DNA of 64,000 nt from Paenibacillus sp. SYP-B4298 (lineage in GTDB: Bacteria > Bacillota > Bacilli > Paenibacillales > Paenibacillaceae): contig NZ_CP115484.1 in assembly GCF_027627475.1 (NCBI RefSeq), forward strand, positions 3,704,001-3,768,000. The letters are read 5' to 3'. Below are positions 1 to 64,000 of the stretch, one piece after another. The number at the start of each line of letters is the position of its first letter. Positions within the stretch are counted from its first letter, which is position 1. The translations under genes and the position numbers were made by a program. The notes beneath the pieces are model-generated. The model saw nothing but the letters and a program-made list of their open reading frames with translations, had not been told where the DNA came from and did not search any database.

Positions 1-58
1 TCAGCTCTGCCAGCTTGCCGCTCTCGTGCAGCTCCTCGACTGATTTGGCTGTTGTCAA
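1..58 (-). CDS. 5' end of an unidentified gene, running off the window
   Basis: Only the first 19 codons are present. The frame reads leftward from a TTG at 58, with GGAGG at 69-73 ten bases upstream. An in-frame ATG at 91 lies upstream of that ribosome binding site and is less likely to be the start. The peptide begins MTTAKSVEELHESGKLAEL and is too short to assign to a family. A thioredoxin-fold protein is one possibility, but nothing here proves it. Confidence 0.4.
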   Translation of the reverse strand, partial: MTTAKSVEELHESGKLAEL

Positions 59-180
59 ATGAAGTACGCCTCCTTCAATATGGTATCGCATAGGTAAAGT
101 CTACAGAAGCTTCAACGACTGCCGCCTTCCTTGATCAGGCAAGCCCCGCTTCGCTTCATCATCCCCTTCAAAAAAGGCTG

Positions 181-226
181 CAAAAAGCCGCCACCCGCAC
201 AAGTCCGGCTTGTCCGTGTGACGGCT
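181..226 (-). terminator. Rho-independent terminator of the thioredoxin/MBL gene pair
   Basis: Imperfect 18-bp arms at 186-203 and 209-226 with a 5-base loop. On the minus strand they are followed by five T and, a few bases on, a run of six T. It lies downstream of the MBL-fold gene in the direction of transcription. Confidence 0.6.
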
Positions 227-317
227 CCGCGGCCTCTATCGTTTGAATCCGTCCGCTACAACACAGGCTACCCGCCTCATAGACCGCCGCAAGTATCAGC
301 TTGAGCTAATGCCAAGC

Positions 318-956
318 TTACCTGATGGCGGGAACGTAGGGATTGTTCTCCATCTCGTAGCCGATCGTTGTTTGCGGACCATGGCCCGGGTACACCCTCG
401 TGTGCGGCGCAAACGTATAGAGCTTCCCACGGATGGAATCAAACAGGTCGCGCTCCTTGCCCCCCGGCAGATCGGTACGACCGACAGATTGCCTGAACAG
501 CACATCGCCGGAGAACAGATGCTCCCCGCACAAGAAGCTGACACTGCCCGGAGAATGTCCTGGTGTATGATAGACGCGGAATTCCAGTCCGATCAGCTTC
601 AGCAGTTGCCCTTCATCGAGCGAATACTCGGCTGGGTCTGTCGTCAGCGGTTCCGTCATCTCGCTCCAGCGCATCGAACCGTTCTTCCTCGCATCGGTCA
701 GCCAATCCGCCTCCAGATCATGAACATAGACAGGACATCCGCAGGACTTGCGAACCTCCTCCACACCGCCCATATGATCGAAGTGGGCATGCGTGAGCAG
801 GATGGCCTCTACTTGCAGTTGCAGCTCCTGTACCTTGGCAAGCAATCGCGCCGGCATCATGCCGGGATCAATAATAATCGCCTTCCGATCCGGCTCGGTA
901 GAGATCAGATAGGCATTGGTCTGCAGCGGCCCTAGTGCAAATGCATCGATTCTCAT
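318..956 (-). CDS. MBL-fold metallo-hydrolase (glyoxalase II-like)
   Basis: A 212-residue protein of the metallo-beta-lactamase fold. The metal-binding signature THAHFDH is at residues 55-61, with further ligands at H134, D151 and H192, the full set for a di-metal hydrolase such as a glyoxalase II-type thioesterase. The natural substrate is not shown by the sequence. The frame stays open further upstream, but the start at 956 gives the family's usual N-terminus (MRIDAFALG) and overlaps the stop of the thioredoxin-fold gene by one base (TGATG). The two are therefore probably translationally coupled. A terminator follows at 181-226. Confidence 0.88.
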   Translation of the reverse strand: MRIDAFALGPLQTNAYLISTEPDRKAIIIDPGMMPARLLAKVQELQLQVEAILLTHAHFDHMGGVEEVRKSCGCPVYVHDLEADWLTDARKNGSMRWSEMTEPLTTDPAEYSLDEGQLLKLIGLEFRVYHTPGHSPGSVSFLCGEHLFSGDVLFRQSVGRTDLPGGKERDLFDSIRGKLYTFAPHTRVYPGHGPQTTIGYEMENNPYVPAIR

Positions 957-1522
957 CAGAATGACGAGATAAGCTCTCGCAGCTCTTTCAGAATAACTGC
1001 CTGATACCCCGTGCCTTCGCCATAACGGCGTCCCATCTCCTGGCGCGCCTCCGCCAGCTTCTCCTGATAATCCGCCGCAGCGCGATCCGGGTTCGCCAGC
1101 TTGAACGCTGTCATCGCCTCCTGAACATGGGCTGGACGCGGCCCCCACTGTCCCAGTACATAACCGCCCGTATCAGCGAAGATGACGATCGGCACGGCCT
1201 CTCCGCCCATCGTCAAAAATTGCTCCATCGTATCCTGATGCTCTTCCTTGATCAGCACCTCGGTCGGCACGCCGCTAATCTCCAGCGCGCGGAATACAAC
1301 CGGGATGTTCTTGACGACATCCCCGCACCATTCGGCCATCAGAATGAGGCAGCGCAGATCATCGCGGTTATTCAGCGACTCAAAAAAAGCCTTCTCCTCC
1401 TCGTTAGGCCATGCAAATTCGTCATAGAGCGAAACAAAAGTATCCTTATTGCGCACCATCGTATCCATAAACTGCTTGGGGCTGATGCCTTTGTCTAATT
1501 TATTCGCAACCTGCTTGCTCAT
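956..1522 (-). CDS. Thioredoxin-family protein with a single-cysteine WCGD motif
   Basis: 188 residues. The thioredoxin-like motif W65-C66-G67-D68 has one cysteine instead of the usual CxxC. The following helix (VVKNIPVV) matches the Thioredoxin_9-type group of Firmicutes. With one active-site cysteine it is more likely a mixed-disulfide or bacillithiol-linked protein than a classical disulfide reductase; that is inference. The start at 1522 is chosen because AGGAGAG lies seven bases upstream; the longer open frame to 1681 has no such site. Its stop overlaps the start of the MBL-fold hydrolase. Confidence 0.85.
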   Translation of the reverse strand: MSKQVANKLDKGISPKQFMDTMVRNKDTFVSLYDEFAWPNEEEKAFFESLNNRDDLRCLILMAEWCGDVVKNIPVVFRALEISGVPTEVLIKEEHQDTMEQFLTMGGEAVPIVIFADTGGYVLGQWGPRPAHVQEAMTAFKLANPDRAAADYQEKLAEARQEMGRRYGEGTGYQAVILKELRELISSF

Positions 1523-1690
1523 ACGCTTCTCTCCTTGATCAATATGTAGTCTCTTCTTCGCCTCGCTCGCCATGCCCAATGGGCTGGTTCGGTCGACAGA
1601 GCCAGAAGGTAAAATAACTGAACTCAACTTGAATCTCCTTATTGTACCATATAAAAACAGATGCCAACAAAGACACATCATTTGTAAGTA

Positions 1691-2299
1691 TTAGATAGTT
1701 TTACTGCGGCTACGCAAATACTTAATGAGGAAATAGAGGATAGCAAGTGCAAGCGCGACAATAACAAAAGGCTTAATGTATGGCCCAGCCACCTCATCAA
1801 TCTGTTCCCAGCGGTCGCCCAGTTGCATCCCCAAATAGACGAACATAATTGACCATGGAAGCGAAGCGAGCGCTGTCAGCAGTGTAAACAACCCGAAGTT
1901 CATTCTTGCCATGCCAGCGGGGATCGAGATTACCTGGCGCATAACCGGCACGAAGCGAGCGGTAAACACAATGCCTGCGCCATACTTTTTGAACCATCCC
2001 TCAGCCACATCGACATGCTTTTGCTTAATCTTCAAGTACTTTCCATACTTGTCCACAATAGGCCTTCCACCGAATCTGCCGATGGCGTAGAGCACCCAGT
2101 TCTGTCCTATCGCTCCAAGTGTGCCGAATACAATCGCCATCACAAACGATACATTGCCCTGAGAGACGAGGTAGCCTCCGTAGGCCAGCACGATCTCGCT
2201 CGGAATAACCTCCAGCATCAGTCCCAGAAAGATTCCGAACGCTCCCAGACTCTCCACCCACAACAATAAACTATGTAATACATCTGATATCCAGTCCAT
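1691..2299 (-). CDS. DedA-family membrane protein
   Basis: About 202 residues with several hydrophobic segments. Family hallmarks are visible: the early segment with the VIPSEIVLAYGG stretch, a glycine-rich central region, and the FTARFVPVMRQVISIPAGMARM stretch (residues about 115-136) with its conserved arginines. DedA proteins act in the cytoplasmic membrane as lipid scramblases or transporters linked to undecaprenyl-phosphate recycling and membrane homeostasis. The start is ATG 2299 or GTG 2302; GGAG lies about 9 bases upstream. It ends just upstream of the thioredoxin-fold gene on the same strand. Confidence 0.9.
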   Translation of the reverse strand: MDWISDVLHSLLLWVESLGAFGIFLGLMLEVIPSEIVLAYGGYLVSQGNVSFVMAIVFGTLGAIGQNWVLYAIGRFGGRPIVDKYGKYLKIKQKHVDVAEGWFKKYGAGIVFTARFVPVMRQVISIPAGMARMNFGLFTLLTALASLPWSIMFVYLGMQLGDRWEQIDEVAGPYIKPFVIVALALAILYFLIKYLRSRSKTI

Positions 2300-2358
2300 C
2301 ACTTCCGCTCTCCACCTTCTCTCTCCTTTAGCTTCTCCTGCAACTCCTCATCTATTTT

Positions 2359-2386
2359 ATCATATACACAGAGCATCGTTCTACAA
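2359..2386 (-). promoter_or_regulatory. Possible SigA promoter for the DedA gene
   Basis: On the minus strand, -35 TTGTAG (2386-2381), a 16-base spacer and -10 TATGAT (2364-2359), about 60 bases upstream of the DedA start. Moderate match only. Confidence 0.35.
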
Positions 2387-2473
2387 GAGTCATGCCTTGA
2401 CAAGCCTAAGCATATAATCAAACCAAGCTCTTAGAGCCTGAAGAAGAGCGCCACACCATTACGTGGAGGGAGT

Positions 2474-2926
2474 ATGATGTCCAAGATATGGATTGTTAGC
2501 AAAAGACAACTTCGAGCCGTTGGCCTGATCTCGCTCACGGTTCTGCTGGCAACGGGCTACCTGCTCTGGAGCAGCAAGGATAGCCCGGCATCCGGTACGA
2601 TGTCAAGCGAGCAAGTCTTTCACCTCGTCACCGGAGAATTCAAGACAACAACAGACAGCGGGGAAGAACTGGAGGTCTATCGATTCGACCCAGGTACACT
2701 CTATATCCGCAGAGGACAGCCAGTGCAGCTCAACATCACCGGCGTGAACGGCAAGATACATCCGTTCGTCATTGAAGGGCTGAATATTCAAGGCGAGGTG
2801 CGTAAGGGCAAGATTACTACCGTGCGTTTCACCGCCGACCAGCCGGGCACCTACCCGATTGTGTGCCTCACCCACACAGAGCTCAAGAACGGCGGGCCGA
2901 TGATCGGCTATCTCGTCGTACAGTAA
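2474..2926 (+). CDS. Membrane-anchored cupredoxin-domain protein
   Basis: 150 residues. One N-terminal hydrophobic segment (about 13-32) is followed by a cupredoxin domain. Likely type 1 copper ligands are H96 (IHPF), C131 (IVCLTH), H134 and M143 (GGPM), in the usual order. It probably sits outside the membrane as a copper-binding electron carrier, or as an EfeO/CupA-like protein in copper or iron handling; the partner is unknown. GGAGGGAGT precedes two adjacent ATGs (2474 and 2477), and the second has the better spacing. It is transcribed divergently from the DedA gene and followed by a terminator. Confidence 0.82.
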   Translation: MMSKIWIVSKRQLRAVGLISLTVLLATGYLLWSSKDSPASGTMSSEQVFHLVTGEFKTTTDSGEELEVYRFDPGTLYIRRGQPVQLNITGVNGKIHPFVIEGLNIQGEVRKGKITTVRFTADQPGTYPIVCLTHTELKNGGPMIGYLVVQ

Positions 2927-2934
2927 TCCTCTCC

Positions 2935-2977
2935 AAGAGTCCGGCTGCCAGTGCAGCGTTTGGACTCTTTCTTTTTC
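2935..2977 (+). terminator. Rho-independent terminator after the cupredoxin gene
   Basis: Stem AAGAGTCC (2935-2942) pairs with GGACTCTT (2962-2969), with an inner GC-rich helix. It is followed by a T-rich tract (TCTTTTT). Confidence 0.8.
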
Positions 2978-3117
2978 CCTCTGTCAACTTCGGCTGTTTG
3001 CCGCTGTCCGCTGTGTCGCGGATGCCCTCTAACTCCTGTGCTTCCCAACACTTCTGTTGGTGTCCAGGGTCCGCCTATGCGCATATGATGTGTTCAGAAG
3101 GAGAAGGAGGAAGTGCC

Positions 3118-3429
3118 ATGAAGCCATCAAATGAAAAGCACAAGCCGCACTACCCGACGGCTCGCAACATTCGCCGCGCCTGCAGCAACGAGCTGTACCG
3201 CACGATCAAGCGGCTGAAGCTCTATGTGCCCAAGGAAAAAGCAGACCAGGCAGAGACGCTGTATTATCGCAAGGTGCTGCTCAATCTGCAATGGATTACC
3301 GAGCATCACAGCAACCGCAAGCTGCTCGCAGACTGGTGGGATGAGCATGTTAGCGAGGAGATTGCCGAGCTATGGGGCGTTGACCGCTCCAGGCTGTGCA
3401 GCGCATTTCGCGAATCCTTCGGAGGGTAG
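3118..3429 (+). CDS. Small conserved helical protein of unknown function
   Basis: 103 residues, basic and predicted mostly helical, rich in R, K, W and Y (for example PTARNIRRACSNELYRTIKR near the N-terminus). No catalytic motif or membrane segment is visible. It resembles small Paenibacillus proteins that databases often label 'dehydrogenase', a name the sequence does not support. The start at 3118 is set by GGAGAAGGAGGAAGTGCC just upstream, although the frame stays open further 5'. It stands alone between two terminators. Confidence 0.7.
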   Translation: MKPSNEKHKPHYPTARNIRRACSNELYRTIKRLKLYVPKEKADQAETLYYRKVLLNLQWITEHHSNRKLLADWWDEHVSEEIAELWGVDRSRLCSAFRESFGG

Positions 3430-3452
3430 CCTGGCGCGTGAGCACACAAGAG

Positions 3453-3498
3453 AAAAACCTGCGATTAGCCTGGAGTGTAGGCGTTGTCGCAGGTTTTT
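3453..3498. terminator. Bidirectional terminator between convergent genes
   Basis: AAAAACCTGCGA (3453-3464) pairs with TCGCAGGTTTTT (3487-3498). U-tracts form in both directions, so it can end the + strand gene at 3429 and the - strand gene at 3558. Confidence 0.8.
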
Positions 3499-3557
3499 GG
3501 AGCTGTCTGTGAGGTAGTGCGGTCAGATGATGGGGCTGCTATGGGGCAAGCGAAGCC

Positions 3558-3920
3558 TTAGCCGATAATCGCAAAGGCCTCTACGCCCGCAGGAATCGAC
3601 CGCTCGCGGAACTGTACGCCTGCCGAGCTGAATACACGAATAACGAAATTGCGGTTGGTCAACGTCGGAATGCTGCTGAATCGGACGACGCCATAACGGT
3701 CAAAGGAAGCCGTCTGAACAAGCGTCCCTCCGCTATATATTCTTGCAAAAAATCCCGTCGTATCAAATGGCACCCCGTTCGTTTGCACCCACAGCACCGT
3801 CAGACGGCTCAGAGTCGGGCCGGTCTGGTTCGATTTGGCGATCGGCTTGACACGGCGCGGGATGCCTCCCTTGGCTCCCGCCTTATCCTTGAGCGGCGGT
3901 CTTACCCTTGCAACTGCCAT
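3558..3920 (-). CDS. Hypothetical protein with a basic N-terminus
   Basis: 120 residues. A basic, proline-rich N-terminus (residues 1-35) leads into a region of alternating hydrophobic and polar residues, likely beta-strands (for example TVLWVQTNGVPFDTTGFFAR). AGGGAGGAGATGG lies just before the start. No family is recognised. It is the last gene downstream of the O-antigen-ligase-like gene and may belong to the same surface-polysaccharide locus. A beta-sandwich surface or coat protein is a guess. Confidence 0.6.
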   Translation of the reverse strand: MAVARVRPPLKDKAGAKGGIPRRVKPIAKSNQTGPTLSRLTVLWVQTNGVPFDTTGFFARIYSGGTLVQTASFDRYGVVRFSSIPTLTNRNFVIRVFSSAGVQFRERSIPAGVEAFAIIG

Positions 3921-3999
3921 GATTCCATCTCCTCCCTATCGCTTTCATACATCCTATTCGGTGGATGCAGCTTTGGATTGGACGGATGGCGCATGGGCA

Positions 4000-6297
4000 T
4001 TACTTGGCTCCCTGCAGCAGCCCCCTGCTATATTCCGCATATTGCTGAGCCAGTAGCGTCAGCTCAAACCGCCGGTCATTGGCAGTATGTGAACGTTCCG
4101 CCAGCTCGCGTGCGAGCTGCTCATAGCGCGCATACAAGGCAAGCGCTGCAGAGGCGGCATAGCCGGACTCCTGCTGCTTCTCTTCCATGGCGAGCTGTCG
4201 AGCCAGCTTCTCCATCTCGATAACAGCCCTCGTCTGCCGTTCCTTGTTATAACGATCGCGCTGCAACGCCAGCTCCATGTAGTGCGCTGCCTGCTCCCAG
4301 GCGCCCGATTCCGCATGGCCTATCCCCAGCTCCCATAGCAGGTCGGACGATTGCGGGGAGTATCGCAGGCCATCCTCAAGCAGCTCAAGGCGGGCAGCCG
4401 GCGCAAGCAGCGGCGCGAGTGCCAGCCGACTCTGCTGCTCGTAGGGATTCAGCCTCAGGGAGCGCTCCAGCCGCTCCAGCCGCTGCGACAGCGGCAGACG
4501 GCTCGCCTCCTCATAAGCCGCCTGCGCCAGATGCAGACGGAGCGCGATCCCCGCGCCCAGGAGCAGCCCTAACGCCAGCACGGCCAGACCCGTTCGCTTA
4601 GCGAGCCGCCTCCACCTGCCAGAACGATGCACGCCAGCCTCTTCATCCACAGTAGAAGCGACACCCGGCCCGGTATCCCATGCTTCCCTTTCAGAGCGCT
4701 TGCGTTCACGGGATGGGCAGGCTGGAGGCCGGCATACCGGGTCATCCACCTCTATCGGCCTTTCCTCATCTATTAGCGTATTATTCACGCGCGATTGGAC
4801 TTGTCCACTGCCGCCTGCGGCCTCCTGCGGAAGCATATACAGGGCGAGATAAGCCAGCAGCAGCATCCAGTAGAAGCCGAAGGCATTGTCCAAATCGATC
4901 GCGCCATGCGCCAACAGCACCAGCGGCGGCAGCGTCCAGATGAAGGCGGTGCGGCGGCTCACCGCGATGAGAGTAAGGAGCAGGGCTACCGCCAGCAGCG
5001 CCAGACCAACTGCGCCAAGATCGAGCAGGATGTCCAGATAAGCGCTGTGCACTCTGCTGCCGACATAGGGCTGCTGCTGGATGCGCTCGAACTGCACACG
5101 CCAGGCGCCGCCGCCGAAGCCTAGCCACGGTGATTCGCGCCAGAGCCGCAGCGCATCCTCATAGAGCAGCCGTCGCGCGCCGGCTGTCTCATATTGGCCG
5201 CTGCCAAGACGCCCGCCCAGCGCCTGCGGCAGCAGCCAGAGCGCTGATCCGACCGCTGCGGCGAGCGCGCCCCAGCTCCAAGCGCTGCTGGCGAGCACGC
5301 GGCGGCCGCTGCGCGGCTGCTGGCGCAGCGGTTGGCGCAGTGCTAGCAGCAACGCGGCGCCACCCAGCGCCAGCGCAATGACGAGCGCGCTGACCGCAGG
5401 CGGTGCGACGTGCCCCTGCACAGCGGGGCTCTGCTGCACCAGCACGCGGCAGAGCAGCACCGCGCAGAGCAGCGAGCCCGCTGAGCAACGCAGCAAGGCA
5501 GCGCGTTCCCCTCCGCGCAGTACCAGCAGCGCGCACAGCCAGCCGAGGGCGGTGATGAGCCAGGCGCCGCGCGATTCGGTCAGCAGCAGCGCCGCCTGTG
5601 TCGGCGCTAGCAGAAGCGCCGGGAGCAGTACCTGCAGTCGCGCTGGGAGGCGTCTATTGCCATGCCATCCGCTTGGCAGCGGGCGCACAAGCTGCAGCAG
5701 ATACCAGACGAAGAAGCTGCCCAGCACAACGGCCAGCATGTTCGGGTACTGAAACAAGCCCGCCAGTCGATACCCAAGCGCAGAGATCTGTGCATTGCCA
5801 CTGCCTAGCAGTGCCTTCGGAAGGTGGAGCCACCCAAGCCAGCTCCCAAGACCCGTCCAGACGATTGCCCCTCCGGTAAGCTGAAGCGCCAGCAGCAGGC
5901 CAAGCCTGCCGCCCCTCCACGAGACCGCATAGCAGGTCAGCAGGAACCAGGCGCCGCTGCTTGCCCAGCGCAGCGCCTCCGAGATCGTATGCTGCATGGA
6001 TACCGGCTCTTGAGACAGATGCAGCAGATAGGCAATGGATAACAGAAATGGCCAGCCTGCAAGCAGCCCCTCCCATGGCGGAATACTGCGTCGCAGCCGT
6101 GAACAAGACCTTCCGCCCCATGGGCTGACACTGCCCATTGCGATGCTGAAGACGAGCAAGCACGCTGCGGATAGCTGAAGCGAGGCCGCAAACCCATAAT
6201 AATCCGCATCGAAGTATAAGCCGTCCCTCCAGGCTCCTGCCAGAAGAGCGACAAGCAGCAGCATGCCGGCAGCTTGGGAAACTCCGCTTTTAATCAT
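4000..6297 (-). CDS. O-antigen ligase / Wzy polymerase-like membrane protein with C-terminal helical repeats
   Basis: 765 residues. About a dozen hydrophobic segments fill residues 1-490. In the middle is a Wzy_C-type loop, with GARRLLYEDALRLW, a glycine-rich GFGGG and VHSAYLDILLDLG, the region where this family (WaaL, Wzy, PglL) binds lipid-linked glycans. A hydrophilic arginine-rich linker follows. After one more hydrophobic segment the C-terminus (about 590-740) holds TPR-like helices, so the family core is extended. The likely role is polymerising or ligating a surface polysaccharide at the outer face of the membrane. GGAGGAAGATAGG precedes the start. The leader carries a candidate c-di-GMP riboswitch and terminator. 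Confidence 0.83.
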   Translation of the reverse strand: MIKSGVSQAAGMLLLVALLAGAWRDGLYFDADYYGFAASLQLSAACLLVFSIAMGSVSPWGGRSCSRLRRSIPPWEGLLAGWPFLLSIAYLLHLSQEPVSMQHTISEALRWASSGAWFLLTCYAVSWRGGRLGLLLALQLTGGAIVWTGLGSWLGWLHLPKALLGSGNAQISALGYRLAGLFQYPNMLAVVLGSFFVWYLLQLVRPLPSGWHGNRRLPARLQVLLPALLLAPTQAALLLTESRGAWLITALGWLCALLVLRGGERAALLRCSAGSLLCAVLLCRVLVQQSPAVQGHVAPPAVSALVIALALGGAALLLALRQPLRQQPRSGRRVLASSAWSWGALAAAVGSALWLLPQALGGRLGSGQYETAGARRLLYEDALRLWRESPWLGFGGGAWRVQFERIQQQPYVGSRVHSAYLDILLDLGAVGLALLAVALLLTLIAVSRRTAFIWTLPPLVLLAHGAIDLDNAFGFYWMLLLAYLALYMLPQEAAGGSGQVQSRVNNTLIDEERPIEVDDPVCRPPACPSRERKRSEREAWDTGPGVASTVDEEAGVHRSGRWRRLAKRTGLAVLALGLLLGAGIALRLHLAQAAYEEASRLPLSQRLERLERSLRLNPYEQQSRLALAPLLAPAARLELLEDGLRYSPQSSDLLWELGIGHAESGAWEQAAHYMELALQRDRYNKERQTRAVIEMEKLARQLAMEEKQQESGYAASAALALYARYEQLARELAERSHTANDRRFELTLLAQQYAEYSRGLLQGAK

Positions 6298-6401
6298 CCT
6301 ATCTTCCTCCAGACCGGCAGCAAGGCAGCAAGCACATCACGCGCCAAAATAAACATATAACTGATTGTCATGCTCCGTCACAATCACTCACACCATAACG
6401 C

Positions 6402-6428
6402 AAAAAACAGCTTACCTTGCGGTAGCTG
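6402..6428 (-). terminator. Rho-independent terminator of the candidate c-di-GMP riboswitch
   Basis: On the minus strand CAGCTACC (6428-6421), loop GCAA and GGTAAGCTG (6416-6408) form a stem with one bulged A, followed by six T (6407-6402). It lies about 105 bases before the O-antigen-ligase-like start codon. Its 5' arm overlaps sequence that can instead pair with the 3' strand of the aptamer (6486-6472 with 6438-6424, one A-A mismatch, two G-U pairs). Confidence 0.7.
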
Positions 6429-6470
6429 CCTGGCCACCCGTACCAGCACGGGAATCTATGCATAATGTTA

Positions 6471-6660
6471 CGGTAGCCAGGCTGCCAATCATTCCGGCAT
6501 TGCTGCCGCAAGCGCATCGAAGCTGCTTCCACAGCGTACCTGCGCATTGAATTATAAACTACACTTACCAGCATTGTTGCCCGATATTGTGCGGCTTATA
6601 ACGAACCTTAGACCCTATAGCTTTGCGTCCTTGCCTTTAGACAAGTTTGCCTTTTTCGTA
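6471..6660 (-). promoter_or_regulatory. Candidate cyclic-di-GMP-I (GEMM-I) riboswitch with an enlarged P3
   Basis: Read on the minus strand, the 5' half has the GEMM-I landmarks in order. GGCAAAC (6651-6645) is followed by a six-base-pair hairpin with loop UAAA, then GGACGCAAAGC (6630-6620) and GGUCUAAGG (6613-6606 and neighbouring bases). The 3' half, GGCAGCCUGGCUACCG (6486-6471), closely resembles the family's conserved 3' strand. The two halves are 119 bases apart instead of a few tens. The insert holds small hairpins, for example CGGCA-GCAA-TGCCG. It lies between the HD-GYP stop and the O-antigen-ligase-like gene, both on this strand. A terminator follows, so transcription control is likely. 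No strong promoter was found between the HD-GYP stop and the aptamer. Confidence 0.75.
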
Positions 6661-6693
6661 TAATTCATTACCGACCCTTGTCGGCTGCACGTA

Positions 6694-7776
6694 CTAGAGA
6701 ACCTTGGAGATCATCAGATGGAGACTGTCCTTCAGATCAATCTCATACGGCTCCTTCACCTTCGTCCCATCCGCCTCCTGAATAATGCGCACCGTCGGGC
6801 GATGGACAGCCAATGAATCATTTGCACTGACGACTCCGATCTGACCCGAATTAAGCTGTATGGTCGTTGCAATCGGATAAATCGAGATATGCTTGCAAAA
6901 CAGGCGAATCAGGTTGACGTCAAAGTATGAATTACCTGCAGCGAATAAATATTCGATCGCCTCGGACGGCGTATAGCGCGGGCGATGTGGACGCGGCGAT
7001 GTCAGCGCGTCATACACATCTGCAATGGCGACAATCTGGGCATACTCATGAATCTCGTCCTTCTTCAAGCCTCGCGGATAGCCTGTCCCGTCATAGCGCT
7101 CATGATGCTGTAGCGCGCAGTGTGCCGACAGCAGCGATAGATCATACTGGTGGCGAAGCAGATTAAAGCCCTCGACTGTGTGCTTTTGCACGACCTGCAT
7201 TTCCTCTTTCGTGAGCGCTGCCTTCTTCTTCAGCAGCTCCTGAGGCACCTGGGTCATGCCCACATCGAACAACAACGCCCCGATGCCCAGATCCTCAAGC
7301 TGATTGCGGTTATAGCCTTTGGCGAGTCCGATAATACCCGCCAGTACAGCAACATTAACAGAATGCTGAAACAGGTACGCATCACTGGTATGAATCGATT
7401 CCAGATTGACCAGTACCTCTCGACGCCCCATAAGATCCTGCAGGATTTGCCCGAACACATTGCGAAAGGTGCGTCCAAGCTCTGGAGCCACAGCTCTTCC
7501 CTTGGTCGCCGGGTTATCCATAATGGAATTCATCGTCTTATACACAGAATCCACTGCATTTTTGCGCGTCTCCTCGCGAATAACCTCCTCCGGCATAATG
7601 TCATCCGTTACATGATCCTCAATGAATACATAATCGACCCCCATATCACGAAGTCGATCGATAAAGCGATCATTTAATTCCACCCCCAAACCTAGCAGAA
7701 CGTGTCCGTTCTCCCGCAGAACTGGTTTGGCCAGCCGTTCTCCCGACCGGACTGACCCGATATTCACTCTTCTCAT
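6694..7776 (-). CDS. HD-GYP domain protein with a degenerate HD motif
   Basis: 360 residues. The N-terminal third is of the kind seen in Firmicute HD-GYP proteins. The HD-GYP domain spans about 130-330, with H138, H199 and HHERYDGTGYP at 224-234 intact. The normal HDxGK motif reads FDVGM at 170-174, so the metal-ligand histidine and the lysine are both replaced. Canonical members hydrolyse c-di-GMP; this one may be weakly active, altered, or a binding-only protein. AAAGGG lies upstream of the ATG. It is 208 bases downstream of the GGDEF gene and upstream of the riboswitch, all on one strand. Confidence 0.85.
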   Translation of the reverse strand: MRRVNIGSVRSGERLAKPVLRENGHVLLGLGVELNDRFIDRLRDMGVDYVFIEDHVTDDIMPEEVIREETRKNAVDSVYKTMNSIMDNPATKGRAVAPELGRTFRNVFGQILQDLMGRREVLVNLESIHTSDAYLFQHSVNVAVLAGIIGLAKGYNRNQLEDLGIGALLFDVGMTQVPQELLKKKAALTKEEMQVVQKHTVEGFNLLRHQYDLSLLSAHCALQHHERYDGTGYPRGLKKDEIHEYAQIVAIADVYDALTSPRPHRPRYTPSEAIEYLFAAGNSYFDVNLIRLFCKHISIYPIATTIQLNSGQIGVVSANDSLAVHRPTVRIIQEADGTKVKEPYEIDLKDSLHLMISKVL

Positions 7777-7984
7777 TGTTATCGCCCTTTTCGATGCTGG
7801 ATTAAGAAAGGCCTACAACCTGGCATACAGGCTGCGGGCTCACATTAGTGGCAAGCAGGCCGTAACAAGCCCAAGCTCTCCTCAGCCTGCAACTGGCATT
7901 GGACTTGTATCGGCGCCTCTTCAACTGACAAGCAGACCTTCAGCTTCCCCTTCAAAGGCTGCTCGCTGCAAGAGACTGAAAGTC

Positions 7985-9664
7985 TCATGCTTTTCTGTAC
8001 ATGGAGACGATCCGATTTCGTCCACCGTTCTTTGCTTCATATAAGGCCGCATCAGCTTCAGAGAACAGCTCCCGCAGATACGCCTTCGGATTATCAACAG
8101 AGATGCGTCCTCCCTTGTCGATAGCCAGCATGCCAAGACTGATCGTCACTCCGATCGGTTGATTGCCTTGTCCAGGTTGAATAATATTGAATTCCACGGC
8201 CTCCTTCACGCGCTGTGCAAGCAGCATCGCCTGCTCTTGATTGGTATGGGGCAGATAAACAGAGAATTCTTCCCCGCCATAGCGGGCTAAAATATCCGTC
8301 CGGCGCAGCGCCTTTTTGACAACCGCAGCCGTGCTGGACAATACCTCATCGCCGATAATATGCCCGAATCGGTCATTGACATTTTTGAACAGGTCGATAT
8401 CAAACAGAAAGATCGCAAATGGAATCTGGTATCTCATGTTCGTCATCACTTCATGCTCCAGTTGCTGCATCAGATAGCGTCGGTTATAGCAGCCGGTCAA
8501 GCTATCTGTTACCGCCATTTGCTCCAGCATTTGGTTCGTTTTATATAGCTCGTCCTGCATTAATATCAACGCCCGGTTGCGCTCCAGCAGCACCTCATTC
8601 TGGCGTTGTGTAACGTCTACCTGACGACGAAGCTCCGTAATATCCTGAAAGGTAATAATCCGGCCGAGCAACAGCGTGTTCGAATCGAATATCGGCGCTG
8701 TATAAATGGACATATGCGTATCATTGCCCAGCGTAATCTCGACCTGCGCTCCCTCCGGGCTGCGCTGCTCGTACTTTGACAGAAATACGTCCATATTCCC
8801 GACAATATGCAAGGGCGCCAAGAAGCGGGACATATCCAAAATATCGCCTGGTCGCAGATTGAACAACGGCCTGAGCACCGAGTTGATGTCTACTACAATT
8901 CCATGCTCATCCAGCACGATGATTCCTGTGCTCATGCTGTCAAACACATCTTTCTGATCCAACTGTACTACGTGGAACACCTTGTAGCCCTGGATAGCAA
9001 TGAGAAAGTATAGCCCGCAGAGAACGATTCCCCATGAAGTCAGGCCGTTAACCTGAGTGAACTTCTCCTCCATGAGCACATTGACTACAATATCGGCACA
9101 AGCGAACACACATATGATCATCATGCCGACAGCGGCCATCCCGAACTGCAGCCGTTGCCTTGCCGTCTTCGCTGTGCGGGAAGAGATATACAAGTGATAG
9201 AGCGATACCATCACATACAGCAGCAATGAAAACATAGTGAACCAGAAGAGCGGCCCATACTGCCGCTGCCTGAATGCTCCATCAATCGCTTGAACAAACC
9301 AGCCACCCGGATTGAATAGCACCCCCGCCGCCGATAGCATACCGGGCACACTGAACCAGAAGAGTGTTTTTCTCGTCACCAGATAGGACTGCCCGCTTAA
9401 ATAAAATACAAAAATCAGCCACCCCAGTCCAAGCAGGGACAGGCCGACAAAAGAAATCTTCAAATAAACGAGCTGCATCATAGGATTTTCCGTTGTCGAA
9501 ACTGCGAATTGGCTGATTGGCCACAGCATCATAAGGAAATGGAATACCAGGTAGACCTTATGTAAAACTGTGATGGTATTTAGCAGAAATATGATGGCAA
9601 ACATTACAAACAGAATGACAAAAAAGAGTAACTCCGACCATACTTCGAGTCCCACACGTTTCAC
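7985..9664 (-). CDS. Membrane-bound diguanylate cyclase (7TM-PAS-GGDEF)
   Basis: 559 residues. Residues 1-235 hold about seven hydrophobic segments, like the N-terminal 7TM sensor region of some histidine kinases. A PAS-like domain follows (about 240-360: GIIVLDEHGIVVDINSVL), then a short coiled coil and a GGDEF domain (about 385-559). The active site is GGEEF near 463-467, and an RxxD product-inhibition site (RRTD) lies five residues before it. An active, feedback-inhibited enzyme making c-di-GMP from two GTP at the membrane is therefore expected. The GTG start at 9664 has only a weak ribosome binding site. The first downstream gene is the HD-GYP protein. Confidence 0.9.
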   Translation of the reverse strand: MKRVGLEVWSELLFFVILFVMFAIIFLLNTITVLHKVYLVFHFLMMLWPISQFAVSTTENPMMQLVYLKISFVGLSLLGLGWLIFVFYLSGQSYLVTRKTLFWFSVPGMLSAAGVLFNPGGWFVQAIDGAFRQRQYGPLFWFTMFSLLLYVMVSLYHLYISSRTAKTARQRLQFGMAAVGMMIICVFACADIVVNVLMEEKFTQVNGLTSWGIVLCGLYFLIAIQGYKVFHVVQLDQKDVFDSMSTGIIVLDEHGIVVDINSVLRPLFNLRPGDILDMSRFLAPLHIVGNMDVFLSKYEQRSPEGAQVEITLGNDTHMSIYTAPIFDSNTLLLGRIITFQDITELRRQVDVTQRQNEVLLERNRALILMQDELYKTNQMLEQMAVTDSLTGCYNRRYLMQQLEHEVMTNMRYQIPFAIFLFDIDLFKNVNDRFGHIIGDEVLSSTAAVVKKALRRTDILARYGGEEFSVYLPHTNQEQAMLLAQRVKEAVEFNIIQPGQGNQPIGVTISLGMLAIDKGGRISVDNPKAYLRELFSEADAALYEAKNGGRNRIVSMYRKA

Positions 9665-9701
9665 CCATTCAACATAATCTCTTATTACTCTGGGACTAAA
9701 A

Positions 9702-9724
9702 CTTGCATTACTTTGTAATGCTTG
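9702..9724. repeat. Inverted repeat upstream of the GGDEF gene
   Basis: GCATTAC-TTT-GTAATGC (9705-9721), with partial extension on both sides, lies 40-60 bases before the GGDEF start. It may be an operator; no regulator can be assigned. Confidence 0.35.
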
Positions 9725-9873
9725 TTGCTATTCTAACATATTACAAAAATGATGGACAGAAGTATAGCTGTATTGCCACCATTTTTTTTAGTAACTTTCT
9801 TATATTTTGATGGTCCGGGCTTGTTCATACTGCGCACCGCTCATTATGACCTGTACTCGAAAGGCTCCCTTGG

Positions 9874-11046
9874 CTAGAGCTTAGGCAGACGGTCGCCAAG
9901 ATGCCTCTCCATATAGGGCGAAGCTTGAATGCTGTCGCGAAACCGAACATATTCCTCCCACTTGCTGCGGCGGTCAGGGCCAGGTGACTTGAATGCCCGA
10001 ATCATCAGATTTTTCGGCGTGTGCTCCGGATCAATAAACTCCAGCACCTGAGTTTTGTACCCTACCACCTCAAGCAACTGAGTGCGCAGGGCATCCGTTG
10101 CCAGCGCAGCGAATCGCTCCTTCAGCAAGCCGTGCGACAGTAAGGGAGTCATCGTCTCGCTCTCAATCTGACCATACAGCTCATGCTGGCAGCATGGCAC
10201 AGACAGAATAACGGATGCATCCCAGTGTACCGCCTTGATTAGGGCCGCATCCGTCGCTGTATCGCAAGCATGAAGCGTAACGACCATATCAACCTGCGCG
10301 TGCCCTTCATACTCTGCAATATCGCCATGCTTGAATTCCAATCCGCTGTAGCCAAGCCGCTCAGCCAGGCTGGAGCATAGCGAGATAACATCCGCCTTCA
10401 GATCCAGACCGACAATTCGGATGTCGAACTGATGAATATGTACCAGCAAATGATACAGCGCAAAGGTCAGATACGACTTGCCGCATCCAAAGTCAACAAT
10501 CGTCAGTTGCCTGTCCGTCGGCAGATGAGGCAGCACATCGGATACGATCTCCAGAAACCGGTTAATCTGCCGGAACTTATCCTGCTTCTTGGCATGGACC
10601 TTCCCATCGCTTGTCATAATGCCCAATTCAATCAGGAAACGGACGGGCGTCCCCTCCTCCAGCACATAACGCTTCTTCCGGTTATGCTCAAGAGGAAGCT
10701 GCTTAGCCGATGTTGTTGCAGGCTTGCGCAGAAGCGCAGCCTTCCCCTTCTTGCTAAGCAGAAGCTGCACATCCGCCTCACTGGTCTTGAACAGCGCTTG
10801 CCGATAGCTTTGCTCCAGCAGCTCTGCCGCTCTGCGGGCGGCCTCCTGCGGCAGCAGATTGTCATGTGTCACCTTGCTTTGCTCGTGATACTCAAATTGA
10901 TAATGCAGCGTCCCCTTCAGGCTGACTGGACGAATCATCGTCCTAAGCGGATAACCTGCGTCCTTGCGGCGTGGCTGGCTAAGCGTTGCCTGATGGAGAC
11001 TGTGCTGTTCAAACCATTGCTGTACCTGCTGCTGCCAATTATCCAT
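9874..11046 (-). CDS. Class I SAM-dependent methyltransferase (Methyltransf_32-like)
   Basis: 390 residues. The SAM-binding motif I is VDFGCGKSYLTFALYH from residue 184, with an acidic strand-2 end in VGLDLKADV. A later VTLHACDTATDAAL and SVPCCQHEL match the Methyltransf_32 group, which includes proteins related to tRNA or RNA methylation. The N-terminal 130 residues are a less conserved substrate-recognition part. The substrate cannot be named from sequence; an RNA substrate is inference. The DUF6483-like gene ends nine bases before this start, so they are probably co-transcribed. Confidence 0.82.
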   Translation of the reverse strand: MDNWQQQVQQWFEQHSLHQATLSQPRRKDAGYPLRTMIRPVSLKGTLHYQFEYHEQSKVTHDNLLPQEAARRAAELLEQSYRQALFKTSEADVQLLLSKKGKAALLRKPATTSAKQLPLEHNRKKRYVLEEGTPVRFLIELGIMTSDGKVHAKKQDKFRQINRFLEIVSDVLPHLPTDRQLTIVDFGCGKSYLTFALYHLLVHIHQFDIRIVGLDLKADVISLCSSLAERLGYSGLEFKHGDIAEYEGHAQVDMVVTLHACDTATDAALIKAVHWDASVILSVPCCQHELYGQIESETMTPLLSHGLLKERFAALATDALRTQLLEVVGYKTQVLEFIDPEHTPKNLMIRAFKSPGPDRRSKWEEYVRFRDSIQASPYMERHLGDRLPKL

Positions 11047-11055
11047 GATTTATCC

Positions 11056-11718
11056 CTACACTCCTTGTTGATTCCATTGCAATTCCAGTTGCTCCGTTGC
11101 CTCACGGATTTCGCTGCGCGACAGACCGCCTGCCTCCAACTGCTCATCCTCCAACTGCTCCAGGCGGCGATAAAACCGCTGCGCCTCCACCGCCTCCAGA
11201 GCGCCGTCCTCCAGCAGCTCATACAGCAGATCCTCTGCCTTGGCGAGTCGCCCATTCACCTCATGCCAGCGCAGCAGATGCCGGCCGAGCGGCTCCGGCA
11301 GCTTATAGGGCGCAAGCAGCCGCTCCAGCTCCTGCGCTTCCTCGTCCGGGTCGGCAGCGGTCGTACCGGAGCGATCCAGCGAGCAGCGGAGAAATAGATG
11401 CAGCGCCCGCGCCCTGAGCGCAGCCGCCCGCTCTTCCTCTCCCTCATCCTCGCAGATCGCGGCCCTCTCCCTGAGCAGAAGACCAATTGCTTGCAGGCTT
11501 GGATAATCGATGTTGCCGCTGCGGGTCATCAGATGAATGATGTCCTCAGGCGACAGTGACTCCAGCAGCCGGGAATTCAGACGGAAATAGCGGTCAAGCA
11601 GCTCATCAATCAGCTCCAGCGCTTCCTTGGACTCCCGCTGCTGGCGCAGCCCCATGATCTTTCCCATCGCCTCACTCATCTGATGTATCATCCGCATCAG
11701 GTAATCTCGTTGGAACAT
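11056..11718 (-). CDS. DUF6483-like helical protein
   Basis: 220 residues, predicted almost entirely helical and rich in E, L and R. It has an N-terminal MFQRDYLMRMIHQMSEAMGK and TPR-like spacing in the rest. It resembles DUF6483 proteins of Paenibacillus and Clostridia, whose role is unknown. No catalytic motif or membrane segment is seen. It sits between the alpha/beta hydrolase and the methyltransferase with short spacers, in a likely operon read on the minus strand. Confidence 0.7.
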   Translation of the reverse strand: MFQRDYLMRMIHQMSEAMGKIMGLRQQRESKEALELIDELLDRYFRLNSRLLESLSPEDIIHLMTRSGNIDYPSLQAIGLLLRERAAICEDEGEEERAAALRARALHLFLRCSLDRSGTTAADPDEEAQELERLLAPYKLPEPLGRHLLRWHEVNGRLAKAEDLLYELLEDGALEAVEAQRFYRRLEQLEDEQLEAGGLSRSEIREATEQLELQWNQQGV

Positions 11719-11734
11719 CCTCGTTCACGCCTTC

Positions 11735-12565
11735 CTATAAGACCCCTATAAACCTCTGTACCGCTTCTGCAATCGAATCCGCAGCCTCCAGCATACCCAT
11801 GTGCCCGGCTCCCTCGGCAATATGCGTATACACCTTAGGCTGACCTTCTGCAGTATGCAGCGTGCTATCAATCGGGACAATCTGATCTTGGGCTCCGGCA
11901 GCTAGCAGTACAGGCACTGCTGCATTCCTTAACAGGGCCGTCCGGTCGGGCCGCGCCTTCATACCGAGCGCAGCAGCAGCAGCCCCTTGAGATGAAGTCT
12001 CGTAGCCGATAGCCTTCACATGCTGCACCAGCTCAGGCATCTCCTCCAGATGGAGCGGAGCAAACAGCTTCGGCACCAGATTATCGATGAAGGGGCGAAT
12101 TCCCTCCTGCTTGATCGTCTGCACCGCCTTGTCTCGGTTGTCCTTGGCGGCATCGCTATCCGCCAGCGCCGTCGAATGCAGCAGCGCCAAGCCGTTGAGC
12201 CGCTGCGGATACTTCTCCAGCGCGGCCAGAGCAATGTAACCGCCCATCGAATGCCCAATCAGCGCTGCCTGCTTCAGCTCTAGATGGTCGAGCAGCTCCA
12301 ATATATCGGCCGCAAAGCTCTCCATCTCGTACACCTGCCCGTTCTGGGGCTCGGATACGCCATGTGCGCGCAGATCAGGGACGACGACTCGCGCAACCTC
12401 CTTCAATTGCGGGAGCAGATCGGCCCAGTAGGCAGAGCTTCCGCAGAATCCATGCAGCAGCACCACAGTTTTCAGATGACCTGCAGCGCTGCCGCTATCG
12501 TAGTAAGCAAGTCTGAATCCATTTTTCAGTCGAATATATTGGTCAGTTAATGTTGTTTTCCTCAT
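11735..12565 (-). CDS. Alpha/beta-fold hydrolase
   Basis: 276 residues. The oxyanion-hole HG is in LLHGFCGSS (about residues 36-44), the nucleophile elbow is GHSMGG with S106, an acid in AAGAQDQIVP, and the histidine in GAGHMGM near the C-terminus, a full catalytic triad. It is a small cytoplasmic esterase or lipase-like enzyme of unknown substrate. The ATG at 12565 follows GGGTGA with eight-base spacing and lies 17 bases past the yyaC stop. The frame is open upstream to 12610, but those residues overlap the yyaC end. Confidence 0.82.
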   Translation of the reverse strand: MRKTTLTDQYIRLKNGFRLAYYDSGSAAGHLKTVVLLHGFCGSSAYWADLLPQLKEVARVVVPDLRAHGVSEPQNGQVYEMESFAADILELLDHLELKQAALIGHSMGGYIALAALEKYPQRLNGLALLHSTALADSDAAKDNRDKAVQTIKQEGIRPFIDNLVPKLFAPLHLEEMPELVQHVKAIGYETSSQGAAAAALGMKARPDRTALLRNAAVPVLLAAGAQDQIVPIDSTLHTAEGQPKVYTHIAEGAGHMGMLEAADSIAEAVQRFIGVL

Positions 12566-12582
12566 ACTAAGATTCACCCGCT

Positions 12583-13173
12583 TTACATGGAATGGTCTTG
12601 ACGCCCCCATGCCAGCCTGACAAGCTCCGCCGTCTCGGCGGCCATGTTCATGACGGTATGGAGCGAGGTGGTCTGCAGTGTCATATAAGGTTTCGGTCCA
12701 ATCGTATTCACTACGCCTGCTATACTATAGTTACCCAATTGTGGAAAGATTGCACCGGTTGCCTGTGCCGGACGCAATGGCCCCTCTGCCGCCAGATACA
12801 TTCCGACAGAGCCCGGCTTCCCCAGACAAGCGTCAATCGCCACCACCACTTTGTCTTGCGGCAGACGATCCTCGATCTGCTCCAGCATGCGGGCATCGCA
12901 TGGCTCCTCCATCGTCCCGATGACATGCGGCCAGCCCTGACGCCTTAGCATCGAGCCGATGAGCGGCCCGAACGCGTCGCCAGTAGACCGGTCTGTGCCA
13001 ATGCATAAGAACAGTATCCTGCCGCGCTGCGGATAGCAACGAGCGATTCCTGTCAGGAATTCCAGCAGCAGCTCCCCATCCATTCTCTTACGGAGAGGCT
13101 GCGGCGCTGATTTCAGTTCGTTTAACCTGCGCTGACGGCAACGCTCCTGATCACCGTTTGTCCGTATGCGCAC
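12583..13173 (-). CDS. yyaC: Spore protease YyaC
   Basis: About 196 residues from the chosen start. The FLCIGTDRSTGDAFGPLIGS stretch and the VVVAIDACLGKPGSVG region are characteristic of YyaC, a member of the germination-protease-like fold found in endospore formers. Substrates are not well defined. It supports an endospore-forming host. A GTG at 13173 has GAGAGAGG nine bases upstream; a TTG at 13182 and an open frame to 13239 are alternatives without a good ribosome binding site at the proper distance. It heads the run yyaC, hydrolase, DUF6483-like, methyltransferase. Confidence 0.85.
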   Translation of the reverse strand: MRIRTNGDQERCRQRRLNELKSAPQPLRKRMDGELLLEFLTGIARCYPQRGRILFLCIGTDRSTGDAFGPLIGSMLRRQGWPHVIGTMEEPCDARMLEQIEDRLPQDKVVVAIDACLGKPGSVGMYLAAEGPLRPAQATGAIFPQLGNYSIAGVVNTIGPKPYMTLQTTSLHTVMNMAAETAELVRLAWGRQDHSM

Positions 13174-13455
13174 TGATTTCAACCTCTCTCCCCCTCTCCC
13201 TGCAAGGCTGCAGAATGCCTGTTCAACAGCAGCCGCCATAACACTTCATGCGACCGCCTCTATGCATTCCCGCCTAAAAAAGATTAAATCTCGTTGTTCT
13301 ATTGTAACTGATAACGGATTAATCCATCAATCCAAAACACGCAAACAGCAGCCGTCCCGGCCTGCAACAATTGCCTGCCAAAAGAGCCGCTGCCATAGCA
13401 TGAGGATGGTAATCATGGTAAAATAGCTTGAGCAATGGCACACTGAAGGGATGAT

Positions 13456-13689
13456 GTGATCGTGACCAATCTGAACGAGGCAACACAGGAAAATGTGGAA
13501 TGGATGATTGAGGCCATCAAGTCCAAGCTCAAAATGGCTACCGCCGCCGCGATGCAGGCTTCGCATTTCAGCATCGACCGCTACGAAGATATTAAGGAGC
13601 TGTACGAAGTAGTTGCAGAGAAAACCGCTTTCAGCATCAGTGAGGTAGAGGCGCTCGTATCCGAGCTGGGCAAGCTGCGCAACAAATAG
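13456..13689 (+). CDS. DUF1128 (YfkK-like) small protein
   Basis: 77 residues, helical. ENVEWMIEAIKSKLK and the segment with YEDIKELYEVV match DUF1128, a small Bacillales family without assigned function. GAAGGG lies five bases before the GTG at 13456; a second GTG at 13462 is possible. It is divergent from yyaC. A GC-rich hairpin follows the stop. Confidence 0.82.
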   Translation: MIVTNLNEATQENVEWMIEAIKSKLKMATAAAMQASHFSIDRYEDIKELYEVVAEKTAFSISEVEALVSELGKLRNK

Positions 13690-13696
13690 GGACAGG

Positions 13697-13740
13697 GGGC
13701 CGGCTGCAGGATGTATGCAGAGGGTACTTGCAGCCGGCCC
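13697..13740 (+). terminator. GC-rich hairpin after the DUF1128 gene
   Basis: Perfect 12-bp arms GGGCCGGCTGCA (13697-13708) and TGCAGCCGGCCC (13729-13740). The following sequence is ATAATAT, not a clean T-run, so it is a plausible but not classical terminator. Confidence 0.45.
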
Positions 13741-13753
13741 ATAATATGGGCTA

Positions 13754-13921
13754 CTAGGTCGTGTCTGAAAACCCGTTCAAGGGCATCTCTCCCCGCCTTT
13801 TCGCCCCATGCTGCGTTGCTTTTTCGCAGGCGTACCCCCGGTACGCCTGCGAAAAAGCGCCTTGCCTGGAACGAAAATTCGGCCAGATCTGTTCCGTTCA
13901 GAGTTTTCAGACACGCCCTAG
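13754..13921. mobile_element. MITE-like element, 168 bp, with terminal and central inverted repeats
   Basis: The ends are CTAGGTCGTGTCTGAAAAC (13754-13772) and the inverted copy at 13903-13921, matching 18 of 19 positions. In the middle is a perfect 18-bp palindrome arm pair (13819-13836 and 13840-13857) with loop CCC. No coding capacity is present. A diverged homologous copy lies at 24907-25052. The right end supplies the TAG stop codon of the gene at 13918-14400. Confidence 0.7.
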
Positions 13922-14400
13922 AGTCGGCCTGCGGCCTCCTCGGCTGAAGCTGCTACAGCAGCTTCATACCGGCTATCAGCCACGGAGCAGACAAGACGAA
14001 TATGAACCTGCTTGTTCTCTCCCTTGAGAAACTGAGCAATTCTCTCTAAGCGGTCTGCGACCTCCGCCCCTGTCAAGGTCAGGTTCAATTGATAGTCAAA
14101 ATGATCGCCGCGCGGCTCCTGCAGAGCATGAAGACGATCCGCGCCATAGCCGTGCTGCCTATAGGCTTCGTCGCGTACAGCAGACAGTTGATCGGGATAG
14201 AACTTATCTGATTTGTTCACGACCTTATCGTAGATGCGCAGCTTCTTCAAGAGCATGTAATATTGTGCAGAGTGCTTGAAGCCCCAGGCATCGCGGATGT
14301 CCTTGAGCTTGTATTGCATCTTCCAGCGCTTCAGTTTTTCAACCTGCTGTTCTTTTTCCAAAGCCATAAATTCCTCTAGTGGGAGTATTCCCGCTTCCAT
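13918..14400 (-). CDS. Hypothetical protein ending in the MITE-like element
   Basis: 160 residues. The N-terminal part (EQQVEKLKRWKMQYKLKDIR, then DAWGFKHSAQYYMLLKKL) looks like a helix-turn-helix or small DNA-binding module; the rest is a mixed alpha/beta region. No family is recognised. The start at 14400 is set by AGGAGGAAAACGA directly upstream; an ATG at 14424 lacks a site. The stop codon lies inside the terminal repeat of the adjacent element, so the natural 3' end may have been altered by its insertion. Confidence 0.6.
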   Translation of the reverse strand: MEAGILPLEEFMALEKEQQVEKLKRWKMQYKLKDIRDAWGFKHSAQYYMLLKKLRIYDKVVNKSDKFYPDQLSAVRDEAYRQHGYGADRLHALQEPRGDHFDYQLNLTLTGAEVADRLERIAQFLKGENKQVHIRLVCSVADSRYEAAVAASAEEAAGRL

Positions 14401-14720
14401 TCGTTTTCCTCCTGATATTTTCATATTTCCGCAGAGTCGTTACTTGGCTTCTATAGTCTCAGACGGTGGCGCTGTGCAGCCTTGAGGGCACGCCCCCATC
14501 TGGCACATTAAGAAGACCATACCGAGCTTTCGCCCTGCAGCGGTTGAACGCTGCACCTATAAGATGATCTTTCTGGCAAGAGATTAGAGGTTATTCCTTT
14601 TAATTCTATTAAATCTAATTCAAACCATAATCGATCAGATATTTCACATCTATAGAGTTACGCAAATGACTCTGCATACTAATTATTTCGTTATTTACCC
14701 ATTAATTCCTTCTTTATCAC
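14401..14720. other. AT-rich intergenic region without a visible gene
   Basis: Between the start of the gene at 14400 and the galT terminator. It contains one small inverted repeat (TGCAGCG-GTTGAA-CGCTGCA near 14535-14556) and an AT-rich stretch that could hold the minus-strand promoter. No reading frame of note. Confidence 0.4.
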
Positions 14721-14769
14721 AAAAAAATACCCCAAGTGCTGTTAAAACAACAAAAACAGGCACTTGGGG
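14721..14769 (-). terminator. Terminator of the gal operon
   Basis: Arms CCCCAAGTGC (14730-14739) and GCACTTGGGG (14760-14769). On the minus strand they are followed by TATTTTTTT. It lies about 40 bases past the galT stop. Confidence 0.88.
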
Positions 14770-14810
14770 GTTCGTAATACTTAGTTCAATAGTCTTAGAG
14801 TTCAGCAGGC

Positions 14811-16421
14811 TTAGGCTTCATTCAGCCCAGATGCCAGCAGAAATCTGCGGAACGCCTCTTGTCCTTCTGCGGTGCGCTTGAATACTCCGGCATCATGGAG
14901 AACCTCCATGAACTTATTCCCCGTCTCCGCCTGGAGCACAGCAGCGGCTTGCTGAGGACTCAGCGCTGTACCATATTTCTTCTGCAGCTCGTTAATCCAT
15001 GACGCATGGGCATGCAGCGGATGTCCTTCTTCAGGCAGGCCGCTGCCAAATACCGGCTCACCGCTTAAACATGCGGCAATCTGTTCCAGCTCCTCCTTCA
15101 GGCGACCTGGAAGCACAGCCAGCCCCATGACTTCAATCAAGCCGATATTTTCCTTCTTCACATGATGCAGATGGCGGTGCGGGTGGAAGATCCCATCTGG
15201 ATGCTCATCGCTCGTGCGGTTGTTGCGCAGCACCAAATCCAACTCATAGCTGCCGTCATCCTGCAGGCGAGCGATCGGCGTCACCGTATTATGCGGGATC
15301 TGTTCGCCGTTGTTATCTGTGCTCCACGCCGCAATATCTGCCTCGGCATCGCTGTACCCTCTCCAAGCATTCAGCACATGCTCCGCGGCCTCCAGTATCT
15401 CTTGCCTGTCTGCTCCTTGCAGACGCAGCACGGACATCGGCCACTTCACCGTGTGGAACTGGACACCAGGAAATTGCGAATGAGCATAGGTATGCTCATT
15501 GGTCGCTACCTGCATCGCAAAGGTGTGCCTGCCCGCCTGGAAGTGATCATGATTCAGGATCGAGCCGCCCACGATCGGCAGATCGGCATTGGAGCCGATA
15601 AAGTAGTGTGGGAACTGCTCGATAAAGTCGAGCAGCCGCGCAAAGGTCATTGAAGAAATCTGCATCGGCACATGCTCGCCGCAAAAGACAATACTATGCT
15701 CATTATAATAAACATACGGTGAGTACTGGAAAAACCAGTCTTCATTCTGAAGCTGCAGCGGCAGCACACGCAGATTTTGCCTGGCGGGATGGTTCGCTCT
15801 TCCCGCGTAGCCGACATTCTCCTTGCAGAGCAGGCATTTCGGATAATGAGCCTGAGGAAGCGTCTTGAGCAGCGCGATCTCCTTCGGGTCCTTCTCGGGC
15901 TTGGAGAGATTTATCGTAATCTCGAGCTTGCCATAATCCGTCTCATGTACCCACTGCTGGTTTTTGGCAATCCGATCCATGCGGATGTAGTTGGAATCCA
16001 CGTTCAATTGATAGAAATCATCTGTTGCAGCCACGACGCCCTCTTGCTTCACAAGCCTGCGGAAACGAGCCGCCGTCTCGGATGGGCGAGGCATCAGCAG
16101 CCCCATAATCCGCGCGTCCAGCAGGTCGCGCCAGGTTGTCGTGTTGTCTGGAATGAGACCGATCTGGGCCCCGTAGGTCAGCAGGACATCCAGCGCCTCC
16201 AGCGGGGAATCCGGCGCCTCTCCCGGCGCCGTCTCCTCCAGCGGCTCGCTGAAGCCTAGCAGATCAAGCAGTGCATTGCGGGTATAGGCCTCATCCAATG
16301 GCTCGATCAGCCCATGCTGCAGGCCAAAGCGCACCAACTGCTCGATCTGTGCAAGCGCCTGCTCAGCCGTTACTGCCTGCCTCGCTGCTTGCCGCTCTGC
16401 GGCTTGCTGCTCTTGATTCAT
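14811..16421 (-). CDS. galT: UDP-glucose--hexose-1-phosphate uridylyltransferase
   Basis: 536 residues, the length of the Firmicutes-type GalT, which is longer than the E. coli type. Family landmarks include the YPKCLLCKENVGYAGR region (about 190-210) and the NHDHFQAGRH segment. It transfers UMP between UDP-glucose and galactose-1-phosphate in the Leloir pathway. AAAGGAGC precedes the ATG with normal spacing. It is the third gene of galK-galE-galT on the minus strand, 27 bases after galE, and is followed by a strong terminator. Confidence 0.93.
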   Translation of the reverse strand: MNQEQQAAERQAARQAVTAEQALAQIEQLVRFGLQHGLIEPLDEAYTRNALLDLLGFSEPLEETAPGEAPDSPLEALDVLLTYGAQIGLIPDNTTTWRDLLDARIMGLLMPRPSETAARFRRLVKQEGVVAATDDFYQLNVDSNYIRMDRIAKNQQWVHETDYGKLEITINLSKPEKDPKEIALLKTLPQAHYPKCLLCKENVGYAGRANHPARQNLRVLPLQLQNEDWFFQYSPYVYYNEHSIVFCGEHVPMQISSMTFARLLDFIEQFPHYFIGSNADLPIVGGSILNHDHFQAGRHTFAMQVATNEHTYAHSQFPGVQFHTVKWPMSVLRLQGADRQEILEAAEHVLNAWRGYSDAEADIAAWSTDNNGEQIPHNTVTPIARLQDDGSYELDLVLRNNRTSDEHPDGIFHPHRHLHHVKKENIGLIEVMGLAVLPGRLKEELEQIAACLSGEPVFGSGLPEEGHPLHAHASWINELQKKYGTALSPQQAAAVLQAETGNKFMEVLHDAGVFKRTAEGQEAFRRFLLASGLNEA

Positions 16422-16448
16422 GATGCGTGCTCCTTTCGCCTGTAATAT

Positions 16449-17435
16449 CTATTTGGAATATCCGTTCGGATGATGAAGATGCCAGCTCCATGCGCTTGCT
16501 ATGATGTCCTCCAGCTTGCTGCGTACTGGATTCCAGCCCAGCTCTGTACGGGCACGCTGGGACGATGCAACCAGCTTGGCCGGGTCGCCAGCGCGGCGTG
16601 CCTCGATGACAGCCGGAATGTCGCGTCCAGTCACCTGGCGGGCAATATCGATCACTTCCTTCACCGAGAAGCCCTGGCCATTGCCCAGGTTGTAGACGGC
16701 GCTGTCGGAGCCGCTGCGCAGCTTGTCAACCGCCAGCACATGCGCGTCCGCCAGATCGCTCACATGGATGTAATCGCGAATGCACGTTCCGTCCGGTGTG
16801 GCGTAATCGTCGCCAAATACGGAGATATGCGGGCGTTGCCCGAGCGCTGCCTGCAGTACAATCGGAATCAGATGCGTCTCCGGATTGTGATCCTCGCCGA
16901 TCTTGCCGCTCTCATGCGCGCCTGCGGCATTGAAGTAACGCAAGGAAATCCATTTGATGCCGTGGGCGATGTCGAACCACTTCATCATCTTCTCCATCGC
17001 CAGCTTCGTCTCGCCGTATGCATTGGTTGGCAGCGTGCGGTCATGCTCGTCAATCGGCACATTCTCCGGCTCGCCGTATGTGGCCGCCGTCGAGGAGAAG
17101 ACGATCCGCTTCACGCCATGCTCCTGCATCTTCTCCAGCAGACATAAGGTGCCGTACACATTATTATGATAATATTTCCCAGGCAACTGCATGCTCTCGC
17201 CCACCAGCGAGTTCGCTGCAAAGTGAATGACTGCATCGATGGAATTCTCCGTGAATATCCGATCCAAAATAGCTGGATCGCGCAGATCCCCCTCGTATAA
17301 TGTGCCCCCAAGCACCGCTTCTCTATGTCCTTGCTGCAGATTGTCCAGTATAACGATAGATTCTCCACGCTCCAGCAATGCAGCTACTGTATGAGAACCG
17401 ATGTATCCTGCTCCTCCAGTTACCAAAACCGCCAT
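16449..17435 (-). CDS. galE: UDP-glucose 4-epimerase
   Basis: 328 residues, normal for GalE. The NAD-binding TGGAGYIGS is at residues 6-14, the SST motif at 114-116 and the catalytic Y140-x3-K144 in YGETK. It interconverts UDP-galactose and UDP-glucose, and also supplies UDP-galactose for surface glycans. The start at 17435 follows GAGGAGGAAGAGACC; an upstream ATG at 17471 has a poorer context. It lies between galK and galT. The spacer to galK holds a tandem 39-bp repeat. Confidence 0.94.
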   Translation of the reverse strand: MAVLVTGGAGYIGSHTVAALLERGESIVILDNLQQGHREAVLGGTLYEGDLRDPAILDRIFTENSIDAVIHFAANSLVGESMQLPGKYYHNNVYGTLCLLEKMQEHGVKRIVFSSTAATYGEPENVPIDEHDRTLPTNAYGETKLAMEKMMKWFDIAHGIKWISLRYFNAAGAHESGKIGEDHNPETHLIPIVLQAALGQRPHISVFGDDYATPDGTCIRDYIHVSDLADAHVLAVDKLRSGSDSAVYNLGNGQGFSVKEVIDIARQVTGRDIPAVIEARRAGDPAKLVASSQRARTELGWNPVRSKLEDIIASAWSWHLHHPNGYSK

Positions 17436-17475
17436 GGTCTCTTCCTCCTCAAATAGTGAAATGCACATCACACAA

Positions 17476-17552
17476 GTTGCTCCAGACTCATCGAGCCTTC
17501 CGTGCCTTATATAGGTTGCTCCAGGCTTATGAAGCCTTCCGTGCTATTGCAA
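17476..17552. repeat. Two tandem copies of a 39-bp unit between galK and galE
   Basis: Unit 1 (17476-17514) and unit 2 (17515-17552) both run GTTGCTCCAG..., share ...GCCTTCCGTGC, and differ at a handful of positions. Unit 2 overlaps the last codons of galK. On the minus strand each contains CTGGAGCAAC. It looks like a small duplication in the intercistronic region, perhaps affecting translation of galE. Confidence 0.55.
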
Positions 17553-18716
17553 TTGCTCCACGCCATTGCCGATGGTGCATACATAAAAATCCGCCTTCAG
17601 ACCCGTGGCCTGCTCATACTTCTGACCCACCTCTTGAATGAAGCGATCCACACTATCCTCATGCACCAGCGACACGGTACAGCCGCCGAATCCGGCTCCT
17701 GTCATACGCGAGCCGAGTACTCCTGGCACCTGCCGGGCCGCATCAACGAGCGCATCCAGCTCCGGGCCTGTCACCTCGTACAGGTCGCGCAGCGAGTCAT
17801 GGGAGTCATTCATCAGGCTGCCGAACGTTTCCAGATCATTATGCTTGAGCGCATCGACAGAGCGCACGACGCGGGCGATTTCTTCGACGACGTGGCGCGC
17901 ACGCTTTTGTACGGTTGCATCTGTGATGAGCTCTGCATGGGCATTGAATTGCTCCACCGAGATAAGGCCGAGCAGCTTCAAGCCGGGAAACGCACTCTGC
18001 AGCGCTTCGACTGCGGCATCGCACTCGCCGCGGCGCTCATTGTACTTGGAATCCACCAGCCCTCTGCGCTTGTTGGTGTTGCCGATGACGATCTTGTAGG
18101 CGCCGCTGTTGAACGGCACCAACTGATATTCCAGCGTGTCGCACATCAGCATGATCGCATGATCCTTTTTGCCATTCGCAACGGCGAACTGATCCATAAT
18201 GCCGCTCTTCACGCCATTGAATTCATTTTCCGATTTTTGCGACAGCAGCGCGATCTCGACCTTATCCGTCGGATGTCCGCTTAGCGTCAGCAGCGCATAA
18301 GCCGTCACTACCTCAATCGAAGCGGAGGAGGACAATCCCGAGCCATTGGGAATCTCGCCGTGGTAGAGCAGATCGAAGCCGCATGGTATGGCGTAGCCGC
18401 GTGATTGCAGCTCGCGCACAATCCCCTTCGGATAGTTCATCCAGTCATCTGCCTCATCATAGACGATAGGCTCCAGCGGCAGCACCTTGCGCAGCTCGAA
18501 GTTAGTGGAGGCCAGCCCGATCTGCTGATCCTCGCGCTCGCGAATCAACAGCGTCGTGCCGAACGTCAGCGCTGCCGGGAACACATAGCCCCCGTTATAG
18601 TCGGTATGCTCGCCAATCAGATTCACCCTGCCTGGAGCATGAAAAATATGCAGGCCCTGCTCGGAACCACCGTAAATATCCAAGAAACGCTTCGTAAGCT
18701 CTTTATGATCTGCCAT
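17544..18716 (-). CDS. galK: Galactokinase
   Basis: 390 residues, the usual length. GHMP-kinase motifs are present: the N-terminal galactokinase signature GRVNLIGEHTDYNGG at 29-43, the ATP-binding GSGLSSSAS, and the C-terminal GAGFGGCTVSL. It phosphorylates galactose at C1. The start (MADHKEL) at 18716 is the family's usual N-terminus; the open frame runs far upstream but is not coding there. GGAAAGCGG lies upstream with long spacing, so translation may be modest. It is the first gene of the gal operon and divergent from an AraC regulator. Confidence 0.94.
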   Translation of the reverse strand: MADHKELTKRFLDIYGGSEQGLHIFHAPGRVNLIGEHTDYNGGYVFPAALTFGTTLLIREREDQQIGLASTNFELRKVLPLEPIVYDEADDWMNYPKGIVRELQSRGYAIPCGFDLLYHGEIPNGSGLSSSASIEVVTAYALLTLSGHPTDKVEIALLSQKSENEFNGVKSGIMDQFAVANGKKDHAIMLMCDTLEYQLVPFNSGAYKIVIGNTNKRRGLVDSKYNERRGECDAAVEALQSAFPGLKLLGLISVEQFNAHAELITDATVQKRARHVVEEIARVVRSVDALKHNDLETFGSLMNDSHDSLRDLYEVTGPELDALVDAARQVPGVLGSRMTGAGFGGCTVSLVHEDSVDRFIQEVGQKYEQATGLKADFYVCTIGNGVEQLQ

Positions 18717-18911
18717 CTGTGAACACCGCTTTCCATCAATTTTTTGTATAACGTATAGAATCACCCGATTACCCTTAGTATAGTCGAAGCAGCAGCACAA
18801 ATTAAATGGCGCGATGTGGTGTTTATATGGACAAATGTGACTTCTTGTTGAATTCTTGATATAACAGAGATAACGTGCAAGAAGTACGATAACGAATGGG
18901 GGCAAGGTCCA

Positions 18912-19778
18912 ATGAAGGAGATGACCTACAGCGTGGTATCCAATCCTTCGGCGCTGTCTCAGCAAGGCTCGCTGCAGGTGCTGTTTGCGGGGGAAAGCCA
19001 GACGCGGCCGCTGCACAAGCTCGGACCGCGCGTCTATGATTTTTATTTGCTTCATCATGTGCTGTCCGGCAGAGGCACCTTCACCTCGATGCAGCACAGC
19101 TATGCCATTGAGGCAGGCCACTCCTTCCTGATCGAGCCCAGCCGACTGGTCAGCTATGAAGCGGATGAGCTTGATCCCTGGCGCTATCGCTGGGTAGCCT
19201 TTGGCGGAGAGCAGGCCGCAGAGCTGGTGAGGCAGGCCGGCTTCAGCAAGCGCCAGCCGCTTGCGATGAATGGAAGCCGGCGGATCGCGGTGCTGCTGCA
19301 TCAGATTCAGTCCGCCTTTCGTCAGCGGAAGCCCTCGGCTCATCTTCAGGCGGCAGGCTGCCTGATGCAGCTCATGGCGCTGCTCGCCGAGGCCGCCGAG
19401 CCGTCCTTGCAGGACCCGCTGCGCCCTGGCGATGAAGGGGAGCTGCTTGTCCAGCAAGTGATCCGCTATCTGTCCACCCAATATACCGAAGCGGTGTCCA
19501 TCGAAGCCATGGCGGAGACGCTTGGCTATAACCGGGCTTATCTATCCCGGTTATTCAAGCAGCGCAGCGGCCTTGCGCCGATGACCTTCCTGCTCAAGCT
19601 GCGCGTAGACAAGGGCCGCCTGCTGCTGCGCGAGCGCCCCGAGCTGACTATTGAGCAGATCGCATCCTCAGTCGGCTTCCACGATGCCCTCTATTTCTCC
19701 AAGCAGTTCCGGCGGTTTTACGGTCATTCGCCGACCGCCTACCGCGAGGCGATGCGACGGGGTCAGACCCCGTCGTAA
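18912..19778 (+). CDS. AraC-family transcriptional regulator, likely of the gal operon
   Basis: 288 residues. An N-terminal cupin-like sensor domain (about 25-110, with a GRGTFTSMQHSYAIEAGHSF stretch) is followed by a C-terminal double helix-turn-helix (about 185-285: SIEAMAETLGYNRAYLSRLF and QIASSVGFHDALYFSKQF). It is divergently placed from galK with about 195 bases between starts, so control of galKET in response to a sugar is likely; this is inferred from position. The ATG at 18912 has GGGGGCAAGG upstream; an in-frame ATG at 18921 is an alternative. Confidence 0.88.
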   Translation: MKEMTYSVVSNPSALSQQGSLQVLFAGESQTRPLHKLGPRVYDFYLLHHVLSGRGTFTSMQHSYAIEAGHSFLIEPSRLVSYEADELDPWRYRWVAFGGEQAAELVRQAGFSKRQPLAMNGSRRIAVLLHQIQSAFRQRKPSAHLQAAGCLMQLMALLAEAAEPSLQDPLRPGDEGELLVQQVIRYLSTQYTEAVSIEAMAETLGYNRAYLSRLFKQRSGLAPMTFLLKLRVDKGRLLLRERPELTIEQIASSVGFHDALYFSKQFRRFYGHSPTAYREAMRRGQTPS

Positions 19779-19825
19779 TCGCTGCGTAAGCCAGCCCCCT
19801 TAACATGGCGGGCTCCGCTCCGTCA

Positions 19826-20165
19826 TGCGGCATGTATGATGCGGCATGCGGCAAACAGCATACATCATGCGGCTTGCATCAAACAGCTTACAGCGTACAG
19901 CATACATCATGCGGCATGAGTCAGGCGGCATGCGGCATGCGGCAAACAGCGTACAGCATACATCATGCGGCATGCATCAGGCGGCATGCATCAGGCGGCA
20001 TGCGGCAAACAGCGTACATCATGCGTCATGCGGCTTGCATCAGGCGGCATGCGGCATGCGGCAAACAGCGTACAGTATGCGGGCATACATCAAACAGCTT
20101 ACAGCATACATCATGCGGCATGCATCAGGCGGCATACGGCATACGGCAAACATCATGCGTCATGC
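19826..20165. repeat. Degenerate tandem-repeat tract
   Basis: About 340 bp built from a few recurring words: CATACATCATGCGGC, GCATCAGGCGGC, CATGCGGCA and GGCAAACAGCGTACAG, each present several times. It lies between the convergent ends of the AraC gene and the asparaginase-like gene. Reading frames on the + strand yield Cys/His-rich peptides, but these only reflect the repeat and have no start context. It probably arose by slippage and may vary between strains. Confidence 0.75.
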
Positions 20166-20219
20166 GTGCGCCGCCGCTGTGACGGCTCGCCCCGCCGCAC
20201 CCGCTGGCAACAGCGCGAG

Positions 20220-21305
20220 CTAGAAGCGCACACGGGGATAGCGTTCCCCGTAGCTTAGCGTCGCGAGCGCCTCCATGCGGCCGATCTCGCGGCCCATGGC
20301 ATCGAGCCTTGCGGCCGGGAAGCCGCTGCGCACGGCCGCGGCCAGCCGGCGCGGCCCGTCCGCATGCTGCGGGCCGGCCGGCCCCGCGGTGGCGGCGAGC
20401 GATTCGAGAATCGCCGCCACCGCCAGAGGCAGCGCCTCCCCACAGCCGTCTGCGATGCTGACGGCTACCCCCAGGCGCTGCTGCCGCAGGGCGAATGCAT
20501 ATACGCCCTGCTCTACGCTGCTGGCGATGACATTCGCATCGCCAAGCAGCGTCGCTGACAGCCGCCCCGGACCCTCAACCAGGTCCGGGTGGCGGTTCAT
20601 GGCGGCGGTCACGCGCCGCGCCGCCGCCGCAAGAGCGGCATCCGCCCCGTCAGCTTGCGGGGCGGCCAAGCGCGCATAGGCGAGCGCGAGCCGCCATAAC
20701 GGCAGCGCCAGCGCCGGGCTGCCGCAGTCATCTTGCGCTACGCCGAGCGTCTGCTCTTCTATCGAGGCACAAGCCGCCACGCATTGCATGACCTGCTGCT
20801 GGGCCGGATGCCCAGGCTCGGTGTAGCCATCCTGCGTACAGCCTAGAGCGCGGCTTAGGACGAGCGCGGCAATATGCCGCCCTGCCGCCGGATGGTACAG
20901 CCGGCGCTGCGGCTGCTTGCTGCACATCAACTCCATGCGGCGCTTCGTATCAAGCGGGTAGACAGCAGGCAGCGCGAGCTCCGCTTCTTCGATGCCATGT
21001 TGCTGTAGCAGCCTATCCAGCCTGCTGGTCTGCTGCACAGTGCCCTGCTGCCGACCCGCCAGCAGCGCCAGCGCCGTATCATCCGCCTTGCCCGCACCAG
21101 CAACACCGTGCAGCACGAGCGGCAGCGCTGCCAGCGGGTTCACCGCTGAGCCCATCCATACGATACGGCCAGGATCGCCGGCCCAGGCAAGCAGCCTTCC
21201 GCCGGCATCCACAACAGCGATATGACCGACATGCACACTTTCTGTCCATTCTCCTCTAATCCGCTGTACGATCGGCGCGCCATCTTTTTTAAGACCGGCT
21301 CCCAT
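20220..21305 (-). CDS. Asparaginase-like protein (L-asparaginase II family) with altered active-site motifs
   Basis: 361 residues, close to family length. The N-terminal RGEWTESVHVGHIAVVDAGG and the later segments follow the L-asparaginase II (PF06089) pattern. Expected catalytic motifs are changed: the Ser-x-x-Lys motif reads SAVN (53-56), the SHSGE-like segment reads LLAGRQQG (81-88), and the NNCSGKH-like segment reads YHPAAGRH (137-144). Loss of asparaginase activity is likely. The start at 21305 follows AAGGGGTGA. The tract is very GC-rich, and the C-terminus borders the tandem-repeat tract. Confidence 0.7.
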   Translation of the reverse strand: MGAGLKKDGAPIVQRIRGEWTESVHVGHIAVVDAGGRLLAWAGDPGRIVWMGSAVNPLAALPLVLHGVAGAGKADDTALALLAGRQQGTVQQTSRLDRLLQQHGIEEAELALPAVYPLDTKRRMELMCSKQPQRRLYHPAAGRHIAALVLSRALGCTQDGYTEPGHPAQQQVMQCVAACASIEEQTLGVAQDDCGSPALALPLWRLALAYARLAAPQADGADAALAAAARRVTAAMNRHPDLVEGPGRLSATLLGDANVIASSVEQGVYAFALRQQRLGVAVSIADGCGEALPLAVAAILESLAATAGPAGPQHADGPRRLAAAVRSGFPAARLDAMGREIGRMEALATLSYGERYPRVRF

Positions 21306-21641
21306 AAGCTTCACCCCTTGAAGATACATCGTGTTGAAGTCCTTGCCCTACATGGCGATATTCCTGAAGAGCACCCATGGGGCAACCTTGTAAACGGACA
21401 GCCTCCGGGTGTATGATTAAATCAGATTACCGGGAGCTGAATGCTGGCAGCTATATCATATGTATTCGGTTCAGCAGCAAAAAAGCATGCCGACCTGCGC
21501 AGGGCCGCATTTTCTCCCTTACTCGGCGGGGCGCGCGGTCCCCCTGCTTTCGTCGCCCGTCCCCCTGTCATGATTCATATCTCTGTCGCCTGGTTAAGAA
21601 CAAGACAAGACACAGACGAACCAATTAAGGAGATGAGCGTT
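21306..21641. other. Divergent intergenic region, no gene seen
   Basis: 336 bp between the start of the asparaginase-like gene and the ytxH-like gene. It must hold promoters for both. No convincing SigA or SigB pair and no structured leader could be picked out. Confidence 0.4.
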
Positions 21642-22067
21642 ATGAGTAATGAGATGAACACAACCAACGGGAACAGCTATCTGAAAGGCGCCTTGATTGG
21701 CGCAGTGATCGGCGCCGCAGCCGCCCTGCTGTTCGCTCCTAAGTCGGGTCGAGAGCTCAGACAGGATATTAAAGTGAAGGCATCCGAGGCGGGTGAAGTC
21801 ATCAAAACGGCGGCGAACACGATCTCGGACACTGCCTGCGATTGCGCCCATACAGTAGGTCATCAAGCCTCCCAGATCAAGGAGAAGGTGCAGAGCATGA
21901 CCGACAGCCTCCGCTCCAGAGCAGCCAACAAAGCCGCGGATGTGCAAGAGAATATCGCTGAAGCAGCGGATGCGGCTAGGGATTTGACCGAGCGCGCTGC
22001 CGAGCATACCGAGCAAGCGATTGATGCTGTGGAGGAGAAATCCAAGAATCTGCTGGAGCAGTCCTAA
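21642..22067 (+). CDS. YtxH-domain general stress protein
   Basis: 141 residues. One N-terminal glycine/alanine-rich hydrophobic segment (YLKGALIGAVIGAAAALLFA, about 12-31) is followed by PKSGRELRQDI, the YtxH hallmark. A long amphipathic helical tail rich in A, E and K comes next. Members are membrane-tethered, LEA-like stress proteins; in Bacillus subtilis ytxH is SigB-controlled. AAGGAG precedes the ATG with good spacing. It lies upstream of a small ORF and near the SigB locus. Confidence 0.82.
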   Translation: MSNEMNTTNGNSYLKGALIGAVIGAAAALLFAPKSGRELRQDIKVKASEAGEVIKTAANTISDTACDCAHTVGHQASQIKEKVQSMTDSLRSRAANKAADVQENIAEAADAARDLTERAAEHTEQAIDAVEEKSKNLLEQS

Positions 22068-22164
22068 GCACGCTAATCCGGTCATCTAACTCGTTCATCC
22101 ATTTCCCGGAATCATTCTCAAGTAGATGGATCATACTAAGGGTACTTCTAAGGAGGTGCGGAGG

Positions 22165-22374
22165 ATGGACAAGCAGCAAGCTCCCGCCACGCAGCCGGAG
22201 CGATCCCTCGGCCAGGCTGGTGCTGCGCATCGGTCGATCGAGACAGCGGAGAACGGCTCGATGGTGCAGAGCATTGAAGATATGAAGCGACTCGCCCATG
22301 ATATGGAGAGCGTCCCTACCAATAGCGAGCTCAAGGAAGAAGGCTTGGTTGCCGATCCGATCCAGGACGAATGA
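22165..22374 (+). CDS. Small hydrophilic protein of unknown function
   Basis: 69 residues, acidic and glutamine-rich, with no hydrophobic core segment. AAGGAGG eight bases before the ATG at 22165 makes it a credible gene. No family is recognised. It follows the YtxH gene by about 100 bases and ends at a bidirectional terminator, so it may be a stress-regulated companion of ytxH. Confidence 0.65.
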   Translation: MDKQQAPATQPERSLGQAGAAHRSIETAENGSMVQSIEDMKRLAHDMESVPTNSELKEEGLVADPIQDE

Positions 22375-22390
22375 CGTTAATATATACAAT

Positions 22391-22437
22391 AAAGTCCAAG
22401 AATGCCGCATCGCAGCGCACATTCTTGGACTTTTTCA
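22391..22437. terminator. Bidirectional terminator between convergent stress genes
   Basis: GTCCAAGAATG pairs with CATTCTTGGAC. It is followed by TTTTT on the + strand and by a T-rich stretch on the - strand, where it can serve the yflT-like gene. Confidence 0.8.
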
Positions 22438-22439
22438 TG

Positions 22440-22949
22440 TTACACAATTTGCTGGGCGCCGTGACTTCGGAAGACCGCCTCCACCTTATCCAGCCTTCCA
22501 AGTCCGCCTCCGACATCACTGGCATCCTCATCCGTCTCGACAATAACGGCGATCGCTCCCGCCTGAATCGCCTGACTGCAAGCCTCATGCTGAGGCTTGT
22601 CCAGTCCAAAGCCGTCCAGCGCCCGCTCCATTGTCGTGCCAGCATCCATATCCTCATAGCGGACAGCACCCACAGCCGGAAAGGCTCCCAGACCGGAGCT
22701 GGAGCTGCCAGCAGTGGCCCCCATCGAACCCACGATATAAGCGCCGTGAGATGGCTCCTGCTCCAGCGTCTGCGCAATATCCATCAGCTCGTCGGCATGG
22801 ACACTCGTTTCCATCTCGATTCTGCGCGTATGCTCGCGGTTCTTGCCGATTACCGTTATTTCGCCAGGAGCGAAGCCTTGCTCTGTAAGTGCCTTCAACG
22901 TCTGAATTGCTGCTTCCTGATTCGGAAATAATGCCAGCCTTTTGCTCAT
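22440..22949 (-). CDS. YflT-type general stress protein
   Basis: 169 residues. It has the YflT domain (heat-induced stress protein): an N-terminal ALFPNQEAAIQTLKALTEQG segment, the ITVIGKNREHTR strand, and a glycine/serine-rich middle. AGGAGGGATACAGC precedes the ATG. Yflt-type genes belong to the SigB regulon in Bacillus. A SigB-like promoter (23000-23024) lies 51 bases upstream, and the rsbV-rsbW-sigB operon starts about 300 bases further on, in the other direction. Confidence 0.85.
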   Translation of the reverse strand: MSKRLALFPNQEAAIQTLKALTEQGFAPGEITVIGKNREHTRRIEMETSVHADELMDIAQTLEQEPSHGAYIVGSMGATAGSSSSGLGAFPAVGAVRYEDMDAGTTMERALDGFGLDKPQHEACSQAIQAGAIAVIVETDEDASDVGGGLGRLDKVEAVFRSHGAQQIV

Positions 22950-22999
22950 GCTGTATCCCTCCTATGGTAAACTGGATTCAACCCGTCGACACTTTAGAT

Positions 23000-23024
23000 A
23001 TACCCCAATTGACGGGGATGTAAC
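23000..23024 (-). promoter_or_regulatory. SigB-type promoter of the yflT-like gene
   Basis: On the minus strand GTTACA (23024-23019), 13 bases, GGGTAT (23005-23000). The -10 is a perfect match to the SigB consensus, the spacing is right, and the -35 matches GTTTAA at four of six positions. Confidence 0.6.
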
Positions 23025-23256
23025 CATAAGCCGTTTCCATAACCACACCTGTTTCAACCTGCACGTTTCAGGTTAAGCATCCATAGAGCCCCTATGCGGA
23101 CTAGCCGCATTTCGTTGTGCCTTCGCCATAATGACGATGTTCATCGTAAAGAAGGCATGGACAGCAGCAATCATTAGCGAATGCTCGATGATTCCAGACT
23201 GTACCCGAGCACTGCGCCGCCTGCCGGCATGATACTATGAATCAGGAGAGGGATAT

Positions 23257-23580
23257 ATGAATCAGCAAGATAAATTCCATCTGCGCACCGAAACGACAGA
23301 GGGCAAATGCACCGTATACGTTAGCGGAGAGTTCGACCTGGAGGTTGCCAGCCAGATGCGCGCGGCGATGGCGCCATTGATCGAGCTGACCGACCGCGAA
23401 TTGATTCTGAATTTGAAGGATCTCCAATATATCGACAGCACTGGAATCGGAATACTGGTCTCCGTACTGAAGGCTCGGCATGCCAGTCAAGCCTCCTTCT
23501 CTGTGGAAGCCATCCCTCCGACTATCCGCAAGCTGTTCGATATGACAGGTATTACACCGTTTCTGCTTCGGCATTCTTAG
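23257..23580 (+). CDS. rsbV: Anti-sigma factor antagonist (RsbV-like STAS protein)
   Basis: 107 residues, a single STAS domain. The phosphorylation site is S61 in DSTGIGILVSV. Unphosphorylated RsbV binds RsbW and frees SigB; phosphorylation by RsbW switches it off. AGGAGAGGGATAT precedes the start. It is followed after 65 bases by rsbW and then sigB. The SpoIIAA family is similar, but the neighbour genes fit the SigB system better. Cytoplasmic. Confidence 0.87.
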   Translation: MNQQDKFHLRTETTEGKCTVYVSGEFDLEVASQMRAAMAPLIELTDRELILNLKDLQYIDSTGIGILVSVLKARHASQASFSVEAIPPTIRKLFDMTGITPFLLRHS

Positions 23581-23645
23581 TGGTTAGACCCGGGCATGAC
23601 TGTGCAGTTACATTTAATTAGATAGAAAGGATCGAGGAATAAGCG

Positions 23646-24110
23646 ATGAAAGCAATCGAGGAAGTAGTACAACTTCACGTTCCGGCTACCGCAGAATATG
23701 TGGATTTAGTCCGGGTTACCTTGTACGGAATAGCGGCCAAAATGGGATTCTCTTATGAGGACATCGAGGATATGAAGGTAGCTGTATCAGAAGCATGCAA
23801 TAATGCAGTGCTGCACGCCTACAATCATGAAGCTGCAACCAGTAGTGAAGAGCGTCGAATGCATATTGAATTTGTAAAAAGCCCTCATGCGCTCTCGATC
23901 GTCGTTCAGGATAACGGACATAACGCCATTGCTCTGGCTGAGGCTCCGCGAACCTCTCCGCTGCTCGGCAAGAGCATTGAGGACATCAACTCTGGCGGCT
24001 TGGGGCTATATCTGATGCAGGCCTTGATGGATCAGGTCGAGGTGCTCAGCGAAGCCGGAACCCGGGTAACCTTAACCAAGCGCCTGGTCAGGAGTGAAGA
24101 ATTGGCATGA
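23646..24110 (+). CDS. rsbW: Anti-sigma factor and serine kinase RsbW
   Basis: 154 residues, a GHKL-type ATPase. The N-box is SEACNNAVLHAYNH (48-61), followed by VVQDNGHNA and a glycine-rich G2-box SGGLGLYLMQAL. It holds SigB inactive and phosphorylates RsbV. AGAAAGGATCGAGG precedes the start. The end overlaps sigB by four bases (ATGA), which suggests coupled translation and keeps antagonist and sigma factor balanced. Confidence 0.88.
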   Translation: MKAIEEVVQLHVPATAEYVDLVRVTLYGIAAKMGFSYEDIEDMKVAVSEACNNAVLHAYNHEAATSSEERRMHIEFVKSPHALSIVVQDNGHNAIALAEAPRTSPLLGKSIEDINSGGLGLYLMQALMDQVEVLSEAGTRVTLTKRLVRSEELA

Positions 24111-24886
24111 CGAACAGGCCCGCGAATTCGTCTTCGTTCTGCCCGGTCTCGCTTATTCTGGATTACCAGAGCCACCCGAGCAACGAAACGGCAACCCAGC
24201 TGATTGAGCATTATGAACCGATGGTTCGAATGGCAGCCGGCAAAATTTCGCGTAATCGACCGGATTTGTTTGAGGACTTGTATCAGGTCGGGCAGATGGC
24301 GCTGCTGCGTCTATTTGAGCAATTCGATACCTCGGTCGGCATGCAATTCGAACCTTACGCCATGAAGAGCATTATCGGACATATGAAAAATTATTTACGG
24401 GACAAATCCTGGTATATTCAGGTTCCCCGCCGTGTGAAGGAAAAGGGCATCGTACTGCAGCAGGCGGTTGACGAGCTGACCGTGAAGCTGGAGCGCTCGC
24501 CCAACGTAGAGGAAATTGCCCAGCATCTGGGGCTCAGCTATGAGGAGACATTGGAAATATTAGCGGGCAGAGATTTGTATCATTATGTGTCGCTTGACAC
24601 GCCCATCTCCGAGGAGGAGAGCCATACGACACTTGGCGAGCTGATCGGAACCCAAGCGAATGACTACGATACGGTAGACAAAAAGCTCGATCTTGTAGCC
24701 GCCATGTCCTGCCTCAAGCCAGAGGAGCAGAAGGTGCTGCTGATGGTATACGAGGAGGGATTGCCGCAACGCTCCATTGCCGATCAGCTCGGCGTCTCGC
24801 AGATGAGCATCTCCCGCATTCAAAAACGAGCCATTGACAAGCTCAAGGCGTTTTTGACGGAGGAAGGTAACCATAAGCCCTACTAA
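24107..24886 (+). CDS. sigB: RNA polymerase sigma factor SigB
   Basis: 259 residues with sigma-70 regions 2, 3 and 4. Region 2 has EDLYQVGQMALLRL and RDKSWYIQVPRRVKE, and region 4 ends with a helix-turn-helix SIADQLGVSQMSISRIQKRA. Length and order match the SigB/SigF/SigG group; the rsbV-rsbW context points to SigB, the general stress sigma factor. It overlaps rsbW by four bases. A SigB-like promoter occurs at the divergent yflT-like gene, but none was found confidently before rsbV. Confidence 0.87.
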   Translation: MTNRPANSSSFCPVSLILDYQSHPSNETATQLIEHYEPMVRMAAGKISRNRPDLFEDLYQVGQMALLRLFEQFDTSVGMQFEPYAMKSIIGHMKNYLRDKSWYIQVPRRVKEKGIVLQQAVDELTVKLERSPNVEEIAQHLGLSYEETLEILAGRDLYHYVSLDTPISEEESHTTLGELIGTQANDYDTVDKKLDLVAAMSCLKPEEQKVLLMVYEEGLPQRSIADQLGVSQMSISRIQKRAIDKLKAFLTEEGNHKPY

Positions 24887-24906
24887 GGCATAAGCCAGCC
24901 CTATTA

Positions 24907-25052
24907 GAACCCGCTCAGCGACATTATTCACGCCTATTTTGGCCTGTGCTGCGTTCCGTTCCCTTGACATCCCCCCGCTACATCTGCATGAATATGCCTT
25001 GCCCTGAACGAATATTCGATCACATCAGTTCCCTTCGGAGTGTGAAGACATA
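24907..25052. mobile_element. Diverged second copy of the MITE-like element
   Basis: Aligns without large gaps to 13772-13913: shared blocks include ACCCG, CGCCT, TGCTGCGTT, GCCTTGCC, GAACGAA and ATTCG. The central palindrome and the left terminal repeat are degraded. It sits just after sigB. Confidence 0.55.
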
Positions 25053-25082
25053 CCCAGGAGATTGTCTTGACACTCCGAAGGG
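25031..25082. repeat. Long hairpin downstream of sigB
   Basis: CCCTTCGGAGTGTGAAGACA (25031-25050) and its inverted copy at 25063-25082 match at 19 of 20 positions, with a 12-base loop. No T-run follows. It overlaps the right end of the diverged MITE-like copy and may act as a transcription barrier for sigB. Confidence 0.5.
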
Positions 25083-25192
25083 AGTCCGGTCAATCTGCAG
25101 CCCGCTGCCAGAGCTCTACCTCCATGACCGAGGCTGCTGCTCGCCACCGCTGTCTAGACAGGAGAGCAGAGGATCGCCAGCACGACTCGATC

Positions 25193-26182
25193 TCAATCTA
25201 TTGCAATCGCAATATTGCCTAGCTGTTCACCTCGCTCCATACGCGAAAAGGCAAGGGCTGTATCTCTTAACGGATAGACCGTATCGATAACAGGATGCAG
25301 AGCATGCTGCTCCATGAATTGAAGCATCGCTACAAACTCTTCCCTGCTTCCCATAGATGTGCCGATAATATGAAGCTGAGGGAAAAATATAGCCCGTGCC
25401 GGAATCGTCATCTCATCACCAGAGCTTGCCCCGAACATAATGATTTTGCCATTCGGCTTGATGACCTCAAAATATTGGTCGAATAGCGCTGGCCCCACAC
25501 TATCCAGGATGACATCGACAGACTTGCCCGCAAGCTGCTCCCCCCAGCTCGTATGACTATCCAATGCCTGGGCAATCGGCAACTGCATGGCCGCTTGACG
25601 CTTCATCTCACTTCTTGAGGTTACAGTTACTTCTGCGCCAATCGCTGCCGCCATCTGGGCGGCGAAGGTCGCAACGCCGCCACCGATTCCTGGAATGAGG
25701 ACATGGTCGCCCGGCTGAACATCTCCTCTTGTGAACAGCGCCCGATAGGCAGTGAGGGCAGACAAGGATAGCACACCGGCCTCCTCCCACGTAAGATAAG
25801 CGGGCTTTGGAGCAACATTTTGCCAAGGAACGATGACCGATTCAGCAAACGTACCGTCCGTAGGCCCTCCTAATATGGCAGGTACAACAGGAACCTGCTC
25901 CGTCCTCTCCCACCCGATGCATGGATTAATAATGACCTCGGCGCCTGGGCTCAGACCCGCGACCTCGTCACCGACAGCCTCTATCCTTCCTGCCCCATCC
26001 GAGCCAAGAATCAAGGGCGAATCCTGGCTCGTTCGTGCAGACATCAGAAATAAATCCCGATGGTTGAGTCCTGCTGTTTTTAGCCGGATCTTTACCTCGC
26101 CCTCCCCTGGCTGCCTGTCTCTCTGCTCTGTATATTGCAATCCTTCGATTCCTTGCTTTCCTTCATGTATGATCGCTCTCAT
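25193..26182 (-). CDS. Zinc-type alcohol dehydrogenase-like quinone oxidoreductase
   Basis: 329 residues of the MDR superfamily. The N-terminal substrate domain has AGLNHRDLFL and LGSDGAGRIEAVGDEV. The NADPH-binding motif is GIGGGVATFAAQMA in the middle. The structural-zinc cysteines are absent, as in quinone reductases. A cytosolic NADPH-dependent enzyme for quinones or enones is likely. The ATG at 26182 has AGGAGG six bases upstream; the ATG at 26188 is too close. A LysR regulator is divergent from it and probably controls it. Confidence 0.86.
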   Translation of the reverse strand: MRAIIHEGKQGIEGLQYTEQRDRQPGEGEVKIRLKTAGLNHRDLFLMSARTSQDSPLILGSDGAGRIEAVGDEVAGLSPGAEVIINPCIGWERTEQVPVVPAILGGPTDGTFAESVIVPWQNVAPKPAYLTWEEAGVLSLSALTAYRALFTRGDVQPGDHVLIPGIGGGVATFAAQMAAAIGAEVTVTSRSEMKRQAAMQLPIAQALDSHTSWGEQLAGKSVDVILDSVGPALFDQYFEVIKPNGKIIMFGASSGDEMTIPARAIFFPQLHIIGTSMGSREEFVAMLQFMEQHALHPVIDTVYPLRDTALAFSRMERGEQLGNIAIAID

Positions 26183-26328
26183 CGTCATCCTCCTGCTCGC
26201 TGGTCGTATCGATTGTATGGGTCAACCTTCGTTGTCCCCCCTATTGTACACATCCCGATCCAATTGATAAAATGAATGAAAATGAAGGCGAATATCATAA
26301 ATAATTATAGCTGGGAGGCCAGAATCCA

Positions 26329-27183
26329 TTGGAGAGCGGCGATCTCAAAATATTTCAGGCGGTTGCTAGAGAAGGAAGTATTACCAAGGCCGCACAGGTA
26401 TTAAATTATGTACAGTCCAATGTGACCGCTCGCATACGATTGCTTGAGGCTGAGCTGGGACTCCCGCTTTTTCGGCGCACGAATCGCGGGATGCTCCTGA
26501 CATCCGCAGGGGAAAATTTGCTGCGGTATACAGATCAGATTATCAGCTTGCTGGAGGAGGCTCGAAGAACGACACAATATTCAGATGTTCCTGATGGCTC
26601 TCTTCGGGTGGGGTGTATTGAAGCGGCAGCTTCCACTTATGTCCTCCCTGTCATCCAGGAATATCAGTCCCATTATCCGAAGGTTCAGTTCCAGCTACAC
26701 ACCGGCGCCACCCATGATCTTGTACAGCAGGTGTTGACTGATGAGCTGGATGGAGCTTTTATCTATGGTCCAATTGACGAGTCCCGCCTGAACTATCTGC
26801 CTGTATTTGAGGATGAGCTTGTACTGATTTCGGAGCAGAACAGAGCGGATATGGAACAATTGCTTACCATGCCGATGCTGTTTTTTGATGTGGGCTGTAC
26901 GCACCGGGCCAGAGCGGAGAGCCTGTTGAAGGAGAAAGGGATTTCTTCTTATGAAATCAGAGAATTCGGCACGATGGAAGTGATAGTAAATGGGGTTTCG
27001 GCTGGATTAGGCGTATCGTTATTGCCGCGATCCTCCGTTGCATTCGCGGAGGAGGCAGGAAGAATCTCCAGTCATTCATTGCCAGAGCACTATCGCAAGT
27101 TAGAGGTCGGGTTCATCTATCCGTCAAGAGAGATTCACTCTGCTGCCCTAACAGAACTGATCCATCAGCTACAGTTGCCTTAA
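26329..27183 (+). CDS. LysR-family transcriptional regulator
   Basis: 284 residues. The N-terminal winged HTH spans about 5-60, with FQAVAREGSITKAAQVLN and NVTARIRLLEAELG. The substrate-binding domain follows. It starts at TTG with GGGAGG ten bases upstream. It is divergent from the quinone oxidoreductase with a 146-base spacer, the classic arrangement for a LysR protein and its target, so redox or electrophile sensing is a reasonable inference. The effector is unknown. Confidence 0.88.
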   Translation: MESGDLKIFQAVAREGSITKAAQVLNYVQSNVTARIRLLEAELGLPLFRRTNRGMLLTSAGENLLRYTDQIISLLEEARRTTQYSDVPDGSLRVGCIEAAASTYVLPVIQEYQSHYPKVQFQLHTGATHDLVQQVLTDELDGAFIYGPIDESRLNYLPVFEDELVLISEQNRADMEQLLTMPMLFFDVGCTHRARAESLLKEKGISSYEIREFGTMEVIVNGVSAGLGVSLLPRSSVAFAEEAGRISSHSLPEHYRKLEVGFIYPSREIHSAALTELIHQLQLP

Positions 27184-27209
27184 AGCTCTGCAGCCGATTC
27201 GTATTCCTT

Positions 27210-27238
27210 TTGCAACCCTTACGCCGATAAGGTATGAT
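27210..27238 (+). promoter_or_regulatory. SigA promoter of the CorA-type gene
   Basis: TTGCAA (27210-27215), 17-base spacer, TATGAT (27233-27238). Transcription would start near 27245, which favours the ATG at 27290 over the TTG at 27251. Confidence 0.55.
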
Positions 27239-27289
27239 GGAGCTAAACTATTGAACGGACTGACAACCGGACCGGGAGGTCGCTTGCGA

Positions 27290-28405
27290 ATGACACACCG
27301 CAAATTTCGTTATCATGCCGGGTGGGAATGGATGCATTCGCTTCAAGCCTCGGACAATTCTCATCTGACACTCAAAAAGGATATTCCACTCTGCGCGCGC
27401 TGGCTGGATGAAAGCGTGCTGCGTACAACCAATCATATTCATGTGACCATACTGCATGGAGGCCTCCCTCTCCTGCAAGGCAGTCTGCTCATTCAGATGT
27501 CGGACGACGAGCAGGATGTGCAGATGCTTCATTTCTGGGTCACGCCCGAACAGATGATCACCCTGCATTCGGATCTGCGCCTTGTGCTCCGCATGCAGCG
27601 CTCGCCCTGGAACGAACGGCTGGAGCAGTGCGGCAGCGCCCCGGAGGCGTTCATGCTGTTGCTCAGCCATGTGCTCGATACGTTCCATGAGGGACTGGAT
27701 AGCTTTGAAGCCAAGCTGCATCAATTGGAGAACTCCATGCGCAGACGCAACCGCGCCGACCTGATGGATGGCATCTTCGAGCGCCGCTATGAGCTGCTGC
27801 ACTGGAGCCAGCTATTCGTTCCGGTGCTGGAGATTGAGATGGCAGCCAGAGAAGCCTTCCTGCAGCACTACGATGCTACGGAAGGCTTCAGCCGACTGCG
27901 CTTCAAGCTGGAGCGAATCGACAGCCTGATGAAGCATTACAATCAGCAGATCGATACGCTGATCTCCATGGATGATGCCATCTCCAACCTGCGCGGCACC
28001 GATGTGATGAAAACATTGACCATCTTCACAGCGCTGTTCACTCCTGCCGGAGTCGTCGGCGCTCTCTGGGGAATGAATTTTCAACGATTGCCGTGGCTTC
28101 GGGAATCCTGGGGCTTTGCCTTGGTGCTCGGCATTACAGGACTGTTGACCGCAGGCGTCTACTTCTGGCTCTGGTACAAGGGCTGGACAGGCGATCTGCT
28201 CAAGAGCGGGCGCTCCAGCAAAGCCGCCGCCAGCAAGCATGGACACGGACAAGCTGGCGGCAGTGGACGACCCGGCAGCAGCGACCGAGCCCATGCCAGA
28301 CCCAGTCAGAACGATACAGCTCCCATAGCTGACGGCTCTAACCACCCGTCAGATCATGCGGCCGACAGCCCCAGCAGGAGCAGCCGCTCCCGCAGCAGAA
28401 GCTGA
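27290..28405 (+). CDS. CorA-family divalent cation transporter
   Basis: 371 residues. A long acidic/helical cytoplasmic domain is followed by two membrane segments near the C-terminus. The signature GMN is at 261-263 in WGMNF, at the pore mouth. The family carries Mg2+, Co2+ or Ni2+ through a pentamer. An unusual tail of about 65 residues, rich in S, R, H and G (from RSSKAAASKHGHGQ on), follows the last segment; it is not part of the family core. The start has GGGAGG ten bases upstream; a TTG at 27251 is less likely. Confidence 0.87.
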   Translation: MTHRKFRYHAGWEWMHSLQASDNSHLTLKKDIPLCARWLDESVLRTTNHIHVTILHGGLPLLQGSLLIQMSDDEQDVQMLHFWVTPEQMITLHSDLRLVLRMQRSPWNERLEQCGSAPEAFMLLLSHVLDTFHEGLDSFEAKLHQLENSMRRRNRADLMDGIFERRYELLHWSQLFVPVLEIEMAAREAFLQHYDATEGFSRLRFKLERIDSLMKHYNQQIDTLISMDDAISNLRGTDVMKTLTIFTALFTPAGVVGALWGMNFQRLPWLRESWGFALVLGITGLLTAGVYFWLWYKGWTGDLLKSGRSSKAAASKHGHGQAGGSGRPGSSDRAHARPSQNDTAPIADGSNHPSDHAADSPSRSSRSRSRS

Positions 28406-28417
28406 GGTCCCAAGTCA

Positions 28418-28669
28418 TCACGCCTGCTCTCCTCTATGAGCCAACTCGCGGTTCAGCTCGCGAAAGCGCTCATTATGCGAGGAGACATAGGCCATGCTTG
28501 GCGCCGACGGCTCCAGGTACAGCTTGGCGCTGCTCATCCGAAGCGCCGCATCGGCGAAGGCTGCGGCAATCAGCCGCACCTTGCTGGCATAGATACAGTC
28601 GCCCGGAGCGAAGATGCCAGGCATAGCCGCGGCCGCCTGCCCGTCGACGGCCACCATCCCCTCGCTGCT
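28418..28669 (-). pseudogene. C-terminal remnant of a ferredoxin/thioredoxin-type NADP reductase
   Basis: About 80 codons resemble the end of YumC-type ferredoxin-NADP+ reductases: MPGIFAPGDCIYASKVRLIA contains the conserved second FAD-binding GD motif, followed by an AAFADAALRMSSAKLYLEPSA-like stretch (split here: AAFADAALRM, then SSAKLYLEPSA). An in-frame TAG lies just upstream, and no FAD or NADPH domain precedes it. It lies between the CorA-type gene and the iron-binding lipoprotein gene. Judged a gene remnant; a short expressed protein is unlikely. Confidence 0.6.
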
Positions 28670-28754
28670 CTACAATCTCAAGCAAGGAAGACCATTCAGA
28701 TTGCTGCTGTAGCCACGGCTGACATAGAGCTTGGTGCTCCTCCATCCAAGCCGG

Positions 28755-29783
28755 CTATTTCAGCCGCTGCTCAAATGCCTGCAATATATCCTCCATCGCA
28801 AATTTGTCCGCCAGCGGCGACATGCCCAGATTGAAGTATTCTTTGCCTCCGACCATGTAGACATGGCCGTTTCGGACTGCCTTCATCTTCTTCCATAACG
28901 AATTATCTGTCGCTTCCTTGAATCTCTCCTGCACCTCATCCTTGGAGTCATCATCGAGCTGAACGATGATATGATCCGCGTCGAAGTCCGGCAACATCTC
29001 CAGCGATATGGGCATCGCGCGTTCTGTCTTGGGGAAATTATCGAGCGGCTTCAGCCCAAGCTGCTTGTGAATGAAGCTGCCGCGGTCGATATTCTCGCTA
29101 TGCACGACGATCTCCTTCGCCATAACCCGCATATAGACGACCGTCTCATCGCCCACTAGCTCATCAAGCTTCCCACGCACCTCTGCCTCTTTGGCTGCCA
29201 GATCGGCAATAACCTGTTCCGCCTGCTCCTGCCTGTCCAGCGCCACGCCAATGCTCCTCAGCTCATCGCGCCAATCATCATGTGCGGGCAGCAGCAGCGT
29301 CGGGGCGATCTCGGATAGCTGGTCGTAGTCATTCGCTGACCACCACTCCGGGGCAAGTATAACATCTGGCTGGGCAGCCAGAATCGCCTCAAAGTTGGGC
29401 GTGCGGCCGATCCCCATCTTGACCGTATCCTTGAACGGCTCCGTCAAGTAAGACGGATACTCGCTATGATAGTTTTGGACAGCGACCGGCGTAATGCCCA
29501 GCGCATACAAAAATTCCGGGTACACTACCGACAGCCCAATGACTCGCTGCGGCTCGACCGGAATTTCAATTTCACCCTTAACCGTGGACACCTTGCGTGT
29601 CTGAGGCGCCTTGCTTGTAGCATCATCTGCCGCCTGCATGCTGGCAGCTTGTCCATTGCCTGGCTCGGCTTGCACGCCTCCTGACTGTCCATCTCCCGCA
29701 GGCTGCCCGCTTCCTGACCCGCAGGCTGCCAGCCATAACACCATACATAGGAGCACTGCTCCCAGCTTCACGTTCTGTTTCAT
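28755..29783 (-). CDS. Iron-siderophore ABC transporter substrate-binding lipoprotein
   Basis: 342 residues. A signal peptide ends in the lipobox LAAC with C21, then a serine/glycine-rich linker and a FecB/FhuD-type periplasmic-binding-protein fold (RVIGLSVVYPEFLYALGITP; later LAAQPDVILAPEW). It binds a ferric siderophore outside the membrane. AGGAGGAGTAG precedes the ATG at 29783. A Fur-box-like site lies upstream. No permease or ATPase gene is adjacent, so it must use transporter parts encoded elsewhere. Confidence 0.87.
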   Translation of the reverse strand: MKQNVKLGAVLLCMVLWLAACGSGSGQPAGDGQSGGVQAEPGNGQAASMQAADDATSKAPQTRKVSTVKGEIEIPVEPQRVIGLSVVYPEFLYALGITPVAVQNYHSEYPSYLTEPFKDTVKMGIGRTPNFEAILAAQPDVILAPEWWSANDYDQLSEIAPTLLLPAHDDWRDELRSIGVALDRQEQAEQVIADLAAKEAEVRGKLDELVGDETVVYMRVMAKEIVVHSENIDRGSFIHKQLGLKPLDNFPKTERAMPISLEMLPDFDADHIIVQLDDDSKDEVQERFKEATDNSLWKKMKAVRNGHVYMVGGKEYFNLGMSPLADKFAMEDILQAFEQRLK

Positions 29784-29834
29784 TTCCAACTACTCCTCCT
29801 GTCGACACTCTACATCATGACATAACTCTAATTA

Positions 29835-29853
29835 AGATTAATTATCATTGTCA
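29835..29853. promoter_or_regulatory. Fur-box-like site of the siderophore-binding gene
   Basis: On the minus strand GACAATGATAATTAATC matches about 13 of 19 positions of the GATAATGATAATCATTATC consensus. It is 50 to 70 bases before the lipoprotein start, between it and the Btr-like gene. Confidence 0.5.
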
Positions 29854-29911
29854 TTTAGGAGTAGTATAAAGGAATTTTGCATCGCATCCTATTGACGATT
29901 CTGACTTTATT

Positions 29912-31573
29912 CTATGGACGATCCCGCCACAGCTTCAATGCCTCATCGAGCAGCAGATCATGAACGAAGGCGGAATACTCCACTAACGGGCTGTGGGACA
30001 ATAGCTCCACCTTGCCCTGCTGAACAGGCAACAGCTCCCTCCAACGCTCACTGCTGGCGATACGATGCCAGGTGGTCTGCGACGGTTGATCTTGCCCAAT
30101 AATCAGCAGCAGCCTGCTCGCATCCAGCCCGCCAAGCTGCTCCAGCGTCAGTACGCGGCTGCGTGGCCTTAACTCTTCCGTTGAAGCAGGCGCGATGCCA
30201 AGATCGTCGTAAAACACCGTTCCGATGCTATCGCTGCCGACCAGCTCCAGTTGACTGCCGCGGATACTTAGCAGGCATAGCCGTTCACCGCGCAGTTGCA
30301 AGCGTATCTGCTCCCTGACAAATGCCGCCTTGCGTTCATACCGCTGCAGCCACGCCTCTGCCGCCCCGCTTCGCTCCAAATATTGAGCAGCGAATATAAG
30401 CTGGGTACGCCAATCCGCACCCGACCACGGAACAGCGCATACAGGTGCAAGCTCACTTAATCTCTCCTGCTCCTTCGCGGACACAAGACCATCCATCACC
30501 AGGATGACATCTGGCGCAGTCTCCCGGAGCTGCTGCAATCTGACCTCCAGCCCGGCCTCCAGCGGCAGCACCTGATCCGTCTCATATTTGCGGCGGTAAT
30601 ACTCCGTCCATGGGTGATCGGCAGGCGCCGCGCAGGGTACCATCTGCAAGGCCAGCAGAATACCGATCGCCAGCGGATGGCCAGCCGCGATGCGCTGGCG
30701 ACAATTGCGCATATACGAGGCTGGAGGAATACCGGAGATTTGCTTGAACTTGCGGCGAAAATACATCTCGTCCTGGTAGCCAACCTGCGCGGCAATATCT
30801 CTAAGACGGGCGCTGCGGTCTGCCCGCATCAGCCGTTGCGCCTGTTTGATTCGATGAACGGATACATACTCCATGACGCTGCAGCCGTATCTTCTTTTGA
30901 ATAGCCGCATGAAATGCCTGGCGCTGAGGCCCGCCTGCTGCGCCAGACCTTCTATCGTCAGCTTCTGCTTGCAATGCCGCTCAATATAGTGCCGAATCTG
31001 CTCCAGCAACGCCTCAACGTCGTCCACCTCTCCATGCCGCCTACCCTCCAGCATGGAAAGCAGCAGCTCCTGCAGCATAATTTGCGCCCGCCAACGGCTC
31101 AGCGGGTGCTCCTCTGACCACGCCCGGTGCAATGATTCACACAGCATGCCAATGGACAGCGGGGACAGGAGCGCCGCCTCGCCTGCAACGGGGAATCGGC
31201 TGTTATGCCGCACCGTCTCCCAAACCTCGGAATCTGCCTGCTGTTCCAGCACATCATAGAATAGACAGTAGCTGCTGGCCTCACCATGCAATTCAAGCAA
31301 TTCAATCCTCGCCTCAACCAATTGTCCTGGCAGACAAGCATAGATTCCACCCTTACGCAGCTCGATATAACGTCCATCCAACGTCAGCCAGCCTTGGCCA
31401 TCTGTCATCACCAGCAGCATATGGCTAGCCAGAAAGCGAACACGAAAATACCATTCCTCGCTTGTCGGCTTGATCTCCTCCACTCCATGCAGTCTGAAGC
31501 TCATTCTCTCCAGCATCGCATAGACCGAAGGCTCAAGCGGTTGAACTGTGCGCTCCAATCCATTCACCTCCAT
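29912..31573 (-). CDS. Btr-like AraC regulator with a fused siderophore-binding domain
   Basis: 553 residues. The N-terminal part is an AraC-type sensor region, then the double HTH (about 195-295: LTIEGLAQQAGLSARHFMRL and LRDIAAQVGYQDEMYFRRKF), then a C-terminal FecB-like binding-protein domain (about 300-553). This order matches Btr (YbbB) of Bacillus, which senses a ferri-siderophore and activates its uptake genes. The start at 31573 lies just past a terminator, with GAGGTAGC before it; a TTG slightly downstream is an alternative. The neighbouring lipoprotein is the likely target. Confidence 0.85.
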   Translation of the reverse strand: MEVNGLERTVQPLEPSVYAMLERMSFRLHGVEEIKPTSEEWYFRVRFLASHMLLVMTDGQGWLTLDGRYIELRKGGIYACLPGQLVEARIELLELHGEASSYCLFYDVLEQQADSEVWETVRHNSRFPVAGEAALLSPLSIGMLCESLHRAWSEEHPLSRWRAQIMLQELLLSMLEGRRHGEVDDVEALLEQIRHYIERHCKQKLTIEGLAQQAGLSARHFMRLFKRRYGCSVMEYVSVHRIKQAQRLMRADRSARLRDIAAQVGYQDEMYFRRKFKQISGIPPASYMRNCRQRIAAGHPLAIGILLALQMVPCAAPADHPWTEYYRRKYETDQVLPLEAGLEVRLQQLRETAPDVILVMDGLVSAKEQERLSELAPVCAVPWSGADWRTQLIFAAQYLERSGAAEAWLQRYERKAAFVREQIRLQLRGERLCLLSIRGSQLELVGSDSIGTVFYDDLGIAPASTEELRPRSRVLTLEQLGGLDASRLLLIIGQDQPSQTTWHRIASSERWRELLPVQQGKVELLSHSPLVEYSAFVHDLLLDEALKLWRDRP

Positions 31574-31586
31574 GCTACCTCGATTC

Positions 31587-31634
31587 AGAAAAGCATCGCC
31601 TCGCCATCCTGGAGAATAGCGAAGCGATGCTTTC
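31587..31634 (-). terminator. Terminator of the REC-PP2C phosphatase gene
   Basis: On the minus strand AAAGCATCGC...ATGGCGAGGCGATGC forms a stem of about 17 bp with few mismatches, followed by TTTTCT. It is 20 to 70 bases past the stop at 31654. Confidence 0.78.
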
Positions 31635-31653
31635 ATGTGGCGGCTTGCCGTCA

Positions 31654-32817
31654 TTATTTCATAGCGACCCATACAAGACAGCGATCATCTGCGCGCTCCG
31701 GCTGGACTGCAGTGGAGAACAGCTCTTCCTTCCAAGCCGCGAGCGCCTGCTCCGGGAGGGGGGCAGCCAGCTTCTCGTAGAGCCGCTCCAGCTTCTCATC
31801 ATCCGGCGTAGGGATGATGTCTATTAGCCCGTCCGTAACGAGAACAATTCGATCCTTCCTCCCGACGGAGATATGCTGCTTCTCTACCGGGATATTGTCG
31901 AACATGCCGATCGCGCTGCTGCCGCCTGCCATTAGCTCCGTTGTGCCATCCTCGCGCAGCAGCAATCCCGGCGGATGTCCGGCGTTAACATATTCAATCT
32001 GGCCCTGCTCGACATCGACAACCATATAGATGGCTGTATAGTAGTATTGGATAAGCTGGTCGGCGAATTGCAGTTGCAATGCGCGGCGGTTCAACTCCTG
32101 CACCACCAGCACCGGGTCCACCAGCTTGATCATCGCATCCTTCAGCACCGAAGCGATAAACATGCATACCAGCGAGGAGGAGATGCCATGTCCCATAGCA
32201 TCCACTACCGCTATGCCGTATCGGTTAGCGTCGATACGATGCCAGGCATACAGATCCCCGGCCAGCTCCTCGGAGGGCAGGTAGAGGGCGCCGATCTCCA
32301 ATCGCTCCTCCGCCACAGGCGACGGCAGCACCGCAGACTGCACCTCCCGGGCCAACTGCAGCTCCTCCCGCAGTCTGCGCTCCTGCTCCTTGTGCCAATC
32401 CTTCTCCTCCTTCAAGCGCAGCGCTACCCGAATTCTAGCCAGCAGCTCCACCTTGTTGATCGGCTTGGTCACATAATCGCTCGCTCCTGCATCCAGCGCC
32501 TCGGCCAGCTTCTTGGAATCTCCGATCGCTGTCACCATGATGATCGGAATATCCCTCAGCCTTGGCGACTGCTGGAGTGCGCGGCACACCGCTATGCCGT
32601 CAATACGCGGCATCATCATATCCAGCAATATAAGATCATAATCGGGAACGCCAAGCTTCTGGTCCCGCTGCTCCATGCCGTCCTCATCGAGGCCGACCAA
32701 TGTGAACATCTCCATACCAGAGGCGGCAGAGTGAATATCCCGGTATCCTGCCCGCTTCAGCATTTCCTTAACAACTGTGACGTTCATCGGATTATCATCG
32801 ACAACCAGAATTCTCAT
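31654..32817 (-). CDS. Response regulator with PP2C-type phosphatase output (RsbU/RsbP-like)
   Basis: 387 residues. An N-terminal REC domain (1-130; phosphoacceptor D66 in LILLDMMMP, K in YVTKPIN) is followed by a coiled linker (about 135-165) and a SpoIIE/PP2C domain (about 175-387) with GDLYAWH and VVDAMGHGISS metal-binding motifs. Such proteins dephosphorylate RsbV-type antagonists and so turn on SigB. It lies 7 kb from rsbV-rsbW-sigB, so feeding that switch is a reasonable inference. No histidine kinase gene is adjacent. Confidence 0.87.
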   Translation of the reverse strand: MRILVVDDNPMNVTVVKEMLKRAGYRDIHSAASGMEMFTLVGLDEDGMEQRDQKLGVPDYDLILLDMMMPRIDGIAVCRALQQSPRLRDIPIIMVTAIGDSKKLAEALDAGASDYVTKPINKVELLARIRVALRLKEEKDWHKEQERRLREELQLAREVQSAVLPSPVAEERLEIGALYLPSEELAGDLYAWHRIDANRYGIAVVDAMGHGISSSLVCMFIASVLKDAMIKLVDPVLVVQELNRRALQLQFADQLIQYYYTAIYMVVDVEQGQIEYVNAGHPPGLLLREDGTTELMAGGSSAIGMFDNIPVEKQHISVGRKDRIVLVTDGLIDIIPTPDDEKLERLYEKLAAPLPEQALAAWKEELFSTAVQPERADDRCLVWVAMK

Positions 32818-32878
32818 TGTTCAACTCCTTGCTCCTATGGACTGCCGCGATTGACGCGCAGTATGTGCTTGTTCCGTA

Positions 32879-33382
32879 TCACTGCTTCGGCGAAGCAACG
32901 CGCTCACTCGCAGCCGCAGCCTCCTGACCGGCAGCCGCTCCCTGCCGCTGCTTGCCTGCCTGAACCAGCTTGTTGATCGCCTGATACGCCTTCACTCCCG
33001 TTTCGACCCATGTGAGCCAATTCGGCAACTGATTAGCCTGGGCATTTGTAGCGGCTCGCTCCTTGAGGCTCCCCGCCCACGCCGCGGAAGCCTCCTTGGC
33101 GGCTTCCGTCACCTCATTCACCGCAGTGCCGACAGTGCGTACAGACGACATCAGTGGATCGACTGCGCTTACCTGGTGATTCAACTGTTCAATCAAGGTG
33201 TTGACGCCTGTCATCAGTTGGTCTATATCTGCCTTGGAGGTTTGAATCAGCTCTTTCGTTTCGGCAAGCGTCTCATTGGCAGTCTGGATGGATTGCTGCG
33301 CTTTGCGCAGCGTTTGAACCAGATAGACAACCAGCACTACGACCGCAATAGCAACAATGAGTACGCTAATTTCAATGATCAT
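32879..33382 (-). CDS. DUF948 (YtxG-like) membrane-anchored protein
   Basis: 167 residues. One N-terminal transmembrane helix (about 3-25) precedes a long helical region (KAQQSIQTANETLAETKELI) typical of DUF948. YtxG, the Bacillus member, lies in the SigB-dependent ytxGHJ operon. GGGGGA is six bases before the ATG at 33382; the ATG at 33388 is too close. It lies just upstream of the REC-PP2C gene on the same strand, with a spacer of about 60 bases. No convincing SigB promoter was found before it. Confidence 0.8.
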   Translation of the reverse strand: MIIEISVLIVAIAVVVLVVYLVQTLRKAQQSIQTANETLAETKELIQTSKADIDQLMTGVNTLIEQLNHQVSAVDPLMSSVRTVGTAVNEVTEAAKEASAAWAGSLKERAATNAQANQLPNWLTWVETGVKAYQAINKLVQAGKQRQGAAAGQEAAAASERVASPKQ

Positions 33383-33518
33383 CGTCATTCCCCCGTTTGT
33401 TTCATTAGCGGCGCTGCAATCGCCTGCTCTATGCTGTCCAGCTTATACAAGCATTATATTAACGTTACCCTGGCACACCTGAACTGAATCAATGAACCTG
33501 CATGCACGGAAGAACCCA

Positions 33519-33578
33519 CAGCAGCAGGGGCTGTCCATCGATGTGATGAAGGACACCTGGACACCCTCCTGCTGCTGC
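33519..33578 (-). terminator. Hairpin downstream of the Gfo/Idh gene
   Basis: CAGCAGCAGG...CCTGCTGCTG arms with further inner pairing (GGTGTCC/GGACAGC). Only a weak T-rich sequence follows on the minus strand. Confidence 0.4.
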
Positions 33579-34562
33579 CTAGATTGACAGTGGCTCCAGT
33601 CGCACAGGCAGACCGCTCTGTGCCGACTCATTGGCAGCGACCGTCACTTGCTGCGTTCTGCAAGCATCCTCATAGGTCGACAGGATCGCGGAGGTATCCT
33701 GCGTGCGCACCGCATGGAAAAATGCGCGCAGCTCGTTCACATACGGATTGGACACATTCGCATACTCCCGTCTGTGCTCGCCTTGCGTCTCCACGAGGCC
33801 GCCATGCGTCAGCTCCAGGTTGCACTCATCCGTATAGACGGTCAATCCGGTATGCCCGCCGCCACTGAGCATGCAGGCATTGGAGATATTCGCAACCGCT
33901 CCGCTCTGCAGCTTCAATGTAACTGTGCCGACATCCGGCACACTGACCTGCTCGTGCTTCGTATGGATCACACGCTGTGCATAAGCGGCATAGACCTCTG
34001 TCACCTCGCCCAGCAGATGACGCAGCAGATCGAAGATATGTGTCGTCTGCTCCACAATCTGCCCGCCAGACCCTTCTTGCTTCCGCCACCAGCTTACCTC
34101 AGGCATACCGCCCATCCAGTGACCGAGCGCCATGCCGACAACCCTATTCTCCAGCAGTTGCTTCGCCCTTGCGACACTATCCATGTATCTGAAATGATAG
34201 CCGACTGACGTGATGAGCTGTTTGCTGCGAACAGCCTGCAATACCGCAAGCGGCGTCTGCATATCCAGGCCGAGCGGCTTCTCGACCAGGAACGGAATTC
34301 CCCGCTCCGCAAGCGCCAGCTCAACCTCGCCATGAGCGAACGGCGGGACGCAGATATAGACCGCATCCAGCCTGCGAGAATCGAGCATATCCGTTATCGT
34401 GGCATAGCCGCGGGCATCATCGAACGCGCTCGCAAGCTGATTCGCCTTCTCCTTGCTCGTGCCGCAGACTGCCGCGACCTCTATTCCTTCTTCTGCAGCA
34501 AGCAGTTCCCCATGCATCTTGGAGAACCAGCCCGTGCCAACCAACCCAACCTTTAATGTCAT
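33579..34562 (-). CDS. Gfo/Idh/MocA-family oxidoreductase
   Basis: 327 residues. The N-terminal Rossmann motif is VGLVGTGWFSKMHGELL (5-21), followed by the EKPLG signature that carries the catalytic lysine. The C-terminal beta-sheet domain is complete. It likely oxidises or reduces a sugar or cyclitol with NAD(P). The substrate is not evident. It is a single gene, divergent from the class 3 lipase. Confidence 0.87.
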   Translation of the reverse strand: MTLKVGLVGTGWFSKMHGELLAAEEGIEVAAVCGTSKEKANQLASAFDDARGYATITDMLDSRRLDAVYICVPPFAHGEVELALAERGIPFLVEKPLGLDMQTPLAVLQAVRSKQLITSVGYHFRYMDSVARAKQLLENRVVGMALGHWMGGMPEVSWWRKQEGSGGQIVEQTTHIFDLLRHLLGEVTEVYAAYAQRVIHTKHEQVSVPDVGTVTLKLQSGAVANISNACMLSGGGHTGLTVYTDECNLELTHGGLVETQGEHRREYANVSNPYVNELRAFFHAVRTQDTSAILSTYEDACRTQQVTVAANESAQSGLPVRLEPLSI

Positions 34563-34804
34563 CTATGCCGCATCCCTTCCATATCATATTTGCTCGTGAC
34601 CCTGCTTCTCCTCCATAGGCCGAATCCAGCTTCAACCAGCCTTGTCCATGCGATTTACTATTGCTTTCATTGTAGCCCATGCTCTGCGAAAAGTCAGCAC
34701 AGCTTTGCGGGCACTCGCCCGTTGCCACTGCTCAGAACGCCGCATATACATAGATAAGCGCCTCCATAACGTCCAAGGGAACAACTACAGAAGGGAGTGA
34801 AGCT

Positions 34805-35587
34805 ATGGGGCCATCGCCGCATCTCAAAAAAATGCTATTTCTCGCTGCCGTCTGCGGCCAAACCTATACGCAATTCCATAATCGGGACGGCACCTTCATC
34901 ATGCCCTCCGGCTATGAGCTGGCTGGCACCCTCACAGGCACGGCGTTTGGCAATACAAGGGAACGCTTCGGCTTTGTCATCTATTCCGGCCGCTCAGCAA
35001 TCGTCGCTTTCCGCGGGACGGGCACAGCTACGGAATGGGTGTCCGATCTTATTGCCCGGCAGACAGAGTACAAATTCGTCAAAGGCGGCGGCCAGACGCA
35101 TCAAGGCTTCACCGACATCTATCGTTCCATGCGCAGCCAACTATTCAAGCTCGTCTCCAAGCTCCCTGACGGGCTGCCCATCTATGTGACCGGCCACAGC
35201 CTGGGCGGTGCGCTCTCGACGCTGGCCGCGCCCGATCTTCATACCAACTGCGGCCGCAAAATCAAGGTGTGCACCTTCGCCTCCCCCCGGGTAGGCGACC
35301 CTGCCTTCGTCCGACTATTCAACCGCTGTATTCCGGTCTGCTGGCGTGTAGCCAATAAATACGATGTGGTAACACAGCTCCCCCCGCTGCTGTACCGCTC
35401 CCCCAAGACCGAGAAAACCTACATCTATCTGCATGTCAAAGGAGAATACAAATTGGAGCAAAAAGCCGCGACCCTGCCGGGCAACCACGCGCTGAGCCAT
35501 TATTTCAGCGCCCTGTCCGATCAATCGCCGCTGCTGGCAAAGCAGGTTTGCGCAGCCCCGCCAGGCTGGTGTCCGTATCCGACGTGA
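34805..35587 (+). CDS. Class 3 lipase-like alpha/beta hydrolase
   Basis: 260 residues. The lipase_3 nucleophile elbow GHSLGG is at 130-135 (S132). Other marks are the AFRGTGT strand, an acid in PRVGDPAF and a histidine in HALSHYF near the C-terminus. There is no signal peptide, so it is probably intracellular or non-classically exported. AAGGGAGTGAAGCT precedes the ATG. The terminator overlaps its 3' end. Confidence 0.87.
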   Translation: MGPSPHLKKMLFLAAVCGQTYTQFHNRDGTFIMPSGYELAGTLTGTAFGNTRERFGFVIYSGRSAIVAFRGTGTATEWVSDLIARQTEYKFVKGGGQTHQGFTDIYRSMRSQLFKLVSKLPDGLPIYVTGHSLGGALSTLAAPDLHTNCGRKIKVCTFASPRVGDPAFVRLFNRCIPVCWRVANKYDVVTQLPPLLYRSPKTEKTYIYLHVKGEYKLEQKAATLPGNHALSHYFSALSDQSPLLAKQVCAAPPGWCPYPT

Positions 35588-35601
35588 CCCCAGCTTTTTT
35601 T
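35565..35601 (+). terminator. Terminator overlapping the end of the lipase gene
   Basis: GCTGG-GTC pairs with GAC-CCAGC, followed by seven T (35595-35601). The stop codon (35585-35587) lies in the descending part of the stem. Confidence 0.65.
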
Positions 35602-35797
35602 GGCGCGGGACTTGTCCATCCAACCATTTCGCCCAGGCTGTCCGCTCCTTTTCATAGCGCCGCCCTATCCGCCTTGGGACAGGCTGGAAGCGATGTTTGT
35701 TAAGCAATTGTTCAGAATTTGTACAGATGGCTATGTTATTTTTATAGGCATAAAGAACGGGGTGAAAAGTTTTATTTTTGGTACCTTTTGCTACATA

Positions 35798-35826
35798 TTG
35801 ACACATCATTAGGTCTCACTTATAGT
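35798..35826 (+). promoter_or_regulatory. Strong SigA promoter of the glycan operon
   Basis: TTGACA (35798-35803), 17-base spacer, TATAGT (35821-35826). The leader to the ATG at 35972 is about 140 bases. The rest of the 384-bp intergenic region is AT-rich; no aptamer was recognised in it. Confidence 0.75.
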
Positions 35827-35971
35827 AAGACACAAACCTATTTTAATATCTCTCTAATACCTGTGCGTTATAATCAATTAAGAAACGAGTTTTTTCGACA
35901 TTTGTCCGTAAATAACGCGCGTTTCCGACCTTACGCTTGACGGGCATTTTGCCGGAAGGAGCTTATAGTTT

Positions 35972-37261
35972 ATGAAGATTATTTTATTGTCCGGTGGAGC
36001 CGGCAAGCGTCTATGGCCCTTATCCAATGACGAGCGTTCCAAGCAATATCTGAAGCTTCTGAAGCATCCAACAGGAAAAGCGGTATCCATGCTGCAAAAT
36101 ACTTTGCATGAGCTGCGCAAAGCGGGACTGATCGAGCACACCGTCATCGCCTCATCCGAGCACCAACTGGCGCTGCTCCAGGAGCAGTTGGGACATTCGA
36201 TTCCTTGCATCATCGAGCCTGAACGCAGAGATACATATCCGGCGATCGCCTTGTCGGCTGCTTATCTCCATTCGGAGTGGGAAATTTCTAATGATGAGGT
36301 CGTCGTTGTCATCCCCGTAGATGGCAAAGCCGACTCTGCCTTCTATTCCCGCATCTCTCAACTGGGAACGGCTGTAGAGGATGGGCGGTGCAATATCGCA
36401 TTACTGGGGGTAGCCCCTACTTATCCTTCGAGTAAATATGGGTATCTGGTACCGGATTCCGACATGGGGGAGCAGCCTTACACGATCAGGAGATTTGTCG
36501 AAAAACCCGATACCGCAACCGCACGTCAACTGATTGAAGAAGGGTCGCTATGGAATTGCGGTATCTTTGCTTTTCGGCTTGGCTACCTGATCGGCAAGCT
36601 GAAGGAGGCGGGGCTGCCTGCAGGCTACAGTGAGCTGCGCGAGAGCTACCACCTGCTGCCGAAGACCAGCTTCGACTACGCCGTAGTTGAACAAGAGACG
36701 CGCCTGGGGGGACTGATCTACGAGGGCGCTTGGGAGGACATGGGCAACTGGGAAGCCATCTCCGCCCAGATGGATCAGCCGGTATTCGGCCATGGGCTAT
36801 TAGGCGACGGCTGCGAGAACACTCATATCATTAATGAATTGGATATTAACGTCATCGTTAATGGCATCCCGGATGCCGTCATCATAGCGGGCGAAAGCGG
36901 CATTCTGGTTACCAGCAAGCGCCAGGCCGGCAATATCAAGCCACTGGTGGAGCAGGTCAAGCCGATTGTTGCGCCCCATTCTGCGGTTCGCAAGCTGGAG
37001 ACCCTCTATCATGAGGACGGCAGCATCGGCCTGCAGACGAACCGGATTATCTTAGCACGAGGTGAGCGCTATCTGGCCCCCTCTCAGGCTGCCAGCGTGC
37101 AATGGCTGCTCGCTTCTGGAGAAGGCGTTGTCGACGATGCGAGCGGGGGCAATCTTCCGCTTGCTCCCGGTCATGCGCATACGATACAGGGCGAGGCCGC
37201 CTTTGAAGCAAGTGCTGATAGCATCTTAATCGAGATTGTGACGCAGGAGGGGCATATATGA
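35972..37261 (+). CDS. Mannose-1-phosphate guanylyltransferase-like sugar nucleotidyltransferase
   Basis: 429 residues. The nucleotide-binding signature GGAGKRLWP is at 8-16, and later SKYGYLVP and FVEKPD match the ManC/GMP type. The C-terminal part (about 290-429) is cupin-like, as in bifunctional ManC, but is not clearly a full isomerase domain. It likely makes GDP-mannose or a related sugar nucleotide for the glycan built by the genes downstream. GGAAGGAGC precedes the start. Its stop overlaps the next start by four bases (ATGA). Confidence 0.83.
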   Translation: MKIILLSGGAGKRLWPLSNDERSKQYLKLLKHPTGKAVSMLQNTLHELRKAGLIEHTVIASSEHQLALLQEQLGHSIPCIIEPERRDTYPAIALSAAYLHSEWEISNDEVVVVIPVDGKADSAFYSRISQLGTAVEDGRCNIALLGVAPTYPSSKYGYLVPDSDMGEQPYTIRRFVEKPDTATARQLIEEGSLWNCGIFAFRLGYLIGKLKEAGLPAGYSELRESYHLLPKTSFDYAVVEQETRLGGLIYEGAWEDMGNWEAISAQMDQPVFGHGLLGDGCENTHIINELDINVIVNGIPDAVIIAGESGILVTSKRQAGNIKPLVEQVKPIVAPHSAVRKLETLYHEDGSIGLQTNRIILARGERYLAPSQAASVQWLLASGEGVVDDASGGNLPLAPGHAHTIQGEAAFEASADSILIEIVTQEGHI

Positions 37262-37482
37262 GAACCAGACGCTCTCTTGTCGGCTACCGTGCTAAGGAAG
37301 TAAGCCGATATGTGCATTTGCTGGAGACTGCCCAAGAATCTTTGCAGTCTCTCCTTGAGAAGGAAGAGGCCGAATTCAAGCAGATATACGAGGAGAAGTG
37401 GGAGCACAGTTTAGCGCTGCGAGAGCAGCTCAAGAGTCTGCTGCAACAGGAACGGCAGCTAGCAGGAGAGGCCGGATCATGA
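37258..37482 (+). CDS. Small coiled-coil protein with a DivIVA/GpsB-like start
   Basis: 74 residues, highly charged and helical. The N-terminus (VGYRAKEVSRYVHLLETAQE) recalls the DivIVA/GpsB lipid-binding motif, and the rest (KEEAEFKQIYEEKWE and on) should form a coiled coil. It overlaps both neighbours by four bases (ATGA on each side), so it is translated as part of the operon and is probably a partner or localisation factor of the glycosyltransferase that follows. No established family was recognised. Confidence 0.72.
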   Translation: MRTRRSLVGYRAKEVSRYVHLLETAQESLQSLLEKEEAEFKQIYEEKWEHSLALREQLKSLLQQERQLAGEAGS

Positions 37483-39893
37483 ACAAACGATTTAAGCTAA
37501 GGCTGGGCGGCCTGAGCATCCGCGCCTCCAAACGCCGGGTCAATCTTGCGCTCAAGCATTATACAGAGGCCAAAACTGCGCTGGAGCAGCAGCGCGCTGA
37601 GCAGCTTACGCTGAACAAGCGCATCGACAACGAGATTAATGAGCTGCAACTGCGGATCGAAGAGACGCATGCCCGGATAGCCCAACTGGAGCACCAGCGC
37701 TTAGCGGCTGTCGCTTCTGCGGCTGCAAGTGCAAGCTTGCCGAACGCCGCGACTCCGGCCGCCGTGGCTGCTAACCAGCAGGCTCAACCGCTGCGGCGCA
37801 TGGGGGATATGCTGATTGATGATGGCAAGATCACCCAGGACCAGTTGCAGACGGCTATTGCGCGCCAGCGCCGATATGGCGGACGGCTCGGTGACATCCT
37901 GATTGATATGGGCTTCATCCAGCCCGAGGATCTGAACCCTTATCTTGGCAACCAGGACAAAGGACGGCTCGGCGATATTCTTGTCAGCTCTGGCAAGATT
38001 ACGCAAGAGCAGCTCGACAAAGCGCTCGCGTTCCAACAGAAGAGCGGGGGGCTGCTAGGTGACGTGCTGCTGTCGCTTAAAATGATTGAGCCTGGCGATC
38101 TGTACCGAATGATTGCCACACAGAACAATATCGGGCGCATCGGGCAGGAGCTGTCCCTCGATACGCCGGTCAGACTGCCAGAGTCGGTCGCACGGGAATA
38201 TGAGATTGTCGTCATCCATCAGTATGTGAATCGCTATCTGGTCGCCGTTTCCACACCGCTCTCGGAGGAGGATGCCAGCAAGATCGAAGCGCTGCTCCAG
38301 CTTCCCATTGAACAGGTGCTCGCGACAAAGGACGAGATGGAATATTTCTGGCGTGAGGTGTATGGCAGTGAGATGCTGCATGAAAGTACTCGCCGTCTCG
38401 CTGATGAGCAGCCCCACAACTCAGCGCATACGACCTTCACCAGGCCGCAGCTCGGCTTCACTGCTGTCCTTGGCGCGGTGCTGGTCATCGGCCTGATCTG
38501 GAGCTTCTGGGCAACGCTGCTGATTGTTAATATTCTGATCCAATTGTTCTATTTCACCATGTCGATCTTCAAGTTCTGGATTATTCTGCTCGGTTCACGC
38601 GAAGGGGCGCAATTTCGCTTCACAGACGAGGAGATCCAGGCGATGGATGAGCGAGAGCTGCCGATCTATACCATCCTCGTACCGATGTATAAGGAGGCTC
38701 AGGTCATCCCGCAACTGCTGACGAACCTGGAGAATCTGGACTACCCGAAGGCGAAGCTTGATGTGCGGCTTCTTATCGAGGAGGACGATACGGAAACCCG
38801 CGAGCTGCTGCAATCGATGGATCTGCCCTTTTACTATACCATCCTCGTCGTACCTGACAGCTTGCCGAAGACGAAGCCGAAGGCCTGCAACTATGGCCTC
38901 ATTCGTGCGCGCGGAGAATATGTCGTTATTTATGATGCCGAGGATCGCCCGGACCCTGATCAGCTCAAGAAGGTGATTGCTACCTTCCGCAAGTGTCCGG
39001 AGGAATTCGCCTGCATCCAGGCGAAGCTCAATTACTTCAACAGCACCCAGAACTGGCTGACTCGCTGGTTCACTCAGGAATACAGCATGTGGTTCGAGCT
39101 GCTGCTGCCGGGTATTATGAGACTGGATGTGCCGATTCCGCTCGGCGGGACGTCCAACCACTTCAAGCTCTCTGTGCTGAAGGAGCTTAATGCGTGGGAC
39201 CCGTACAACGTTACCGAGGATGCTGATCTGGGCATCCGCTTATATAAACATGGCTATAAGACAGCGATCGTCGATTCCCGCACATGGGAGGAGGCGAACA
39301 GCCGCGTCGGCAACTGGATACGCCAGCGCTCCCGCTGGATCAAGGGCTACATGCAGACCTGGCTCGTTCATATGCGCAATCCGTTCAAGCTCTGGCGCGA
39401 GATCGGAGCGAAGGGCTTCATGGGCTTCCAGGTTATGATTCTTGCCACGCCGCTGCTCCCGCTGCTCAATCCGTTCTTCTGGGTCATGATGATCTTGTGG
39501 TTCGGGTGGCACTTTGATTTCATTCCACGCTTCTTTCCAGGGGCTATCTATTATCTGGCGAGCGTGGAGCTCTATGCCGGCAACTTCCTGTTCATCTTCA
39601 GCAACGTGGCGGGTGTCTACTGGGTTATCCACGAGCTGGAGCAGAAGCGGCAGCAGGTATTCTCCTACTCGCTTGTGCGCTACGCCCTGCTGACCCCAAT
39701 CTATTGGGTCATGATGAGCATCGCCGCAGTAAAAGCGGCCTGGCAGCTCATTACGAAGCCGTTCTATTGGGAGAAGACCGTCCACGGACTGCATGCTCCT
39801 GAGGAGGCGGAGCTGGCTGAACTAGCGGGCCTGCCTGCCGAAGACAGCCTCATCCATCAGCCAGGCGGCAAGCCGGGGACTCCCTCCATGTAG
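37479..39893 (+). CDS. Processive family 2 glycosyltransferase with two MshEN c-di-GMP-type domains
   Basis: 804 residues. A coiled coil (20-75) and Ala-rich linker are followed by four 24-residue motifs at 107-130, 136-159, 163-186 and 192-215. Each starts xLG (R107, R136, R163, but L192) and ends in Q, with spacers of 5, 3 and 5: two MshEN domains. A GspE-N-like segment (225-300) and two membrane helices (325-370) follow. The GT2 domain has DAED at 486-489, TED at 579-581 and QRSRW at 616-620. More membrane helices end the protein. This layout matches E. coli NfrB, a c-di-GMP-dependent transferase. AGGAGAG precedes the start. Confidence 0.9.
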   Translation: MNKRFKLRLGGLSIRASKRRVNLALKHYTEAKTALEQQRAEQLTLNKRIDNEINELQLRIEETHARIAQLEHQRLAAVASAAASASLPNAATPAAVAANQQAQPLRRMGDMLIDDGKITQDQLQTAIARQRRYGGRLGDILIDMGFIQPEDLNPYLGNQDKGRLGDILVSSGKITQEQLDKALAFQQKSGGLLGDVLLSLKMIEPGDLYRMIATQNNIGRIGQELSLDTPVRLPESVAREYEIVVIHQYVNRYLVAVSTPLSEEDASKIEALLQLPIEQVLATKDEMEYFWREVYGSEMLHESTRRLADEQPHNSAHTTFTRPQLGFTAVLGAVLVIGLIWSFWATLLIVNILIQLFYFTMSIFKFWIILLGSREGAQFRFTDEEIQAMDERELPIYTILVPMYKEAQVIPQLLTNLENLDYPKAKLDVRLLIEEDDTETRELLQSMDLPFYYTILVVPDSLPKTKPKACNYGLIRARGEYVVIYDAEDRPDPDQLKKVIATFRKCPEEFACIQAKLNYFNSTQNWLTRWFTQEYSMWFELLLPGIMRLDVPIPLGGTSNHFKLSVLKELNAWDPYNVTEDADLGIRLYKHGYKTAIVDSRTWEEANSRVGNWIRQRSRWIKGYMQTWLVHMRNPFKLWREIGAKGFMGFQVMILATPLLPLLNPFFWVMMILWFGWHFDFIPRFFPGAIYYLASVELYAGNFLFIFSNVAGVYWVIHELEQKRQQVFSYSLVRYALLTPIYWVMMSIAAVKAAWQLITKPFYWEKTVHGLHAPEEAELAELAGLPAEDSLIHQPGGKPGTPSM

Positions 39894-40007
39894 CTTGCCG
39901 GGTACAAGTACACCTAGCCGTACTGTACCCGGCGACTGTCCGTCCGTCTCCGCTTCCCGCGGCGGGCGTCCTTCATGCATCCGTAATGTAGAGAGGAGAA
40001 AGACGAT

Positions 40008-41012
40008 ATGGATACGAATCAGCCTGAGCTTACGATCGTCGTTCCGGTATTTAACGAAGCAGAGCATCTGGCCGAATCACTGGTGACCATCGCAGCCTCC
40101 GCTGCCTCCATCTGTTCCCATTATGAGCTGGTCGTCATTGATGACGGTTCAGCAGATGATACCTGGGATGTGCTGGAGAAATCATCCGCGTATGTTAAGG
40201 GATTGATCGCACTGCGGCTTAGCCGCAACTTCGGCAAGGAATCAGCGCTCTGCGCCGGGCTGGAATATGCCCGGGGCAAAGCGATCATCGTCATGGATGG
40301 CGATCTGCAGCACCCCCCTCAGCTCATTCCTGAGATGGTGAGGCTATGGCGGGAGGAGCACTATGAGGTGGTCGAATGCGTCAAGACGAGCCGCGGGAGG
40401 GAGAGCTGGAACAAGCGAGCCGGCGCCTCGCTGTTCTACGGGACGCTGAATCAGCTATCCGGCTTTGACCTGAAGAACGCCTCCGACTTCAAGCTGCTTG
40501 ACCAGAAGGTCATTGAAGCATGGCGGCAAATGCCGGAGCGCACGATGTTCTTCCGTGGCATGTCGGCTTGGCTCGGCTATCGACGCACGAAGCTGCCATT
40601 CGAGGTGCAGTCGCGTTCAGGCGGCGATAGCCGCTGGAGCATCCGCGCGCTCGCCAGACTGGCGCTCGATGCCATCGTCTCGTTCTCTACCAAGCCGCTG
40701 CGGATCGTTACTTATATCGGCCTGTTATTTTTCGTCTGCTCCGTCATACTGGGCATACATACACTGGTGAACAAGCTGCAAGGTGACGCCGTCACTGGAT
40801 TTACGACCGTTATTTTGCTGCAACTGATTATTGGCTCTGTGCTTATGGTCTCCATCGGTGTTGTGGGAGAATATATCGGGGCCATCTACCATGAAGTCAA
40901 GGGCAGGCCGCGTTACTTGATTAGTGCCAGAAGCCAGCATACGTCCGCCTCTATCCGCTATGAGGAGAATAATCATGTCGATAGCATCTATCCTGCAGTC
41001 TCCAATCATTAA
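40008..41012 (+). CDS. GtrB/DPM1-like polyprenyl-phosphate glycosyltransferase
   Basis: 334 residues. The family 2 transferase domain has VVPVFNEAEHL, IDDGSADD and VMDGDLQHPP near the N-terminus. Two C-terminal membrane helices (about 240-300) anchor it. It likely transfers a sugar from a nucleotide to polyprenyl phosphate on the cytoplasmic face, giving the donor for the GT-C proteins downstream. GAGAGGAGAAAG precedes the start. The GtrA-like gene begins inside its last 40 bases. Confidence 0.9.
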   Translation: MDTNQPELTIVVPVFNEAEHLAESLVTIAASAASICSHYELVVIDDGSADDTWDVLEKSSAYVKGLIALRLSRNFGKESALCAGLEYARGKAIIVMDGDLQHPPQLIPEMVRLWREEHYEVVECVKTSRGRESWNKRAGASLFYGTLNQLSGFDLKNASDFKLLDQKVIEAWRQMPERTMFFRGMSAWLGYRRTKLPFEVQSRSGGDSRWSIRALARLALDAIVSFSTKPLRIVTYIGLLFFVCSVILGIHTLVNKLQGDAVTGFTTVILLQLIIGSVLMVSIGVVGEYIGAIYHEVKGRPRYLISARSQHTSASIRYEENNHVDSIYPAVSNH

Positions 41013-41403
41013 GTATGGCATTGTTGGTCTGCTCGGGACAGCGCTTCATTTTGCCTTGCTGGTGGCGCTGGTGGAATGGGGCGGCCTGCATCCCATTGTC
41101 GGTTCAGCTCTTGGCTTCATTGGCGTACTACTCGTCTCTTATGTGCTGAATGCCAAATGGACGTTCACCGATTCCCCCCGTCAGTCAGCGATGAAGCAAT
41201 TTGTCAAATATACGTTGGTCTCGCTCTCTGGACTTACACTCAACACATTGGTCATGTATGCTGCGATCGAATGGATGCACCTGCCCTATCTGCTCGGGCA
41301 ATGCATCATTACCGTGCTGGTGCCGGTGCATAATTATGTGCTGAACCGCTACTGGACCTTTCGGCAGGATACCGAGATTCACCACAGAGCAAAAGGAGCT
41401 TGA
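40975..41403 (+). CDS. GtrA-like flippase
   Basis: 142 residues with four hydrophobic segments. GtrA marks include IIKYGIVGLLGTALHFALL at the start and VLNRYWTF near the end. It is thought to move polyprenyl-linked sugar across the membrane. The start at 40975 follows GAGGAGAATAATC and lies inside the 3' end of the GtrB-like gene, which fits a coupled pair. The GT-C gene begins three bases past its stop. Confidence 0.87.
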   Translation: MSIASILQSPIIKYGIVGLLGTALHFALLVALVEWGGLHPIVGSALGFIGVLLVSYVLNAKWTFTDSPRQSAMKQFVKYTLVSLSGLTLNTLVMYAAIEWMHLPYLLGQCIITVLVPVHNYVLNRYWTFRQDTEIHHRAKGA

Positions 41404-41405
41404 GG

Positions 41406-43025
41406 ATGTCGAAGCGTAGTATCCTTTCATGGATGTTATTTCTGATTATATTTGCCGGGGAGATTGCGCTTGGTTACTATCTCGCCTTCGTGAAAGGCTA
41501 CATGCATAATGATGCCCTAAGCCGGGTTGCCAATGCCTTCTATGTGCTCTACAGCCGTGATCCGCATCTGGGGGCGATCGGCTTCATCTGGAACCCGCTG
41601 CCGAGCCTGATGGAGCTGGCGATTCTCGTCTTCTATCCGCTGTTCCCGGTGCTCGCCTCGCGGGGCTTCGCCGGGGTCATCATGACCGCTCTCTTCTCTG
41701 GCCTGACCGCTGTGCTGCTGTACAGAACCGGGATTCGCTACGAGCTGTCCAGGACGATGAGCTCCATGCTCGCGCTGCTCTATTGTCTCAATCCGTTCAT
41801 ATTCCTGTTCGGCGCCAACGGACTCAGCGATGCGCCCTACATCTATTTCCTGATGTACACCATCATTGAGTTTAGCTTCTGGATCAAGGAGCGCAAGACC
41901 AGCAGCCTCATCTTCAGCGGCTTCGCCCTCTCGCTCGCCTTCTGGACGCGCTATGAGGCGGTCCCCTTCGGCTTCTCCCTGGCGATTGCGATTGTGCTGG
42001 TCATTGTGTTCATCCATCATCGCAGCCAGGAGGACCCGAAGTTGAAGCCGCTGGAGAAGTACAACAAGATCGAGGCGACCTGGATTATTGTGCTGCTGCC
42101 CGCGGTCTTCTCAGGCTTGCTATGGATCTTTTTCAACTATATTATTATGGGCAATCCGTTCTACTTCCTGAATTCGGAATACTCCAACGTCGCGCAATCG
42201 GAGGTGCTGCAAAATGACGAGAACTTCGTCAAGCTGTTCAGCAGCCCGCTGCTCTCGCTTCTGTTCATTGCCAAGAAGACGCTCTGGTACTCGCTGCCCT
42301 TGTTCGCTGTGCTGCTAATCCGGCTGTTCTCCTGGCGTCTGCATAAGCCTGACCTGCTGGTGCTGCTGCTGCTGTTCGCCGCAGTGCCGGGCTTGCAGTT
42401 TTTGCTGCTGATGAAGGCATCGTCCTTTGGCTGGTTCCGCTACTTCATGTATGTATTTCCGGTTGTCGTCGCCTGGATTCCTTATGAGCTGAGCAAGCTG
42501 CGGCATGGCTGGCGGCGGCGCGCTGCGTTCTCGCTCATCATCGTCTCTATGGTGGGGACGGCTGGATTGCTGAGCTACGCCATTACCCAGCCTGACATTG
42601 CGCCGGATGAGCACAACTTCCTGACGATTGAGACCAATGAATACGCGAGACAGCAGCGCGAGGAACGTGTCATCGCAAGGTGGATAGACAATCACTTCAC
42701 CACCGAGACGATCCTGACCGACTCCTCGAATGCCTTTACGATCTTAGTGAACAGCAGCAATGCGAAGAAATTTCTCATTACGAGCGACTATGGCTTCAGG
42801 CCGGCGCTACTCGATCCGCTCAAGTATAAGGTGGATTATATGCTCCTTCCGTGGCCATCCCGCAACGGTCCCAAGAGTACGATCAATATGACTTATCCCG
42901 ACCTGTACCATAACGGCAGTGCATGGGCTACGCTGCATCACGACTTCGATAACCAATGGCGGCTGTACAGGGTGCATGAACCGAAGATGGAGGAGGAGGA
43001 TGCGGCTGCAGCAGCCTCGCCGTAG
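41406..43025 (+). CDS. GT-C family membrane glycosyltransferase, copy 1
   Basis: 539 residues with about ten to twelve membrane segments. An early periplasmic loop has the MHNDALSRVANAF stretch, whose acidic residue fits the GT-C (PMT/ArnT-like) catalytic loop. A soluble C-terminal part (about 415-539) contains DSSNAFTILVNS. It probably uses a polyprenyl-linked sugar made by the GtrB/GtrA pair to modify a glycan or protein outside the cell. AAGGAG is seven bases before the ATG. A nearly identical copy follows at 43115. Confidence 0.8.
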   Translation: MSKRSILSWMLFLIIFAGEIALGYYLAFVKGYMHNDALSRVANAFYVLYSRDPHLGAIGFIWNPLPSLMELAILVFYPLFPVLASRGFAGVIMTALFSGLTAVLLYRTGIRYELSRTMSSMLALLYCLNPFIFLFGANGLSDAPYIYFLMYTIIEFSFWIKERKTSSLIFSGFALSLAFWTRYEAVPFGFSLAIAIVLVIVFIHHRSQEDPKLKPLEKYNKIEATWIIVLLPAVFSGLLWIFFNYIIMGNPFYFLNSEYSNVAQSEVLQNDENFVKLFSSPLLSLLFIAKKTLWYSLPLFAVLLIRLFSWRLHKPDLLVLLLLFAAVPGLQFLLLMKASSFGWFRYFMYVFPVVVAWIPYELSKLRHGWRRRAAFSLIIVSMVGTAGLLSYAITQPDIAPDEHNFLTIETNEYARQQREERVIARWIDNHFTTETILTDSSNAFTILVNSSNAKKFLITSDYGFRPALLDPLKYKVDYMLLPWPSRNGPKSTINMTYPDLYHNGSAWATLHHDFDNQWRLYRVHEPKMEEEDAAAAASP

Positions 43026-43048
43026 TGGCCTCTGTCCGATAAACGGCC

Positions 43049-43081
43049 CGCAGGCTGGTTCATCTTCCCTGCCTGCGGGGA
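43049..43081. repeat. Hairpin between the two GT-C copies
   Basis: CCCGCAGGC pairs with GCCTGCGGG with a 15-base loop. No T-run follows, so it is more likely an RNA processing or stability element than a terminator. Confidence 0.4.
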
Positions 43082-43114
43082 CAAAGCATCATTACAGAGC
43101 AAAGGAGCTTGGGC

Positions 43115-44719
43115 ATGTCAAAACGTAGTATCCTTTCATGGATGTTATTTCTGATTATATTTGCCGGGGAGATTGCCCTTGGTTACTATCTCGCCTTCGT
43201 GAAAGGCTACATGCATACCGATGCCCTAAGCCGGGTTGCCAATGCCTTCTATGTGCTCTACAGCCGCGATCCGCATCTGGGGGCGATCGGCTTCATCTGG
43301 AACCCGCTGCCGAGCCTGATGGAGCTGGCGATTCTCGTCTTCTATCCGCTGTTCCCGGTGCTCGCCTCGCGGGGCTTCGCCGGGGTCATCATGACCGCTC
43401 TCTTCTCTGGCCTGACCGCTGTGCTGCTGTACAAGACCGGGATTCGCTACGAGCTGTCCAGGACGATGAGCTCCATGCTCGCGCTGCTCTATTGTCTTAA
43501 TCCGTTCGTATTCCTGTTCGGCGCCAACGGACTCAGCGATGCGCCCTACATCTATTTCCTAATGTACACCATCATTGAGTTCAGCTTCTGGATCAAGGAG
43601 CGCAAGACCAGCAGCCTCATCTTCAGCGGCTTCGCCCTCTCGCTCGCCTTCTGGACGCGCTATGAGGCGGTCCCCTTCGGCTTCTCCCTGGCGATTGCGA
43701 TTGTGCTGGTCATTGTGTTCATCCATCATCGCAGCCAGGAGGACCCGAAGTTGAAGCCGCTGGAGAAGTACAACAAGATCGAGGCGACCTGGATTATTGT
43801 GCTGCTGCCCGCGGTCTTCTCAGGCTTGCTATGGATCTTTTTCAACTATATTATTATGGGCAATCCGTTCTACTTCCTGAATTCGGAATACTCCAACGTC
43901 GCGCAATCGGAGGTGCTGCAAAATGACGAGAACTTCGTCAAGCTGTTCAGCAGCCCGCTGCTCTCGCTTCTGTTCATCGCCAAAAAGACGCTCTGGTACT
44001 CGCTGCCCTTGTTCGCTGTGCTGCTAATCCGGCTGTTCTCCTGGCGTCTGCATAAGCCTGACCTGCTGGTGCTGCTGCTGCTGTTCGCCGCAGTGCCGGG
44101 CTTGCAGTTTTTGCTGCTGATGAAGGCATCGTCCTTTGGCTGGTTCCGCTACTTCATGTATGTATTTCCGGTTGTCGTCGCCTGGATTCCTTATGAGCTG
44201 AGCAAGCTGCGGCATGGCTGGCGGCGGCGCGCTGCGTTCTCGCTCATCATCGTCTCTATGGTGGGGACGGCTGGATTGCTGAGCTACGCCATTACCCAGC
44301 CTGACATTGCGCCGGATGAGCACAACTTCCTGACGATTGAGACCAATGAATACGCGAAGCAGCAGCGCGAGGAACGTGTCATCGCAAAGTGGATAGACGA
44401 TCACTTCACCACCGAGACGATCCTGACCGACTCCTCGAATGCCTTTACGATCTTAGTGAACAGCCGCAATGCGAAGAAATTTCTCATTACGAGCGACTAT
44501 GACTTCAGGCCGGCGCTACTCGATCCGCTCAAGTATAAGGTGGACTATATTCTCATTCCGCGGCCATTCCGTAACGGACCCAAGAGCGCCATTAATATGG
44601 CTTATCCCGACCTGTACGATAACGGCAGCGCGTGGGCTACGCTGTATCATGACTTCGATAACCAATGGCGGCTGTACAAAGTTCATGAACCGGAACCGCA
44701 AAGAGGAGCTATCCAGTAG
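43115..44719 (+). CDS. GT-C family membrane glycosyltransferase, copy 2 (tandem duplicate)
   Basis: 534 residues. It differs from copy 1 at only three residues in the first 115 (N/T in MHxDAL, R/K in YxTGIR, I/V in NPFxFL). It is identical over about 290 central residues and differs more in the last 110, including the C-terminal tail. The same ribosome-binding region (AAAGGAGCTTG) is duplicated. The role should be as for copy 1; the C-terminal differences might alter acceptor choice. A bidirectional terminator ends the operon. Confidence 0.8.
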   Translation: MSKRSILSWMLFLIIFAGEIALGYYLAFVKGYMHTDALSRVANAFYVLYSRDPHLGAIGFIWNPLPSLMELAILVFYPLFPVLASRGFAGVIMTALFSGLTAVLLYKTGIRYELSRTMSSMLALLYCLNPFVFLFGANGLSDAPYIYFLMYTIIEFSFWIKERKTSSLIFSGFALSLAFWTRYEAVPFGFSLAIAIVLVIVFIHHRSQEDPKLKPLEKYNKIEATWIIVLLPAVFSGLLWIFFNYIIMGNPFYFLNSEYSNVAQSEVLQNDENFVKLFSSPLLSLLFIAKKTLWYSLPLFAVLLIRLFSWRLHKPDLLVLLLLFAAVPGLQFLLLMKASSFGWFRYFMYVFPVVVAWIPYELSKLRHGWRRRAAFSLIIVSMVGTAGLLSYAITQPDIAPDEHNFLTIETNEYAKQQREERVIAKWIDDHFTTETILTDSSNAFTILVNSRNAKKFLITSDYDFRPALLDPLKYKVDYILIPRPFRNGPKSAINMAYPDLYDNGSAWATLYHDFDNQWRLYKVHEPEPQRGAIQ

Positions 44720-44777
44720 CACGGTATAGCATGGTATGATCGAATGCCTTGCTGTTCGCCTTCTCTCCTGATCACCA

Positions 44778-44829
44778 AAAAGACCAAAACCCGAAGAACG
44801 TTGTCGCATTCTTCGGGTTTTGGTCTTTT
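44778..44829. terminator. Strong bidirectional terminator of the glycan operon
   Basis: A perfect 21-bp stem: AAAAGACCAAAACCCGAAGA plus one more base on the left (44778-44798), and its exact inverted copy at 44809-44829. It serves the + strand GT-C gene and the - strand hemolysin III-like gene. Confidence 0.92.
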
Positions 44830-44868
44830 GCATTTGTGCGCGCCTGCCGTATGACATGGCTGACGCTT

Positions 44869-45513
44869 CTAATGCGGCAATACGTATAGCAGAATAGCAA
44901 AGAAATGGAGCACCGAGCCCCCTAGCACGAACAAGTGCCATACGGCGTGATGGTATGGAAAGCTGCGCCACATATAGAACACTGTCCCGACCGTGTACAG
45001 CAGCCCTCCGCCGATCAGCAGCTTCAATCCTCCCGGGGCAAGATTGTCCACCAGCGGACCCCAGGCAAACACGATAATCCAGCCCATCGCGATGTACAGC
45101 AGCGTGGAGGTGAACAAAAATCTGGAGGCAAAAAACGACTTGAAGACTACGCCCGCCAGCGCTACCCCCCATACGATGCCGAACAATACCCAGCCGGTCG
45201 TTCCCTGCACGACATTGAATAAGATTGGTGTATAGGTACCTGCGATAAAGATATAGATGCAGGAGTGATCCATAATTTCAAACCAATCCTTAACCTTGCC
45301 CTCCGGGAAGCTGTGCACTAGTGTCGAGGATACATACAGAAGCAGCATCGCGCTTCCGTAGATGCTAAAGCTCACAACATGCCAGGCTGTTCCCTTCATG
45401 GCGGCGAATACAATCAGCAGCACCAGTGCCGCTACGCTGAGCAGCGCTCCAATGCCATGTGTGATGGCATTGGCCACCTCTTCCCGCCGGGTATAAGTAT
45501 GGGTATTCGCCAT
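44869..45513 (-). CDS. Hemolysin III / PAQR-family membrane protein
   Basis: 214 residues with seven hydrophobic segments. Family residues are seen: an early EEVANAITHGIGA with H19, a middle MDHSCIYIFIAGTYTP, and a late HHAVWHLFVLGGSVLHF; these histidines bind zinc in PAQR proteins. It is probably a membrane hydrolase or a homeostasis protein; 'hemolysin' is a historical name. A GGGGGAATGAGAT sequence precedes the ATG. Single gene. Confidence 0.88.
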   Translation of the reverse strand: MANTHTYTRREEVANAITHGIGALLSVAALVLLIVFAAMKGTAWHVVSFSIYGSAMLLLYVSSTLVHSFPEGKVKDWFEIMDHSCIYIFIAGTYTPILFNVVQGTTGWVLFGIVWGVALAGVVFKSFFASRFLFTSTLLYIAMGWIIVFAWGPLVDNLAPGGLKLLIGGGLLYTVGTVFYMWRSFPYHHAVWHLFVLGGSVLHFFAILLYVLPH

Positions 45514-45589
45514 ATCTCATTCCCCCTTCTATCCTGTTCCATCGGACGTGACTGTGACGCCACCGTGCCGATGCTCTGTATCTGACCTA

Positions 45590-45859
45590 TTATACGCCCA
45601 TACGCTTGCGTTGGTTATTAATTTTCTTCGTATTCTGGCTCTTCATCTTCGGCTGGTTGCCTGCTGCCTGATGCTTCTTCGACTTATTCCCCTCCGCCTG
45701 CGCCTGCTTCTTCTGCGCCAGCTTCTGCTTCATCGCCTCCGCCAGTGACACCTTGCGGGGCTGAGCCTGAGTACCGTTCTCTGCCGTTTCGCCTGCCTCC
45801 GTCTGAGCACCTTCCACTACATTAGCTTCACTCTCGTTGATTGGCTGATTGTCCGTCAT
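45590..45859 (-). CDS. Small basic protein of unknown function
   Basis: 89 residues. The first half is acidic and Asn/Gln-rich and the second half strongly basic (KQKLAQKKQAQAEGNKSKKH and on). It is likely disordered, possibly nucleic-acid binding. No family is recognised. GAGGTGAG lies six bases before the ATG at 45859; the ATG at 45865 is too close. It lies between the hemolysin III-like and namA genes. Confidence 0.6.
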   Translation of the reverse strand: MTDNQPINESEANVVEGAQTEAGETAENGTQAQPRKVSLAEAMKQKLAQKKQAQAEGNKSKKHQAAGNQPKMKSQNTKKINNQRKRMGV

Positions 45860-45939
45860 GTTCATCTCACCTCGTTATAGAAGGAATTAACTTTAGTTTA
45901 TCTGTTTTTGCTGCCGAATGCTACCCGTCTCTATAAACG

Positions 45940-47007
45940 TCAATAGCCTCGGACATACGGACGCGGCACCACTACAGCAGCGGCACTGCCCGCAGCGTTG
46001 CCCGCCTGCTGACCATCCGCTCCCTCCAGCAATGCTAGCCGGGCGTGATCCGCCCAGTATGGGTCACGCAGCATCCCTCTGCCGACTGCAACAAGATCAG
46101 CCGCTCCCGTGGCCACCACCTGCTCTGCAAGGCGCGGGTCATCCAGCAGGCCGACCGCAATGACCGGCAGGCCGAGCGCTGCCTTCATCGACTTGGCCAG
46201 ATCAACCTGATACCCCGGATAATTGCCGGGCTGCCGCAGCTTCCCGGCCGGGCCCTCTCCCCCGCTCGACACATGGAACAGATCGACCCCGGCTTCCTTA
46301 TAGCGTGCGGCAATCTTCAGCATATGCTCCAGCTCATAGCCGCCATCCATATATTCGACTGCCGAGACTCTCATAATGAGCGGCATCTCCTCAGGCATCA
46401 CTTCCTTGGCAGCACGAATGACCTCCACGCCGAACAACGCCAGATCGCGACCATATTCATCCTCCCTGCGATTAAGCTGCGGAGAATGAAACTGATGGAT
46501 CAGATAGCCGTGCGCTCCATGCAGCTCAATCGTGTCCACGCCGGCCTCCACTGCCCGCCGCACCGCATCCTTGAAGCGCTGCACCATCGCCTTCACCTCT
46601 GCGGTGGACAACGCTCTAGGCTGCCTGTAGCTGCTATCCACCGCGATCGGCGATGGAGCGACAGGCTCCGGCGCATCCTGCGCCTTGCGTCCGGCATGGG
46701 CAATCTGAATGCCGACCTTGGCTCCATAGGACTGGCATTCGCGAATCACTCTGGAGAATGCCGGGATGTGCTCGTCCGACCATAAGCCCAGACAATGGTC
46801 GGTAATTCGGCCATCTGGCTCCACATTGGTCATTTCCATGATGATCAAGCCGGTTCCGCCTACAGCACGCGTGACATAATGCACGTAATGCCATTCGGTC
46901 GGCATGCCGTCGCGGGCATTGGCGGAATACTGGCACATAGGCGGCATAACGATGCGATTTTTCAGGGTCAACCCCTTGCATGTAAATGGTGAATCGAGAT
47001 GGCTCAT
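45940..47007 (-). CDS. namA: NADPH dehydrogenase NamA (YqjM-type old yellow enzyme)
   Basis: 355 residues. The FMN-dependent TIM barrel has MPPMCQYSA with C25 and Y27, corresponding to the flavin-tuning Cys and Tyr of YqjM. The substrate-binding ELHGAHGYLIHQF holds the two histidines. It reduces enones and related electrophiles with NADPH. AGGAGG occurs upstream of the ATG. The C-terminus (about 335-355) is alanine/valine-rich and slightly longer than usual. Single gene. Confidence 0.9.
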   Translation of the reverse strand: MSHLDSPFTCKGLTLKNRIVMPPMCQYSANARDGMPTEWHYVHYVTRAVGGTGLIIMEMTNVEPDGRITDHCLGLWSDEHIPAFSRVIRECQSYGAKVGIQIAHAGRKAQDAPEPVAPSPIAVDSSYRQPRALSTAEVKAMVQRFKDAVRRAVEAGVDTIELHGAHGYLIHQFHSPQLNRREDEYGRDLALFGVEVIRAAKEVMPEEMPLIMRVSAVEYMDGGYELEHMLKIAARYKEAGVDLFHVSSGGEGPAGKLRQPGNYPGYQVDLAKSMKAALGLPVIAVGLLDDPRLAEQVVATGAADLVAVGRGMLRDPYWADHARLALLEGADGQQAGNAAGSAAAVVVPRPYVRGY

Positions 47008-47381
47008 CTTATAACCTCCTATCGATCAAAATAATTTGCTTGATTATCTTCGGCTCAAACCAGAAATCAGTTCTTGACTTGGGCCGAGATGAGACGCTAC
47101 GGGACAGAGGGTTCTTCCGATCGCTGTTAAAGCCCGATTCCTTTTATTTATTTGAGGACTATAGTGGAAATCGGTCTTTAAAGGCGAACACTGACGTTTC
47201 TCCAGAATCCCTCCGCCCCTCCGCTAAGCTCTGTTTTCTGTCAAGCACTGATTATTAGGTTGAGCCTTATCTTCAACAAGGCCGCATTCTGAAAAAGCGC
47301 TATTTCGCGCGCGCAATCTACGTGTTACCATACGGATAGGCGCATTAAGCTCGTACAACCTACAGAGAGGAACGATACTAC
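47008..47381. other. Intergenic region without a visible gene
   Basis: 374 bp between namA and the hydroxyacid dehydrogenase gene, with both promoters expected here. It includes an alternating GC stretch (CGCGCGCGC near 47308). No reading frame with a start context and no clear structure were found. Confidence 0.4.
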
Positions 47382-48338
47382 ATGCCGACTTTACTTGTAT
47401 TGCAGCAGGTTACTTTGGAAGCTCAGGAACAGATTCGCGCAGCAGCGCCAGGCTGGAGCTGTATATTTGGCAAAGCCAAGGAGCTTGATCCACAGTTATT
47501 CCGTGAGGCTGAGGTCATATGCGGCTGGAGCTCGATCGCCGCTCAAGAGACACTGGGACGCGACGTCCCGCTGCGCTGGGTGCAGAGCTGGGCAGCGGGC
47601 GTAGACAAGCTCCCGCTGGAGCTATTCCGCAAGCAGGGGATCCGGCTCACCGATGCCAGCGGCATCCATCCGGTTCCGATGTCCGAGACCGCCTTCGCTC
47701 TCATGCTGGGGCTCAACCGCAATATTCAGCAGGCGGTGCGTGATCAGAGCGCAGCCGTCTGGGGCAAGGGCGGCTCCTTCCGAGAGCTGCACGGCTCCAC
47801 AGTCGGGATCATCGGTGCCGGCGAGATCGGCCGGCAGATCGCCAAGCTGTCCCGCGCATTCGGCATGACCGTGCTCGGTGTGCGGCGCAGCGGACAGCCA
47901 ACGCCGGAGGTGGATGAGATGTATGGTCTGGACGAACTAGATACCGTGCTGCGGCGCAGCGATTATATCGTGAACATCCTCCCCCTTACCGCACAGACGC
48001 GGGATCTGTTCGATGAGGCAAGGTTTGGCCTCATGAAGCGCGGAGCCTGCTTCATCAACATCGGCCGCGGTGCGACCGTAGTGACCTCCGCGCTGGTGGA
48101 GGCGCTGGAGAGCGGACAGCTCGGCTCTGCGGGACTTGATGTGATCGAGCCGGAGCCGCTGCCCGAGGATCATCCGCTCTGGTCGATGGAGCAGGTTATC
48201 CTAACGCCGCATATCGGCGGTGCCAGCCCCTACTACGATGCCAGAGCGAGCCAACTGTTCATAAACAATCTGGCGCTGTATGCCCAAGGCAAGCCGGAGC
48301 TCATGCGCAATATTGTCGATTATAACAGCGAATATTAG
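47382..48338 (+). CDS. D-2-hydroxyacid dehydrogenase
   Basis: 318 residues. The NAD-binding motif GIIGAGEIGRQIAK is near residue 145. Catalytic residues are the arginine in INIGRGATV, a glutamate in VIEPEPLPEDHPL and the histidine in LTPHIGGAS. It reduces a 2-keto acid or oxidises a D-2-hydroxy acid; the exact substrate is unknown. GAGAGGAACG lies upstream of the ATG. It converges with the gene at 48348. Confidence 0.9.
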   Translation: MPTLLVLQQVTLEAQEQIRAAAPGWSCIFGKAKELDPQLFREAEVICGWSSIAAQETLGRDVPLRWVQSWAAGVDKLPLELFRKQGIRLTDASGIHPVPMSETAFALMLGLNRNIQQAVRDQSAAVWGKGGSFRELHGSTVGIIGAGEIGRQIAKLSRAFGMTVLGVRRSGQPTPEVDEMYGLDELDTVLRRSDYIVNILPLTAQTRDLFDEARFGLMKRGACFINIGRGATVVTSALVEALESGQLGSAGLDVIEPEPLPEDHPLWSMEQVILTPHIGGASPYYDARASQLFINNLALYAQGKPELMRNIVDYNSEY

Positions 48339-48347
48339 GAGCGGCTA

Positions 48348-48686
48348 CTACACGCTCTGATTCGAGTACCCGACTCTTGAATCTACGATCAGCTCCAACG
48401 TCTGTCCGGCCTCGTCATAGCTATGGCGGGGCTGCTGCTTTCCGTAGAGCCACCATTTGCGAACCGCTGATGGATCGGATGGATTCTCTTCAAAATAGAA
48501 CAGATTCAGATCATCAACCAGCGCAATAATCTCCTGGCCTTTCTCCAGTGGCACACCTTCCACTCGAATGCGCCATCCCTCCTTGTGCTCATCCAGTGTA
48601 AATGAAAGGCCCGCCTTCACCGTATCGAGTAGCAATCTGCCGATGACCTGCTTGATCAGCAGACGATATTGGATTGTTTCACTCAT
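48348..48686 (-). CDS. Hypothetical protein
   Basis: 112 residues, mixed alpha/beta, acidic, with no membrane segment. It has LSFTLDEHKEGWRIRVEGVP and WWLYGKQQPRHSYDE stretches; no family is recognised. AGGGGAGGAGAGGGC is just before the ATG, so translation is credible. It follows the pirin gene on the same strand by about 25 bases and may be co-transcribed. Confidence 0.65.
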   Translation of the reverse strand: MSETIQYRLLIKQVIGRLLLDTVKAGLSFTLDEHKEGWRIRVEGVPLEKGQEIIALVDDLNLFYFEENPSDPSAVRKWWLYGKQQPRHSYDEAGQTLELIVDSRVGYSNQSV

Positions 48687-48709
48687 ATGCCCTCTCCTCC
48701 CCTTGCGTA

Positions 48710-49414
48710 TTATGGCAGATCGATCAGCAGCAGTTGCGCTTCCTGCTCAGCATGGAGCTTCAGCTCGGACAGCTCGGTTATACGTGCGGCATCACGCCGC
48801 GCCAGTACGGTTCCGTCAGCCAGCTTCACCGAACCCTCGATAATAAACAGATAGATGCGACGCCCTTCCTTCTGCTGAAAGCCGAGCTCTGCTCCCGCAT
48901 CCAGCTCGGACAGGTAGAAGGTGGCATCCTGATGAATATGAGCCACTTCCCCCTCCTTGGAATGATTGGAGACGATGGGAAGGAGCTGGTTGCGCAGCTC
49001 GGCTACCGGATAGCGAGAGGTCTCATAGGAAGGCTCAAGCCCCGCACGCTCCGGTGTAATCCATACCTGCAGCAGCTCAACCGGCTGATCAGGATGTGGA
49101 TTGATCTCCGAATGAATAATGCCCGTTCCAGCACTCATGCGCTGGATACCGCCGAAGCCGGTCACTGCCGTATGCCCGGTGCTGTCCTCATGCTTGATCT
49201 CGCCGCGAAGCACGATCGTCACAATCTCCATCTCCCGGTGCGGATGGGCGCCAAAGCCGTGTCCCCCGGCAACAATATCATCATTAAATACGCGCAGCGC
49301 GCCAAAATGCGTATTATCCGTATCGTAATACTCCCCGAACGAAAAGCTTGGATGGCTCTTGAGCCACCCCTTATCTGCATGATGTCTGTCCTCTGCCCTA
49401 TGAATCGTAATCAT
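48710..49414 (-). CDS. Pirin-family protein
   Basis: 234 residues, a bicupin. The N-terminal metal site is visible in FGAHPHREMEIVTIVLRG, with a later GTGIIHSE. Bacterial pirins include quercetin dioxygenases and regulators of metabolism; which applies here is open. The C-terminal cupin is complete (FIIEGSVKLADG). GGAAACGAAG precedes the start weakly. Next on the strand is the hypothetical gene at 48348. Confidence 0.9.
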   Translation of the reverse strand: MITIHRAEDRHHADKGWLKSHPSFSFGEYYDTDNTHFGALRVFNDDIVAGGHGFGAHPHREMEIVTIVLRGEIKHEDSTGHTAVTGFGGIQRMSAGTGIIHSEINPHPDQPVELLQVWITPERAGLEPSYETSRYPVAELRNQLLPIVSNHSKEGEVAHIHQDATFYLSELDAGAELGFQQKEGRRIYLFIIEGSVKLADGTVLARRDAARITELSELKLHAEQEAQLLLIDLP

Positions 49415-49443
49415 CTTCGTTTCCCCCGTTCCTCATCGGAATG

Positions 49444-50181
49444 TTAGCACCTGGGTGCGTTCATGCTCTGCTGTACCCATTGCCAGGCACGACCAAGCGT
49501 CTTCTCCAGATTCGATTGCTGCTGCTCATCGACAAATGGCTGGTCATGGCGCAAGTAATCGGCATGACCGCCTATCAGCTCGATGCCTTCAATATGTGCG
49601 GGCGCATACTTGCTGGCATTCCACCCCGGCAGGCGGAAGCGCCCCGCTGACCAGCCTCCCCAGCTTCCCAGCCTTGTGATCGGGTCCTTGGCTTTGCCGT
49701 GGTCGTCAACCGCATGAATGTAATACACATGCTGGCGAAGCTCCGGCGCTATCGGCATCTTCGGAGAGCCGATCTGAATAATCCGGCAGTTCTCCGGGCG
49801 AAGCCGCTGCTCCTTGAGCAGGATGCGAACGGCCTGATAAGCGGCAGCGCCGCCGCCGCTATGTCCGATCAGTACGAGCTGCTCCCCATCATAGCTGTTG
49901 CGGATATGATCCGCTGCGGCCCGACCGCCCACCCGGAGCAGGCTCAACCGATGCGGCAGATCACCGGATACTTCACCCACCTGCCTCCAGACGCTGCGGC
50001 TGTGGTCGCCATAGGGATAGATGGCATCCACCCTCGCCAGCCATCCCGCCTGCCGGGCGACCGACGCGACCCAATCGCAGCAGCGCCCAAAGAACTGGGG
50101 CGCTGTCGCGATGCCGGCGAGCAGCACAATCCGCATTCTCTCAACCTGAGTTGTATTGCTGTGGCTTGCTTCCATCTCCAT
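49444..50181 (-). CDS. Alpha/beta hydrolase (lipase-like)
   Basis: 245 residues. The nucleophile elbow is GHSGGG (about residues 105-110) after QLVLI. An acid in HAVDDHGKAKD and a histidine in ELIGGHADYL complete a probable triad. There is no signal peptide. The start is 50181 after GAGGGTGGG; an internal ATG at 50136 would begin at MRIVLLAG and is also possible. It is 70 bases downstream of the TRM11-like gene on the same strand. Confidence 0.75.
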   Translation of the reverse strand: MEMEASHSNTTQVERMRIVLLAGIATAPQFFGRCCDWVASVARQAGWLARVDAIYPYGDHSRSVWRQVGEVSGDLPHRLSLLRVGGRAAADHIRNSYDGEQLVLIGHSGGGAAAYQAVRILLKEQRLRPENCRIIQIGSPKMPIAPELRQHVYYIHAVDDHGKAKDPITRLGSWGGWSAGRFRLPGWNASKYAPAHIEGIELIGGHADYLRHDQPFVDEQQQSNLEKTLGRAWQWVQQSMNAPRC

Positions 50182-50251
50182 CCCACCCTCAAATGTTCAT
50201 TGAGGATTAGTATGCGGCAGGCGGTACGGCCTCCATTCATGCCGCAGCGTC

Positions 50252-51259
50252 CTAATCGCACAGCAACAGATGTCTGGCGAACCGCCCCTTGCTGACCATG
50301 CACTCCCCCAGCAGGCGGAAGCCAGCAGCGTCCAGCAGCGCTGCTACCGGTTGGGTCGCTGCTGAGATGAACAGCGAGCGGTCAGCAAGACGTCTGGCGG
50401 CGAGCATCATCTCCAGCAGTTGCTCCCTACTAAGGCGTGAGCAATGGTTATACGGAAAATCAATGATGGCGGTATCGTAATGTCCTTGCAGGCTTCGCAT
50501 ATCTGCGATGCCGATACTACCAGCATAACCGAAATGAGCAAGATTTTCACGTGCGCCTCGCACAGCGAGCGGATTGAGATCAAAGCCGTCGATGCGCACT
50601 CCCATAGACAGCGCCTCCAGCAGCACGGTACCGATCCCGCAACACGGATCGACCGCAGCAATCCCCTCCGGGCGAGGGATCGCAATATTGACCGCTGCTC
50701 TGGCCATGCGGACATTCAGTGCTGTTGAATACTGCCGTGGCTTGTCCTGATGCCTCAGCCATGATGCATCCGCCTCATGCAGCGAGCCCAGCACCCACCG
50801 TCCAGCGTGCCGGGCCGCCCCAAGCCTGACGCGCGGCTCTCTCATGCTAGACACGCCGCGGATTGCAGCGCCGAGCAGCCGTTCTACCGAGAGCCTTCCC
50901 TCATAGTCAGGCCCGTCGTTCGTCTTCAGACAGATGACCTTGAACGGCAGCTCCACTGGCGCAAGTCCAGTTGCCTGCTCGCGGAGCTCATCCAGCGTGT
51001 CCGCGCACAGCAGCACATCGAGCCGTTGCTTGAGGAACGGGCTGCGATCCGGCGCTATCCTCACTGCACTTTCCACGCTGCCGCCCTGAACCTTGCCCTG
51101 CACGCCAAGCAGCTCCCGCAATTCAAGCGCACATAGCTCTTGCTCGCTCTCATGGCAGACATAGGTATATAAGCTGACGGGCTGCCCCGCTTCCATCTTC
51201 GTAACTTGCTCGCTCGCCTCCCTACTGTTGCCAACCCCATTCCACTGCTCTGTGCTCAC
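50252..51259 (-). CDS. TRM11-like SAM-dependent RNA methyltransferase
   Basis: 335 residues. An N-terminal ferredoxin-like/THUMP-type region precedes the Rossmann domain with AAVDPCCGIGTVLLEAL and DGFDLNPLAVRGA. The target motif, normally DPPYN, reads DFPYN. It likely methylates guanine N2 in tRNA or rRNA; the exact target is unknown. The GTG start overlaps the stop of the large sensor kinase by four bases (GTGA), so the two are co-translated although functionally unrelated at first sight. Confidence 0.8.
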   Translation of the reverse strand: MSTEQWNGVGNSREASEQVTKMEAGQPVSLYTYVCHESEQELCALELRELLGVQGKVQGGSVESAVRIAPDRSPFLKQRLDVLLCADTLDELREQATGLAPVELPFKVICLKTNDGPDYEGRLSVERLLGAAIRGVSSMREPRVRLGAARHAGRWVLGSLHEADASWLRHQDKPRQYSTALNVRMARAAVNIAIPRPEGIAAVDPCCGIGTVLLEALSMGVRIDGFDLNPLAVRGARENLAHFGYAGSIGIADMRSLQGHYDTAIIDFPYNHCSRLSREQLLEMMLAARRLADRSLFISAATQPVAALLDAAGFRLLGECMVSKGRFARHLLLCD

Positions 51260-54200
51260 GTTTGCTCTCCTTTTCTAATTGGCAAAGTCAAGGTGACTCT
51301 CGTTCCCTCTCCCAGCCTGCTCTCGATCGTCATCGTAGCCGACAGCCGATTTAGCCGTTTGCGGATATTTAATAGGCCGACATGGCCGCCCTGAAGCTCG
51401 TCCTTGCGAATCTGCGCCAGTCGCTGCTCATCTATGCCTGCACCGTCATCAGCGATGACAGCGATGACATGTTCATCGGACTTGCGTATGCTGATCCGTA
51501 TCGAACCGCCGGCTACCGTTGGCGCAATGCCATGTCGCACCGCGTTCTCCACAATCGGCTGCAGCGTCAGCGGCGGAATCTGAGCTACGATCTGCTCATC
51601 CCAGTCCAGATCATAGTGCAGCCTGCTTCCGAACCGGACACTTTCAATATTGAGATACGCTTCGACCAGCTCCATCTCCTGACGCAGCGGCACCGAGCGC
51701 TTCGTATTGCCAAAGTCGAAGCTGTAGCGCAGATATGCCGACAAATCAAAAATAACCTGCCGTGCCTTGGCAACATCACTGTACGATAGAGACAGAATGG
51801 AATTCATCGCATTATACAAAAAGTGCGGCTTGATCTGGGCTTGCAGGAAAGCCTGCTCCATCTGGACAGCGGTCTCCATCGACTGCTTCATCGAGATAAT
51901 ATTGCGCACGCGGCCGCGAAGCTCGCTTGCCTCAAACGGAAAGACAACGATGTCATTCACATCCGCCCGGAACGCCGCCAGCCGCTCTTGTGGCTCCAGC
52001 GGCGACACGATGAGCAGAAACGGCAGCACAGCAGATGAATACGATCGGCGAATCTGGGCACATAGCTCGATCCCGCTCCGTCCCTCCACTAACTGGTCAC
52101 ATAAAATCAAGTCCGGGAGCTGCTGCTTCATCACCTGCTTTAGTGCCGCGTGCGTCGATGTGAAGTGAAGCATCTCATAGGCATGGCCGCTCAGAATCGC
52201 TGTGACGATGTCGCGATTGACCTCATCCTTTGTAATAATCATAATGCGCGCCTGTTGCTGAAATGACTCCTCGGACGCTGCACTCTCGTTTCTTGCCGCA
52301 TGATCATGTTCGTCTCCGAGCTCTCCATCGCCTGCGAACATCTGGGCAACCGGATGCTTGCTGCCCGTCTGGACACTTCCGAACACCAGCTCGTAGACAA
52401 GCTCCTCTGACCGGGCAGATGGGCAGGCAGACAGCTCACCCCCGAGCTGCTGCATCCATTGGTAGGCCATAATGAGATGCATCGCTCGGGATTGGTAGGA
52501 GGCCTTCTGATGCACATCCATTCGCATCAGCCTGCCCGCTTCCTCTGCAGATAAAGCTGCGTTTGCAATGGAGATACGCAGCACAAGCTGACCATCTGTC
52601 AGACGCTCTGCGGTAGCCAGTACGACAGATCCTGGCTCTACTGAGGCGACAACCAGCTTGCGTACTACATGGCGGAAGCGGCTCTCGTCGCCAAGCGCTA
52701 CGTGGAAGTCCAGCTCCAGCTCCTGCCGCAGCTCCACGCCCTTGCATTCCGGCATATAGCTGAGATTGCGAAATACGCTGCGCAGACTCTCCTTCACTAG
52801 CATCGGAGAGCGCTCCGTACTCCTGGCCTCGCGCAGATCCACCCAATCCACAAGATCATGCACGTGATCAAGCTGCTGAAGGATGAGCATGCGTGCATTT
52901 TCCAGCGAATTTAGCAGCTTCCCCCCAGGAGCAGTAGTCTGCTCCAGTACAAGCTCAATCAGCTTGTCTGCCTTATACAGCGGCTCCTGAAGCCGATAGG
53001 CGTTCTGGCGGATGAATACCTGCTTAGCTTCACTAACCTCCACAATTTTGCGTGAGAGCTGCTCCGTGCGCTTCGATACATTGGCAAACCTCTTGCCGAT
53101 CAGCATTAACTGCAGCAGCATAAATGTAATGGCATCCCATGGCGGGAAAGCATTGTTGGAGAGCAGTCCATTAATGCTTAGCGAATGATTCACAAACAAG
53201 ATAATGAAGTGCAAGGAGGTAAAGAAGCAGAGCAGCGCATTATCCCGCTTCTGATAGGCTGCCAGCCAGAATCGATAAGCACCATGGCAATAGGCAACTA
53301 ACACCGGAATACCGAATACAGAATCATACTGACTAATAATTCGGTAGGGAACCAGGAGCCCTATCAGCCCGATTGCAATGCAGCTATAGGTAATGATCTG
53401 CTTGAGCCGCGCTCCGCTGCGGGACGGATACAGCTTATGCACATAGACAGATATGGTATAGGTACCAACCAGCACCGAAATAAACTGCAGCATGAGAAAC
53501 AGTTGATAGGGAATGCTTGGCAGCCACTGGCCTAGCACCTTCTCGCCATGGGTCATGGCGAACAAGGACAGCGCCAGCAGATGCCCGCCGATATACAGCG
53601 GGTACTTGCGACTGGGCCACATAAAATAGAAGCAGAGAAACATAATGCCGCCAAGCAGATAGCTGAGTGTGCGGAATATATCGAAGCCGACCGTCACGAA
53701 GGAATAGTTATCCATCGCCAGCGGCGTACCCATCATAATCGGAGCTACAATGCCGCCCTTCTCGCCATAGTCCAGATTCTCGATCTGGATGACGAGTCGA
53801 ACGACCTTCGAATCGACCGCAATATAGCTTCGGCTCGGATAATTCTCTGCACGAGCTTCCCCCACATCTGACAGCGTTCCGCGCTGATCAACCAGTTGGT
53901 TATTCACATAGAGCCGGTAGGCCATGCGGATCGATATGGTCTTAAGCGAGATCAACTGTTCAGCCTCTGCCAGTCGAATCTCCAGCGCGTAAGTGCCGCG
54001 TCCGAGCGAAGATCCCAGTGCTTCATCCCAGCCGCCTCCAGGTATGGTCAATGCCACAGGAGCCGCAGCATTCCAGTCCACCTGCTCCGGGGACAGGAAC
54101 TGATGGGGATATAATCTCCACTCGCCCGTCAAGGGAACAACCTCCTGGTCATTCAGTGGCTCGCGCAGCTCCATCACACCATTTATGGCCTGCGGATGCT

Positions 54201-54327
54201 CGCTTGGGAAGGTAGGTTCAATCCAGAATTTCGTTGAATATACGAGTGTGACCAAAGAAATGAACAGGATAATAGCTGCAGCCAGCCACCATCGTCTGCG
54301 CTGATGCAAGAAGGCTGTCCATGTCAT
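51256..54327 (-). CDS. Large 7TM-DISM sensor with pseudokinase, REC and LytS-type kinase domains
   Basis: About 1023 residues. After one membrane helix come an extracellular sugar-binding-like domain and seven helices (7TMR-DISM type). Next is a degenerate HisKA/HATPase module, where the usual SHELRTPL reads AYRLQEPL, so the phospho-histidine is lost and the N- and G-boxes are missing. A REC domain with an aspartate in LILCDQLVEG follows, then a LytS/YesM-type kinase with QIKPHFLYNAMNS (H near 835) and an intact HATPase (DDGAGIDE). It probably signals to a separate regulator. The start is uncertain: ATG 54327 or TTG 54399. Confidence 0.85.
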   Translation of the reverse strand: MTWTAFLHQRRRWWLAAAIILFISLVTLVYSTKFWIEPTFPSEHPQAINGVMELREPLNDQEVVPLTGEWRLYPHQFLSPEQVDWNAAAPVALTIPGGGWDEALGSSLGRGTYALEIRLAEAEQLISLKTISIRMAYRLYVNNQLVDQRGTLSDVGEARAENYPSRSYIAVDSKVVRLVIQIENLDYGEKGGIVAPIMMGTPLAMDNYSFVTVGFDIFRTLSYLLGGIMFLCFYFMWPSRKYPLYIGGHLLALSLFAMTHGEKVLGQWLPSIPYQLFLMLQFISVLVGTYTISVYVHKLYPSRSGARLKQIITYSCIAIGLIGLLVPYRIISQYDSVFGIPVLVAYCHGAYRFWLAAYQKRDNALLCFFTSLHFIILFVNHSLSINGLLSNNAFPPWDAITFMLLQLMLIGKRFANVSKRTEQLSRKIVEVSEAKQVFIRQNAYRLQEPLYKADKLIELVLEQTTAPGGKLLNSLENARMLILQQLDHVHDLVDWVDLREARSTERSPMLVKESLRSVFRNLSYMPECKGVELRQELELDFHVALGDESRFRHVVRKLVVASVEPGSVVLATAERLTDGQLVLRISIANAALSAEEAGRLMRMDVHQKASYQSRAMHLIMAYQWMQQLGGELSACPSARSEELVYELVFGSVQTGSKHPVAQMFAGDGELGDEHDHAARNESAASEESFQQQARIMIITKDEVNRDIVTAILSGHAYEMLHFTSTHAALKQVMKQQLPDLILCDQLVEGRSGIELCAQIRRSYSSAVLPFLLIVSPLEPQERLAAFRADVNDIVVFPFEASELRGRVRNIISMKQSMETAVQMEQAFLQAQIKPHFLYNAMNSILSLSYSDVAKARQVIFDLSAYLRYSFDFGNTKRSVPLRQEMELVEAYLNIESVRFGSRLHYDLDWDEQIVAQIPPLTLQPIVENAVRHGIAPTVAGGSIRISIRKSDEHVIAVIADDGAGIDEQRLAQIRKDELQGGHVGLLNIRKRLNRLSATMTIESRLGEGTRVTLTLPIRKGEQT

Positions 54328-54572
54328 AGAACGCTTGCCCTGAACAGCCTGTCGTCGGAAGGCTTGCAAGCAGCACGGGTCTGCAACGCAGGTTGACAAT
54401 TCTTATGTATTATCGTCTTGATATAGGCGTAGGCGTGCAACAAGTGGGCCTCCTTTTTGTTCCTGCGATCCGTTTATTCTCATCATAGTACAGTTGCTTT
54501 TGTTCGACAAGCGCCAAACACAGACGGTGTGCGCTGTCTTGCTGTCGCAGAATTTCCCCTGTATCCCCGTAC

Positions 54573-54604
54573 AAAAACTCCCTGGTTCAACAGAACCAGG
54601 GAGT
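54573..54604 (-). terminator. Terminator of the ferritin gene
   Basis: ACTCCCTGGTT (54577-54587) and AACCAGGGAGT (54594-54604), perfect 11-bp arms. On the minus strand they are followed by TTTTTG. Confidence 0.9.
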
Positions 54605-54634
54605 AGATGTATTGCTAGAAATGGTACAGAGCTT

Positions 54635-55141
54635 TTATTCAGCCGGAGGCGTGAACGAACGTTGCGAAAACTCAGTATCCAGCATGAAGAAGGCGTTGCT
54701 GTCCTTGTCAATTCGCTTCAGCTTATTAATGATCGAATCAAACAAAGCTTCCTCTTCCACCTGCTCGTCAATAAACCACTTCAAAAATTGAATGGTCGCA
54801 TGCTCGCGGTCGTTCATGGCCAGGTCAGATAAATGATAGATGCGCTTGGTCACTTCCAATTCGTGCTTATAGCCATGCTCGAATACTTCCAGGACGGAAT
54901 TGTAGTCGTTATTCGGTGTATCCATGCCAATCAAGGTGGCGCGCTTGCCACGATTGTTCAGGAACTGATAGATTTTCATCGCATGGAAGCGTTCCTCTTC
55001 AGCCTGCACAATGAAGAAGTTGGCAAAGCCGTCGAGACTCTCGCCTGACAGGTAAGCCGCCATCGCCAGATATACATGAGAGGAATAGAACTCATAGTTC
55101 ATCTGATCATTCAAGGCCTGGTGCAAAGCATCATTCATCAT
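54635..55141 (-). CDS. Ferritin
   Basis: 168 residues, four-helix ferritin. Ferroxidase ligands are visible in NYEFYSSHVYLAMAAYL (Glu), AEEERFHAMKIY (Glu-Glu-His) and FIDEQVEEE (Gln/Glu). It oxidises Fe2+ and stores Fe3+ in a 24-mer cage in the cytoplasm. The ATG at 55141 follows AGGAGTGATTG; a TTG one codon upstream is possible. It has its own SigA promoter (55180-55208) and terminator. No Fur box was found directly at it. Confidence 0.93.
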   Translation of the reverse strand: MMNDALHQALNDQMNYEFYSSHVYLAMAAYLSGESLDGFANFFIVQAEEERFHAMKIYQFLNNRGKRATLIGMDTPNNDYNSVLEVFEHGYKHELEVTKRIYHLSDLAMNDREHATIQFLKWFIDEQVEEEALFDSIINKLKRIDKDSNAFFMLDTEFSQRSFTPPAE

Positions 55142-55179
55142 CAATCACTCCTGTAGGTTGCGTGGTATGTTATTGTAAT

Positions 55180-55208
55180 ATCATATAATAGTTACCCTGA
55201 ATGTTCAA
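55180..55208 (-). promoter_or_regulatory. SigA promoter of the ferritin gene
   Basis: On the minus strand TTGAAC (55208-55203), 17-base spacer, TATGAT (55185-55180), about 40 bases upstream of the start. Confidence 0.65.
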
Positions 55209-55223
55209 TTTTTAATTGGGATC

Positions 55224-55448
55224 TTAGCCAATCAATTCCCTCAGCCGCTTGTACAGCTTCTTCGCCGAAGGCTCACATACGACCTTGGATTTGCCCACCT
55301 GCACAAAAAACTCCCTTGAGCACATTTTGCAATTGCCCAGACAGTCCTTCTTTTTGTGCTTCAGCTCTGGAAATTTGCTTTTCATGGCTTTATATACCGG
55401 CTTGGAGCCTAATTTCAGGTTTCTGCAGCAATAAGTAATCTTCTTCAT
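55224..55448 (-). CDS. DUF1450 (YuzB-like) cysteine-rich small protein
   Basis: 74 residues, basic. Cysteines at 7, 8, about 36, 40 and 43 (KDCLGNCKMC) and 58 fit DUF1450, a thioredoxin-like ferredoxin fold with a possible iron-sulphur or metal site. No strong ribosome binding site is seen. The near-perfect Fur box 41 bases upstream and the ferritin gene next to it suggest a role in iron limitation or iron-sulphur handling. Confidence 0.8.
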   Translation of the reverse strand: MKKITYCCRNLKLGSKPVYKAMKSKFPELKHKKKDCLGNCKMCSREFFVQVGKSKVVCEPSAKKLYKRLRELIG

Positions 55449-55488
55449 CCCATATCACCGACACCTTCCAGGTTCAATCACTTCATAT

Positions 55489-55507
55489 GATAATGGTTCT
55501 CATTATC
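55489..55507. promoter_or_regulatory. Fur box of the DUF1450 gene
   Basis: GATAATG-GTTCT-CATTATC, with perfect 7-bp inverted arms. On the minus strand it matches the 19-bp Fur consensus at 17 positions. It lies where the promoter of the DUF1450 gene should be. Confidence 0.82.
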
Positions 55508-55600
55508 GTATGTCAATCCTTTTTTCACCCTCGGTTCCAGAGGTGTCGTTACGTTAGTATATTCAATACGGGAGGAATCATACTTCATGGGCAACGATCA

Positions 55601-55650
55601 GCAAAACAGCCGGGCCAGGCGGCAGTGTACAACCTGCTCGCCTACCCGGC
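55601..55650 (-). terminator. Terminator of the beta-galactosidase operon
   Basis: AGCCGGG and CCCGGCT arms with an inner GGCG/CGCC helix. On the minus strand they are followed by GTTTTG. It lies just past the stop at 55671. Confidence 0.65.
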
Positions 55651-55670
55651 TATCTTGAACTGCTTTGATG

Positions 55671-57692
55671 TCATTGCTGGTTCTCTTCGATAATCCTTAC
55701 GCCCCACCGCTCCAGCAAAACCTCGCTCCCCGGAGCAATGCTGGTGCCCTCCAGCAGCTCCATGCCACCCGGCCCGGCATACGTAAAGCGCTGCAACTCA
55801 TCCGAATAATTGAAGTAATAACGAATCGTTCGCCCTGCTTCATTGACCCCAGACTTGACAATCAGCGGATAAGCGAGCTGCTGATCCACGCCCCATAGCC
55901 CCGCCAGCTTGACCTCCTGCTCCAGCAGATGCCGCATGACGGCTGCGCTGACCAGACAGCCGATGTAAGTGGCTTGACCTTGCCCGTAGCGGTTGCGCGT
56001 AATCGCCGCATAAGCGCCCCAATGCGGATGGTCATAACGAGCCACGATCTCAGCCGTCGTCGCGGTCAGCAGCTCCATCCATGCCTCCACCTGATTATCT
56101 GCTTCCTCGACGCCGAACGGATTATCCAGCAAACCGACCTGCTTGGGCTCTACAAATTGATTATATACGACACCGCAAGCGTCATGAATGATGCCCGGCT
56201 GCTGCGCCGGACGCACCTGAAGATGCTCGTTGGTGAAGCCGCTCTTGAACGTATAGACGATGTGTCCGCCCTGCTCGACGTACCGGTTCAGACGCTCCAG
56301 CAGCTCGTCGCTAGCCGTATAGAGAGCAGGAACGATTAACAGCCGATACCTCTCCAATTGCTCGCTGCCTGGGTAGACGAAGTCGCACCCGATATTCATC
56401 CGGTATAGCTGGTCGTACATCCGGCGTACAATATCATTATATTTGTACTTACTGTCCATGCCTGGCGGCGACAGCGGGAACCATTCCAGCGAAGTGAGCG
56501 CCTCATTGCTGACCAGGATAGCGACCTGGTTCTGCTTCCTGAGATTCACCAGCTTGGACGATAGTCTGGCAAAATCCCGGCCGACTGTCCCTGCCTCTTC
56601 ATACGTCGGATTGGATGCCAGGTCATGACTGAGCAGTCCCTTCCAATAGGTCTCAAACGAGTTGTGAATGGAATGCCAGTGCCAGTAGGCGACCATATTC
56701 GCCCCGGAGGCGAGGTGGCTGAAGGCAAGCTGGCGAAGCTGACCTGGATAGGGCGTCCAATGAGGGAACGCCTGCGCCTGTGTCTCCAGTACCAGATAAT
56801 TGCTCTGCTTCAGACTGCGCACCACATCTCCACCGAAGGAAATCTCGGTGCCCGTCAGTTCGCTCTGCGAGGGGTGGTAGATGTCCACACCAGCAATATC
56901 GAATGGACGCGAAGCTTCGAAATGGTTCACATCGGGCTGGATGCCATAGGAGTATCCCCGCCACTCGAAGTCGAAGTTCTGCGTAACAAATTGATCCGGT
57001 CGCTTGTATTCGTTCACCAGCGATACCTGCCAGGCGAGAAATTCATTCACCAGCTCCCGTTGAAAGCGAGCAAATGCCGCCCCCAAGCTGCCGTTAATTG
57101 TACCGACGACCGAAGGGAAATCCTCCCAGCTATTAATCCGGTTGCTCCAATAGCTCAGACCGTAGGCGGCATTCATTGCCTCGACTGTGCCGAATTGTGA
57201 TTTCATATACTTGATGAAGCGCTGCTGCACATTGGGGCCTGCCGTATGGTAATGCTTGGTCTCATTATCCGTCTGGTAGCCGATGACAGCAGGATGATCC
57301 TTCACCCTGCTGATCAGCTTGCGGATGATGCGCTCCGCATAGAACAGATAAGCCGGACTTGTAATATCCATAATCTGTCTTGCTCCATATCGACCGGGGC
57401 CCTTGGGGGTCTCGGCCAGTACCTCCGGGTGCTCCTTCACGAGCCAGGTCGGCACCGCATAGGTTGGCGTGCCAACAATGACGGCAATGCCCGCTTGATG
57501 CATCGCATCCAGCACCCGGTCGACAGAGGTGAAATCAAACACGCCGTTGTGCGGCTCATGCGTGCTCCAGGTCGATTCGGCAATCCGCACGACATTGATG
57601 CCTGCCGCTTTCATCATCTCAATATCTTTGTCCAGCCTGTCATAAGGCATATATTCGTCATAGTAGGCGACACCGTAATATAATTTCTCCAC
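55671..57692 (-). CDS. Family GH42 beta-galactosidase
   Basis: 673 residues, typical for GH42. The acid/base glutamate is in GYQTDNETKHYH (about residue 143), and the nucleophile glutamate in YLVLETQAQ (about 305). Domain A is the TIM barrel, followed by the trimerisation and C-terminal domains. No signal peptide is seen, so it cleaves imported galactosides in the cytoplasm. It is the last gene of the ABC transporter operon; galactose would go to galKET. Confidence 0.93.
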   Translation of the reverse strand: MEKLYYGVAYYDEYMPYDRLDKDIEMMKAAGINVVRIAESTWSTHEPHNGVFDFTSVDRVLDAMHQAGIAVIVGTPTYAVPTWLVKEHPEVLAETPKGPGRYGARQIMDITSPAYLFYAERIIRKLISRVKDHPAVIGYQTDNETKHYHTAGPNVQQRFIKYMKSQFGTVEAMNAAYGLSYWSNRINSWEDFPSVVGTINGSLGAAFARFQRELVNEFLAWQVSLVNEYKRPDQFVTQNFDFEWRGYSYGIQPDVNHFEASRPFDIAGVDIYHPSQSELTGTEISFGGDVVRSLKQSNYLVLETQAQAFPHWTPYPGQLRQLAFSHLASGANMVAYWHWHSIHNSFETYWKGLLSHDLASNPTYEEAGTVGRDFARLSSKLVNLRKQNQVAILVSNEALTSLEWFPLSPPGMDSKYKYNDIVRRMYDQLYRMNIGCDFVYPGSEQLERYRLLIVPALYTASDELLERLNRYVEQGGHIVYTFKSGFTNEHLQVRPAQQPGIIHDACGVVYNQFVEPKQVGLLDNPFGVEEADNQVEAWMELLTATTAEIVARYDHPHWGAYAAITRNRYGQGQATYIGCLVSAAVMRHLLEQEVKLAGLWGVDQQLAYPLIVKSGVNEAGRTIRYYFNYSDELQRFTYAGPGGMELLEGTSIAPGSEVLLERWGVRIIEENQQ

Positions 57693-57733
57693 TATTGCTT
57701 GCTCCCTTCAATTGCAGGCGTCAGGCTGCTTGC

Positions 57734-58558
57734 TTAACCCTTTACCGCCCCTTCTGTGATGCCTTCCATAATGAAGCGCTGGAAGAAGGCATAGATCAAC
57801 ACGACAGGAACCGCCGTGAGCACCAGCGCCGCCAGAATAAGCGGCCACTCCTTGTTGTATTCGCCGAACAGCATGTTGGTCGACAGAATGAGCGTATATT
57901 TATTGACATCTGTCAGCATGAGCAATGGAAGCAGGAAGTCATTCCATATCCATAGGAAATCGAGTATCGCAATCGTTACCGTAATCGGCATCAGCAGCGG
58001 CAGGATGATCTTGAAGAAGGTCTGGAACTCTCCGCAACCATCCATATGCGCCGACTCCTCCAGCTCTCTAGGAATCGACTTGACGAACCCGTGGTAGAGG
58101 AATATCGCCATATTGACGCCCAGACCGATATAGATTAATGCAAGGCCATAGGTGCTGCCCTGAACGGACAGAGATTTCGCCACGCGCGACAGCGAGATCA
58201 TAATGGAATGAAACGGCACGAGCATCGAGGCAATGAACAGGAAGAATATAAATCCCGACAGCTTGCCCGGCGTCCGTGACAGCTTATAGCCCGCCATCGA
58301 GGCGAATAGCAGTATGCCCCCTATGCCCAGTGCGGAGACGATAACAGAGTTTCTTGCGCTATTGAGCAGCCGTATCTTTTCGAAGGCCTCTACATAATTG
58401 TCAAAGTTAATCTGCGTAGGCAGCGACAAGATTGAACTGAATATTTCGCCTTGTGTCTTAAAGGAATTCACAATCGCCATGTAGATGGGAAAAAAGGATA
58501 GCGCCGCTCCGACAGCGAGCACCACCAATATAATAGTACTGGAAAGCTTGCGTGTCAT
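57734..58558 (-). CDS. Carbohydrate ABC transporter permease, MalG type
   Basis: 274 residues, six membrane helices. The EAA loop that contacts the ATPase is ELEESAHMDGCGEFQTFFKI. It is the second permease of the importer; its ATG overlaps the stop of the first by one base (TAATG). No ATPase gene lies in the locus, so a shared MsmX-type ATPase encoded elsewhere is expected. Confidence 0.92.
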   Translation of the reverse strand: MTRKLSSTIILVVLAVGAALSFFPIYMAIVNSFKTQGEIFSSILSLPTQINFDNYVEAFEKIRLLNSARNSVIVSALGIGGILLFASMAGYKLSRTPGKLSGFIFFLFIASMLVPFHSIMISLSRVAKSLSVQGSTYGLALIYIGLGVNMAIFLYHGFVKSIPRELEESAHMDGCGEFQTFFKIILPLLMPITVTIAILDFLWIWNDFLLPLLMLTDVNKYTLILSTNMLFGEYNKEWPLILAALVLTAVPVVLIYAFFQRFIMEGITEGAVKG

Positions 58559-59439
58559 TAGGCCTCCACCTCTTTTCTTTTCATCACCTGAATCTGAATC
58601 AGGGTCAGCACCAAAATAATGATGAACAGAATGACCGATTTGGCGCTTGCATACCCATACCGGAAGTTGTTAGAGAAGGCTTCCTCATAAATATTCATCG
58701 TAATAACCTGGGTGCTGCGACCTGGTCCGCCTCCCGTCAGTCCGTACACCACCTCGAACACCTTGAACGCCCCATTAAGCGTCAGGAAGAAGCAGATTGT
58801 AATGGCATGCGAGATCATCGGCAATGTAATATGGCGCAGACTCTGCCAGGCATTCGCCCCATCAATAATCGCTGCCTCCTTCAAGCTTTGCGGCACCCCT
58901 TGCAAGCCTGCCAGATAGATAATCATCATGTATCCGACTCCGTTCCAGAGCGATACGACGATGATCGAGATGAAGGAGAAGCGCGGATCGCCAATCCAGG
59001 ACTGGTCAAGGAAGGTCATCATCGTCTTCTCTGCCAGTTGCGGCATCACTTGGGTGAAGATGAACGTCCACATGAACGCCGAGATAATAATACTAATCAT
59101 ATTGGGCATGAAGAAGATGGTGCGGAAAAATCCCTTAGACCGCTTACGCGTCTCAATCAGCAGCGCCAGCAGCAACGCCAGACCATTTTGCAGAAACACC
59201 ATGACCAGTACGTATTTGAGTGTAAACCATAAGGAGTTGATGAAATCCGGATCCTCGCCCAGCGCCTCCGCGAAGTTAGCCAGGCCGATAAAGTCATAGG
59301 TGCGATTCAGCCCGTTCCAGTCGGTGAAGCTGTAGAACATGCCGCCAAGGGTCGGACCGAGCAAGAATACGGCATATATAACAAAGGCCGGCGCTACAAA
59401 GTAGAGCAAGGACAACGATTTTCGATAGCTTTTAAACAT
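58558..59439 (-). CDS. Carbohydrate ABC transporter permease, MalF/UgpA type
   Basis: 293 residues, six membrane helices. The EAA motif is SLKEAAIIDGANAWQSLRHI. It forms the membrane channel with the MalG-type protein. AGGGGGTACATC precedes the start. It lies 80 bases after the binding-protein gene on the same strand. Confidence 0.92.
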   Translation of the reverse strand: MFKSYRKSLSLLYFVAPAFVIYAVFLLGPTLGGMFYSFTDWNGLNRTYDFIGLANFAEALGEDPDFINSLWFTLKYVLVMVFLQNGLALLLALLIETRKRSKGFFRTIFFMPNMISIIISAFMWTFIFTQVMPQLAEKTMMTFLDQSWIGDPRFSFISIIVVSLWNGVGYMMIIYLAGLQGVPQSLKEAAIIDGANAWQSLRHITLPMISHAITICFFLTLNGAFKVFEVVYGLTGGGPGRSTQVITMNIYEEAFSNNFRYGYASAKSVILFIIILVLTLIQIQVMKRKEVEA

Positions 59440-59520
59440 GATGTACCCCCTCGCAGCTTGTAATCAAGCAGGGGAGAGCTGCGCACGGCAGAACCGTTCG
59501 TGCCTCTCCCCATCTGTTTA

Positions 59521-60822
59521 TTATTTGTTCACCTTGTTGTAGTCCTTCCAGGCCTTGTCGAGCGCCTTGAGCACCTCATCCTGATTCATCTGCTTGGAGA
59601 AGTAGCTTTGCAGCCCTTTGCCTACCTCATCCTTGACCGATTGCGGGATCGACGGGTCCTGATAGGACTTGCCGGCCTTCACATATTCCATCGCATCCGT
59701 CACCCATGGATAGCTCTCATACGTATGAACGGTCGCCACCGGGTTGAACTTGAGGCTCTGGAACAGCTCGTTCGAATCCTTGTCATCCAGCACATAATTG
59801 ATGAAATCAAGCGCCACTTCCTTGTTCTTGCTAGTTGGGGATACAACGAGCGAGGTCGATGCGCTCAGATTAATCAAGGTCGCGTTCGGATCGTCATTGA
59901 TCGGCAGCGCAGCGACGCCGAATTCGACATCCGGGTTGTTCTTCAGGATCGTCTCGGCATACCACGGGCCTTGTACCCACATGGCTGCTTTGCCATTAGC
60001 GAAGGCGGCTGCACCATCATCAGGGCTGGTCTCCAGCGCCTTTGGTGTGCCGTTGGAGTTGACCAGGTCAACAATATCGAACATCGATTTCATTTCGGTG
60101 AAGGAGCCTTCATTTTTATTCATGCGCTCCGTGAAGTCCTTATTGCCTGTATTCATCAGTCCGCCGACTACAAGCGGCAGGAATAGCTGCGGCACCCATG
60201 CTTCCTTATAGGACAGCTCAAATGGTGTAATGCTGTTCTTGTTCAATGTCTCCACCACTTGCTTCATCTCGGACAATGTGGTCGGCGGAGTCAGCTTCAT
60301 ATCAGCGAAAATTTTCTTGTTGTACAGGTAGCCCCATGACAGGGTTTCCAGCGGCACGGCCAGCACTTTGCCGTCCAGGGTTACCGAAGGCTTCACGCTA
60401 TCCAGCAGCTTGGAAGCGAATGGCTGATTGGACAGATCCTCGACATATCCAGCCTTGTAGAAGGATGGCAGCTCGTTGATCGCATGGAGGGCGAAGATGT
60501 CTGGCGCATCATTGGATGCCAGTCTTGTCTTCAATATTTGCGACGCATTGTCCGGATTCGGCATCTCCATCTGTACCTTGACGTCAATGTTCTTCTCTGC
60601 CTTCTCCTTGGCCACGAACTTCGCGATGTAGCTGTCGTACTGCTCCTTGAAGCGAGGCTGGGCGATAAACATTTTCAGGTTAACCGTCTTCGCTGTGCCC
60701 GTGCTCTCCCCACCTGTCTGCCCCGCAGTATTATTGCCCGGCGTACTGCTATTCGCTCCACATCCCGCCAGCAAGGTCACGGCCATTACAGCGCTGCATG
60801 TCACTTTCCATCGGTTCTTCAT
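59521..60822 (-). CDS. Sugar ABC transporter substrate-binding lipoprotein
   Basis: 433 residues. Signal peptide with lipobox LLAGC (C21), then a Ser/Thr/Asn-rich linker and a family 1 solute-binding fold (APDIFALHAINELPSF; later AAMWVQGPWYAETIL). It captures the galactoside outside the membrane. AGGGGG lies 11 bases before the ATG. A TATAAT box and a cre-like site precede it, so glucose repression is likely. Confidence 0.92.
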   Translation of the reverse strand: MKNRWKVTCSAVMAVTLLAGCGANSSTPGNNTAGQTGGESTGTAKTVNLKMFIAQPRFKEQYDSYIAKFVAKEKAEKNIDVKVQMEMPNPDNASQILKTRLASNDAPDIFALHAINELPSFYKAGYVEDLSNQPFASKLLDSVKPSVTLDGKVLAVPLETLSWGYLYNKKIFADMKLTPPTTLSEMKQVVETLNKNSITPFELSYKEAWVPQLFLPLVVGGLMNTGNKDFTERMNKNEGSFTEMKSMFDIVDLVNSNGTPKALETSPDDGAAAFANGKAAMWVQGPWYAETILKNNPDVEFGVAALPINDDPNATLINLSASTSLVVSPTSKNKEVALDFINYVLDDKDSNELFQSLKFNPVATVHTYESYPWVTDAMEYVKAGKSYQDPSIPQSVKDEVGKGLQSYFSKQMNQDEVLKALDKAWKDYNKVNK

Positions 60823-60879
60823 TCTGTTATTACCCCCTAGTCAATATGTTGGACGAATTGCTATTTCTTAATTTGTTTT

Positions 60880-60898
60880 TGTTGACGCTTTCATTATA
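60880..60898 (-). promoter_or_regulatory. -10 box with overlapping cre-like site of the transporter operon
   Basis: On the minus strand TATAAT (60898-60893) is directly followed by TGAAAGCGTCAACA (60893-60880), a 13 of 14 match to the CcpA site TGWAARCGNTWNCW. This position blocks initiation in typical CcpA repression. No clear -35 was found. Confidence 0.6.
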
Positions 60899-60945
60899 TA
60901 AAAAAAATGAAAGCGGTTAATTGGATGCATTTAACCCCTTTCATT
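60899..60945 (-). terminator. Terminator of the two-component operon, holding a second cre-like site
   Basis: TGAAAGCGGTTAA (60908-60920) and TTAACCCCTTTCA (60931-60943) are inverted with one mismatch. On the minus strand they are followed by eight T. The left arm, TGAAAGCGGTTAAT, is also a 13 of 14 match to the cre consensus. Confidence 0.82.
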
Positions 60946-60953
60946 GTACTTTT

Positions 60954-62108
60954 TTAAACCTTATGCTCTCCTTTGCGCATCTCGCCTGGAGATTGTCCAT
61001 AATGCTTTTTGAATACGCGATAGAAATATCCCAGCTCCTCATAGCCGCACAGCTCGGCGACCGACCTGATCGACAGCCCCTCCTCCGTCAGCAGCCTGCG
61101 GGCATGCTCCATCTTCAGTCGGGTCAAATAATCGGTCAGATTGACACCGTACTCCTGCTTGAACGCCTTGCTCAGATATTCCTTGCTGACAAAGAATGTC
61201 TTCGCGAGCGCGTCCAGCTTCATATTCTCCGCCCATCGCTCGTCGAGGATATGCCGAATCTCCTCCAGATTGAGCCGATTCTTGTTACGTCGCTGAACCG
61301 TTAGCTGCTCCAGCGAGGCGGCATAGAGCTGCAGCGCCTGCTGAAGCAGTTGGCTCCAGGTAGACGCCTGCTGAAGCTGTGGCTGCTCGCTCCCTGTCTC
61401 CGGCTGGGAATTGAGCTGCCGCAGCTCGTCCAGCAGCAGCTCCAGCTCCTGTGCAATACGCTGGAGCTCCTCCGGCGCAGCGCCAAGCTCTGCGATCTGC
61501 CTCTCCAGCTCCATTAGACTCTCCTGCACGCCGGCTGCGTTCAGATCATTGTAATGAGCGGCCAGCACCGGCTTGATCGCTTGCAGCGCATGCAGCAGCT
61601 CCAATCTCGGCGCAGCCGTCAATATACGCTCCTCCTGCAGCGAGGCGATTACCTTGTCACGGCACTGGAGCAGCACCGCATTCAACTCCTGCGGATCAAC
61701 CGGCTTGAGCAGATATTCATCCGCCTTCGAGCGAATAGCCTGACGGGTATAATGAAAATCATCATAGCCGCTAATGACGATGATCCGTACAGCAGGATAA
61801 TACTCATTCAGATACTGCAGCAGACCGATGCCATCAATGCCAGGCATATTCATATCTGTCATGATGATGTGCACTTCTTGCTCGTGCAGCAGCCGGATGG
61901 CCTCCTCGCCATCCTCCGCTTCCCCCACCAGATGGATGCCGTGCGTATCCCACGCGCCAAAGGTTTTAATCATTTCCCGATTCCATTGCTCATCATCCAC
62001 AATGATCGCATGGACTACCATAGAATGACCGCAGCTTGCACTAATGTCGCTGCTCTCCAGTCTGTTGTTGTCACTGTTGCTGGTTAAATGACTGCTGTTC
62101 TGCGTCAT
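60954..62108 (-). CDS. YesN-type response regulator (REC-AraC)
   Basis: 384 residues. The REC domain has the acidic pair D38-D39 and the phosphoacceptor D85 in HIIMTDMNMPG. A linker follows, then a C-terminal AraC double HTH (LDALAKTFFVSKEYLSKAF and SIRSVAELCGYEELGYFYRV). It likely activates the sugar-transport operon beside it. The start at 62108 has AAGGGGGAGG close upstream and overlaps the kinase end by 38 bases. An ATG at 62021 gives the more typical REC start but lacks a ribosome binding site. Confidence 0.9.
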   Translation of the reverse strand: MTQNSSHLTSNSDNNRLESSDISASCGHSMVVHAIIVDDEQWNREMIKTFGAWDTHGIHLVGEAEDGEEAIRLLHEQEVHIIMTDMNMPGIDGIGLLQYLNEYYPAVRIIVISGYDDFHYTRQAIRSKADEYLLKPVDPQELNAVLLQCRDKVIASLQEERILTAAPRLELLHALQAIKPVLAAHYNDLNAAGVQESLMELERQIAELGAAPEELQRIAQELELLLDELRQLNSQPETGSEQPQLQQASTWSQLLQQALQLYAASLEQLTVQRRNKNRLNLEEIRHILDERWAENMKLDALAKTFFVSKEYLSKAFKQEYGVNLTDYLTRLKMEHARRLLTEEGLSIRSVAELCGYEELGYFYRVFKKHYGQSPGEMRKGEHKV

Positions 62109-63879
62109 GTGCCTCCCCCTTCTTACGAATAGGAATGTAGATACTTACCGTCGTTCCCGCTCCCAGACTGGAATCAATAGTTAAGCCATAAGCGCCACCG
62201 AAGTGCAGGCGAATGCGAGCCGCCACGTTATACAACCCGATGGAGCTGCCGCTTGTCCACAGCAGACCAGATGGGCTGCCCACTCGTGCACGCACCTCGT
62301 CCAGCCTTGCGGCACTCATGCCTAGCCCATTGTCCGTGATGCGGATGCACAGACCCTCCTCATTGGGAACAAGCTGTACTCGCAGCTCCCAATTCCCTTT
62401 CTTCCGGTCAAAGCCGTGCATGAAGGCATTCTCCACAATCGGCTGCAAGGACAGCTTCGGAAGCAGACAGTCGGCGTACTCTCCAGCCTCCTCGACCTCA
62501 TAGCTCAGCTTGTTGCTGTAGCGCTGGCCTTGTATATGCATATAGTTGCTCAGATGCTTGAGCTCCATCCGAATCGTCGCCAGCTCGTCCGGCTCGCGAA
62601 TAACATAACGGAACATCTCGCTCAGCGACTGGATGATGCGATAGATGTCGCTCGGCGCCTTCGAGAAGGACATGCTGCCGATTAACTGTAGCGTATTTTG
62701 CAGAAAGTGCGGATTGATCTGCGCCTGCAGCGCCTTCAGTTGGGCAGTCTGCTTCTCCAGATTAATGCTGTACTCATTGCGGATATGCTCACGGATGCGG
62801 CTCGACATCGTGTGGAAGCGCAGCTCCAGCAGCCCAATCTCATCATAGCGGTTCGGAGAAGGCCCCTCCTCCTCGCGCAGCCAGTTCATACCGCGCATCG
62901 AGCGGGCCAATCGAATAATCGGGCGGGATACGGTATACGCGAGCAATGCTGCCAACAAGGCAGCCGACGCAGCGGACACAACCCCCACGATCAAGCCATA
63001 TTTCTGTGTGGTCGCTACGCTCTGGTCAATGTAGCTGACCGGCAGCGCCTTGACGACCGTAAGCCCCCAGCCGTCGGGCTGGTAGTAGAACAGATAGTAG
63101 TCAGGCAATCGCTCATAGCCTGCTCCGCTCTGCTTCAGATGTAAGCCCTGAAGCTCGGGCAAGCTGCCTGAGGTAGGCTGGTACATCACCTGACCGGCTT
63201 CATCCAGCAGGAATACGCCCGCTTCACTCTCGGAGCGAAGCAGATCGAGACCATTATCCATCATCCTCCACTTCACCTTGAGCGAGATGGAACCGAAGCG
63301 GCTCTTGTTCTCGAACTTGTTCAGGCTCCGTGTCAGCGTGAACTCCTCCGGCACGCCGGGTCTGCTCTGGATGAGGTAATCGGCATTGCGCTTCACAAGC
63401 TCCCTCCAGACAGCCGGCTCAGAGGGCGGAGACTGAATGTTGTCACGCTCGCTAACCGTCAGCAGCCGATTCTTCTCCTTGAAGTACAGTTCAATCTCCA
63501 CCAGGCTGCTATGGCTGGAGTAATAGATGGCTGTCGCTGTATTGATCAGGTTGCGCTGCGCTGTGAACTGGGCGGACAGACTCTGTCCATCCTCACCGGC
63601 TGTGTATTCGCCAAAGGCGGGGCTGATCATAAGGGTATAGATTAAATTATTTAACTGAGTAAGATGGCTCCCTACTGCCTCCCCGGCCCACGCGATGCGC
63701 GACAGGTTCGACTGAATGACCTCCTGCTCCAGCGCCCGGCGCGTGTTGCCGGCTGCAAGCCATGTCACCGTGATCGCCGGAATGACCGCGATGCATACCA
63801 TTATGAATATCAACCTGCTGCGAATCGTTCTGCGGAACGGCTCCGTCATCCGCCGCAGCCAAGCGCTCAGCCTGTTCAA
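62071..63879 (-). CDS. YesM-type sensor histidine kinase
   Basis: 602 residues. An N-terminal membrane helix, an extracellular Cache-like sensor region (about 40-290), a second helix, a HAMP-type linker and a His_kinase domain with QINPHFLQNTLQLIGS follow in order. The HATPase has ITDNGLGMS. It senses an extracellular sugar or sugar-loaded protein and phosphorylates the YesN-type partner. It starts at TTG with GGGGAGGGAGCAGGA upstream. Confidence 0.92.
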   Translation of the reverse strand: MNRLSAWLRRMTEPFRRTIRSRLIFIMVCIAVIPAITVTWLAAGNTRRALEQEVIQSNLSRIAWAGEAVGSHLTQLNNLIYTLMISPAFGEYTAGEDGQSLSAQFTAQRNLINTATAIYYSSHSSLVEIELYFKEKNRLLTVSERDNIQSPPSEPAVWRELVKRNADYLIQSRPGVPEEFTLTRSLNKFENKSRFGSISLKVKWRMMDNGLDLLRSESEAGVFLLDEAGQVMYQPTSGSLPELQGLHLKQSGAGYERLPDYYLFYYQPDGWGLTVVKALPVSYIDQSVATTQKYGLIVGVVSAASAALLAALLAYTVSRPIIRLARSMRGMNWLREEEGPSPNRYDEIGLLELRFHTMSSRIREHIRNEYSINLEKQTAQLKALQAQINPHFLQNTLQLIGSMSFSKAPSDIYRIIQSLSEMFRYVIREPDELATIRMELKHLSNYMHIQGQRYSNKLSYEVEEAGEYADCLLPKLSLQPIVENAFMHGFDRKKGNWELRVQLVPNEEGLCIRITDNGLGMSAARLDEVRARVGSPSGLLWTSGSSIGLYNVAARIRLHFGGAYGLTIDSSLGAGTTVSIYIPIRKKGEAHDAEQQSFNQQQ

Positions 63880-63957
63880 TCCTGCTCCCTCCCCTAAACT
63901 TGATGCACTCTGTTCTCCCTGTACGTCTACCCGAAGGACGCTAGCGCTGTGTATATC

Positions 63958-63986
63958 AATCTACACAAAAAAGAAGACGGTTTCAA
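63958..63986 (-). promoter_or_regulatory. SigA promoter of the two-component operon
   Basis: On the minus strand TTGAAA (63986-63981), 17-base spacer, TAGATT (63963-63958), giving a leader of about 70 bases. Confidence 0.6.
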
Positions 63987-64000
63987 TCCATTTTTCAGGT

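Follow-up and report, generated by a model that had tools for sequence, protein, structure and literature searches.

A c-di-GMP-I riboswitch candidate with a predicted four-way junction in its P3 arm precedes a Wzy_C gene in Paenibacillus sp. SYP-B4298

Organization of the locus

The window, i.e. the whole stretch of 64,000 nucleotides that was analyzed, comes from a soil bacterium related to Paenibacillus pinihumi. On its minus strand, genes encoding a 7TM-PAS-GGDEF protein and an HD-GYP-type protein are followed by an aptamer, an intrinsic terminator, and a gene described as Wzy-like in a first-pass annotation, a description borne out by the Wzy_C domain of its product (Table 1). The stop codon of the HD-GYP gene and the start of the aptamer lie 32 nt apart, and 104 nt separate the end of the terminator from the Wzy_C gene. 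As no promoter-like site was found on the minus strand between 6250 and 7000 by a consensus scan for one promoter type, transcription may start from the upstream genes.

Table 1. Features of the riboswitch locus, with positions in the window.
Feature	Position	Strand	Evidence
Upstream gene (context), 559 aa, 7TM-PAS-GGDEF	7985..9664	-	ORF, Pfam
Upstream gene, 360 aa, HD-GYP type, degenerate HD motif (FD..GM)	6694..7776	-	ORF, Pfam, alignment
c-di-GMP-I (RF01051) aptamer, expanded P3	6469..6661	-	cmscan, 55.3 bits, whole model
P2 hairpin, 6 bp, UAAA loop in place of GAAA	6630..6645	-	sequence, Rfam alignment, folding
P3 insert, predicted four-way junction with one unpaired base	6491..6607	-	folding, shuffles, two-row alignment
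P3 insert, predicted stem	6606-6603/6494-6491	-	folding
P3 insert, predicted hairpin A	6602-6551	-	folding
P3 insert, predicted hairpin B	6549-6509	-	folding
P3 insert, predicted hairpin C	6508-6495	-	folding
Antiterminator strand, able to pair with the aptamer 3′ strand and sharing bases with the terminator 5′ arm	6424..6438	-	folding, shuffles
Intrinsic terminator, stem-loop and six U	6402..6428	-	sequence; fold constrained to P2 and P3
Downstream gene, 765 aa, Wzy_C (PF04932, 41.2 bits, cut-off 31.7)	4000..6297	-	ORF, Pfam

The HD-GYP-type protein (6694-7776) keeps the motif HHERYDGTGYP. In all six HD-GYP orthologues of the genus FD..GM replaces HD..GK, which is present in two paralogues. 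Because of this replacement, the protein probably lacks phosphodiesterase activity, and it could be a c-di-GMP protein with no catalytic role.

Twenty loci were scanned: 19 surround Wzy_C homologues, and the twentieth, L025, overlaps L059. Aptamer matches were detected in 10 of them, corresponding to nine places (that of the window included), and the remaining 10 had no match within the scanned stretch. At six places in other genera, the riboswitch-to-Wzy_C layout recurs with an open frame of 237-279 codons in between (L033, L036, L040, L041, L043, and L044); this frame is missing at the window locus. A PilZ domain was found in both intervening frames tested with Pfam (two of the six places). 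A tblastn search with proteins from four relatives detected no PilZ remnant next to the riboswitch, either in the window or at five genus loci (best E 0.37). For one element, located in front of the Wzy_C homologue of L044 (3930-4031, minus strand), the best family is the sister class c-di-GMP-I-GGC (RF03167, 60.8 bits, gathering score 59). At another locus (L080, 4251-5222, genome G002), open frames lie between the riboswitch and the Wzy_C gene, one of which resembles a transposon OrfB/TnpB protein (by eye).

Identity of the aptamer

The RF01051 (c-di-GMP-I) aptamer was the only Rfam match above threshold across the 64-kb window (cmscan; 55.3 bits, gathering score 35, E 4.4e-8, model positions 1-87). 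The first-pass annotation had taken two conserved GEMM-I halves on the minus strand to be one aptamer, and a single RF01051 alignment indeed joins them, rather than leaving them to separate elements. Along the strand the order is GGCAAAC, the P2 hairpin, GGACGCAAAGC, GGUCUAAGG, 119 bases, and GGCAGCCUGGCUACCG, so that GGCAAAC, the 6-bp hairpin, and both conserved stretches lie where they had been annotated. The alignment contains the consensus stretches GGCAAAC, ACGCAAAGC, and ACCG. P2 and P3 are both able to form, with no mismatch in six P2 and 10 P3 pairs. Folded alone, the aptamer reaches -59.7 kcal/mol with its helices held versus -61.3 kcal/mol when free, and its free fold is unremarkable (z -1.42; 17 of 200 shuffles equally good).

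Relative to the Vc2 sequence, the positions of G20, A47, and C92 (Vc2 numbers) in the window aptamer are tentative. These bases are named as ligand contacts (PMC11218506). The type I contact, in which a GNRA loop of P2 docks into a receptor in P3, was not found in the window aptamer: the P2 loop is UAAA, and the receptor strand deviates from the consensus (by eye). Such a contact is not required for RF01051, because type II members are reported to have no receptor (PMC11218506). Computation supports class membership; by its fit to the covariance model the element is a c-di-GMP-I riboswitch, and we infer c-di-GMP as its ligand.

An HD-GYP orthologue was found in six of seven genomes of the genus, the window's included (71-100% identity), and in all six an RF01051 aptamer follows on the same strand. 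Besides the window, these orthologous loci belong to P. pinihumi DSM 23905 (G003) and to genomes G002, G004, G005, and G006.

Antiterminator and terminator

A pairing of the aptamer 3′ strand with 6438-6424 had been proposed at first pass, together with a terminator overlapping the pairing strand. Both were recovered. The duplex extends over 15 positions with one mismatch (-28.5 kcal/mol), and the terminator (6428-6402, minus strand) reads CAGCUACC GCAA GGUAAGCUG, then six U. It was not listed by a simple consensus scan, because its stem has a bulge. When P2 and P3 were enforced in the full-length fold of the window element, the terminator was present (-83.8 kcal/mol); in the unconstrained fold, the aptamer 3′ strand paired with 6438-6424 (-94.2 kcal/mol). 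The free fold lies 10.4 kcal/mol below the aptamer-held fold, a difference that ligand or kinetics must cover.

The same two states were obtained for all six orthologues (by eye for five): the terminator forms with P2 and P3 held, and the aptamer 3′ strand pairs downstream in the free fold. By folding, aptamer strand and terminator arm compete for the partner strand in each of the six. The free fold takes the 3′ arm of the terminator in G005 and the 5′ side in the other orthologues. Shuffled downstream stretches paired as well with the aptamer 3′ strand as the native one in 4 of 1000 cases for the window, 5 for P. pinihumi, 36 for G004, 56 for G006, 0 for G002, and 2 for G005; i.e. the antiterminator duplex is strong in four orthologues and weak in two (G004 and G006).

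Folding supports two mutually exclusive pairings, and these predict an OFF switch; the folding logic agrees with this reading, already suggested by the first-pass annotation, both here and in the five orthologues. Caution comes from Bc1 of B. thuringiensis, which is reported to have terminators, yet no c-di-GMP response in vivo (PMC11218506). By analogy, Bc1 counts against taking the predicted c-di-GMP OFF switching in the window for granted.

A long insert in P3 with a common predicted fold

The P3 insert had been singled out as the unusual part of the element, and this impression was strengthened by the comparison with other aptamers. In the window, the gap between CUAA and GGCAGCC is 121 nt. 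The corresponding gap in the orthologues (CUA(A/C) to GRCAGCC) is 126 nt in P. pinihumi, 36 nt in G004, 24 nt in G006, 23 nt in G005, and 19 nt in G002. In agreement with the expectation that the two halves normally lie a few tens of bases apart, 27 of the 29 RF01051 matches in the seven genus genomes span 79-108 nt, and the other two are the window locus and its P. pinihumi orthologue. The genome of the window contains four RF01051 matches, and the other three span 85-87 nt; long forms appear shortened in this genome-wide search (the window locus as 75 nt, 44.8 bits). Across the family, RF01051 is present in 47 of 59 genomes, the best matches listed spanning about 78-104 nt (by eye).

When P2 and P3 were enforced, the inserts of the window and P. 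pinihumi folded into the same succession of elements: a stem (GUUC/GAAU), hairpin A, one U, hairpin B, and hairpin C. The same junction with one unpaired base appeared in both inserts even without enforcing the stem. When the stem was enforced, hairpin A comprised 52 nt in the window and 46 nt in P. pinihumi, hairpin B 41 and 51 nt, and hairpin C 14 and 15 nt, respectively, with one unpaired junction base and a mean pair probability of 0.91 in each species. Three branches were common among dinucleotide shuffles (88 of 500 for the window and 110 of 500 for P. pinihumi), but three branches with at most two unpaired junction bases were found in only 2 and 3 of 500, respectively. The native insert energy was reached by 2 of 500 shuffles for the window and 0 of 500 for P. 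pinihumi. Taken alone as a 125-nt stretch, the window insert is unremarkable (z -1.59; 16 of 200 shuffles as good); for the P. pinihumi insert alone, z was -3.47 with 1 of 200 shuffles as good, and a slightly different junction was preferred.

The predicted P3 domain is so far known from two species. A pattern with a gap of 98-128 nt occurred at one place, in P. pinihumi, in a contig collection with a stated size of 84,980 species, which may leave out the window's own genome. Within the family, the pattern with a gap of 8-38 nt was detected at 21 places in 20 of 148 genomes, and no exact pattern with a gap of 39-69 or 70-100 nt was found in 295 genomes. Exact patterns are insensitive (the short-gap pattern caught 4 of the 27 compact RF01051 matches in the genus), so that neither the single long-gap place nor the lack of gaps of 39-100 nt proves absence elsewhere. 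A covariance model built from the two long inserts (R1) retrieved its two sources and six matches taken as chance (E 0.04-0.84) from 58 genomes, and one further, unconvincing match (E 0.13) from a set of 12 loci and the window. The region 6298-7776 had no match in a plasmid collection. The open-licence literature, as far as its text was available, contained no c-di-GMP-I aptamer with such an insert, which does not prove novelty.

Loop of P2 and length of P3

Two P2 loops occur among the six orthologues: the window, P. pinihumi, and G004 have UAAA, and G002, G005, and G006 have GAAA. Gaps are 36-126 nt long with UAAA and 19-24 nt long with GAAA. The idea that P3 grew where the GAAA loop was lost was considered, and the case for it is weak. 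Counter-cases are (i) the receptor base, which by eye is also absent from G002 and G005, both with GAAA loops; (ii) the HD-GYP tree, which groups G004 with G002 and G005 (support 0.82); and (iii) locus L065 of another genus. There, reading by eye suggests a 5′ half of c-di-GMP-I type with a UAAA loop at about 1500-1580, followed by a P3 region that is short and has no recognizable receptor. The loop change therefore does not require the insert. A pattern for the UAAA-type 5′ half occurred in 5 of 394 family genomes, three of which belong to this genus; the short P3 region of L065 is from one of the other two. A UAAA loop may still dock, as a UNRN loop does in the TPP riboswitch (PMC3764141).

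Conservation and possible roles of the insert

The window and P. pinihumi were compared across the locus. Identity was 0.96 and 0.91 in the two aptamer halves, 0.76 in the terminator, 0.62 in the linker before it, and 0.48 in the stretch after it. Over all columns, insert identity was 0.64; 500 shuffled inserts averaged 0.54 and did not exceed 0.62. The whole insert is hardly better kept than the linker; its paired core is. All 24 core pairs are standard in both species, comprising 20 identical pairs, three with a one-sided change, and one with a two-sided change, and 43 of the 48 paired positions are identical as counted from the two-row alignment. Sliding the partner lowered core pairing to 26-38%. 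A shuffle control for core pairs, which with two rows only is uninformative, gave 253 of 500. Four further pairs, near the end of helix A and in an uncertain part of the alignment, have both bases changed and still pair (by reading). The loops of A and B and the ends of these arms are not conserved.

At fourfold sites of the neighboring HD-GYP gene, 64 of 155 positions (0.41) are identical, and against this background the complete retention of core pairs makes selection on the junction core likely, whereas the ends of arms A and B are likely not under such selection. A single double change between the only two long inserts does not suffice to prove the junction.

Could the insert be a neutral, tolerated expansion of the P3 loop, kept only since it folds on itself and does not harm the aptamer? 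The gap in P3 varies from 19 to 126 nt among orthologues, and both the divergent arm ends and the near-linker identity of the whole insert fit such an origin. A core retained well beyond the fourfold sites nearby and a fold that beats nearly all shuffles in both species speak against it, and we regard neutral expansion as possible but somewhat doubtful.

The P3 junction might instead provide a second input, either by binding a metabolite or protein or by docking the UAAA loop in place of the receptor contact, and in this way gate c-di-GMP binding and the switch. A self-contained conserved domain does sit in an aptamer arm, and Boolean tandem riboswitches are known (PMC5912903). But one unpaired junction base and unconserved loops of A and B leave no visible pocket and favor a scaffold. 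Nor did the insert resemble an Rfam family: insert and platform of the window gave no convincing match (RF02692 at 17.4 bits, gathering score 77), and those of P. pinihumi gave four matches of 11.0-18.2 bits, all far under the gathering scores. We consider a second input unlikely. If it were true, a two-input riboswitch would have arisen from a domain inserted into one aptamer, not from tandem aptamers.

That the insert belongs to the expression platform, by pairing with the terminator or the aptamer, is suggested by the free fold of the window, in which it pairs with the terminator 3′ arm. The duplex of insert and terminator was equaled by 41 of 1000 shuffles for the window and by 52 of 1000 for P. 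pinihumi, and pairing with the aptamer 5′ half was equaled by 24 of 500 in the window. Yet this shuffle support is marginal, the two species use different hairpins (by eye), and the insert pairs unremarkably with the P. pinihumi 5′ half (182 of 500) and with the 3′ strand of either species (395 of 500 for the window, 231 of 500 for P. pinihumi), which makes a platform role very improbable. A leader-peptide gene or a mobile repeat can practically be dismissed, since the window frame of about 60-70 codons, which has its ATG inside the insert and runs through the terminator, is not kept open in P. pinihumi, and blastn over the seven genus genomes revealed no second copy of the insert; the other matches were short and weak, the best reaching E 0.0048 (another species) and, within its own genome, 0.098.

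Proposed mechanism

We consider it probable that the element is a c-di-GMP-I OFF riboswitch acting on transcription of the Wzy_C gene, with a P3 four-way junction that is most likely structural. Without ligand, the aptamer 3′ strand would pair with 6438-6424 and occupy the first bases of the terminator 5′ arm, and transcription would continue into the Wzy_C gene. With c-di-GMP, P2 and P3 would stay closed, the terminator at 6428-6402 would form, and the Wzy_C gene would be silenced; this direction of switching in the cell is what we infer from the folds. The 4-bp stem on top of P3 is predicted to bear a 108-nt block of three hairpins, forming a tight four-way junction, and this self-folding block could keep the two distant P3 strands together. 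Most likely, the insert would serve as a structural domain at the periphery of this aptamer, whose P2 loop is UAAA, and would tune docking or the stability of P3.

Aptamers of the c-di-GMP-I class are well studied, and they were compact in nearly every case examined here. At this locus, the arm in which the receptor is usually found appears to have gained a self-folding domain, and compact orthologues occupy the same place in the genus. Long and compact orthologues may thus offer a before-and-after view of the gain of a peripheral domain, be it for tuning or for adding to sensing. The setting of GGDEF, HD-GYP, and Wzy_C genes, with PilZ also present in other genera, points to a surface polymer governed by c-di-GMP.

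Comparison with known systems

The window element shares with RF01051 (GEMM-I) the sequence core, P2, the proximal part of P3, the 3′ strand, and a score over the full model, and likewise adjoins a gene of the surface-polymer type among c-di-GMP genes. It differs from this family in its P3, with 121 nt and a predicted four-way junction instead of a few tens of nucleotides, and in its P2 loop, which is UAAA and not GNRA, with a receptor that is non-canonical (by eye). TPP riboswitches with an extended P3 arm exist; there, too, an aptamer arm is lengthened away from the binding site, although the window element belongs to another aptamer class.

Cd1 of Clostridioides difficile is described as an OFF switch, in which the ligand-held aptamer permits a terminator and an antiterminator otherwise takes the aptamer strand (PMC9262584). 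The window element is predicted to follow the same logic, but Cd1 is short-armed, and the expression platform of the window has a different sequence. Type II aptamers of the c-di-GMP-I class are reported to have a GYRA loop and no receptor (PMC11218506). Like these, the window aptamer departs from the classical clamp of tetraloop and receptor; unlike these, its loop is UAAA and its P3 carries a predicted domain.
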